Source: Candidatus Eiseniibacteriota bacterium
GTDB taxonomy: Bacteria; Joyebacterota; Joyebacteria; Joyebacterales; Joyebacteraceae
Assembly: GCA_030609365.1 (NCBI GenBank)
Contig: JAUWCJ010000009.1
Location: 1-39,542 of the forward strand
Direction: 5' to 3'
Length of the DNA stretch: 39,542 nucleotides
The notes beneath the pieces were generated by a model, which saw only the letters and a program-made list of their open reading frames with translations, was not told where the DNA came from and ran no database searches. The position numbers and the translations under genes were made by a program. Below, piece after piece: positions 1 through 39,542 of this stretch; position 1 is the stretch's first letter, and every line of letters starts with the position of its first letter.

Positions 1-70
1 CCGGGCCGGGGGCGCCGCGCGGGGGGCGGGGCGGGGGCGGCCCCGGGCGCCCGCGGGGCGGCCGCGCCCC
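1..70. other. 70-base run of only G and C
   Basis: Every one of the first 70 bases is G or C, with no A or T, and the run is made of short G and C homopolymers. Nothing else in the window is like this. It is most likely low-quality or collapsed sequence at a contig end. A real GC-rich repeat or hairpin upstream of rpmH cannot be excluded. No gene is visible here. Confidence 0.6.
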
Positions 71-151
71 AATCAGCTGGACATGGCGGGGGTAGGTTGA
101 TAAAATGTTGGATTCAAATGACGTGGGACAGTGCATCATATCGAGGACAAC

Positions 152-289
152 ATGAAGCGGACGTACCAGCCGAAGAAGCGCAGGGGCAAGAGGAAGCACG
201 GATTTCTGAGCCGCAGCTCCACTCCCGGTGGACGGAGAGTTCTGGCGCGGCGGCGGGCGAAGGGCAGGAAGCGTCTGACGACGCGGTAG
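152..289 (+). CDS. rpmH: 50S ribosomal protein L34
   Basis: Ribosomal protein L34 is a small basic protein of the large subunit that binds 23S rRNA. The 45-residue product starts [19 protein letters not shown] and continues with the family's S-T-x-x-GR-x-VL-x-RRR-x-KGRK-x-L core, ending LTTR. Its length is normal for L34 (44-46 residues). The ATG is preceded by GAGG about 5 bases upstream. It is followed 8 bases later by rnpA, the near-universal rpmH-rnpA pair. The longer frame over this stretch that starts at position 97 is an out-of-frame shadow. Identification is essentially certain. Confidence 0.96.
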
Positions 290-297
290 GTGGTGGA

Positions 298-648
298 GTG
301 CCGTCGGAGAGCCTGAGGAAGTATCCGAGGATCAAGCGGCGAGAGACGCTGGATCAGACGCTGAGAGCAGGGTCGGTGGCGCGGACCTCATACTGCAGAA
401 TGTGCTACCGAGCGGGAGAGGGACCGCCGGGCGTGGCCTTCCTGGCGGGGAAAAGGGTTGGAGGAGCGGTCAAGAGAAACCGCGCGAAGAGGGTCCTTCG
501 AGAGGCAGTCCGGACGAGCAAAGCGGACCTGTCTGGAATTGAGACCCTTGTCTTCGTAGCATCACACAGAGCGGCCACCGCGCGGTACTCAGATGTAAGG
601 CGAACACTTCACGAGGAGCTCCGCCGCATTTCCAACCGTGACAGCTGA
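298..648 (+). CDS. rnpA: ribonuclease P protein component
   Basis: This is the protein subunit of RNase P. It binds the catalytic RNA and helps mature the 5' ends of tRNAs. The 116-residue product has the hallmark RNR motif in the stretch AVKRNRAKRVLREAVR (about residues 61-76), preceded by the FLAGKRVG strand that corresponds to the common F-x-V-S-K-K-V-G segment. I chose the GTG at 298 because it lies 8 bases after the rpmH stop, follows a GGTGG ribosome-binding stretch, and gives the usual length. An ATG further upstream would run through rpmH in another frame. The RnpB RNA is not in this window. Confidence 0.9.
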   Translation: MPSESLRKYPRIKRRETLDQTLRAGSVARTSYCRMCYRAGEGPPGVAFLAGKRVGGAVKRNRAKRVLREAVRTSKADLSGIETLVFVASHRAATARYSDVRRTLHEELRRISNRDS

Positions 649-693
649 CGCGGGAAAGGGACCGGCCCGGACGGCGGTCCACGATCAGAGAAG

Positions 694-945
694 ATGGCGA
701 TACTCATGGCGTCTTCCGGGAGACCCCTGGTGATGACCAGCGTGCTGGTTGTGCTCGTCCGAGCATACCAGAAGCTGGTGTCCCCGCTGCTACCTGCCAG
801 CTGTCGTTACATCCCCTCTTGTTCCGAGTATGCCGCACAGGCTCTCACGCGACACGGATTGGTGCGCGGTATCTGGCTGTCCCTGGCCAGGGTGCTGCGC
901 TGCAACCCCTGGTCTGAAGGGGGAGAGGATCCCGTTCCGGAGTAG
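694..945 (+). CDS. yidD: membrane protein insertion efficiency factor YidD
   Basis: YidD is a small membrane-associated protein encoded between rnpA and yidC in most bacteria, thought to assist YidC-dependent insertion. The 83-residue product shows the family signature: [25 protein letters not shown], then an HG-x-x-RG-x-WL segment, then [15 protein letters not shown] at the end. Three cysteines (CR, SCS, RCN) are at the expected places. The ATG at 694 has only a weak AGAG upstream. The ATG at 733 follows GGGAG with about 10 bases spacing and gives a more typical N-terminus ([13 protein letters not shown]), so the true protein may be 13 residues shorter. Confidence 0.92.
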
Positions 946-1005
946 GGTGCGCCCGCCCGGGCGACTACCTGACGGGATCAGCGCAAGTCTATTGAGGAGG
1001 CGTGA

Positions 1006-2883
1006 ATGGATCAGAAGCGCGCCATTGTGGCTGTCGTTCTCATCTTCGTTGTGCTGTTCGGTTTCAACTACTGGCAGAGCCAGCAGCGCGAGAAGATGGC
1101 GGCGGAGCAGGCGGGGATGGAAGCGTCCGGCGAGGTAGTTGCGTCGGCGACCGGAAGTGCGACCCCCGTCGTGGACAGGGAGGCGCGCGGCTCCACAACG
1201 TCGGTCACGGATGCTGCCGAGGCGGGCGATCCGGAGGACCGGACGGTCACGCCCGATTCAACAGAGGAATCGGCTCCGGAGAGAACCATCACGATCGATG
1301 CCCCGCTGTGGGTTGCCACGCTCTCGAGTCGAGGTGGTTCGATCACGTCGTGGCAGCTGAAGGATTACAGCCTGCGGGTCGACCCGGAGGACGATGCGCC
1401 ACCACTGGTCTCACTGGTACCGGAGGGCACGCGGGCTCTCGCGGTCAGTGTGGACTACGGTACGACGACGCTGCCGGTGGACGACTGGATGTTCGAGTCA
1501 GACGGCCCTTCCCATGTGAACCTGATGGATGGGCGCGAGACAGCGGCGGTGCGCTACTCCGCGACCGGCCCGGATGGCATCGCGGTCGTGCGCGAGTACA
1601 CGTTCTACGCGGACGGTTACGCGTTCGACGCGCGCGTGGAGGTGTACGGTCTTCGGGATCCGTCGGCAAGACGTTCGGTCTGGATCGGATGGCCGGGTGT
1701 GAGACCGACGGAGGCAAAGGAGGACGGGAAAGCGCCTGCATCCGTTGTGCGGATCGACGGAGGGATTGCGAAGGACGGGCTCGGCCGATTCAAGGAGCGG
1801 ACGGAGTACCCGCGCGTAGGGGCCATCGAATGGGTGACGACGCAGTCGCGCTACTTCATGGCGGCGGTCGCGCCGATGGGCGTCACGTGCAGCGAAACAC
1901 GCGCGATAGGGGACGCGGAAGCGCGGAGCGTCGGTTTCAGAGCCGCGGTGCCCATAGAGGGCGAGGGCACGTCGGTCATGTTCCGCGTGTTTGCGGGCCC
2001 GCAGGACTACGGCGAGGTATCGGCGACGGGTGTGGGGCTCGAGCGATCGATCGACATGGGGTGGAGTTTGACGAGACCGCTGTCGGTTCTGCTCCTCAAG
2101 GCGCTGGTTTGGGGGCACGAGCACATCCCGAACTACGGCCTGGTGATCATCCTCATCTCCATCGTGACGAAGCTCCTGTTCTACAGGCTGACGCACAAGA
2201 GCTTCACCGAGATGAAGCGAATGCAGGACGTGCAGCCGAAACTCAATGCCCTCAAAGAAGAGTACGCGAACAACAAGGAGGCACTGGCCAAGGCGCAGAT
2301 GGAGCTGTACAAGAAGGAGAAAGTGAACCCTCTGGGCAGCTGCCTTCCCATGATCCTGCAGATGCCCGTTTTCATCGCGCTCTTCCAGGTGCTCAGAACG
2401 ACCATCGAGCTCCGAGGCGCACCTTTCATGTTGTGGATGACCGATCTCTCACAGCCGGACACGATCATAGCAATAGCTGGATTCCCGATACACGTGCTCC
2501 CTCTGCTCATGGGCCTCGGAATGCTCGTACAGCAGAAGTTCACCACATCGGATCCCAGCCAGGCCGGCGTCGCGAAGATGATGCCCATCCTCTTCACGGT
2601 GCTCTTCTACAACTTCGCATCTGGCCTCGTGATCTACTGGCTGGTGAACACCGTCCTGAGCATCGGACAGCAGTACTACATCCACCGTGGCCCTGTGGCC
2701 GCCGTGGGCGTGTCACCCGATGCCGCTGTCTCGGAAGGTGTTCCTGAAAGCGGACCTGCTTCCGTCACCGCGCTGCCTGCGTTCGAGGCGACCGAGACCG
2801 TCAATGAGACCGGTCGGGCGCCGCAGTCATCGAGCACGAGTCGCAGCAAGGGCCGCGGAGGACGACGTCGGAAGAAGAAGTAG
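1006..2883 (+). CDS. yidC: membrane protein insertase YidC
   Basis: YidC/Oxa1 inserts membrane proteins into the inner membrane, alone or with SecYEG. The 625-residue product has an N-terminal membrane anchor (about residues 6-22), a large periplasmic beta-domain of the Gram-negative type (about 30-350), and the conserved insertase core (about 355-560), including GLVIILISIVTKLLFYRLTH and the P-x-x-x-QMPVFIALFQVL helix. The tail is very basic (SRSKGRGGRRRKKK), which is common in YidC proteins that contact the ribosome. TGAGGAGG precedes the ATG. The periplasmic domain supports a two-membrane cell. A same-strand shadow frame covers much of this gene. Confidence 0.95.
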   Translation: MDQKRAIVAVVLIFVVLFGFNYWQSQQREKMAAEQAGMEASGEVVASATGSATPVVDREARGSTTSVTDAAEAGDPEDRTVTPDSTEESAPERTITIDAPLWVATLSSRGGSITSWQLKDYSLRVDPEDDAPPLVSLVPEGTRALAVSVDYGTTTLPVDDWMFESDGPSHVNLMDGRETAAVRYSATGPDGIAVVREYTFYADGYAFDARVEVYGLRDPSARRSVWIGWPGVRPTEAKEDGKAPASVVRIDGGIAKDGLGRFKERTEYPRVGAIEWVTTQSRYFMAAVAPMGVTCSETRAIGDAEARSVGFRAAVPIEGEGTSVMFRVFAGPQDYGEVSATGVGLERSIDMGWSLTRPLSVLLLKALVWGHEHIPNYGLVIILISIVTKLLFYRLTHKSFTEMKRMQDVQPKLNALKEEYANNKEALAKAQMELYKKEKVNPLGSCLPMILQMPVFIALFQVLRTTIELRGAPFMLWMTDLSQPDTIIAIAGFPIHVLPLLMGLGMLVQQKFTTSDPSQAGVAKMMPILFTVLFYNFASGLVIYWLVNTVLSIGQQYYIHRGPVAAVGVSPDAAVSEGVPESGPASVTALPAFEATETVNETGRAPQSSSTSRSKGRGGRRRKKK

Positions 2884-2922
2884 GACGCATCGACCCACGG
2901 GGCAGCAGGAGGAGGACATCGA

Positions 2923-3624
2923 ATGACACGAACCGTCGAGGCATCGGGAAACAGTGTAGCTGAGGCGACAGCGCGTGCGCTGGCGAAGTTCGGGATCGTG
3001 AGTGAGCAGGCGAACATCGAGGTGATAGACCGCGGCCGGAAGGGTTTCTTTGGGCTCTTTGGAGGAGCTCCGGCAAGGGTGGCCGTGTCGCAGCGCGTGA
3101 GCGTTGAAGCGCGGGCCGAGGAGATCGTGGCCGACATGCTGAGGCTGATGCGGTTGAGTTCCCAGCTTCACGTTACAGAAGAGAAGAACACACTGATCAT
3201 CGACATAGAGACGGCCGGGTCTGACGGTCTCTTGATTGGTAAGGGCGGCAATACGCTGAGCGCGCTCGAGTACGTGGCGAACCGCATGCTCCAGCGCGGC
3301 AGCAAGAAAAGCCCGAAGATTATTCTGGACGTCAGCGGGTACAAGAGACGCCGGGGAGACTTTCTTAAGGGCAAGGCCCTGTCGCTCGCCGAGCAGGTCA
3401 AGGCGGCGAAGAAGCAGGTCACGACCGAGCCCATGGATTCGGCGGATCGCAGCGTCATACATGCGGTGCTCAAGTCGGACCCCGCCGTCGAGACTCGGAG
3501 CGTTGGACAGGGACGCGTCAAGAGCATCGTCGTTGCGCCTGCGAAGGGCGGCAGCAAGAGCAAGAGTAAGAGCAGGAGCAGGGGCGGGCAGAGGCGGAGA
3601 CGGAGGCAGCCCACCCGGAAGTAG
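2923..3624 (+). CDS. khpB: RNA-binding protein KhpB (Jag)
   Basis: KhpB/Jag is a KH-R3H RNA-binding protein, normally encoded next to yidC. The 233-residue product has the Jag N-terminal domain (about residues 1-55, with RGRKGFFGLFGG), a KH domain with the GKGG loop at 106-109, and an R3H domain (about 145-208) with R-x-x-IH-x-x-L (RSVIHAVLKSDP). The last 25 residues are a Lys/Arg/Ser-rich tail that may give extra RNA contact. The ATG follows GGAGGAGGACATCGA. It lies 39 bases after yidC, so it is probably cotranscribed. In other bacteria it affects cell division and elongation; that role here is inferred from family. Confidence 0.92.
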   Translation: MTRTVEASGNSVAEATARALAKFGIVSEQANIEVIDRGRKGFFGLFGGAPARVAVSQRVSVEARAEEIVADMLRLMRLSSQLHVTEEKNTLIIDIETAGSDGLLIGKGGNTLSALEYVANRMLQRGSKKSPKIILDVSGYKRRRGDFLKGKALSLAEQVKAAKKQVTTEPMDSADRSVIHAVLKSDPAVETRSVGQGRVKSIVVAPAKGGSKSKSKSRSRGGQRRRRRQPTRK

Positions 3625-3654
3625 GGCAGGCGTCTGCCGGCCAGGAATGAAGCG

Positions 3655-5058
3655 ATGAAACACCTGCCCGGGGATACTATCGCAGCGATCTCCACCGCAC
3701 TGGGTCCTGGAGCGGTCGCCCTGGTGCGGCTGTCGGGTGACCGGGCACTCCAGATAGCGGACAGTGTATTCCGTGGCAGGCGGCCCCTGGCCGACTGCGC
3801 CACCCACACTGTGCACCACGGTCGCGTCGTCGACGGCGATGGTCGTGAGGTCGACGAGGTTCTTGCGACCGTCATGTTGGCACCCCACACATATACCACC
3901 GAACATATGATTGAGCTCGGCTGCCACGGGGGACCGATCCCTGCCAGGCGGGTTCTCGCTGTATGTCTCGAGGCCGGAGCGCGTGAGGCGCGTCGTGGGG
4001 AGTTCACCGAGCGGGCCTATCTCGGCGGGCGGCTGGATCTCATCCAGGCGGAAGCGGTCGCCGACATCGTGGCGGCCGAGACCCCCAGGGGCCTCGAGAT
4101 GGCACTCGGACAGCTGGAGGGCGGGCTATCCAGTCTGATTACGGACGTCCGCACCAGCCTCCTGTCCATGAGGAGCGAGACAGAAGCAGCGATAGACTTC
4201 CCTGAGGACGTGGATGCCCGGGCCGCGCTCGAGGCGATCGGACTGCTGGGTCAGAGCGCCCAGGACCAGGTGGAGACGTTACTGGAAAACTGCGCGGTCG
4301 GTGCGGCAGTGCGTGACGGTGTTTCGGTGGCGCTTGTGGGGAAGCCGAACGTCGGGAAATCCAGCCTGATGAATGCGCTTCTGATGCGGGACCGGTCGAT
4401 CGTCACATCCACGCCAGGGACCACGAGAGACGCCATTGAGGAGTGCCTGCACATCGACGGTGTCCCGATGCGGCTTATTGACACTGCCGGGTGGAGGGAG
4501 ACCACGGACGAAGCCGAGCGCGCCGGCGTGGAGAGAGCGCGGGCTGCAGCGCGTGGTGCGGTTCTGTCTGTGCTCGTAGTAGACTCGTCCGCACCACCCG
4601 ACGGAGAGGACGCGGCGATCGCGGCTGCTCTCGACGCGGGAACGACGATCGTGGTTGCAAGCAAGGTTGACCTGGGTCGTGGGGCGAAAGCGGTGGAGTT
4701 CGCCAGGCTGTTCCGTGATGAGGGCGCAGGCAGCAGTTCCATCGTCCCACCGGTGATCTGGGTGTCGTCCCTTAGCGGGGAGGGGCTCAGGGAGCTGCGC
4801 TCCACGCTCGCCGAGGCGTCGCTCGGACCCGCTCACTCGGCGCACGCGCTGGTATCGAACCTCAGACACGCCGAGGTCCTCCGGCGGGTGAGAGACTGCC
4901 TGAGCCACGTGCGCGCTCTCCTCGACGAGCGGGCGCCATTCGAGCTGGTTGGAGTGGAGCTCGCAGAAGCCACCGCAGCTCTTGGAGAGATAACCGGGGA
5001 GACAACTCCGGAAGATGTGCTCCAACATATATTCGCACGTTTCTGTGTCGGCAAGTGA
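3655..5058 (+). CDS. mnmE: tRNA modification GTPase MnmE
   Basis: MnmE and MnmG together install the carboxymethylaminomethyl or aminomethyl group on U34 of certain tRNAs. The 467-residue product has the N-terminal folate-binding domain ([19 protein letters not shown]), the helical domain with the [13 protein letters not shown] motif at about 117-129, and an inserted G domain: G1 GKPNVGKS at 229-236, TPGTTRD at 252-258, DTAG at 275-278. It ends FCVGK, with the catalytic cysteine of the C-x-GK tail. The G4 motif is SKVD at 335-338 rather than the usual NKxD, a mild oddity. AGGA sits 8 bases before the ATG. The mnmG frame begins at its stop, so the two are probably translationally coupled. Confidence 0.95.
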
Positions 5059-5066
5059 GTCCAGTC

Positions 5067-6935
5067 ATGAGTGAGCGCGATTTCGACATAATCGTTGTAG
5101 GCGCTGGTCACGCCGCGGTCGAGGCCGCCCTGGCCGCCGCGCGGCTGGGGCGCCGCGTGGCCGTCATCACGATCTCGCGCCGGCATGTCGCGGAGATGCC
5201 TTGCAATCCAGCCATTGGAGGCCTGGCAAAGGGCCAACTGGTGCGAGAGATCGACGCGCTGGGTGGTGAGATGGGCAGGGCCATCGACGACACCGGTCTC
5301 CAGTTCAGGATGCTGAACACCGGCAAGGGGCCCGCGGTGAGATCGCCCAGGGCCCAGGCTGACAAGGAGGCGTACCGGGCCAGGATGCTGAGGGCGCTCA
5401 TGGCAGAGCCCAATCTGAGCCTGCTCATCGGCAGAGTGGAGGAACTCCTGACGCTAGATGGACGTGTCAACGGTGTGGGGTTGGCACACGGGGAAGAGAT
5501 ACACTCTCCCGTTGTTATCTTGACAACCGGGACGTTCCTGTGTGGAACACTGCACGTAGGGGAGCGCCACTGGACGGGCGGCAGATCAGGGGAACCCGCC
5601 GCCAGGAACCTCACGAGCAGCCTCCGGAAGCTGGGTCTGGGTCTGGGGCGGCTGAAGACCGGGACTCCGGCGCGTGTGGATGCCGTGAGCGTGCGGTGGG
5701 AAGCCCTCGAAGTCCAGCACGGAGACGAGCCGCCGGTGGCCTTCTCGTTCGCGACGCAGGGTTTGGAGGTTGACCAACTTCCCTGCCACATCTGTGCCAC
5801 AACAGCTGCTACGCACAGAGTGATCGAGCGCGGGCTGACCAGGTCGCCGCTTTTCGCCGGGAGGATCACCGGGATCGGACCACGGTACTGTCCGTCGATT
5901 GAGGATAAGGTGGTGCGATTTCCGGAGCGCGACTCGCACAGGGTCATCCTTGAGCCGGAGACGCGCGCCGGGGAGGTGATCTACCTGAACGGCCTGTCGA
6001 CGAGCCTTCCGTATGATGTACAGGTGGAGATGATACGGAGCCTCAGAGGGCTGGAGCAGGCGCGACTGCTGCGGCCAGGGTACGCGGTCGAGTATGATTT
6101 CGTGGACCCTAGGGAGCTCGATGCGTCCCTGGAAGTGAAGCACGTCAGGGGTCTGTTCCTGGCGGGGCAGATTAACGGGACATCGGGATACGAGGAGGCC
6201 GCGGCCCAGGGACTGCTCGCCGGTATCAATGCGCACCGGAAGCTGGCGTCGGAGGAGGCGGTCGTGCTTGGGCGATCTCAGGCCTACATCGGTGTTCTCA
6301 TCGACGATCTCGTAACGAAGGGCGCGGACGAGCCCTACCGGATGTTCACGAGCCGGGCGGAGCACCGCCTTGTGCTCAGGCACGACAATGCTGACATGCG
6401 GCTTACGCGGCGAGGTCATGAGCTGGGGCTGGCCTCCGACGCCGCCCTCGCTCGCATGGAGAAGCGCGAGCAGCTGGCCGCCAGTGAGAAGAGGCGGCTA
6501 CGGGAGGCAAACGTCAGCCCGACCCGGGCCAACGTCCTACTGGCTGCGCGGGGAGCGAGTCTCCTGAGAGAGCCGGTGGCGGCCGGTCGATTCCTCGCGC
6601 GTCCCGAGATTCGGTACGCCGACATTCTGGAGCTGTGCCCGCCCGGCGTTGCTCTTCCGCCAGACGTGGCAGAGCATGTGGAGATCGAGGTGAAATACCA
6701 GGGCTACATCTCCCGGGAGAAGAGACGAATCGAGCAGCTCGGCCGCCATGAGAACTCGCGGTTGCCATACGACATGGACTACACCGTTGTCCACGGGCTA
6801 TCCACAGAGGCGGGGCAGAAGCTGAGTGACATCAGGCCGCGCACCATCGGCCAGGCAGGGAGGATCCCAGGCGTCAGTCCTGCCGACGTTGGGGTGCTGC
6901 TTATCCACCTGAAGTCCCGGAGTGTAATACAATAG
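5067..6935 (+). CDS. mnmG: tRNA modification FAD enzyme MnmG (GidA)
   Basis: MnmG is the FAD-dependent partner of MnmE in wobble-uridine modification. The 622-residue product has the N-terminal dinucleotide-binding motif [12 protein letters not shown], the family stretch [27 protein letters not shown], the [15 protein letters not shown] motif that carries the conserved cysteine, and the FAD-side motif [22 protein letters not shown] start at the ATG at 5067. A GTG at 5055 overlaps the mnmE stop (GTGA) and would add four residues. mnmG next to rsmG and the origin is a classical arrangement. Its 3' end contains three DnaA-box-like 9-mers (see findings). Confidence 0.95.
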
Positions 6936-7033
6936 GGGTCGCACCATGGGGTCGCGAACCACGCAAGAACCGTATGCGGCCGGCGCAGAAGCGGTACGCG
7001 CACTCATCGTGAGTTGAAGACAGGAGTGGATAA

Positions 7034-7690
7034 GTGGTGGATTTCTCCCTGCCGCGCCAGAGCATTGAGACCGTGGCGGGACCGCTGTCCGATGAGCAGG
7101 CCGTGCTGCTCACGGGGTATGGTCAGGCCATTCTCAAGACCTCACGGCAGATCAACGTGGTCTCGAGGCAGTCGCTAGGCAGCCTGGGTGAGCACATGGT
7201 GGACTCGGCGGCGATGCTGTCGTTTGCCGATCCCGGCCAAGGTAGCTTTGGGGATCTCGGGAGCGGTGCGGGTTTCCCGGGTGTGGTGGTGGCGATCATG
7301 AGGCCAGAGGCGAGCGTCACACTTGTGGACTCGCGGAGGAGCAAGATCGTCTTTCTGAAGGACGTGAAGAGACGGCTTGGCCTGGAGAATGTGACGGTGA
7401 TACACGGGCGGCTGGAGGAGCTACGAGGCCAGGTGCAGTTCGGACTGGTGGCAGCAAGAGCGCTGGGGAACACTAAGGCCGTCCTTGGGTGGTGCCTGAG
7501 GCTGGTAGCTCCGGGCGGAGAGCTGGTCCTCTTCAAAGGACCGCTCTGGACCGACGAGATAGAGGACGTGCGGGTGGTTGCGGAGCAGGAAGGAGCTGAG
7601 ATCGCACGCACAAGGACGATTGCGCTGCCAGGTCTCGACCGCGCGACGACGTTCGTGGCGTTTCACGTGAAACACTCGACGGACGAGTAG
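7034..7690 (+). CDS. rsmG: 16S rRNA (guanine527-N7)-methyltransferase RsmG
   Basis: RsmG (GidB) methylates G527 of 16S rRNA using S-adenosylmethionine. The 218-residue product has the Rossmann motif I DLGSGAGFPGVVVAI, the acidic strand VTLVDSRRSKIVFLKDV, and the ARALG motif (family ARA-x-x). The start is GTG at 7034. An N-terminal INVVSRQ segment matches the family's INLTA/INVVS region. The last codons, encoding FHVKH, contain a parS site, so the C-terminal tail is constrained by DNA function. The gene follows mnmG by about 100 bases. Confidence 0.93.
   Translation: MVDFSLPRQSIETVAGPLSDEQAVLLTGYGQAILKTSRQINVVSRQSLGSLGEHMVDSAAMLSFADPGQGSFGDLGSGAGFPGVVVAIMRPEASVTLVDSRRSKIVFLKDVKRRLGLENVTVIHGRLEELRGQVQFGLVAARALGNTKAVLGWCLRLVAPGGELVLFKGPLWTDEIEDVRVVAEQEGAEIARTRTIALPGLDRATTFVAFHVKHSTDE
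7659..7674. promoter_or_regulatory. parS: parS site 1 (inside rsmG 3' end)
   Basis: The 16-mer CGTTTCACGTGAAACA matches the widespread parS consensus TGTTTCACGTGAAACA at 15 of 16 positions and contains the perfect palindrome GTTTCACGTGAAAC. ParB binds such sites and loads as a CTP-dependent clamp. It lies inside the coding sequence of rsmG, where it encodes FHVKH, and 231 bases before parA. Confidence 0.92.
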
Positions 7691-7708
7691 CACTCCCTCG
7701 CACTCCAC

Positions 7709-7724
7709 TGTTTCACGTGAAACG
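7709..7724. promoter_or_regulatory. parS: parS site 2 (rsmG-parA intergenic)
   Basis: The 16-mer TGTTTCACGTGAAACG matches the parS consensus at 15 of 16 positions and carries the same 14-base palindrome as the first site. The two sites are exactly 50 bases apart, start to start. Together with parA and parB just downstream they complete a parABS chromosome-segregation system. Confidence 0.93.
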
Positions 7725-7772
7725 CCGCTTCAATCCCCCCACCCACAACTCTTCGACTTCCACGAAGAAAGC

Positions 7773-7781
7773 TGTGGATAA
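7773..7781 (-). promoter_or_regulatory. DnaA box, exact consensus
   Basis: TGTGGATAA is the exact reverse complement of the DnaA box TTATCCACA. It lies in the 214-base gap between rsmG and parA, which also holds parS site 2, a second exact box and the parA promoter. It could belong to an origin of replication or to DnaA control of parA. Confidence 0.65.
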
Positions 7782-7805
7782 CTCCCACTACTCCCAACTT
7801 CTCTC

Positions 7806-7833
7806 TTGACACTGCTTCGCCTGACTGTATTCT
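7806..7833 (+). promoter_or_regulatory. candidate sigma70-type promoter for parAB
   Basis: A perfect -35 hexamer TTGACA (7806-7811) is followed after 16 bases by TATTCT (7828-7833), which matches 4 of 6 -10 positions. Transcription would begin near 7840, giving a leader of about 65 bases that contains the second exact DnaA box just before the parA start. Called by eye from spacing and consensus. Confidence 0.5.
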
Positions 7834-7883
7834 CCTAGCGTCTTCCCAGCATCCTCAATTGACAGCTCGTTGATAGGTGAACT

Positions 7884-7892
7884 TTATCCACA
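7884..7892 (+). promoter_or_regulatory. DnaA box, exact consensus
   Basis: TTATCCACA matches the DnaA box consensus exactly and ends 12 bases before the parA start codon. It overlaps the region where ribosomes would bind parA mRNA, so DnaA bound here could affect parA expression as well as act at an origin. Confidence 0.65.
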
Positions 7893-7904
7893 CGTGGGGT
7901 ACGC

Positions 7905-8708
7905 ATGGGTCGCATCATAGCCATTGCCAATCAGAAGGGCGGAGTTGGAAAGACTACCACGGCCGTCAATCTCTCAGCATGTACAGCAGTGGCCGAGCGC
8001 CCTACGCTCCTCATCGATATAGACCCGCAGGCCAATGCCACAAGCGGCCTGGGTATCTCGAAAGACGACGTGCAGGCCAGCGTCTACGAGGTGCTCATCG
8101 GAGAATCGGACATCAACGAGGCCATTCTGCCGGCTCCCAACTTCCCGTTCCTGCATGTTCTGCCGGCGCATCCACGGCTCATCGGTGCCGAAGTCGAGCT
8201 GGTGAATGTGATGGCGCGCGAGACGCGCCTCAAGCGTGCGCTCGAGCCCATCCGCAACGACTACCACTACATCTTCATCGACTGTCCCCCGTCGCTCGGT
8301 CTGCTGACCGTCAACACGCTGACGGCGGCCGACAGCGTCATCGTGCCCATCCAGTGCGAGTACTACGCGCTCGAAGGCTTGGGACAGCTCCTCAACAGCA
8401 TCCGCCTCGTTCAGAGGAACCTCAACTCCTCGCTACGGATCGAGGGCATCCTCCTGACAATGTACGACGGACGCTTGAACCTTGCCCGCCAGGTCGCAGA
8501 AGAGGCGCGGCGCTTCTTTGGGGACAGGGTGTACGAAGCGATGATTCCGAGAAATGTGCGATTGGGAGAGGCACCCAGCTTTGGTCAACCGATTATCCTT
8601 TACGACATCCTATCGGCAGGCTCCGAGAGCTACATCGAGCTCGCGAAGGAACTGATGTTCGAGAATGTGGCCGCGGAGGTGGTCGAGGCGGTGGCGGACG
8701 GAGAGTAG
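7905..8708 (+). CDS. parA: chromosome-partitioning ATPase ParA (Soj)
   Basis: ParA is a deviant Walker-type ATPase that binds nucleoid DNA and moves ParB-parS complexes during chromosome segregation. The 267-residue product opens GRIIAIANQKGGVGKTTTAVNL, with the deviant Walker A lysine pair at residues 11-17 (KGGVGKT). It has the IDIDPQANAT switch and the IDCPPSLGLLT Walker B/switch II. Length is normal for chromosomal ParA without an N-terminal DNA-binding domain. The ATG at 7905 has only a weak GGGG upstream. A parB gene, two parS sites and the origin-type gene order make this the chromosomal system. Confidence 0.95.
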   Translation: MGRIIAIANQKGGVGKTTTAVNLSACTAVAERPTLLIDIDPQANATSGLGISKDDVQASVYEVLIGESDINEAILPAPNFPFLHVLPAHPRLIGAEVELVNVMARETRLKRALEPIRNDYHYIFIDCPPSLGLLTVNTLTAADSVIVPIQCEYYALEGLGQLLNSIRLVQRNLNSSLRIEGILLTMYDGRLNLARQVAEEARRFFGDRVYEAMIPRNVRLGEAPSFGQPIILYDILSAGSESYIELAKELMFENVAAEVVEAVADGE

Positions 8709-8751
8709 CGAGTGACGGCGGGCGGCAGTGGGAACGAGGAGGGAGACACCG

Positions 8752-9603
8752 ATGAACCGGAAGGCTCTCGGCAAAGGACTGGAGGCTCTGATACCGGACG
8801 CCCCCATGGAGGCAGCCGGCGGGTTGGTGCGCGAGTTGCCCGTCAGGGAGATACGGCGAAACGAGGAGCAGCCGCGATCACGGTTCGATGACGAGACGAT
8901 CGCGGAACTGGCAGCGTCCATACGCACCTACGGTGTCATTCAGCCGGTGGTAGTCCGGCAGCTGGCGACGGGTGTTTACGAGCTGGTTGCCGGAGAGCGG
9001 CGGTTGCGCGCGGCGCGGCTGGCCGGCTTGGAGAGCATCCCGGCGATCGTTCGGGACGTAGATGAGACAGGCGCGCTCGAGCTTGCACTGGTCGAGAACC
9101 TGCAGCGGGAAGACCTCAATCCCATCGACGAGGCGCACGGGTATGAGTCGCTGATGGAACTGTCGGGCGCGACCCAGGCGGATGTTTCGGAGCGCGTGGG
9201 GAAAGGGAGGAGCACCGTGGCGAACGCGCTGCGCCTGCTGGAGCTGCCCCCGGACGTGCAGGACATGCTGTCTGAAGGACAGCTATCGGCGGGGCACGGA
9301 CGCGCGCTCCTTGGCTTCGGGACGGCGGAAGCCGTGCGTCAGGGGGCTCGGAAAGCGGCAGCGAGGAGGCTCTCCGTGCGAGAGCTGGAGGCGCTGTCAC
9401 GGGGGAAGCGACAGCGCAAGAAGGCAACGCGGAAGCGTCGCACGGAGGATCCGGTGCTTCGTGAGTGGGAGGACCGACTGCAGAGGACACTGGGCACACA
9501 GGTTCGAATCGAGCGCATGGGGATCGAGGGAACGATTCGGATAGAGTACTACTCAGACGAGGATCTGGAGAGAATTCTCGAGGTGCTGGGGTCGCTGGGC
9601 TAG
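8752..9603 (+). CDS. parB: chromosome-partitioning protein ParB (Spo0J)
   Basis: ParB binds parS, hydrolyses CTP and spreads as a sliding clamp. The 283-residue product has the N-terminal ParA-stimulating motif KALGKGLEALIPD, the ParB/Srx CTP-binding domain with NEEQPRSRFDDE, GVIQPVVVR and GERRLRAARLAG, the ENLQREDLNPIDEA motif, then a helix-turn-helix region (DVSERVGKGRSTVANALRLL) and a C-terminal dimerisation segment. The ATG at 8752 follows GGAGGGAG. A frame extension to 8728 has no comparable ribosome-binding site. It lies 43 bases after parA and is presumably cotranscribed. Confidence 0.95.
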   Translation: MNRKALGKGLEALIPDAPMEAAGGLVRELPVREIRRNEEQPRSRFDDETIAELAASIRTYGVIQPVVVRQLATGVYELVAGERRLRAARLAGLESIPAIVRDVDETGALELALVENLQREDLNPIDEAHGYESLMELSGATQADVSERVGKGRSTVANALRLLELPPDVQDMLSEGQLSAGHGRALLGFGTAEAVRQGARKAAARRLSVRELEALSRGKRQRKKATRKRRTEDPVLREWEDRLQRTLGTQVRIERMGIEGTIRIEYYSDEDLERILEVLGSLG

Positions 9604-9637
9604 GGAGCGCGGTGGTGCTCTCGGAGGGTGTTAGATG

Positions 9638-9666
9638 TTGACTCACTATGGGGCGTCTGCTAACTT
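9638..9666 (+). promoter_or_regulatory. candidate promoter for the bactofilin gene
   Basis: TTGACT (9638-9643) and TAACTT (9661-9666) are separated by 17 bases and sit 81 bases before the bactofilin start. The -35 is good (5 of 6) and the -10 weak (3 of 6). It would allow the bactofilin to be expressed independently of parAB. Confidence 0.35.
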
Positions 9667-9746
9667 CTAGCGTTCGATTGCACATGGAGCTGACGCTTGC
9701 GGGCGCGGCGGGTGGCCGCCGTAGCTGGGGCGTTAAGGGGGAACGG

Positions 9747-10187
9747 ATGTTCGCTAGGGACGAGGAAAGGATTGCGGCCGACGTGAACACGATTATCGGT
9801 GAAGGAACGACCCTCAAGGGCGACTTGAGAGTCGAAGGCAGCATCCAGGTCGACGGTGAGTTCGAGGGCACGATCGACGCAACGGACACGCTGGTCATCG
9901 GTGAGAACGGCAAGGTCGACGGAGACGCAACTGTCGCGAACGCCGCAATCGGTGGGAGGATGTACGGCAACGTGTTCGCGTCCGGGAAGATCGAGCTACA
10001 GCGAGGCTCCCAGCTTCTGGGGGACATCAAGACGCGCGGACTCGTGATCGAGGACGGCGTGGTGTTCCAGGGCAACTGTCAGATGGGAGACGTGGTCGAC
10101 CCGCCGGTGCGGAGCCGGGATGAGTCCGAGCCGGCCCTGGACGACGTCGCCGTGGAGGAAGAGGAGTACGAGGACGCCGACCTGTAG
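9747..10187 (+). CDS. bactofilin-family cytoskeletal protein
   Basis: Bactofilins are small right-handed beta-helix proteins that polymerise without nucleotide. The 146-residue product has the characteristic run of short beta repeats with regularly spaced glycine, valine and isoleucine: NTIIGEGTTLKGDLRVEG, then VDGEFEGTIDATD, VIGENGKVDGDAT, and GRMYGNVFASGKIEL. Flexible ends flank the core; the C-terminal tail is strongly acidic (EEEEYEDADL). The ATG at 9747 follows AAGGGGGAACGG. In Myxococcus xanthus bactofilins scaffold the ParABS machinery, and a bactofilin beside parAB suggests a similar link here (inference). Confidence 0.88.
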   Translation: MFARDEERIAADVNTIIGEGTTLKGDLRVEGSIQVDGEFEGTIDATDTLVIGENGKVDGDATVANAAIGGRMYGNVFASGKIELQRGSQLLGDIKTRGLVIEDGVVFQGNCQMGDVVDPPVRSRDESEPALDDVAVEEEEYEDADL

Positions 10188-10403
10188 AGCGTAGGTCCGA
10201 GGGCGGCATCGCGTACTGTGCACGGCAGGGACTGCCGGGTGCGGGGTCGTGATGTGTGGACAACTGTGCACAACAACTCCCGAATGACGTATCTCCTGAC
10301 CATACAGTAGGTTAAGCTGCCGAGCCGACCATGTCGAAGCCGGGTTATCCACCGGAATTCGAGTTTGTCATTGGCCCGCCATACCGGGCTCGTGGAGGGC
10401 GCC

Positions 10404-10736
10404 GTGGTATCTGAAGCAATTGATCGGATCAGAAGCGCCGAGCAGGAGGCCGGAGAGCTCGAGCGGGCGGCCCGTGCGGAGGGTAAGGCGCTGATCGCGG
10501 AGGCGCACGACGCGGGGGAACGCCTTCTTGACGAGGTTCGGAAGGCGGGCTGGACGGAAGAGAAGGCGCTGCGGGCTGCGGCCGGGAAAGAGGCCGAGGT
10601 TGAGGCGGAGAGACTGATCGCCGAGAGCAGGTCCAGCGTCGAAAGCGTGCGCACCGGCGCCACGCAGCGGGTAGAGGCCGGTATCAAGAAGGTCCTCGAA
10701 GTCATCACGGCAGGAGCAGCCGCAACCCGGGGGTAG
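10404..10736 (+). CDS. ntpF: V-type ATPase peripheral stalk coiled-coil subunit (NtpF/AhaH-like)
   Basis: This is the small coiled-coil subunit that pairs with subunit E to form the peripheral stalk linking V1 to the membrane subunit I. The 110-residue product is almost entirely a charged, alanine-rich helix with heptad-like spacing (EAIDRIRSAEQEAGELERAA onward). Sequence alone is weakly diagnostic, but its place as first gene of a V-ATPase operon matches ntpF. I chose GTG at 10404 because GGAGGG lies 5-10 bases upstream. A TTG at 10365 would add 13 residues. subunit I begins 6 bases after the stop. Confidence 0.82.
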   Translation: MVSEAIDRIRSAEQEAGELERAARAEGKALIAEAHDAGERLLDEVRKAGWTEEKALRAAAGKEAEVEAERLIAESRSSVESVRTGATQRVEAGIKKVLEVITAGAAATRG

Positions 10737-10742
10737 CATCGG

Positions 10743-12713
10743 ATGGCTGTAAGCCGGATGAGGAAGATCCAGATCCTGGCGCACAAGGGCGCGAAGGACG
10801 AGATAGTCTCCGCTCTCCGAGAGGGAGGCGCGCTCCACATCACCGAGCCGTCCATCGAGTTCGAGCCCGGTCCCGACGAAGAGGCGCGCCGCGAGAGTGA
10901 GCGCGTTCTGCAGTCGCGGCTGAGCAAGCTCGAGCACCTCAAGGACTTCCTCAAACCCTACATCCCCAAAGAGAAGAAGACACTCGACACCATGTTCAAC
11001 CCGCGTGTCGTGCTTGAGCCCGCGGAGCTTATAGCCACCCTTGATGGCTTCGACCTCGAGGACTGGTATAAGCAGGTCGTCGCGCTCGAGGGCGCGATGC
11101 GCGGCGCCGAGGCGGAGATAGGCCGCAAGCGGTCGCTGGCCGCGGAGTTGACGCACTGGGCTGGGATAGAGGGCAGGATAGAGGAGCTGACAGATACGCG
11201 GCTTGTCACCGTTGCGCTCGTAACGGTCGAGTCGTCCGATGTCGCGCAGCTCACGTCCGACCTCGCTGAAGCAACTAACGAAACGGATCTGGAGGAAGTA
11301 TCCAGATCCGGATCGTCAGCATATCTGGCGCTGCTCTTTCTTAAGAGCGCGGAACCTTCCGTCATCCCGATATTGAAGCGCCACAATGCCAGATGGGCGA
11401 ACCTCGCAGGTGCGACGGGGACGCCGGAGGCGGCTGCGACCGTCCTGCTGGAAGAGGTGGACGGACTCCGTGCGAAGATCGAAGAGCTGAAGGCGCAGGC
11501 CGCCGAGCTCGCGCGCGAGCACCGCACGGTCCTCGTTGTTCTGGACGAGGGCGCTGAGGCGGTCGCGAAGAAGGTCGCGGAGGAGCGGTTCGGCACCACG
11601 CAGGAGACCTTCCTTATAGAGGGATGGATTCGGGGCCGAGACGAAGAGTCCGTCCGTACCAGGCTCACTGAGATCGCGCCCGAGGTCGAGGTCGTGAGCC
11701 GCGACCCGGAGAAGGGCGAGGACGTCCCGATCGACCTCAACAACCGCGGCGCGGTGGACGCGTTCGAGTTCGTCACGACGCTCTACGGCAGACCCGGCTA
11801 CTGGGAACGGGATCCCACGCCGCTCCTGGCCCCGTTCTTCATCGTGTTCTTCGGGCTGTGTGTCAGCGACGGCGGCTACGGCATTACGCTGGCAGTGGTG
11901 TCGTTCTTCCTGATGACGAAGATGCAGCCCGGCGGCGGACGCCAGCTCATGAAGCTCCTGATGATGGGCGGTGTCTCGACGGCCGCAGTGGGCGCCGTCA
12001 CGGGCGGCTGGTTCGGCATCGACCCGTCCGTCATGCCCGGTTGGCTTCGCAGTGTCATCGTCATGAACCCGCTGCAGGAACCGATGAAGATGCTCAACGT
12101 CGTCTTCATCTTGGGGATCATCCAGATCATGGCGGGCCTCATCATAAAGATGGTCGCCGATATCAGAGAGGGACGCTGGGTCGACGGCATACTCGACCAG
12201 CTTCTCTGGGTGTTCTTCCTCGCCGTTCTGGTTCCACTCGGGTACAGCTTCATTCTGGGCGGGAGCGTTCCCGACGGCGTGATGGCGACCGCCGGGAAGG
12301 GCGCGATGATAGCGGCCGCGCTTGTGGTCCTCACCGGCGCGAGGAAGAATCCCAAGCCGATCATGAAAGTCCTGGGCGGCGTGCTCAAGCTGTACGACGT
12401 CGTCGGTTACTTCGGGGACGTGCTCTCGTACGCGAGACTGCTGGCGCTCGGTCTTGCGACCGGCGCGATAGCCATGGCCATCAACGGCGTCGCGGAGATG
12501 GCGGGAGACATTCCCATCGTGGGTCCGATAGCGGTGGTCTTAGTACTCATCGGAGGCCACCTGTTCAACCTGGCAGTCAACTGCTTGGGAGCTTTCGTCC
12601 ACTCGGCGCGGCTTCAGTATCTGGAGTTCTTCTCGAAGTTCTTCACCGGCGGCGGGCACGCGTTCCAACCGTTCAGGGTTGAGAAGCGGTACTCAGTAAC
12701 AAGAAGAGAGTAG
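10743..12713 (+). CDS. ntpI: V-type ATP synthase subunit I (a subunit)
   Basis: Subunit I is the static membrane subunit that forms the two half-channels for the transported ion. The 656-residue product has a cytoplasmic N-terminal half with long charged helices (about 1-355) and a membrane half with several hydrophobic segments starting at APFFIVFFGLCVSDGGYGITL. The conserved YFGDVLSYARLLALGLATG segment holds the arginine that faces the rotor ring, followed by GHLFNLAVNCLGAFVHSARLQYLEFF, a family signature. Length is normal (640-660). It is the second gene of the operon, preceded by GGGTAGCATCGG. Confidence 0.94.
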   Translation: MAVSRMRKIQILAHKGAKDEIVSALREGGALHITEPSIEFEPGPDEEARRESERVLQSRLSKLEHLKDFLKPYIPKEKKTLDTMFNPRVVLEPAELIATLDGFDLEDWYKQVVALEGAMRGAEAEIGRKRSLAAELTHWAGIEGRIEELTDTRLVTVALVTVESSDVAQLTSDLAEATNETDLEEVSRSGSSAYLALLFLKSAEPSVIPILKRHNARWANLAGATGTPEAAATVLLEEVDGLRAKIEELKAQAAELAREHRTVLVVLDEGAEAVAKKVAEERFGTTQETFLIEGWIRGRDEESVRTRLTEIAPEVEVVSRDPEKGEDVPIDLNNRGAVDAFEFVTTLYGRPGYWERDPTPLLAPFFIVFFGLCVSDGGYGITLAVVSFFLMTKMQPGGGRQLMKLLMMGGVSTAAVGAVTGGWFGIDPSVMPGWLRSVIVMNPLQEPMKMLNVVFILGIIQIMAGLIIKMVADIREGRWVDGILDQLLWVFFLAVLVPLGYSFILGGSVPDGVMATAGKGAMIAAALVVLTGARKNPKPIMKVLGGVLKLYDVVGYFGDVLSYARLLALGLATGAIAMAINGVAEMAGDIPIVGPIAVVLVLIGGHLFNLAVNCLGAFVHSARLQYLEFFSKFFTGGGHAFQPFRVEKRYSVTRRE

Positions 12714-12819
12714 CGACCGGGCCGAGCAGTGTTCGTGGAACATGAGGCCCGCACAGGATGTGTCACTGACAGGAAGACGGAAGAACGGAAGACAGGAGTC
12801 ACAAGGAAGGAGTTCTGGT

Positions 12820-13284
12820 ATGGACGGACTGATGCTGGGATTGGCGGGTGCGGCACTTGCCGCCGGTCTCGCGGGCACCGGCTCGGCTCTCGGCACGGGG
12901 ATCGCCGGCGAGGCGGGCTCGGGCGTCGTTGCGGAAGATCCTGAGAAGTTCGGACGGTTGCTTCTTCTTCAGGCACTTCCCGGCACCCAGGGTATCTACG
13001 GCATCGTCGGCCTCTTTCTCGCGCTCAACAAGATGACCGAGTTGGGTCTGACGGCGATGACGGCCGGACAGGGCTGGCAGGTGTTGTTCGCCTGCGTGCC
13101 GCTCGCCATCACGGGGCTCACGTCAGGCATCGCGCAGGGCAAGGTGTCCGGCGCGGCCTGCGGGCTGGTCGCCAAGAGACCCGACGAGATGGGCAAGGGC
13201 ATGATCTTCGCGATCGTTGTGGAGACCTACGCTGTGCTCGGGCTTCTCGGTACGATCCTGCTCCTGCAGAAGATCGGCATGTAG
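12820..13284 (+). CDS. ntpK: V-type ATP synthase subunit K (rotor proteolipid), Na+-type
   Basis: Subunit K forms the membrane rotor ring. The 154-residue product has two fused helical hairpins (four membrane helices). The first hairpin carries LPGTQGIYG (residues 53-61) with no carboxylate. The second has Q106 in SGIAQGKVSG and the ion-carrying E135 in VETYAVLG. These match the Enterococcus hirae NtpK sodium ligands L61, T64, Q65, Y68, Q110 and E139, with identical internal spacing (29 residues from Gln to Glu). This indicates Na+ coupling. The start at 12820 follows AAGGAGTT. An upstream in-frame ATG at 12742 lacks such a site and would add a non-homologous extension. Confidence 0.93.
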   Translation: MDGLMLGLAGAALAAGLAGTGSALGTGIAGEAGSGVVAEDPEKFGRLLLLQALPGTQGIYGIVGLFLALNKMTELGLTAMTAGQGWQVLFACVPLAITGLTSGIAQGKVSGAACGLVAKRPDEMGKGMIFAIVVETYAVLGLLGTILLLQKIGM

Positions 13285-13357
13285 AGCTTACACGCAACGG
13301 GCCTTGGACTCCTCGAGCGCGGTACGCTCTGGGAGCGAACGGACAGGTGGTAGATCG

Positions 13358-13954
13358 ATGGCTGTCGACGACATTCTGAAGAAGATCAAGGCGGACGCCG
13401 AGGAAGTGGCCCGGAAGATCGTCGCCGAGGGGCAGGTCGCGGCCGACGCCGTGGCGAGCGAGGCACAAACGAGGGCCGACGTCCAGAAGAAGGCACTCAG
13501 AGCAACGGGCGAGCAGCGGGCGCAGGAGGAGAGGAATCGCATCACAACGCTCGCTCGTCTCGCGGCAAGGCGGGAGCTTCTGGACGAGAAGCAGGCTCTC
13601 ATCGATCGCGTCTTCGACGAGGCCGGCCGCAGGATCGCCGAGATGGAGCAGGGCGAGTATCGCGTATTCATCACGGGCCTCCTCAGAAGCACCGTCGAAT
13701 CGGGCGACGAGGAAATCCTCATCGGGAAAGATGAGAGCAGGCTCGACCAGGCCTTCATGAATTCGGTGTCGAAGGAGCTGGGGTTGGGTGGCGGTCTCAA
13801 GCTCGCGAGCGAGCGGAGGCCGATCACGGCCGGCTTCATCCTGAGAAGCGGCAGGGTAGAAACGAACTGCGCTCTGTCCACGATTCTCCGCGACGCCCGG
13901 GAGAGACTGGAAACGGAAGTGGCGGCGATACTGTTTGGTAGCAGCGGGGAGTAA
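13358..13954 (+). CDS. ntpE: V-type ATP synthase subunit E (peripheral stalk)
   Basis: Subunit E is the partner of the coiled-coil stalk subunit and joins it to the A3B3 head. The 198-residue product begins with a long charged helix (residues 1-75, DDILKKIKADAEEVARKIV onward) and ends in a globular domain with the family stretch GFILRSGRVETNCALSTILRDARERLETEVAAILF. The start at 13358 follows AGGTGG. Length is typical. It lies between K and C as in other ntp-type operons. Confidence 0.92.
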   Translation: MAVDDILKKIKADAEEVARKIVAEGQVAADAVASEAQTRADVQKKALRATGEQRAQEERNRITTLARLAARRELLDEKQALIDRVFDEAGRRIAEMEQGEYRVFITGLLRSTVESGDEEILIGKDESRLDQAFMNSVSKELGLGGGLKLASERRPITAGFILRSGRVETNCALSTILRDARERLETEVAAILFGSSGE

Positions 13955-13960
13955 CGGCGC

Positions 13961-14983
13961 GTGGCCGACGACACCAGATACGCATACGCAGTGGCCCGAA
14001 TAAGAGGCATGGAGACACGCCTACTCGACCACCAGTGGATCGAGCGGCTCCTCGCGGAGGACGCGGCTGGCGCTCTCAAGGTGTTGGCGGACTCCGCGTT
14101 CCAGGAAGCCGTGGCGGACGTCGGCCGGCCCGAGGACATCGAGAAAGGCCTGGTCTGTGCCCTCGCGGAGACACTACTGACCGTTTCAGCGTTTTCACCC
14201 GAGCCCGAGCTCATAGATCTCTTCCGCATCCGCTGGGACTTCCGGAACCTGAAGTCTCTGGTGAAGGCGTCGCTCCTGAAGCTCTCGGATGAGGACGTGG
14301 GTCCCGGCGGCGAGGAGATCGGTCTTGTGGGCGGCATAGGTATCGTCGACCTCACGGTGCTCCAGAAGGCCGTGGCCGACGGCGACTACGTGTCTCTTCC
14401 GAAGGTCCTTGCTGACGCGGCGCGCGCCGCCGTGGAGACCTTCCGGGACAGTGGTGAACTGGCGGGAGTGAACCGGGAGTTCGATCTGGCGATGTGGGCG
14501 CATCATCTGGCGGTCGCGACCGAACACGGCTGCGAGTTTCTCACGGGGTACTTCCGCATCGAGATCGACACCATCAACATACGGACGTTCATCAGGGTGA
14601 AAGAGTCAGGCGGAGACCGGACGGATCTCCTGCCGGCACTCATTCCCGGCGGCACGCTCGACCTCTCACTTCTGGAGGCGCACCTGGGCGAGCCTGTGGA
14701 CGCGTTCGCGCGCCGTCTCGAGTATGGTCGCTACGGCGCTCTGGCGCCGGTCTTCCGCGAATGGACGGGAGAGAGAGCGCACATGCTCGAGCTTGCGTGT
14801 GACAATATCTTGCTGACCTACGTCGAGCCGGCCAGGACCGCCGCGTACGGCATCGAGCCACTGGTCGCGTTCATTCTGGTGCGACAGATAGAGATCAAGC
14901 TGGTCCGCGCCGCGGTGGCGGCGAAACTCGACGGCGTCCAGCGCAGCGAGGTCGAGGCAAGATTGAGGACGGCGCATGTCTAG
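13961..14983 (+). CDS. ntpC: V-type ATP synthase subunit C (central stalk cap, d-type)
   Basis: Subunit C sits on the rotor ring as a socket for the central stalk (subunits D and F). The 340-residue product has the expected mostly helical composition and the family features YAYAVARIRGMETRLLD near the start, RWDFRNLKSLVKA at about residue 90, a YFRIEIDTINIRTFIRVK segment, and EPLVAFILVRQIEIKLVR near the end. The start is GTG at 13961, 6 bases after subunit E. The stop overlaps subunit G by 8 bases. Confidence 0.92.
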   Translation: MADDTRYAYAVARIRGMETRLLDHQWIERLLAEDAAGALKVLADSAFQEAVADVGRPEDIEKGLVCALAETLLTVSAFSPEPELIDLFRIRWDFRNLKSLVKASLLKLSDEDVGPGGEEIGLVGGIGIVDLTVLQKAVADGDYVSLPKVLADAARAAVETFRDSGELAGVNREFDLAMWAHHLAVATEHGCEFLTGYFRIEIDTINIRTFIRVKESGGDRTDLLPALIPGGTLDLSLLEAHLGEPVDAFARRLEYGRYGALAPVFREWTGERAHMLELACDNILLTYVEPARTAAYGIEPLVAFILVRQIEIKLVRAAVAAKLDGVQRSEVEARLRTAHV

Positions 14984-15305
14984 GATCGCATTCATAGGTG
15001 ACAGGGATTCCGTCTGGGGCTTCCGGGCCTTCGGGATCGCCGCGTTCCCGGTCGCAGGTCCCGAAGAGGCGCGGGCCGCGTTTGCGACGGCGGTGGAAGG
15101 CGCACATGCCATCATCTTCGTCACCGAGGACGTTTACGAAGCGTGCGCTGAGCAAGTGGCGAAGTACAGAGATCTCGCCCTGCCGACGGTCACGGTCCTG
15201 CCGAGCGTAACTGGCTCGCGGGGGCTGGCGGCCAAGGAGATACACGGGGCTGTCTCGGCCGCGATCGGAGCGGACATCCTCGGAGAGTCAGGGGAGAAGA
15301 ACTAG
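14976..15305 (+). CDS. ntpG: V-type ATP synthase subunit F (NtpG)
   Basis: Subunit F (NtpG in Enterococcus naming) is a small Rossmann-like protein of the central stalk, bound to subunit D. The 109-residue product starts [20 protein letters not shown], a strong family signature, and continues with [11 protein letters not shown] and [12 protein letters not shown]. It overlaps the end of subunit C by 8 bases, indicating translational coupling, and is 29 bases before subunit A. Confidence 0.93.
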
Positions 15306-15334
15306 CCCCGGTGTTCCGAACAGGAGAATCGAGC

Positions 15335-17128
15335 ATGGGAGACACAAAGGTTCAGGGAACCATCAGGAAGGTGTCCGGACCTCTCGTTGTCGCTGATGGG
15401 ATGCGCGAGGCGAGGATGTTTGACGTCGTCCTTGTGAGCGACAAGAATCTGATCGGCGAGATCATCGAGGTTAAGGGTAACCTGGCGTCGATCCAGGTCT
15501 ACGAGGACACCAGGGGTCTCGGTCCGGGTGAGCCGGTCGTCTCGACGGGAGAACCCCTATCGGTCGAGCTGGGGCCCGGGCTCATCGAGTCCATCTACGA
15601 CGGCATTCAGCGGCCGCTCGACAAGATCCGGGAGAAGGTCGGCGCGCACATCACGCGCGGAGTCTCGGTCCCGGGGCTCGACAGAGAGAAGGTGTGGGAG
15701 TTCACGGCGACAGCCAAGGCGGGTGATGAGGTAGTGGGTGGTGACATCCTTGGCACCGTGCAAGAGTCGGCGCTGGTCCTGCACAAGATCCTGGTGCCGC
15801 CCCGCGTCTCCGGGAAGATCACGAAACTCGAGAGCGGTAGCTACAAAGTCACCGACGCGGTTGGCGAGCTCGAGGGTCAGGACGGCAAGCTCGAACTCGG
15901 CCTGATGCAGCGCTGGCCCGTCAGACAGGCGCGGCCCTACAGAGAACGCGTGAGTCCAGAAGAGCCCCTTGTCACAGGGCAGCGCGTCATCGACACCTTC
16001 TTCCCGATCGCGAAGGGCGGGACGGCGTGCGTGCCCGGCCCGTTCGGCGCGGGCAAGACCGTTGTTCAGCACCAGTTGGCGAAGTGGGCCGACGCCGAGA
16101 TCGTTATCTTCATCGGCTGCGGGGAGCGCGGCAACGAGATGACCGACGTGCTGATGGAGTTCCCGGAGCTCAAGGACCCCCGGTCTGGCGAGCCTTTGAT
16201 GAAGCGGACCGTTCTTGTGGCGAACACCTCCAACATGCCGGTGGCGGCGCGCGAGGCCTCTATCTATACAGGGATCACGATCGCCGAGTACTACCGTGAC
16301 ATGGGTTACTCGGTCGCCGTGATGGCCGACTCGACGTCGCGCTGGGCCGAAGCGCTCCGCGAGATGTCCGGCCGGCTCGAGGAAATGCCCGGCGAGGAAG
16401 GCTACCCGGCCTATCTTCCGGCGCGCGCGGCGCAGTTCTACGAGCGCGGGGGCAGGGTCAGGACGCTGGGTACAGACGAGCGCATCGGCGCGCTGTCGGT
16501 AGTGGGCGCGGTCTCGCCTCCAGGTGGAGACCTCTCCGACCCCGTCGTTCAGGCGACGCTCAAGGTCGTGAAGGTCTTCTGGTCGCTGGAAGACTGGCTG
16601 GCTTACGAGCGCCACTTCCCCGCGATCAACTGGTTGACCAGCTACTCACTCTACCACGACAGCCTTGAGGAGTACTTCCGCAGCGAGGTCTCAGAGGAGT
16701 GGGCGGGCATGCGCCAGGAAGCGATGAAGATTCTCCAGCAGGAGGCAGAACTCAAGGAGATCGCTCGTCTCGTCGGCGTCGACGCGCTGTCCAACCGAGA
16801 CAGGCTCGTCCTCGGCACTGCCAAAGCGATCCGCGAGGACTTTCTGCACCAGAACGCGTTCGACGACGTTGACACCTACACGTCGTTCCCGAAGCAGTAC
16901 AGGATGCTCAGAAATATCATTGCGATGAACCGCCACGCCCGCGACGCAGTAGAGCAGGGCGTGCCGGCCGAGGCGATATTCGGTCTGCCGGTCCAGGAGG
17001 AGGTATCGCGGGCGCGGTACATCCCGGAGGCCGAGCTGGACGAACTGGACGCCATCGCGGGGCGCATCGAGACCCAGATACGCGGGCTCGTCGAAGAGCG
17101 CGCGGGCGTGAGCGACGTGGCGCAGTAG
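15335..17128 (+). CDS. ntpA: V-type ATP synthase catalytic subunit A
   Basis: Subunit A carries the catalytic nucleotide site. The 597-residue product has the Walker A motif [13 protein letters not shown], the A-type insertion (the extra region after the N-terminal barrel that F1-beta lacks), [13 protein letters not shown], the [29 protein letters not shown] stretch, and [17 protein letters not shown]. Length is normal for the family (580-600). I chose ATG at 15335 because AGGAGA precedes it. A GTG at 15311 would add eight residues. Confidence 0.96.
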
Positions 17129-17236
17129 CCGGCCGGGGCGCTTCCGACCGCACGGGGACAACGTGGGTGCGTCCCTGGGGCCGCACTCGAGGAACCGCAG
17201 GGGAAAGACGGAGAACTCATTCGAGGAGAGCTGCAG

Positions 17237-18661
17237 ATGGTGAAGGAATACAGGACCGTCCAGGAGATCGCGGGACCACTCTTGCTGGTCGGGGGGGTCT
17301 CCGGGGTCAAGTATGAGGAACTGGTCGAGGTTGAGCTCCCGGGCGGCGAGGTGAGGCGGGGCAGGGTGCTCGAGGTCGACGAGGACACCGCGCTGGTGCA
17401 GCTGTTCGAGGGCGCCACGGGCGTCTCGGTGGACAGCGCGAAAGTGCGCTTCCTCGGGCGCGGGTTGGAGCTCGGGCTCTCGCCCGACATCCTGGGGCGT
17501 GTGTTCGACGGGCTCGGGCGTCCGAAGGACGGCGGGCCGGCAATCATCCCGGAAATGAAGCGCGATGTGGCCGGGTCGCCCCTGAACCCGACGGCGCGCG
17601 ACTACCCGAACGAGTTCATCCAGACCGGCATCTCCTCCATTGACGGACTGAACACGCTGGTTCGCGGCCAGAAGCTCCCGATCTTCAGCGGGTTCGGTCT
17701 CCCGCACGCGGCGCTCGCCGCTCAGATCGCGCGGCAGGCGGCGGTGCTCGGGACCGAGGGTAGCTTCGCTGTCGTGTTTGCGGCGATGGGCATTACGTTC
17801 GAGGAAGCCGAGTATTTCATCGCCGACTTTCGCAGAACCGGCGCCATCGACCGCGCGGTCCTGTACGTCAACCTGGCGAGCGACCCCGCGATCGAGCGCA
17901 TCGCGACGCCGCGCATGGCACTGACAGCGGCCGAGTACCTGGCGTACGAACTTGAAATGCACGTGCTGGTCATTCTCACGGACCTTACGAACTACTGCGA
18001 GGCGCTCCGCGAGATATCGGCGGCACGCAAGGAGGTCCCCGGACGGCGAGGATATCCCGGGTACCTGTATACAGACCTTTCGACCCTCTACGAACGCGCC
18101 GGGCGCATCAAGGGCAAGGGCGGCTCAATCACGCAGATCCCTGTCGTGTCGATGCCGGAGGACGACAAGACCCATCCCATTCCCGACCTCACGGGCTATA
18201 TCACCGAAGGTCAGATCATCCTCGACCGCGCGCTCCACCGGAAAGGTATCTATCCCCCGATCAACGTGCTGCCGTCGCTGTCCCGACTAAGGGACAAGGG
18301 CATCGGTGAAGGGAGGACGCGGGAGGACCACGCGAACCTGGCGAACCAGCTCTTCGCCGCCTACGCACACGGCAAGGAGGCGCAGGAGCTGGCCGTTATC
18401 CTCGGTGAGGCGGCGCTCTCGCCGGAGGACAAGGCGTTCTTCAAGTTCGCCGAGGTCTTCGAGGAGAGGTACGTCAAGCAGGGAGGCGACGAGAACCGCA
18501 CGATCGAGGAAACGCTGACGCTCGGCTGGGAACTACTCGAGATCCTGCCGCTGTCCGAACTTAAGCGCGTGAAGCCGGAACAGATCGAGAGCTACCTCAA
18601 GCGCACGGGCGCCGAGGCCAAGGAAGCCCTCGCGAAGAAGGAAGCAACCAAAGAGACATGA
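17237..18661 (+). CDS. ntpB: V-type ATP synthase subunit B
   Basis: Subunit B is the non-catalytic partner of A in the head. The 474-residue product begins [14 protein letters not shown] and has the family block [24 protein letters not shown], a degenerate P-loop ([12 protein letters not shown], lacking the lysine), the stretch [21 protein letters not shown] and [21 protein letters not shown], all typical. The ATG at 17237 follows GAGGAGAGCTGCAG. A 108-base gap separates it from A, the longest inside the A-B-D block. Its end overlaps subunit D by four bases. Confidence 0.96.
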
Positions 18662-19281
18662 GACTTCGAGCGAATCCCAACAGAATGCAGCTTCTGAGGC
18701 TCAGGCGCCGCCTGACGCTCGCGAAGCGCGGCCACAAGCTCCTTAAGGACAAACAGGAAGAGCTGATGCGTCGCTTCCTGGGGATGGTGCACAGTGCCCG
18801 CGACCTCAGAGCCGAGGTCGAGAGCGAGCTGGCCGGAGCCCACCGCGCATTCGTGTCCGCCAGGTTCGAGATGGACGGAAGCGCCATGGCGTCGGCACTT
18901 GCCTTCTCGCGGAGAACGGTCGAGCTCAAGGCCGAACGTGAGCAGGTGATGAACCTGAAGGTCCCGAAGTTCCACGTCGAGTTCCCTGAGGACGCGGAGT
19001 TCGGTTACGGCTTCGGCGAGACCACCATGGACCTCGACCGCGCGCTCGAGATGTACGCCGCGGTACTTCCCAGGTTGATGTCCCTGGCCGAGGTCGAGAA
19101 GTCGATCCAGCTTCTGGCCGCCGAGCTGGAGAAGACCCGGCGGCGCGTGAACGCGCTCGAGCACATCCTCGTGCCAAGCCTCGAGGAGACCATTAGGTTC
19201 ATCTCGGACCGTTTGTCCGAGATGGAGCGCGCCACGGCGACCAGACTCATGAAGATCAAAGACATCGTGCGGGAGCACTAG
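18658..19281 (+). CDS. ntpD: V-type ATP synthase subunit D (central stalk)
   Basis: Subunit D is the long coiled-coil shaft, equivalent in role to F1 gamma. The 207-residue product has the N-terminal signature [31 protein letters not shown] and a C-terminal helix with [19 protein letters not shown], both family hallmarks. Its start overlaps the subunit B stop (ATGA). It is the last gene of the operon and converges with trpB, with only 11 bases between the stop codons; no clear terminator is visible in that space. Confidence 0.94.
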
Positions 19282-19292
19282 CCGACCGACCA

Positions 19293-20594
19293 CTACTCGA
19301 TCCCCAGCACCTCCCGGTAGCCCTCCATGTCCATAAAGCCGTGGCCGCTGACGTTGAAGGCAATGACCTTGCCCTCACCGGTCTCTTTGCACTTCTTCGC
19401 CTCGTCGATGGCGCAGCAGACGCTGTACGCCGACTCCGGCGCCGGCAAGAAGCCCTCCGCATTCACGAAGAGACGGGCGCTCTCGAAGACGTGCTTCTCG
19501 TCCTGAGGGTACGCGACCGTATCTATGTACCCGTGGTGTCTCAGGAGGCTGATGATGGGCGAGCATCCGTGGTATCTGAGCCCGTCACCCTTGATTGGCT
19601 CCAGCACGGCCTTGTGGCCCAGCGTGCACATCTTGAGCATGGGTGTGATCTCCGCGTGGTCGGCGAAGTTGTAGCGGTACTCGCCCTGCAGGTTAGGCGC
19701 GGCCTGGCTCTGGGCGGCGATGAACTGTATCTTCTTGCCCTTGGTCAGGACGTCGCCCATGAACGGGAGTGCGAACCCACCGAAGTTGCTGCCCCCGCCC
19801 AGGCACGAGATGACGAGGTCCGGGTACACGCCTGCCTTTTCGAACTGCTTCTGGGTCTCGAGGCCGATGACCGTCTGATGCAGGAGCACGTGGTTCAGGA
19901 CGGACCCGAGGCAGTACGCGGCCTTCGGGTCGTTCTTCGAATCCTCGAGTCCCTCTGATATCGCGATACCAAGGGAGCCGGGATGGTCGGGGTTCTGCTC
20001 GTAGAGCTTCCGACCGGCCTCGGTCCTGTCGCTCGGAGAGGCGTAGACCTCGCCGCCGAGCATCTTGATGAAGCCCAAACGGGCGGCCTTCCACTTGTAG
20101 ACGGCCCTCACCCAGTAGACCGTGCACTCAAGGCCGGTCAGCGCCGTCGCGTATGCGAGTGCATTGCCCCACTGGCCGGCGCCGGTCTCCGTTGTCAGCC
20201 GCTCAAACCCCTGCTCTTTGGCATAGTAAGCTTGTGCGAGAGCCGTGTTGACCTTGTGGCTGCCCGTCGGACTGTAGAACTCCGATTTGTAATAGAGCCT
20301 GGCCGGCGTCCCGAGGGCCTTCTCCAGCGACAGCGCCCGGAAGAGCGGCCGCGGCCTGCCCGCTTGGAGGTAGAGCTGCCTCAGTCCCTCCGGGATGTCG
20401 ATCCAGCTGTCGGTCGAAAACTCCTGCTTGAGGCACTCCCCGATCATCATGTTCGGAAGTTGCTCCATGCGCGACGGGCCGTCCTCGGGGTCCTTTGGCG
20501 GCGGGAGTGGCTCCGGTAGGTCGGGGATGATGTTGTACCAGCGCGTGGGGAGTTCATCGACGTCGAGACGGAACTGCCTCTGGTCGCTCGGCAT
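19293..20594 (-). CDS. trpB: TrpB2-type tryptophan synthase beta chain
   Basis: The PLP enzyme makes tryptophan from indole and serine. The 433-residue product belongs to the longer TrpB2 class: it has the N-terminal extension (RWYNIIPDLPEPLPPPKDPEDG), the PLP lysine K114 in SPTGSHKVNTAL, the catalytic glutamate E136 in TETGAGQWG, and the phosphate loop LGGGSNFGG. TrpB2 enzymes do not depend on TrpA in the same way as TrpB1 and are often encoded away from trpA, as here. AGGGAGA precedes the ATG. No other trp gene is in the window. It may salvage indole or act on a related serine-type substrate; the exact role is inferred. Confidence 0.9.
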   Translation of the reverse strand: MPSDQRQFRLDVDELPTRWYNIIPDLPEPLPPPKDPEDGPSRMEQLPNMMIGECLKQEFSTDSWIDIPEGLRQLYLQAGRPRPLFRALSLEKALGTPARLYYKSEFYSPTGSHKVNTALAQAYYAKEQGFERLTTETGAGQWGNALAYATALTGLECTVYWVRAVYKWKAARLGFIKMLGGEVYASPSDRTEAGRKLYEQNPDHPGSLGIAISEGLEDSKNDPKAAYCLGSVLNHVLLHQTVIGLETQKQFEKAGVYPDLVISCLGGGSNFGGFALPFMGDVLTKGKKIQFIAAQSQAAPNLQGEYRYNFADHAEITPMLKMCTLGHKAVLEPIKGDGLRYHGCSPIISLLRHHGYIDTVAYPQDEKHVFESARLFVNAEGFLPAPESAYSVCCAIDEAKKCKETGEGKVIAFNVSGHGFMDMEGYREVLGIE

Positions 20595-20634
20595 GCGTTC
20601 TCCCTGTGTCTGTGGTGTGTTCCTCAGAAGAGAG

Positions 20635-20657
20635 CGGGGCGTCGCGTGGACGCCCCG
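20635..20657 (-). terminator. hairpin after the outer-membrane barrel gene
   Basis: CGGGGCGTC (20635-20643) pairs perfectly with GACGCCCCG (20649-20657) around a five-base loop. Read on the minus strand it lies 73 bases after the stop of the barrel gene and 41 bases before the trpB start. It is followed by CTCTTCT, only a modest T run, so it may be an imperfect terminator. Confidence 0.5.
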
Positions 20658-20729
20658 CCTTGGACCATCTTTGCCAGCCTCAAGCCGCCCAGTGCGTCAC
20701 GGCGGTCCAGAGGCGCTGCGGTTTGGATC

Positions 20730-21377
20730 CTAGAAGTAGACCGAGAGGTAGACGGACGCGGTCGAGAAGCCCATGAACGAGCCGCTGTACTTGTCAGTGG
20801 TCTCGGTCCTGCCCACCACGCCCTCGGACTCGGTCTCGCCGGACCACATCGAGAAGCCGGCCTGGTACTCGCCGCCGAGCGTCATGCAGTTGCTGAAGCC
20901 CCACTCGAAGCCCAGGACGCCAAAGCCCGCGAACCCGGTGGTCTTGTCGGTCTCACTGTTGGTGTCGCCTTCGCCATTTATCGCCCAGACATACTCGTCG
21001 CTATCCATCGCGAAGCCGGCGCCGATTCCCCAGTAGGGGGAGACCGAAGAGCAAGGTCCCTCCATGTGCTTCTCATACACGGCGTTCAGGCCGTAGACCG
21101 TGTAGCTCTCCTCGTCGTCAGCGTAGCCTGTCACGTCGGATTCGTAGGTCTCCGACGACATGCCGAACTGAACGCCGCCGCGGATCGCCGTGCCGTCGTT
21201 GATGTAGTAGCGCATGCCGACGCCGTACTGGCCGCCGTAGCTGCCGAGCGACAGGTCATCCAGGCCGTTGAACATAAAGACCATGGCCTTGTCGCCCCTG
21301 GACGTCGGAACCTCACCCGCCTGCGCGGTCATAGCTACGAGCATCACGGCGAGAACAGCAAATGTGAACAGCTTCAT
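20730..21377 (-). CDS. secreted outer-membrane beta-barrel protein, unknown function
   Basis: The 215-residue product has a clear signal peptide (MKLFTFAVLAVMLVAMTAQA, then GEVP). The rest alternates short aromatic- and glycine-rich strands (GQYGVGMRYYINDGTAIRGG, SPYWGIGAGFAM, GFGVLGFEWGF) with acidic loops. It ends in a strand finishing with phenylalanine (ASVYLSVYF), the signal recognised by the BAM machinery. About eight strands seem likely. AAGGAGG lies 7 bases before the ATG, a near-perfect ribosome-binding site. I do not recognise a specific family; a small OmpW/OmpX-like barrel is the nearest description. Confidence 0.78.
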   Translation of the reverse strand: MKLFTFAVLAVMLVAMTAQAGEVPTSRGDKAMVFMFNGLDDLSLGSYGGQYGVGMRYYINDGTAIRGGVQFGMSSETYESDVTGYADDEESYTVYGLNAVYEKHMEGPCSSVSPYWGIGAGFAMDSDEYVWAINGEGDTNSETDKTTGFAGFGVLGFEWGFSNCMTLGGEYQAGFSMWSGETESEGVVGRTETTDKYSGSFMGFSTASVYLSVYF

Positions 21378-21743
21378 GACACATCCTCCTTGGAGAATCC
21401 CTGTTGAAGACCTCTACTCCTGTCCCGTGCCTCCCGCAATCACAAGCACACAGGTCAAGAACTCAGATCCTCCTTCCTTGGTGTGCCCCGCCGAACGTCG
21501 CGTGGTGCCAGCGCATGGATGTCCCTGCTCGTGCCGACGCCTCCGCCGGGCGGTTGTCACTTCCAAACTCGCATGACCAGTCAGAACTCACCAGTTCCAA
21601 ACGGAGCACACTCTAGCACAGGGCCAATTCCTGCCAAGTAGAAAATGGAGGGGCCGCGGCGCAATATTCGGGCCATCCCGAGAGGGCGGCTGCCTTAAGT
21701 GCTGAACACACGCTACTTTGCGGGCTAAGATTCGTGCGCGGAG
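21378..21743. other. 366-base intergenic region
   Basis: No convincing gene is visible between the barrel gene start and the cupin stop. On the minus strand it holds a possible promoter at 21610-21637 and a long leader to the barrel gene. Short open frames here lack ribosome-binding sites and familiar sequence. Confidence 0.5.
21610..21637 (-). promoter_or_regulatory. candidate promoter for the outer-membrane barrel gene
   Basis: On the minus strand TTGGCA (21637-21632) and TAGAGT (21615-21610) are 16 bases apart, and the -10 is preceded by TGC, giving an extended -10 form. The implied leader is about 225 bases, long for this genome, so the assignment is tentative. Confidence 0.33.
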
Positions 21744-22106
21744 CTACCCCAGAACCTCCTCGTCCTTTTCTCGCCAAGCCGGGTCGACTATGCAAAGGAA
21801 TTCGAGGTCGTGGTCTCCCGTGTTCTCGAGCCACTGCTCTGCACGTGCAGGGATGACCACCGTGTGGCCCGGACCCACGGCCACGGCTTCGTCCGCCACA
21901 TGCATGACGCCGGTTCCGGCGAGGAAGTAGTAGACCTCAACCGAGGCCAGGTGGTGTCTGAGCGAGGCCTCTCCTCCACGGACGACAGCGTGAGCGAGGC
22001 TGTAGCGGATGTCCACGGGGTCTCTCTCCGGGTGCAGGATCTCCCGCAGCATGGAGTAGTCGGCCGCGGGGATGAGTGTCAGATGCGCGATGTCTTTCGT
22101 CAGCAT
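21744..22106 (-). CDS. single-domain cupin protein
   Basis: The 120-residue product is one cupin domain. The first metal motif appears as SLRHHLASVEVYYFLAGTGVMHV, close to G(X)5HXH(X)3,4E(X)6G, with two histidines and the glutamate present. The second is VGPGHTVVIPARAEQWLENTGDHDLEFLCI; the usual histidine is replaced by glutamine in AEQWLEN, so metal binding may be three-residue or altered. GGAGGAA precedes the ATG. The substrate is unknown; such proteins include isomerases, dioxygenases and sugar binders. Confidence 0.85.
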   Translation of the reverse strand: MLTKDIAHLTLIPAADYSMLREILHPERDPVDIRYSLAHAVVRGGEASLRHHLASVEVYYFLAGTGVMHVADEAVAVGPGHTVVIPARAEQWLENTGDHDLEFLCIVDPAWREKDEEVLG

Positions 22107-22329
22107 GGGTTCCTCCGGTTATCCGGCGTCGTCAGTGTTCGCGGTTGTCGCGGGCGCTACTGTGTGAGTGGACAGGCAGGATTGTGCCAGAACTGCCGCG
22201 ACGGGGCAAGGAGGCGTGTTCCCTGGCGAGAGCAGTTGTCCCTTGTTATGAGCGAGGAAATCGTATAGCCTAATCCCCGCTTTGATGGAATTCCAACAAC
22301 GTGGGGGCCTGCACAACAGGGAGGTGGAG

Positions 22330-23697
<1,368 letters not shown>

Positions 23698-23748
23698 GGT
23701 GGTACGGCAGGGCATGCAGGAAGAGCGTTACTGACTGCCTTTTGCACG

Positions 23749-23797
23749 GACGAGGACGGAGCGGGCCTGTTGGCCCCGCTCCGTCCTCGTCGTTTTT
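23749..23797 (+). terminator. strong intrinsic terminator after the OmpA-family gene
   Basis: A perfect 17-base stem, 23749-23765 with 23775-23791, closes a nine-base loop and is followed by GTTTTT. It sits 51 bases after the OmpA-family stop and is the clearest terminator in the window. The remaining sequence up to the next gene at 24007 has no gene; it includes TGCTAAACT at 23897, an extended -10-like motif without a good -35. Confidence 0.9.
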
Positions 23798-24006
23798 CGA
23801 CCCGCAACCACCAGACAAGGCGGTCGTCAGTCCATTCCCGGCTCTTGCCTCCGCGGCTCCCCGGGGGTCCTCGTGGCACTGTGGTGGCACACACCTTGCT
23901 AAACTCACGGTATGTAGACTTGGGCCGGCACGCCTACTCGGCCGTCATGAGACGGGCGAGCGTTGCCGCGGTATCTCTTGTTCGGCGTCTCAAGTGAGGA
24001 TCTGAC

Positions 24007-25311
24007 ATGACAGACAGCGCCTCTTCGTCAACCCGACAGAGGATACTCGTCGTCGCACCCGATGACCGCGCGGGAGAGCGCCTCGCGCGGTGGCTCGTCG
24101 ATTCCGGCTACCATCTGATTCGGTACAAGGAAGCCAGGAAGCTCGTCGAGATGGCCGCGGAAGAGCATCCCGACCTCATGGTAGTCAGTCTCGAGGGTAT
24201 GAATCCCGACGAGCAGGCGAAGATGGTCGTGCTGTGTTCTGAGAGCGAGGTGCCGGCGCCGACGCTAGTGCTGACGAAGGACGGCGACGGGATGACCGGG
24301 TTCGTACGGGGCAACTGCACTCTGGACTGGATCGACGAATCGACAGGCCAGGAGAAACTCCTCACCCGCGTGCGCGCCATCTTGAGGGTTGTGGCCGATT
24401 CGCAGCAGGAGCCGGCGGCGAAGCGGGACCAGCTTACCAGAGTCTACAACAGGCGGTATTTCGACGAGCGCCTCGAAATGGAGATCGAGCGGGCTCGAAG
24501 GTATGGCCGCAAGGTCTCGTGCGTCATGGTCGACATAGACGAATTCAAGAGCGTCAACGCGACGCACGGGCATCAGGCCGGCGACGGTGTGCTGAAGATC
24601 CTTGCCGACGTAATGCTGTCGAGCACCCGGTCCTCCGACATAGTGGCGCGGTATGGAGGCGAGGAGTTCGCCGTCATACTTCCCGAGTCCGCAGGCAAGG
24701 AGGCGGCGGTGCTGGCCGAGCGACTACGCACGGCCTTTGAGAACTGCGGGACGTGCCTGGGTGAAGGAGAACCGGTCATCACCGTCAGCTGCGGAGTAGC
24801 CACGTATCCCGATCACGCCAGCGACTCTGCTACGCTCCTGCGGATGGTTGATTCTGCGGTATTCCGGGCGAAGTCGGAAGGCCGCAACCGCTGCGTTGTC
24901 GCATTCCCCGAGGGCGAAGACGGCTTCGAATCGGAGGAAGTCACGACCAGCAGGATCCTCCTCGTCGAGGATGACGACTACGACCGCGGTGTCGCATCGC
25001 TGGTTCTCCGGGCGAGCGGCTACGAAGTGCTCGAGGCCACGGACGGGGAGCTGGGAGTGTCTCTGGCGAAGACGACACACCCGGATCTTGTGATAATCGA
25101 CCTGCAGCTCGTCGGAATGAGCGGACTCGAGGCGACGAGACAGATCCTCCAGATGGACGAGATGAAAGACGTCCCCGTGGTCGCGCTGACCCCTGGGGAT
25201 GTGCCCGGCAACATCGAAGCGCTGGCCCGCGTGGGATGCCGGGGCTACATCACCAAGCCCATAGACACGAACATGCTCGCATCGCAGATCCAGCTATACC
25301 TGGAGGAGTAG
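24007..25311 (+). CDS. REC-GGDEF-REC diguanylate cyclase
   Basis: The 434-residue product probably makes cyclic di-GMP under receiver-domain control. Domains: N-terminal receiver-like domain (about 10-130), GGDEF domain (about 140-300; D141 of DQLTRVYNRR, active-site GGEEF at 217-221, product-inhibition I-site R208-x-x-D211), and a second receiver (about 315-434; acidic LVEDDD, phospho-acceptor D365, T395, K417). The first receiver has serine (S61) where the phospho-acceptor aspartate is expected, so it is probably not phosphorylated. A C-terminal receiver after GGDEF is less common than an N-terminal one. GAGGATC lies before the ATG. No histidine kinase is adjacent. Confidence 0.92.
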   Translation: MTDSASSSTRQRILVVAPDDRAGERLARWLVDSGYHLIRYKEARKLVEMAAEEHPDLMVVSLEGMNPDEQAKMVVLCSESEVPAPTLVLTKDGDGMTGFVRGNCTLDWIDESTGQEKLLTRVRAILRVVADSQQEPAAKRDQLTRVYNRRYFDERLEMEIERARRYGRKVSCVMVDIDEFKSVNATHGHQAGDGVLKILADVMLSSTRSSDIVARYGGEEFAVILPESAGKEAAVLAERLRTAFENCGTCLGEGEPVITVSCGVATYPDHASDSATLLRMVDSAVFRAKSEGRNRCVVAFPEGEDGFESEEVTTSRILLVEDDDYDRGVASLVLRASGYEVLEATDGELGVSLAKTTHPDLVIIDLQLVGMSGLEATRQILQMDEMKDVPVVALTPGDVPGNIEALARVGCRGYITKPIDTNMLASQIQLYLEE

Positions 25312-25435
25312 CGGGCGGGAAACAAGCAGGAAGTGAGAAGCGGCCCCTCGTGGGGACAATGCTCAGCGGAAGCTGGTGAGCGGCCGGCGCGGCACAAGCC
25401 GGCCGTTGCTCTTGTACGGAGGCGTTGTCCGGCGC

Positions 25436-25464
25436 TTGCGCACGCGGTCCCTCCTCTATATGGT
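25436..25464 (+). promoter_or_regulatory. candidate promoter for the 544-residue lipoprotein gene
   Basis: TTGCGC (25436-25441) and TATGGT (25459-25464) are 17 bases apart. Transcription would start near 25471, leaving a short leader of about 25 bases containing AGGAGCGGGAG before the ATG at 25495. The -35 matches only 3 of 6 positions. Confidence 0.4.
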
Positions 25465-25494
25465 AGAGTGCCTCGTCATCAGGAGCGGGAGCGT

Positions 25495-27129
25495 ATGAGA
25501 GCAAGAAGAACAGCCAGGACAGAGGTCGCTCGCACAGCCATCGTTGCTGTTGCGGTCGTTCTTGTCATCACGGGTTGCGCGCCGCGCCGGCACGTCGGCG
25601 GTGAGCCCGTTTCGGACGGGCCGGTTGTCCTTGAGCGCCAATGGACCTGCCTGCCACTCGATGGCCCCGGCGCCGCCCGGCTTGCCGGGCGCGATGAGTC
25701 ATGGACGGCAGAGGGTGGGAGCATGCTCTCTGTTCACCGGACGAGGCTCGAGGAACCGGGCCTTCCCGGGAGAGCGACTCAAGGGGACGCCATGGCCGGC
25801 GCCGTCAAAGGCGCCGCGGACGCGGCGTTGGAGCTTCTGAGCCAGCGCGGAGTCGCGTACGACGCGGCGCGACGGCGGGGGATAGTCGACGACGTCGTCG
25901 GCGCAGCGGGCAGGGGTGCGGACATCGCGTTCCCGCGCATGGCCATAGTCGGTCGGGAGTGGGAGGAATGTGTCGCGGTTGCGGAGGATACAGGCGCCGA
26001 TCCAGACACCGTCTGGCGAGCCGCGATTCTTGTGGAGTACCCGATAAGCCATCTCCGGGGCGACGTGAATAACGTCCTCTGGGAGAGAGGCAGGGCGGCC
26101 AACGAAGCTGAGGTCCTCAGGTCGTCGTCGGAAGACCACCTGTCGGCCGGGCGCTGGCACGATGGACTTCTGGACGCGGCAAGGATCGCGGACGCTGTTC
26201 TTGCGACCGGGGCGCCCATCACGGACACACCCACCAGGGCGACCATCGACGATGCGCCGAGGCCGACGGCGACCAGCGCGCTGACGTCGGTTGATGCGCG
26301 GCTGCGTGGGTTGTTCCGGTGGGCGCGGTCGGCGGCCAGCGCTACTGAGACTCTCGCCGCGCGTACCGACGGCGTCGTCGATGTGGTCGAGGTCGGTGCA
26401 GCGGCGAATGCGATCGTGAAGTTCCACTGGACCTACGAGTGGAACGGCGTGACGATTCCGGCGGTCGGCGTGCCAGTTCGTTTCGACATGCCGGGAGCTT
26501 CTGCCGTGCTGAATGCCGACCCGCTGACCGATGAGTTCGGGACGGCCACGTGCCGGATCGTGGCGGCCTACGGCCCGCCCGGTGCGTACGAGCTCACGGT
26601 CAGGCTGGACGGCGCGGCCGCAGAGGCGGCCATGTCACAGTCATCCGGTTCGTCCGGGGCGGCCCTGGATTTGGTGGACGATCTTTCGGCGCATCTATTG
26701 CGCCCCCTGGCGCACGGGACCGTCCACCTGGTTGCAGGAGCGCATGCAATCTCTGTCTGTGCGCAATTCGGTAACGGGTCCGATGCCGATGCGGCCCAGG
26801 TGATGTCGGGTTTCACACGGAGGATGGAGAGGGACGGATACAGGATGGGCGCGTGCGACCCGGGGGTTGCCATCGTCGTGACTGGATCTCTGTCGTTGAG
26901 TGCACACGGCGGGCGGGACTCATGGACGGCCCTGGCGGTCCTCTCCGCGTCGGCGTTCGATCAGCGCACCGCGTCCGAACTGGGTGCGACCCGGATCACG
27001 GCGACGGCAGTAGTCGGTGTCGAGAGTTCTGAGGAGGCAAAGCGCGAGGCGGAGGTGCTTGCCCTCAAGGAGGCGGGCCGGCTTCTGGCCATCTACTTCG
27101 GCCCCCGCATCCTAACGTCGGGCAGGTAG
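25495..27129 (+). CDS. lipoprotein of unknown function
   Basis: The 544-residue product starts with a lipoprotein signal peptide: basic n-region, hydrophobic core AIVAVAVVLVITG and lipobox cysteine C28. The next third has an alpha-helical part and a stretch (DTVWRAAILVEYPISHLRGDVNNVL) that resembles the end of the LPP20-type lipoprotein fold. An Ig-like beta region follows (about 300-360; WTYEWNGVTIPAVGVPVRF to YELTVRLDG), then a C-terminal domain with alternating strands. I do not recognise a specific family; LPP20-like is inference. The start at 25495 is set by AGGAGCGGGAG and the signal peptide. An in-frame extension upstream to 25333 is non-coding in character. Confidence 0.75.
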   Translation: MRARRTARTEVARTAIVAVAVVLVITGCAPRRHVGGEPVSDGPVVLERQWTCLPLDGPGAARLAGRDESWTAEGGSMLSVHRTRLEEPGLPGRATQGDAMAGAVKGAADAALELLSQRGVAYDAARRRGIVDDVVGAAGRGADIAFPRMAIVGREWEECVAVAEDTGADPDTVWRAAILVEYPISHLRGDVNNVLWERGRAANEAEVLRSSSEDHLSAGRWHDGLLDAARIADAVLATGAPITDTPTRATIDDAPRPTATSALTSVDARLRGLFRWARSAASATETLAARTDGVVDVVEVGAAANAIVKFHWTYEWNGVTIPAVGVPVRFDMPGASAVLNADPLTDEFGTATCRIVAAYGPPGAYELTVRLDGAAAEAAMSQSSGSSGAALDLVDDLSAHLLRPLAHGTVHLVAGAHAISVCAQFGNGSDADAAQVMSGFTRRMERDGYRMGACDPGVAIVVTGSLSLSAHGGRDSWTALAVLSASAFDQRTASELGATRITATAVVGVESSEEAKREAEVLALKEAGRLLAIYFGPRILTSGR

Positions 27130-27181
27130 CCCACGCGGCTCCCGCGACCGGCGGGCAGACGCGCTGTGGACGCGGCAATCC

Positions 27182-27925
27182 CTACGGAACGTCCGACACG
27201 GTAACATCAAAAGCGCTGCCGGAATTCAGATATCGAAGCGTGAAGAACCCCCAGCCATCTCCGGAGATGTTGCCGGCCGCGCCGGCTTCTGGAAACGGTC
27301 CGGCGACGGCCTCCACGAAGCCCGATACAACACCCGTTGAGACGATGCTCTCCGACAGGAAGACCGCGAAGGTCTCACGCGTGGTCGCCGAGAGCGAGAG
27401 CGTGTCACGGTTGCCCGGGGCGCCGCGCATCGCCGCGCTGGCATCGGGAGCCAGAACAGCCGACACCTCGTAGTAGTCTGCGTCCGCCACACTTCTCCAG
27501 ACGAGCTTCAGTGAGTCTCCCAGAGAAATCTCGGTGGGCTCTGTCACCGTGGCCGCGTCCGGCATGACGACCGTGGCGGCCGCACTGCCGTAGTTCGTCG
27601 ACACCTGGAGCAAGCACTGGGTCCCAGGCGACCACAACACCTCATCGGCATCCAGCGTGGCGATAAGACCGTGGCCGTCCGGGCTCACGCCGGCAGCCAG
27701 AGCCCGCCCGTTCACGTACGCCGCAAGGCTGGACGGCAGTGGATCGGCCGTGCATACAAGCTCAGCGTGGGTCGATTCGTCCCCGCCGCCTGGGTTCTGT
27801 ACCACGAACGCAGAGATGTAGGGCGTTGGCTCTGGCTCCGGACAGACGAGATCGTCGGAACAACCGATGACAAGGAGGACGATCGCGACGGCCGCTGCAA
27901 CGAAGGGCGTGATTCTGCGCGTCAT
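27182..27925 (-). CDS. lipoprotein with Ig/FN3-like domain, unknown function
   Basis: The 247-residue product has a lipoprotein signal (MTRRITPFVAAAVAIVLLVIGC, lipid cysteine C22) followed by SDDLVCPEPEPTPYISAF. Two beta-rich modules follow; the second (ISLGDSLKLVWRSVADADYYEVSAVL) has the W and YYEV pattern of fibronectin type III-like folds. GGAG precedes the ATG. It converges with the 544-residue lipoprotein gene, stops 52 bases apart. Function unknown; surface binding or structure is a guess. Confidence 0.75.
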   Translation of the reverse strand: MTRRITPFVAAAVAIVLLVIGCSDDLVCPEPEPTPYISAFVVQNPGGGDESTHAELVCTADPLPSSLAAYVNGRALAAGVSPDGHGLIATLDADEVLWSPGTQCLLQVSTNYGSAAATVVMPDAATVTEPTEISLGDSLKLVWRSVADADYYEVSAVLAPDASAAMRGAPGNRDTLSLSATTRETFAVFLSESIVSTGVVSGFVEAVAGPFPEAGAAGNISGDGWGFFTLRYLNSGSAFDVTVSDVP

Positions 27926-27976
27926 GTGTCTGCTCCGGATCGCGCCGCGGCCGGACCGGCCGAGCGCTTCACCCGG

Positions 27977-29236
27977 CTACACGGAGCCGGGAAGAGGGTT
28001 CTGTTTCAGAAGGAAGTCCTCGTACGTTCCACGTCTTCGTACCTCGACGACCTCCCCGTCCAACACCAGGACCTCGACCGGCGAAGGATGGGAAAGGAAA
28101 AGCTGCGGGCTCATCGAGAACCCGTAGGCGCCGGCGTTGAAGACTCCGACGAGGTCGTCAAGAGAGATGTCTTCCGGAACCTGGATCTGCTCGCTCATGA
28201 TATCAATCGGCGTGCACAGGGGTCCCGAGACCTTAGCGACGGTCGGGGTCGGCGAACACAACCTGCTTATCACACGCGCCTCGTGCTTGACCTTCATCAG
28301 TACCGGGCGGACGAACTGATTGATCCCGCCGTCGGTGATGACGAAACGCTCCCCCCGGGACTCCTTGAGCTCGATCACCCTCGTGACGAAGACGCCGCAC
28401 TCCGACACGAGGTATCGGCCCAGCTCCAGGATGAGCCTCATGCCCTTCCGGTCGGAGAAAGGCTTGAAGACTTCCTCTACTCGCGCTCCGAGTGCCGGGA
28501 GGTCCAGGGGCGCTTCCTCCTCGTAGTGAGGGACGCCGAATCCCGCGCCAAAATCTATAGTCATCATCGGCTCGCCGGTGATTTTCTCCACGCGCTCCGC
28601 GGCGGCTACCGTACGCTTCGCGTTCTCCACGATCTCGTCGGCGTCCAGGATCTGGCTGGCCGTGTAGATGTGGATACCCACGATCTCGACAGCGCGCTTG
28701 TCCCAATGGTCGGCGAGCGTATCGAGCTTCTCCTCATCGATGCCGAACTTGCTGGGCCCGCCGGCCATACGCTCGTGAAGTGGGCCGGCCGAGCCGCCGC
28801 CGGATTTGGACAGCCCGACGGCCGTGTTGATTCTAAGAGCCACGCGCGCCGGGATGCCGAGGAGCTTCGCTATGCGCGCGACACGGTCCAACTCTCTCAA
28901 TGATTCAACGTTGATAGCGAAGACGCTCGAGATGATGGCGTCCTCGAGCTCTCTGTCGGTCTTACCAGGTCCAGCGAACACGATGTCGAGCGGGTCGTGA
29001 CCCACTTCCTTCGCGAGGAAGAGTTCGCCGCCGGACGCGATCTCGGACCCGGCCCCGAGATGCCTCAATAGCCCCACGAGGGCGAACGACGGGTTCGCCT
29101 TCATCGAGTAGAAGATCTCGAAGGAGGGGAACGCGCTCTTGAGTGCCTTGTAGCGTGAACAGATCATGTCCCCATCGTATACATACATCGGTGTGCCGTG
29201 CCGGCCGACGATGGTCGTGATCGGGACGCCGCCCAC
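27977..29236 (-). CDS. type III PLP-dependent amino-acid decarboxylase (LysA/BtrK-like)
   Basis: This alanine-racemase-fold enzyme decarboxylates an amino acid or a carrier-bound amino acid. The 419-residue frame has the PLP lysine K46 in FYSMKANPS, ASGGELFLA, the glycine loop DFGAGFGVPHYE, LELGRYLV, and a late cysteine in GPLCTPIDIM with GAYGFSMS. The cysteine is followed by TP rather than the ES/ET of diaminopimelate decarboxylases, closer to BtrK-type or exosortase-associated members, so lysine synthesis is uncertain. GTG 29236 lacks a good ribosome-binding site. A CTG at 29275 has GGAGG seven bases upstream and restores 13 residues (LFRNFSETDGVLE) usual in this family, so translation probably starts there. 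It is downstream of the gene at 29298 in one operon. Confidence 0.88.
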   Translation of the reverse strand: MGGVPITTIVGRHGTPMYVYDGDMICSRYKALKSAFPSFEIFYSMKANPSFALVGLLRHLGAGSEIASGGELFLAKEVGHDPLDIVFAGPGKTDRELEDAIISSVFAINVESLRELDRVARIAKLLGIPARVALRINTAVGLSKSGGGSAGPLHERMAGGPSKFGIDEEKLDTLADHWDKRAVEIVGIHIYTASQILDADEIVENAKRTVAAAERVEKITGEPMMTIDFGAGFGVPHYEEEAPLDLPALGARVEEVFKPFSDRKGMRLILELGRYLVSECGVFVTRVIELKESRGERFVITDGGINQFVRPVLMKVKHEARVISRLCSPTPTVAKVSGPLCTPIDIMSEQIQVPEDISLDDLVGVFNAGAYGFSMSPQLFLSHPSPVEVLVLDGEVVEVRRRGTYEDFLLKQNPLPGSV

Positions 29237-29297
29237 CTCGAGGACACCGTCGGTCTCAGAGAAATTCCTGAACAGAGTGCTGCCTCCTGTCTGGTCG

Positions 29298-30104
29298 CTA
29301 CTTCTTCCGGAAGATGTCTATGTGCGTCGTACCACCGAAAATATAGAACGGGAAGTACTCCGCGATGGCGCTGTCGACGCCCAACTTCACGTACTGCTCA
29401 CAGAGGTTCGCTCCTGTCTCACAGAACAGCACGAGCCGCGTGCCGCCTCTCTTCGCCGCTTCGAGAACATCCTCGAGCGAGTCAGTGGAGATGACCATAC
29501 CCGTCATCACAGCGACGTCACACTTCTCGATGTACTCGAGCGTCTTGTCCTCGCCGAAGATCGGCACGCCACCTATCTCCGTTCCGACGAGAGTGGGGTC
29601 TCCGTCGGTTCCGGTGACTTCGATGCCTTCCGCCGTGAGTGCCTTGATAATGTTACCTATGACGCCGACGTTGACGACGCAACCGTTCTCTACGCCCGCG
29701 AGCTCAAGCTGTCTCAGAACCTCGTTGACCACTATGCGGCTTCGCCACACTGCCTTCTTGGCTGAGGAGCCCGTCATCGTCATCGTCTCGTCCGGGCGCT
29801 TCTCAAAGGCGGAGAACATCGCGTCTGTCGCGGCGACCTGGAAGCATCGGTATTCCGGGCGGACATTTCTGCAGTCCTTACCCAGAAGCGAGAATCCCTC
29901 GGTCAAGGCGGGTATCGTCGCGCAGTAGCAGGCGCCCTCACCGACGGTCTGTATGAGGAGGAATGTGTAGTTGAACGTCCGTTCCTCCGGGTTGGGCCGG
30001 AACAGAAGATCGGTGCGCCAGAGTCCACGGATAAGGAAGGACTCATCGGGGTAGTCCTTGCTCCTTGCCCGTCCGATCTCGGCGATTTGCTCGAGCAGAG
30101 TCAC
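29298..30104 (-). CDS. Rossmann-like protein, possible DUF364 relative
   Basis: The 268-residue product shows an N-terminal alpha/beta part (ending KAVWRSRIVVNEVLRQLELAG), then a nucleotide-binding-like fold with VVNVGVIGNIIKAL, VTGTDGDPTLVG, CDVAVMTGMVISTDSLEDVL and RLVLFCETGANLCE. The arrangement, with a short N-terminal domain and a glycine-rich second half, recalls DUF364 proteins (proposed metal chelation), but this is a weak match by eye. The GTG start follows CAGGAGACACC. A strong promoter lies about 100 bases upstream, and the PLP decarboxylase follows within 22-61 bases, so both genes likely serve one small pathway. Confidence 0.72.
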   Translation of the reverse strand: MTLLEQIAEIGRARSKDYPDESFLIRGLWRTDLLFRPNPEERTFNYTFLLIQTVGEGACYCATIPALTEGFSLLGKDCRNVRPEYRCFQVAATDAMFSAFEKRPDETMTMTGSSAKKAVWRSRIVVNEVLRQLELAGVENGCVVNVGVIGNIIKALTAEGIEVTGTDGDPTLVGTEIGGVPIFGEDKTLEYIEKCDVAVMTGMVISTDSLEDVLEAAKRGGTRLVLFCETGANLCEQYVKLGVDSAIAEYFPFYIFGGTTHIDIFRKK

Positions 30105-30212
30105 GGTGTCTCCTGGACTTCAAGGGTTCGCTGACGAATGGGTCTGCAGCTCGGCTGGCTGCGTCGCGGTGGCGCACGTCGCGTCGGTCACGCATCCACC
30201 AGGCCCGTTGCC

Positions 30213-30241
30213 AATATACCAGCAGGTTGGGGGATGGTCAA
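30213..30241 (-). promoter_or_regulatory. strong sigma70-type promoter for the 29298/27977 operon
   Basis: On the minus strand TTGACC (30241-30236) and TATATT (30218-30213) are separated by 17 bases, and TGG directly precedes the -10, giving an extended -10. This is the best promoter match in the window. Transcription would start near 30206, about 100 bases before the GTG at 30104. Confidence 0.68.
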
Positions 30242-30247
30242 TCCAGG

Positions 30248-30269
30248 TGGCGCGCGACTGGCGCGCGAC
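30248..30269. repeat. tandem 11-base repeat, two copies
   Basis: TGGCGCGCGAC occurs twice without a gap (30248-30258, 30259-30269), just upstream of the strong minus-strand promoter and 45 bases past the stop of the M28 peptidase gene. It may be a chance GC-rich duplication or a protein-binding site overlapping the promoter's upstream region. Confidence 0.5.
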
Positions 30270-30314
30270 GCTCCCCCGGGGCCAAACAGAGCGGCGGAGC
30301 CGGACCGTCCCGTA

Positions 30315-33300
30315 TCACCTCAGGAGCACGACCTTGCGCTCGAGCGTCTTCTGTCCCACGCGCACACGAACGAAGTAGACACCACTGGCGACGGGATCGC
30401 CGTGTTCGTTGGTCCCGTCCCAGGTCGCGTCATACTCGCCCGTCTGCGCCGCCCCCTCGCGCAGCGTCCTGACCAGTCTACCGGAGATATCGAACACGCC
30501 GACCGACACCCACCGGTAGTCCGCCGCGACGCCGTAGTGGAGACTGAGTGTCTGTGAGAACGGATTCGGCCTTGGGCTCTCGAGCCACGGGGATATTCGC
30601 GAGTTGGGTGTCGGGATCTCCCAAGGGCCGTGCGTTGTGGTCACGCCCCACTGCTCCGCGACAAGGAGGCGGTACGAGTACGTCGTTGACTGTTCAACCG
30701 AGCTATCCACGAAGTGGTATCGCCCGTTGTCACCCGGTCGCAGGAGGCTGTCGCTCAGAGCGCGGTATCCGCCGGACCCACTGCCGGCCGCGCGCTCAAG
30801 ACCGCATCCGATGGGTTCGTCGGCCGGCGTCAGGTACCAGGACAACGTGACGGAATCAGGTTCCGCTTCCCAGGAGAAGTAGGAGAGGGCGGCGGGTTGC
30901 TGCCAGCTCTCCATCGAGCGGAGAAGCAGCCCGAGCATCTCCGTGGCCGGGTCGGTCTGAAGATAGTAGAAAGGGAATCCGAAGTAGGCGAACGTGCCGG
31001 TCCCATCGTCAGGGTACCGCACCGTAGCGCAGGGGCGCTCGCTCAGGTCCGGGTTGATGTGCGAGTCGAAGAGGTAGAGCCGTCGCGTTTCCTCGAGCGG
31101 CCGCACGATCTCGCAGTACGGGACGCCACCGTACGTCTGGTAGCCGTCCCCCCAACTCCCGAGCGTATCGACCGGAACGTCGGGAAGACCCAAGGTCCCC
31201 GTGGCGATCCCGCCAAGGAAGGCATAGCCGTACTGCCACGGGTACGACTCGTTCCAGCCTGCTCCGGCGTTCCTCAGACTGTCGATCCCGATGTGGTCGA
31301 AGATGAAGTCACCTGGCCCACAGGTGGCCTCGTACCAGAGGTGGTCTGTGCCGCCCATGGTCGCCAGCGAGGATTGCCCCTCCAGGATGACATTCCCACC
31401 GGCTCGTACGAATCCCTCAAGATAATGATAGCTATTCTCCGCCTGCACCGGGCGGAGGAACCCGCCCTGCCGGTCGAGCGTCCAGAGCACGGTTCGGTAG
31501 CGGCCCAGCTCTTCCATTGAGGGCAGCGTGGGCAGATAGTTCTCGAAGTGCTCGAAGGGGTCCCAGACGTCGCAGCTCTCGCCCGCGAGGACCGCGCCGT
31601 AGAATGCATCGTGTGTGGCTTCCGGAACGTCACCACCGAACCAGTCGTCCACACGCAGGAGTGGCCGGTCCATCGGTGCGGGAACCGTGCGCAAGGAGAC
31701 GCTGCCGGTGGTCACCGCGCCGTTCTCGTCCCGGGTCTTCATGAACACGACCGTGTCCGCGGGGTCCGGGCGTAGCACGAACTCGTAAGGCGACTCGTGC
31801 CATTCCAACCATGCCGTCGAATCGACGACCGCGATCGCGACCGAATCGGCGAGGCCACAGTATGAGGACGCGTCTGAGGCGACAGTGAAGACGAGCCGCT
31901 CGCCCTCATAGACGACGGCCGGCGGCGTGCGGTCTCCCGCGCGACACCCATGGAACGTCCGCGCGCCTGGGTCGAAGTTGAGGTTCACTGTGAGCGCCGG
32001 GCGGAGCGCCGCGTCAGTTACGAACTCATAAACCACGGGTGATGGGTCCGCGACGTCCTTGTCGTCGATCGCGCGGATGTACAGGATGTGCGAGCCGGCG
32101 TCCAGATCGTCGAGTGTCAGCGATGTCTGGTGTGCGGGCAGCGGCTCCCAATTCGGTGGCCGGTCCCGGCGTGCGCCGTCCCACGTGTCGATGTCCGACT
32201 CGACCGCGTACTCGAAGCGTGCGATGCCCCCATCGAAATCCATTCCGATCCACTCGAACGTCGGTCGCATGGTAACTGGTGACACTGAGGCGGCGCAGTT
32301 GGCGATGCGCATGGTCTCAGGGGGCAGGTTAGGGTCTTCTCCGGTCACACCTGCGACGGCGGCCGTTGCAGCGACGTTCACTGCGGCGAGCGCCCGGGCG
32401 AAGTCAGGATCCAGGTTGTTGAGGATGTCGTCGGTGGTGTGCCGGTAGGGCGATGCGATGGTTGTACCCATGTCGACGACGTTGTACCTAGCCTCCCAGA
32501 AGCTCGTGTGGTCGCTCGCGCCGATCGGGCGGATGCAGGTCTGAAGCTCATACGGCGTATACGTGTGGGCCAGAGTCTGCATGTATCCGGCGATGGCGAG
32601 CGACAGGGAGTCAGTGAAGACGATCACGGGGGCCTCCTCGGGCGACGGCTCGATGTACCCGAGGCAGTCCATGTTGAGATAGACGACGATGTCCAGCGAT
32701 TCCTCGACTGCCTCGGCGACGAAGTGCCGGCTGCCCCACAGCCCCACCTCTTCAGCGGACCAGCAGGCGAATATGATACTGCGGTCGGTGGAGACACCCT
32801 CAAGCAGGCGGGCCGCCTCGAGCACAGCGGCCACGGCGGTCGCGTTGTCGTCGGCGCCGGGCGCAAGGGCGAAGGGGTCGTAGAAGTTCTCCGCGTTGAC
32901 GGAGTCGTAGTGTCCTCCCAGCACAACGTACTCGGATGGTCGTGTCGTTCCCTCCTTGACGGCTATGATGTTCATGGCATCGACGCTGTCCTGGAACGAC
33001 ATTGTCCGGAAGGTGTCAAGGTGAACATCGGCGTATCCGTACTCCTCAAACCTGTCCCGGATCCAGTAGCCTGCTGCCCAGCAGGAGTCGACGATGACGT
33101 ATCGGCTTCCGAAATCCTGAAGGCGTTGGATGGTGCCGACTATTCTGGTCAGGCTGGTGGAGTCCATTAGTGCGGCGACGAGCGAGTCGGGAGGGGTCCG
33201 GGGGAGGAGCTCATCCGGTCCGCGCCCGTGCAGCGGTGTGCCCTCGGGTCGCTCCCATGTGGGCGCTTCGACCGCCCCGAGCGTCACCGCCAGGGGGTCG

Positions 33301-33395
33301 CGGGAAGGTGCTTCTCGCGCCGCCGCTCCATCGACGGGCACTACCGTCAACCAGACGGCGGCGAGAACAGGGATAACGGGGCAGCGTGCCGTCAT
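30315..33395 (-). CDS. secreted M28-family metallopeptidase with FlgD-like C-terminal domain
   Basis: The 1026-residue product is a zinc aminopeptidase or carboxypeptidase for export. It has a signal peptide (about 1-26), a catalytic M28 domain (about 70-345) with GGHYDS, PGADDNATAVAA, CWSAEEVGLWGS, LNMDCLG and SDHTSFWE carrying the metal ligands, then HTTDD. Several beta-sandwich modules follow. The last 90 residues are a FlgD-type Ig domain: SPRPNPFSQTLSLHYGV, VFDISGRLVRTL, GVYFVRVRVGQKTLERKVVLLR. Such ends act as sorting or anchoring domains in FCB-group bacteria. The ATG at 33395 follows GGAGGTAGTTG; the TTG three bases earlier is less likely. Confidence 0.93.
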   Translation of the reverse strand: MTARCPVIPVLAAVWLTVVPVDGAAAREAPSRDPLAVTLGAVEAPTWERPEGTPLHGRGPDELLPRTPPDSLVAALMDSTSLTRIVGTIQRLQDFGSRYVIVDSCWAAGYWIRDRFEEYGYADVHLDTFRTMSFQDSVDAMNIIAVKEGTTRPSEYVVLGGHYDSVNAENFYDPFALAPGADDNATAVAAVLEAARLLEGVSTDRSIIFACWSAEEVGLWGSRHFVAEAVEESLDIVVYLNMDCLGYIEPSPEEAPVIVFTDSLSLAIAGYMQTLAHTYTPYELQTCIRPIGASDHTSFWEARYNVVDMGTTIASPYRHTTDDILNNLDPDFARALAAVNVAATAAVAGVTGEDPNLPPETMRIANCAASVSPVTMRPTFEWIGMDFDGGIARFEYAVESDIDTWDGARRDRPPNWEPLPAHQTSLTLDDLDAGSHILYIRAIDDKDVADPSPVVYEFVTDAALRPALTVNLNFDPGARTFHGCRAGDRTPPAVVYEGERLVFTVASDASSYCGLADSVAIAVVDSTAWLEWHESPYEFVLRPDPADTVVFMKTRDENGAVTTGSVSLRTVPAPMDRPLLRVDDWFGGDVPEATHDAFYGAVLAGESCDVWDPFEHFENYLPTLPSMEELGRYRTVLWTLDRQGGFLRPVQAENSYHYLEGFVRAGGNVILEGQSSLATMGGTDHLWYEATCGPGDFIFDHIGIDSLRNAGAGWNESYPWQYGYAFLGGIATGTLGLPDVPVDTLGSWGDGYQTYGGVPYCEIVRPLEETRRLYLFDSHINPDLSERPCATVRYPDDGTGTFAYFGFPFYYLQTDPATEMLGLLLRSMESWQQPAALSYFSWEAEPDSVTLSWYLTPADEPIGCGLERAAGSGSGGYRALSDSLLRPGDNGRYHFVDSSVEQSTTYSYRLLVAEQWGVTTTHGPWEIPTPNSRISPWLESPRPNPFSQTLSLHYGVAADYRWVSVGVFDISGRLVRTLREGAAQTGEYDATWDGTNEHGDPVASGVYFVRVRVGQKTLERKVVLLR

Positions 33396-33435
33396 CAACT
33401 ACCTCCAGTGCGCTAAATGCGAGGTCTCACAACCG

Positions 33436-33441
33436 ATTATA
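33436..33441 (-). promoter_or_regulatory. -10 element for the M28 peptidase gene
   Basis: On the minus strand a perfect TATAAT lies 41 bases before the ATG. No convincing TTGACA-type -35 is present at 16-18 bases, so an activator or another sigma factor may be involved. The upstream gap to the divergent gene at 33626 is shared. Confidence 0.4.
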
Positions 33442-33544
33442 CACGCGAGCGACCGGTCTGACCGCACTGATCCCAGCATTCGAGGCCCCGGCCATTGGAT
33501 CGGGGCCCTCCGCATCGGGTCGGCCGCGCACGGCAGCGCCTTTC

Positions 33545-33573
33545 TTGCGAAAGCATGCAGAGTGTGGTATCAT
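33545..33573 (+). promoter_or_regulatory. candidate extended -10 promoter for the small secreted protein pair
   Basis: TTGCGA (33545-33550) and TATCAT (33568-33573) are 17 bases apart, with TGG just before the -10 (extended -10). It lies about 50 bases before the GTG at 33626 and is divergent from the peptidase promoter. Confidence 0.55.
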
Positions 33574-33625
33574 CCGAAACTGGATGTGCTTACCATAGTG
33601 CTGTGAATGGAAAGGAAGCTCCATT

Positions 33626-34045
33626 GTGAGAACGGCTATCGTTCTCCTCGTAGTCCTTGCGTTCGCGTCCATCGCATCCTCGAACCCATCGCCCCTGTGG
33701 CCCGGGGTCTTCATCGACTTCGATGAGGACGGCATCCCGGACAGTGACATCCACACGTCGGTCTACCCTGCCCCCTATGTCACGCTCTCTGCCTACCTGG
33801 CCCTGTCGTGCAACGACCAGCCAGGAGAGGAGTTCACGTCGATCTCGTTCGCGCTGACCGACGTGATGGCGATGTGTCCCGGCGTGTTCGCGCCCCCGAC
33901 CTTCACGAACCTCCTCCCGGGCGACCTCGCCATTGGGAACGTCTACACTGGAATCACGCTGGCGTCTACCGAGTGCCTGACGGCCCCCATCGTCTACTTC
34001 GGGAGGCTCGACCTGTTCTACCTGGGCGGGGCATGCGAGATATAG
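33626..34045 (+). CDS. small secreted protein, copy 1, ending at an in-frame UAG
   Basis: The 139-residue product has a signal peptide (MRTAIVLLVVLAFASIASS), then a DFDEDGIPDSD loop like a calcium-binding TSP3 repeat, then the block PPTFTNLLPGDLAIGNVYTGITLASTECLT and FGRLDLFYLGGACEI. It is closely related to the gene at 34285, which continues past this point. Here a TAG at 34043-34045 interrupts the frame, and the paralogous C-terminus follows in the same frame (see next entry). GTG start, preceded by AAAGGAAG. Function unknown; the family is not one I recognise. It may be a functional short form, a recent pseudogene, or a readthrough product. Confidence 0.7.
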   Translation: MRTAIVLLVVLAFASIASSNPSPLWPGVFIDFDEDGIPDSDIHTSVYPAPYVTLSAYLALSCNDQPGEEFTSISFALTDVMAMCPGVFAPPTFTNLLPGDLAIGNVYTGITLASTECLTAPIVYFGRLDLFYLGGACEI

Positions 34046-34231
34046 ATTCTGGATCACCCGGAGTGGCCCAGGTGGGTCGTCGACTGCAACAGCAACGTCT
34101 ACTACTACGGTGTGGCAAGCTACGGCGGAGTTGGAATGGAACCAGAGTTCATCGGCGAGGGGGAGATGGACTGCGTGGTCGTGGCGGTGGAGGACATCAC
34201 CTGGGGCATCATGAAATCGATGTACCGCTAG
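34046..34231 (+). pseudogene. conserved in-frame continuation of copy 1 after the UAG
   Basis: The frame stays open for 61 codons after the UAG and ends at TAG 34229-34231. It reads ILDHPEWPRWVVDC ... VEDITWGIMKSMYR, matching the end of the gene at 34285 (VLDHPDWPRWIVDC ... VEDITWGAIKSMYR). No start codon with a ribosome-binding site lies in between. It is therefore the original C-terminus of copy 1, either lost by a stop mutation or sequencing error, or still translated by readthrough. Confidence 0.7.
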
Positions 34232-34284
34232 CGGGTCAGCGCGACCCTGGCGCGCCACCTGCGCTGAAAGAAGGAGTGTGCTCG

Positions 34285-34866
34285 ATGAGAACGTTGATAG
34301 TGATTGCCGCGGTTGTGGCGCTTACCCTCCCGGCCACGGCGGGGATGAACCCGGACTGCAAGGTCTGCATCGACTTCTCCGGGACCGCGAACTCGTGGGA
34401 CGACGTGCAGAGTCGCATCGATCCGCTGCCATACACGGCGTTCGTGGCTTACCTCTGTCTCTTCCAGACTACCGGCGTCACGGTCATCTGCTTCCGGGCA
34501 TCCGTGACGCCCGCTATGTCCTCGCCGCCCGTCTTCACGAATCTCCTTCCCGGGGATCTCGCGATCGGGACCTGGGAAGAGGGCATATCTATCGCGTCGA
34601 CGGAGTGCATAACGACGCAGTTCCTGTACTTCGGGAAGTTCGACCTGTTCTACCTGGGAACTCCCGGCGACATCATGGTCCTTGATCACCCGGACTGGCC
34701 TCGATGGATTGTGGATTGCCATGAGCCGTATGGCGAGGTGGACTACTACTGCGTGTGGATGCACGGGGGTGTTGGCAAGGACGCCATTGAAGGCGACGAG
34801 GACTGCTTCCCCGTCGTGCCGGTGGAGGACATCACTTGGGGCGCCATCAAGTCGATGTACCGATAG
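34285..34866 (+). CDS. small secreted protein, copy 2, intact
   Basis: The 193-residue product has a signal peptide (MRTLIVIAAVVALTLPATAG), several cysteines (CKVC, LCLF, ICF, TECIT, VDCHE, DC) and the family block PPVFTNLLPGDLAIGTWEEGISIASTECIT, FGKFDLFYLGTPGDIMVLDHPDWPRW, VPVEDITWGAIKSMYR. AAGGAG precedes the ATG by about 8 bases. It is a tandem duplicate of the preceding gene, 53 bases after that gene's second stop. The N-terminal region differs most, where copy 1 has the DFDEDGIPDSD loop. Unknown function; probably periplasmic or surface. Confidence 0.8.
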   Translation: MRTLIVIAAVVALTLPATAGMNPDCKVCIDFSGTANSWDDVQSRIDPLPYTAFVAYLCLFQTTGVTVICFRASVTPAMSSPPVFTNLLPGDLAIGTWEEGISIASTECITTQFLYFGKFDLFYLGTPGDIMVLDHPDWPRWIVDCHEPYGEVDYYCVWMHGGVGKDAIEGDEDCFPVVPVEDITWGAIKSMYR

Positions 34867-34935
34867 GGATGAGCCGATGAAGCGAGCGCGAATAAGCTAG
34901 GTCACGCGTGTGCGATGCTCGGCCACGAGCGGCCC

Positions 34936-34965
34936 TTGAACAGAGCCTTCATATTCTGCTAAACT
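34936..34965 (+). promoter_or_regulatory. candidate promoter for the moxR operon
   Basis: TTGAAC (34936-34941) and TAAACT (34960-34965) are 18 bases apart, with TGC before the -10. It is about 180 bases before the moxR start, in a 275-base gap with no other visible gene. The 9-mer TGCTAAACT recurs at 23897. Confidence 0.43.
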
Positions 34966-35141
34966 GACCCGGACCGCATGTGTCTTAAGACGCGTGTGGT
35001 TCGGGATTGTCAAATGACACAACCGCGGCGCGGGGACGTGCACACGGCCCGGCGCGGCGGCTAGGTGCATTCACGTCACACCACCTGTGTTCCGATGAAG
35101 CCAGGGGCCCCGAGAGGCTCCCACGGGAAACGAGGAAGACC

Positions 35142-36152
35142 ATGAGTTCAGAAGGCGCAGTGTCCCGTAAGGGCAAGGGAGACCTGGAAGCCATCGAGGC
35201 ACTGGCAAGCGCGCGCGACGCGATCTTCAAGGAGGTGCGGAAGGCGATAGTCGGGCAGAACCAGGTGATCGACGAGCTCATGATGGCCATACTGGCGGAC
35301 GGGCACTGCCTGCTCATAGGCGTGCCGGGACTCGCGAAGACCCTGATGGTGAGCACGCTTGCGAGCGTCATCGATCTTGGGTTCAAGCGCATCCAGTTCA
35401 CGCCCGACCTCATGCCGTCCGACATCACAGGGACGGACATCATCGAGGAGGATCCGACGACCCACGCCCGGAGCTTCAAGTTCATCAAGGGCCCGGTATT
35501 CGCGAACGTGGTGCTCGCCGACGAGATCAACAGGACGCCGCCCAAGACCCAGGCCGCTCTGCTGCAGGCCATGCAGGAGAAGCAGGTGACATCCGGGGGT
35601 AATACCTACTCGCTCGACCTGCCGTTCTTCGTGTTGGCCACGCAGAACCCCATCGAGCTCGAGGGGACGTATCCGCTCCCGGAGGCGCAGCTCGACCGCT
35701 TCATGTTCAGTATTCACGTGGACTATCCGACCGAGGAGGAAGAGCGGGAGATCGTCGAGTCGACCACGAGCGCCTACGTTCCCGATCTGAAGATCGTCCT
35801 TACCGGCGAGGACATCATCAGGCTGCAGAAGCTCGTCCGCCGGGTGCCCGTGCCGGACCACGTTCTGGCCTACGCGACCCGCCTCGCGCGGAGCACGCGT
35901 CCGACCGACGATTCACCCGATTACATCCGGAACTGGGTCAGCTGGGGCGCAGGCCCGCGCGCGTCGCAGTACCTGGTCCTCGGCGCCAAGACCCGCGCGA
36001 TCCTCAGGGGCAAGTTCGCGCCCGAGACCGAGGACGTCAAGGCGGTCGCGCAGCCGGTTCTGCGCCACCGCATCGTCACGAACTTCAATGCCGAGGCAGA
36101 CGGCGTGTCCGCGTCGGACATCGTCGACCGCCTCGTGAAGGACGCTGATTAA
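35142..36152 (+). CDS. MoxR-family AAA+ ATPase
   Basis: MoxR ATPases act as chaperones for metal-binding or envelope enzymes, usually with a DUF58 and VWA partner, both downstream here. The 336-residue product has Walker A IGVPGLAKT at about 59-67, Walker B LADEINRTPPKTQAALLQAM starting near 125, sensor 1 LATQNPIELEGTYPLPEAQLDRF and the C-terminal helical lid (RNWVSWGAGPRASQYLVLGAK). The ATG at 35142 follows GAGGAAG. An in-frame extension upstream to 35007 is non-coding. Length is typical. Confidence 0.94.
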   Translation: MSSEGAVSRKGKGDLEAIEALASARDAIFKEVRKAIVGQNQVIDELMMAILADGHCLLIGVPGLAKTLMVSTLASVIDLGFKRIQFTPDLMPSDITGTDIIEEDPTTHARSFKFIKGPVFANVVLADEINRTPPKTQAALLQAMQEKQVTSGGNTYSLDLPFFVLATQNPIELEGTYPLPEAQLDRFMFSIHVDYPTEEEEREIVESTTSAYVPDLKIVLTGEDIIRLQKLVRRVPVPDHVLAYATRLARSTRPTDDSPDYIRNWVSWGAGPRASQYLVLGAKTRAILRGKFAPETEDVKAVAQPVLRHRIVTNFNAEADGVSASDIVDRLVKDAD

Positions 36153-36163
36153 GCGCGGCGGCA

Positions 36164-36228
36164 CCGGTCTCCCCCGCAGGGCGATTCAGCCCAGTTGAGG
36201 GCTGCTCGAGCCCGGGGGGAATGGCCGG
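36164..36228 (+). repeat. nested stem-loop element, copy 1 (moxR-DUF58 gap)
   Basis: The element contains CCCCC (36171-36175) pairing with GGGGG (36215-36219), GGGC (36179-36182) with GCCC (36210-36213), and an inner hairpin CAGCCC-AGTTGA-GGGCTG (36187-36204). It resembles the element at 39374-39445 closely in the core GATTCAGCCCAGT-GAGGGCTG. It lies in the gap between moxR and DUF58, so it could be a mobile repeat, a regulatory structure in the operon mRNA, or a processing site. Confidence 0.72.
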
Positions 36229-36274
36229 GACCGGGCGCGCTCTAACCAACGTGTGCGCACACAAGAGGACGACG

Positions 36275-37174
36275 ATGCCCGACGAGTCCTACAGACGATT
36301 CCTCGACCCCGTTGTCGTATCGAAGCTCGCGACGATGGAGTTGCGCGCGCGCCTCGTCGTCGAGGGTTTCGTCACCGGGATGCACCGGAGCCCGTACAAG
36401 GGTTTCAGCGTCGAGTTCGCGGAGCATCGTCAGTACATGCCCGGCGACCCGCTCAAACACATCGACTGGAAGGTCTACGCGAAGACCGACCGGTTCTATA
36501 TCAAAGAGTACGAGGAAGAGACCAATCTGCGGGGCTACATCCTCCTCGACGCCAGCAAGTCGATGGAGTACGCGTCCGAACGTGTCTCGAAGCTCGACTA
36601 CTCGCGCTTCCTGTCGGCCGCGCTCATCTACCTCATGCTCAAGCAGCAGGACTCCGTCGGACTTATGGTATTCGACCAGGCCGTCCGCGAGTTCGTCGCT
36701 CCGAGGTCGAGCCCGACACAGCTTCATACTCTGCTCGCGGCACTCGACCGGGCAGAGGCTTCGGCCGAGACCGACATCGGCATCGTGCTTCACGAGCTGG
36801 CGCGGCGTGTGAAGCGTCGCGGGCTGGTGATCCTCGTGTCCGATCTACTCGACGATCCCGAGCGCGTGCTTCCCGGTCTCAAGCACTTCCGACACCTGAA
36901 GCACGAGGTCATCGTCTTCCATGTGCTGGACCCCGCGGAGGCGGAGTTTCGCTTCGAGGCGGATGCGACATTCCGTGACATGGAGACAGGCGAACTCATG
37001 ACAACGGAGCCGTTCTCTATTCGCGGTGACTATGTGGAAGCAGTGGAGCGCTGGAAGGCAATGCTGAAACGCGAGTGCGCTGAGAGCAGGATCGACTACG
37101 TGCCCGTGCTGACGTCGACGCCGTACGACCGCGCTCTCTTCTCTTATCTGGAGAAGAGAAAGCGGCTCGGCTAA
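36275..37174 (+). CDS. DUF58 domain protein of the MoxR operon
   Basis: The 299-residue product belongs to the DUF58/BatB-like group, with a VWA-related fold. It shows the family block RSPYKGFSVEFAEHRQYMPGDPLKHIDWKVYAKTDRFYIKEYEEETN, a VWA-like LLDASKSM (DxSxS-like DASKS), and LVSDLLDDPERVL. The ATG at 36275 is preceded by AGAGGACGACG. An upstream in-frame ATG at 36221 lies inside the stem-loop element, so I reject it. It works with MoxR and the VWA protein downstream, by family association. Confidence 0.9.
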   Translation: MPDESYRRFLDPVVVSKLATMELRARLVVEGFVTGMHRSPYKGFSVEFAEHRQYMPGDPLKHIDWKVYAKTDRFYIKEYEEETNLRGYILLDASKSMEYASERVSKLDYSRFLSAALIYLMLKQQDSVGLMVFDQAVREFVAPRSSPTQLHTLLAALDRAEASAETDIGIVLHELARRVKRRGLVILVSDLLDDPERVLPGLKHFRHLKHEVIVFHVLDPAEAEFRFEADATFRDMETGELMTTEPFSIRGDYVEAVERWKAMLKRECAESRIDYVPVLTSTPYDRALFSYLEKRKRLG

Positions 37175-37184
37175 GGAGAGCAGG

Positions 37185-39326
37185 TTGAACTTCACCTTCC
37201 TGAACGGTGCATTCCTCTTCGCCTCGCTGGCGGCGCTCCTGCCACTCTTGATCCATCTCATCAGCCGACGGCGCGTCGCGACCGTCGATTTCAGCTCGCT
37301 TCGATTCCTCAAGGAACTGGAGCGCAAGCGGATCAGGCGCGTGCGCCTCAGGCAGATCCTGCTGCTCATCGTCAGGAGCCTTATCATCTTGGCCGCGGCA
37401 CTCGCGCTGGCGCGCCCTACGCTCAGGGGGACATTCGCGGGCGGGGGTGGTGCGCACGCCAGGACGTCGGTCGCTATCGTCATCGACAACAGCGCGAGCA
37501 TGATGAGGGACGGGGATGGCGGTGACCTTCTCGCGGCGGGACTGGTGGCCGCGCGTGATATCGCGGGCCTTCTCGATGACGGAGACCAGGCCTTCCTGGT
37601 GGCCGCGAGCGACCCCGCCCACGCGGTGCTCGGCGAAGGCACGTTCAGTCCCGACGTTCTTCTGGAGGCGTTGAGCTCGATGGAAGCGGGGGACGCCGCC
37701 ACAGACTACTCTGGGGCACTGGACCTCTCGCTCGAGCTGCTCGACGCATCCAGAAATCTCAACCGTGAGCTCTACGTGCTCGGTGACCTGCAGCGCACCG
37801 GCTGGGTGCGACCAGCCACTGGGAGTTCGCCCGACGTAGCCGGAACTCTGGACAACGAGGCCGGGACCCAGGGAGTCGAGGATGGTCCGCGCGCCTATCT
37901 GTTGTCCTTCGATGGTCCCACGGCGAACCTTGGGCTCACCACCGCCGTCGTCGAGCGGAAGTATGGCGGCACGACAGGCCTGTACTCTGTCAGCGTGCGC
38001 GTGTCCAGCTACGATCGGCGCAGCCGCGAGGTTCTGGTGCGGCTCTTCATTGACGGAGAGCAGGCCGGACAGGCAGGCATCGACGTTGAGCGTGGAGGGT
38101 CCGCGGTGGCGCGTTTTGCGGTCACGGTGGACGAGTCCGAGTGGCACGAGGGCTGGATCGAGCTTCCGCCGGATGCACTGACGGCCGACAACAGGCACTA
38201 CTTCGTGATCCCGGCGGCGCGTCTTACGGAGATCCTGGTGGTTCGGCCCGACCTCGCTCAGGGGCTCGATGACGCCGACTACATCGAGCGAGCGCTCGAC
38301 CCGACGACCGAGAGCAAACGGTTCTCGGTCTCCGTGGTGCAGCTGAATGCGCTGTCACGCCAGGCCGACGACAGATTCCCGGTGGTCATCCTTGCAGACG
38401 TCGGAAGGCTGGACGACGACGCCGAGCGGTGGCTGATGCGGCACGTCAACGACGGCGGTGGCGTCTTCATCGTATTTGGGAATCGAACCGACGTTCGCTT
38501 CTGGAACGCAGGACGGCTCCCGGAACTCACCGGGATCGAGATCAGGGCGCCCATTGAACGGGCCGAGGGTGTGCGGCTCGCGCCCGCCCTGCAGGGGCAC
38601 CCCCTGCTCGACGGGCTCGTGTTCGGCGAGCGCCTGATCGATGACATAGCCGTGCGGCGCGCGTTCGATGTGCGTGCGGCGAGGGTCGAGGAGGTGCTGG
38701 AGCTGCCGGGCATCGGCCCGGCGCTCGTCGTCAACCGCACTGTCGTGGACGACGCAGCGCTGGATCCCGCCCTGCCGAAAGGAGAAGTCGCTGCCCTCAC
38801 GATGGGTATCGACCCCTCTTGGAGCGACCTGCCTCGCAGCGGGTTCATCGTCCCCCTCATACACCGGCTGGTCGAGCGGCTGTCGCGGACGAGTTCGCGC
38901 CCCGCGACGGCCATCGTCGGGGAGGACCTTGTGGTCCGGCTCGGCGACGCTCCTACGGAGCGCGTGGAGGTAGATCTGCCTTCCGGCCGCACTCTGACCA
39001 CTGAACTTAGGGCGACGGGCGTTTCTGCGGCGGTCGTCGAGCGCGTCAGCGAACCTGGAATCTACCGCTTCCACGCGGGCGGGCGAACGGTGGCGCTCGG
39101 GGCCGTCAATGTGAACCCGCTTGAATCTGACCTTGCTCCCGCTGACCGAACCGAGATCGAGGAGTACCTGTCTCCGCTGCCACGCACGTTCATAGAACCC
39201 GGTGCGCGGCTCGAGGAGGAAGTGCTCCAGGCGAGATACGGGCGCGAGCTCTGGCGAGCGTTTCTCTACGTCGCGCTCGCGCTGCTGGCCGTGGAGATGT
39301 TCCTGGCACGGCCGCGATTCGGATAG
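37185..39326 (+). CDS. BatA/VWA membrane protein of the MoxR operon
   Basis: The 713-residue product has an N-terminal BatA-type segment (FLNGAFLFASLAALLPLLIHL, then a basic stretch, then a second hydrophobic segment QILLLIVRSLIILAAALALARP), a VWA domain whose MIDAS motif DNSASM (D101-x-S103-x-S105) should bind Mg2+, then a long beta-rich region (about 270-650), and a last membrane helix (AFLYVALALLAVEMFLARP). The start is TTG at 37185, supported by AAGGAGAGCAGG. It lies 10 bases after DUF58. It likely anchors the MoxR-DUF58-VWA system in the inner membrane with a periplasmic part (inference). Confidence 0.93.
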   Translation: MNFTFLNGAFLFASLAALLPLLIHLISRRRVATVDFSSLRFLKELERKRIRRVRLRQILLLIVRSLIILAAALALARPTLRGTFAGGGGAHARTSVAIVIDNSASMMRDGDGGDLLAAGLVAARDIAGLLDDGDQAFLVAASDPAHAVLGEGTFSPDVLLEALSSMEAGDAATDYSGALDLSLELLDASRNLNRELYVLGDLQRTGWVRPATGSSPDVAGTLDNEAGTQGVEDGPRAYLLSFDGPTANLGLTTAVVERKYGGTTGLYSVSVRVSSYDRRSREVLVRLFIDGEQAGQAGIDVERGGSAVARFAVTVDESEWHEGWIELPPDALTADNRHYFVIPAARLTEILVVRPDLAQGLDDADYIERALDPTTESKRFSVSVVQLNALSRQADDRFPVVILADVGRLDDDAERWLMRHVNDGGGVFIVFGNRTDVRFWNAGRLPELTGIEIRAPIERAEGVRLAPALQGHPLLDGLVFGERLIDDIAVRRAFDVRAARVEEVLELPGIGPALVVNRTVVDDAALDPALPKGEVAALTMGIDPSWSDLPRSGFIVPLIHRLVERLSRTSSRPATAIVGEDLVVRLGDAPTERVEVDLPSGRTLTTELRATGVSAAVVERVSEPGIYRFHAGGRTVALGAVNVNPLESDLAPADRTEIEEYLSPLPRTFIEPGARLEEEVLQARYGRELWRAFLYVALALLAVEMFLARPRFG

Positions 39327-39373
39327 CGCGTTGGCGCGCCCCGCGGGTCGAGTCTGCCCGCGCTGTTGGTGGT

Positions 39374-39445
39374 GGGTTGGGTCTCCCCCGCAGTGCGATT
39401 CAGCCCAGTCGAGGGCTGTTCGCGCACCAGGGGGAGACCCAACCC
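39374..39445 (+). repeat. nested stem-loop element, copy 2 (after the VWA gene)
   Basis: A perfect 16-base outer stem (39374-39389 with 39430-39445), a GTGC/GCAC stem (39393-39396 with 39424-39427) and the inner hairpin CAGCCC-AGTCGA-GGGCTG (39401-39418). The core matches copy 1 at 36164. A third, partial right-hand copy follows at 39469-39494 (CTGCCCGAGCCC then GGGGG and GGCC). No T run follows, so it is not a typical terminator, although it lies where one would be expected. Confidence 0.75.
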
Positions 39446-39542
39446 GCCAGCGGTCCCGCCCGAGCGGACTGCCCGAGCCCAAGGGGGCACGGCCAACACG
39501 CCACCAGTAGCGCGGACTGACTCGCCCGACAGGGGACCCCAA

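Follow-up and report, generated by a model that had tools for sequence, protein, structure and literature searches.

A tandem pair of secreted paralogues in Candidatus Eiseniibacteriota, one probably broken by an in-frame UAG that cuts off a candidate C-terminal tag

Among the tandem multicopy families of bacteria, nonsense pseudogenes can be recognized by one stop codon in a reading frame that is intact for the rest, by intact paralogues nearby, and by the scars that deletions have left at the corresponding site in relatives. Readthrough of in-frame stops has also been proposed for bacteria in general (PMC7918605), and in such systems, as in pyrrolysine decoding, an in-frame UAG is followed by an open, coding-like continuation. 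The first member of the gene pair described here (copy 1) resembles both. It differs from tandem-family pseudogenes in nothing essential, the part lost including a phylum-specific C-terminal tag, whereas it is unlike readthrough and pyrrolysine systems in that its UAG is not conserved between genomes and that no decoding tRNA or synthetase was found in the genomes searched. The tag itself recalls the T9SS type A/B CTD, PEP-CTERM, GlyGly-CTERM and MYXO-CTERM signals, which are likewise short conserved C-termini on unrelated signal-peptide proteins, but its motif has neither a hydrophobic segment nor a basic cluster, and it is much shorter than the T9SS CTD. The best-scoring fold matches of the second member of the pair (copy 2) are cohesin domains (types I and II, of cellulosome scaffoldins); unlike these, the proteins of its family consist of one domain with a tag helix of their own at the C-terminus.

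The pair lies in a stretch of 39,542 nucleotides (the window), in which the following features were distinguished:

33545..33574, + strand: promoter-like site upstream of copy 1, TTGCGA-N18-TATCAT with extended -10 TGnTATCAT, from the locus alignment
33626..34045, + strand: copy 1 up to and including its TAG, 139 aa, recognized from translation, family membership and the fold of copy 2
34043..34045, + strand: in-frame TAG of copy 1, aligned with M131 of copy 2 in a variable family column
34046..34228, + strand: part of copy 1 beyond its stop, silent, with 61 open codons for the domain's last strands and the C-terminal tag
34184..34228, + strand: C-terminal tag of copy 1, AVEDITWGIMKSMYR, followed by TAG at 34229-34231
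34232..34284, + strand: spacer separating copy 1 and copy 2, with a homologous spacer in the relative G002
34285..34866, + strand: copy 2, an intact secreted protein of predicted cohesin fold, 193 aa
34819..34863, + strand: C-terminal tag of copy 2, PVEDITWGAIKSMYR, predicted to form a separate helix (183-192)

Translation of 33626-34231 gives a GTG start codon at 33626, 139 codons, the TAG at 34043-34045, 61 open codons and a second TAG at 34229-34231, which bears out the coordinates and frame of the original prediction that tandem secreted paralogues are present here, one of them split by an in-frame UAG. A signal peptide is found at the N-terminus of both copies, and in copy 1 the part before the TAG comprises this signal peptide and most of the cohesin-fold domain. 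The proposed homology of the 61-codon continuation to the C-terminus of copy 2 also holds, since the tail matches in two places (copy 1 / copy 2: LDHPEWPRWVVDC / LDHPDWPRWIVDC and VEDITWGIMKSMYR / VEDITWGAIKSMYR) and copy 1, when read through the TAG, has 51% identity to copy 2 over the whole read-through length, far above chance. The sequence was also searched for an in-frame start with a signal sequence 3' of the stop, by which the tail could be used separately, and none was found. The site at 33545..33574 is a putative promoter.

Copy 1 and copy 2 belong to a multicopy family of exported proteins of about 190 aa, with seven matches in the source genome and more than 100 in 20 genomes of its taxonomic family, a set that represents the whole phylum as sampled. 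The relatives of this deep-sea seep bacterium are Candidatus Eisenbacteria / Effluviviaceae, the seep lineage Ca. Effluviviacota (PMC11323493). No model in Pfam or NCBIfam corresponds to the family. A structure model of copy 2 built with 28 sequences (pLDDT 87.6) consists of a beta-sandwich and, after it, a helix at the C-terminus (183-192) that is predicted with less certainty; its top Foldseek matches among solved structures are cohesins (E from 5e-5 to about 1e-3), with TM up to 0.66 by target length and about 10% identity. No sequence match of the family to the Pfam cohesin model (PF00963) was found at E<=1. On the modelled structure, copy 2 is cohesin-like in fold, yet it is no Pfam cohesin. 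In a genome of another genus (G019), family members on contig G019:C275 (L029, L011; L042) are nearly identical to those of contig G000:C31 of the source genome, a likeness that points to cross-binning of contigs or to recent transfer.

The stop codon of copy 1 occupies the column of M131 in copy 2, as predicted, within a strand modelled at 128-133. Across 51 full-length relatives, however, this column is variable, with Glu commonest (15), Met in 7 and twelve other residues also occurring; methionine was consequently not favoured as the ancestral residue. The stop was probably created, not very long ago, by a point substitution in a Glu GAG codon, because Glu is the commonest residue of the column and GAG is the state in C31a, the paralogue of the source genome nearest to copy 1. 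Since the stop falls at strand 128-133, normal termination drops the last strands and the tag helix, and the truncated product would probably be unfolded. An in-frame stop thus truncates a recognizable homologue, and the codon has its standard meaning in the genome, as is documented below. Copy 1 is most likely an ordinary gene copy broken by a nonsense mutation.

The meaning of UAG was evaluated by tallying stop usage in the window and in the retrieved loci. UAG ends 15 of the 19 long plus-strand open reading frames of the window, 24 of the 32 tagged genes genome-wide, and 86 of 120 tag ends over all loci retrieved. In the source genome RF1 is present, above the cut-off, and a CUA anticodon is absent from the 39 tRNAs found there using a tRNA model that can miss tRNA-Pyl. 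PylS is below the cut-off in 20 of 20 genomes, in a search for which one of 14 control genomes (a set that includes Methanosarcina acetivorans) lies above it. These results agree with the earlier argument that UAG is not reassigned genome-wide. If UAG were a sense codon, through pyrrolysine or a reassigned code, then the open frame of copy 1 would be accounted for, and this frame alone speaks for such a reading; most genes end in UAG, RF1 is present, and neither a CUA tRNA nor PylS was detected in the searches just given, so that the probability of a sense UAG is vanishingly small. Two candidates were rejected on these grounds: a reassigned UAG, as UAG is the main stop, and a suppressor or pyrrolysine tRNA, as the suppressor search that had been proposed yielded none among the tRNAs found.

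A leaky or regulated UAG would produce little full-length tagged protein together with much truncated, untagged protein. Such readthrough would be consistent with the open, coding-like tail, with the position of the stop, which divides an untagged from a tagged form, and with the reported purifying selection on bacterial in-frame stops. Against it, the truncated form would be without core strands of the modelled fold; the region 3' of the UAG has no RNA structure and folds like shuffled sequence (z = 0.17), by which structure-driven readthrough was ruled out; suppressor tRNA was not found and RF1 is present in the source genome; and the stop is confined to one genome, copy 1 having been lost in its sisters. 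Programmed readthrough or suppression, which the original prediction had raised, is on this evidence improbable.

The state of the tail does not by itself separate these readings, because an intact, coding-like tail is expected for a young lesion and equally for readthrough. GC3 is 0.84 in the tail and 0.85 in the head of copy 1, and the profile score of the tail (residual z -1.0, with four departures at conserved columns) falls within the range of intact paralogues. An escape model in which 4.2% of substitutions make stops, and in which 0.1 indels per substitution are assumed, gives a 183-nt tail a probability of 0.27 of escaping a second lesion at 0.05 substitutions per site, with a 95% bound at about 0.12 substitutions per site. 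As a tail of this length may thus stay free of further lesions up to about 0.1 substitutions per site, the intact frame is a weak argument both for function and for a recent lesion; the tail of copy 1 is probably intact simply because there has been too little time for decay. From among a recent lesion, a sequencing error and readthrough, the three explanations put forward at the outset, the recent lesion emerges as the best, and readthrough has gained no support.

In 19 relatives the search for an orthologue of copy 1 came up empty; of two scans of GTDB contigs, the first yielded none and the second only other family members. The conservation of the stop in orthologues, which had been suggested as a check, is therefore not seen, the syntenic sites being empty or scarred. 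G001, G002 and G005 share synteny with the source genome at this locus, and each of them has an orthologue of copy 2 but no copy 1. In G002, where the copy 2 orthologue, as far as it is present, is 91% identical at the nucleotide level, the promoter-like block of copy 1 sits just upstream of copy 2, and between the two lies a scar with matches to the spacer and to the ~15 nt at the 3' end of copy 1 (alignment score 30; best of 2000 shuffles 26, 0/2000). G005 has a longer scar which, with a one-base shift, reads as the family-member end VED...W...K.MY (score 27; best shuffle 26, 0/2000), while the site in G001 shows neither copy 1 nor a scar. Decay of the tail in relatives had been named as evidence against a functional stop, and the relatives go further than this, with G002 and G005 keeping only scars of the 3' end. 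On the simplest reading of the aligned loci, a copy at this position would be ancestral and would have been lost repeatedly, being present but broken in the source genome, and the family would turn over by tandem gain and loss, in a process of birth and death. Between the copy 2 orthologue of G005 and the downstream gene lies a right-handed beta-helix protein (L040:3710-5524, minus strand) with the same C-terminal tag.

The same comparison bears on an error of sequencing or assembly, or a mixture of strains, in which case the true or majority allele would be a sense codon and copy 1 would be intact. One wrong base suffices for this, the remaining frame of copy 1 being intact; moreover, the source genome is in 206 contigs, of which the window is one, and its relatives are described as metagenome-assembled. 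However, random single-base errors are seldom found in consensus contigs, another genome has a further family member with one TAG, which lies at a different position (G019:C72), and the scars show that copies at the position of copy 1 do die. An error is accordingly rather unlikely, and a nonsense-broken copy remains the preferred reading.

The conserved tail does not appear to be special to copy 1; the original prediction did not foresee that it is shared across the phylum. Its last ~15 residues have the form PVExx[ST]WGxIKxLYR-stop, and the beta-helix protein beside the G005 orthologue has the same residues at its end. A DNA search with the pattern W-x-x-[IV]-K-x-x-Y-R-stop, with the reversed pattern as control, gave 32 exact matches in the source genome against 0 for the reversed pattern. 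The number of matches per genome ranges from 13 to 59 among the 20 genomes of the phylum, and the 41 genomes from other families have almost none, save for one with six. Examples are as follows:

34184-34228 and 34819-34863 of the window, with L120-L149: C-terminal tag, found at 32 places in the source genome

The consensus is [ST]-P-V-E-x-x-[ST]-W-G-x-[IV]-K-[AS]-[LM]-Y-R-COOH, in which the search pattern itself dictates W, K, Y and R but neither the conserved P-V-E nor the preceding S/T. Proteins that bear the tag are exported and unrelated to one another; a signal peptide is recognizable in most of them, and they include beta-helix, MAM, choice-of-anchor J and DUF4350-like proteins as well as unknowns; the one choice-of-anchor J protein is a further likeness to C-terminal sorting tags. 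No model in Pfam or NCBIfam, the known CTERM families included, matches the tag, and the literature searched yielded nothing on a tag of this kind in Eisenbacteria or related phyla. By analogy with known CTERM tags, the analysis favours, with some reserve, an undescribed C-terminal sorting or anchoring tag borne by dozens of secreted proteins per genome and sparser in related lineages, of which copy 1 would be a natural mutant lacking the tag. Such a phylum-wide tag on exported proteins, without a family model, would offer a handle on how the cell surface is built in an uncultured phylum.

Two further observations concern C-termini. A tagged open frame without a signal peptide (L134, G000:C88) lies behind an unrelated frame and is probably the 5'-deleted remnant of a tagged gene. 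A large exported peptidase-like protein is encoded at 30315-33398 of the window (minus strand), and its orthologue L040:6326-9475 has, as read from the sequence, a FlgD/T9SS-type C-terminus, so that the lineage may have two kinds of C-terminal signal.

In one of the 32 tagged genes (G000:C55), a TGA interrupts the frame within the motif GFG-TGA-GPL:

L189:1501-1899 = G000:C55:11460-11858, + strand: tagged secreted member of a UGA family, with relatives L190-L203

The TGA is at the same place in relatives from most of the 20 genomes, with the family motif G[FWY]GFG-TGA-GP[LF], and a hairpin that begins 15 nt after it is conserved, with changes on both sides in five of six pairs and a covariation score of 0.51 versus 0.20 in shuffles (0/500). 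The source genome has a tRNA-Sec with anticodon TCA and SelB above the cut-off; in the other five genomes of its genus, selB was not found above the cut-off, and the copy of the UGA family in the source genome is without about 59 internal codons. The family, of which no Cys form was seen, is not recognizable among the 87 prokaryotic selenoprotein families listed in PMC9312934, and it has no match in Pfam or NCBIfam. This stop is probably recoded. With its in-frame UGA found across the phylum, its covarying SECIS-like hairpin and a genome that holds the Sec machinery, the family is a candidate new selenoprotein family that can be tested as such. None of these marks is shared by the UAG of copy 1, and the conservation of the UGA across the phylum, which the UAG lacks, further disfavours readthrough of copy 1; the two genes form a worked contrast between a recoded and a dead stop.
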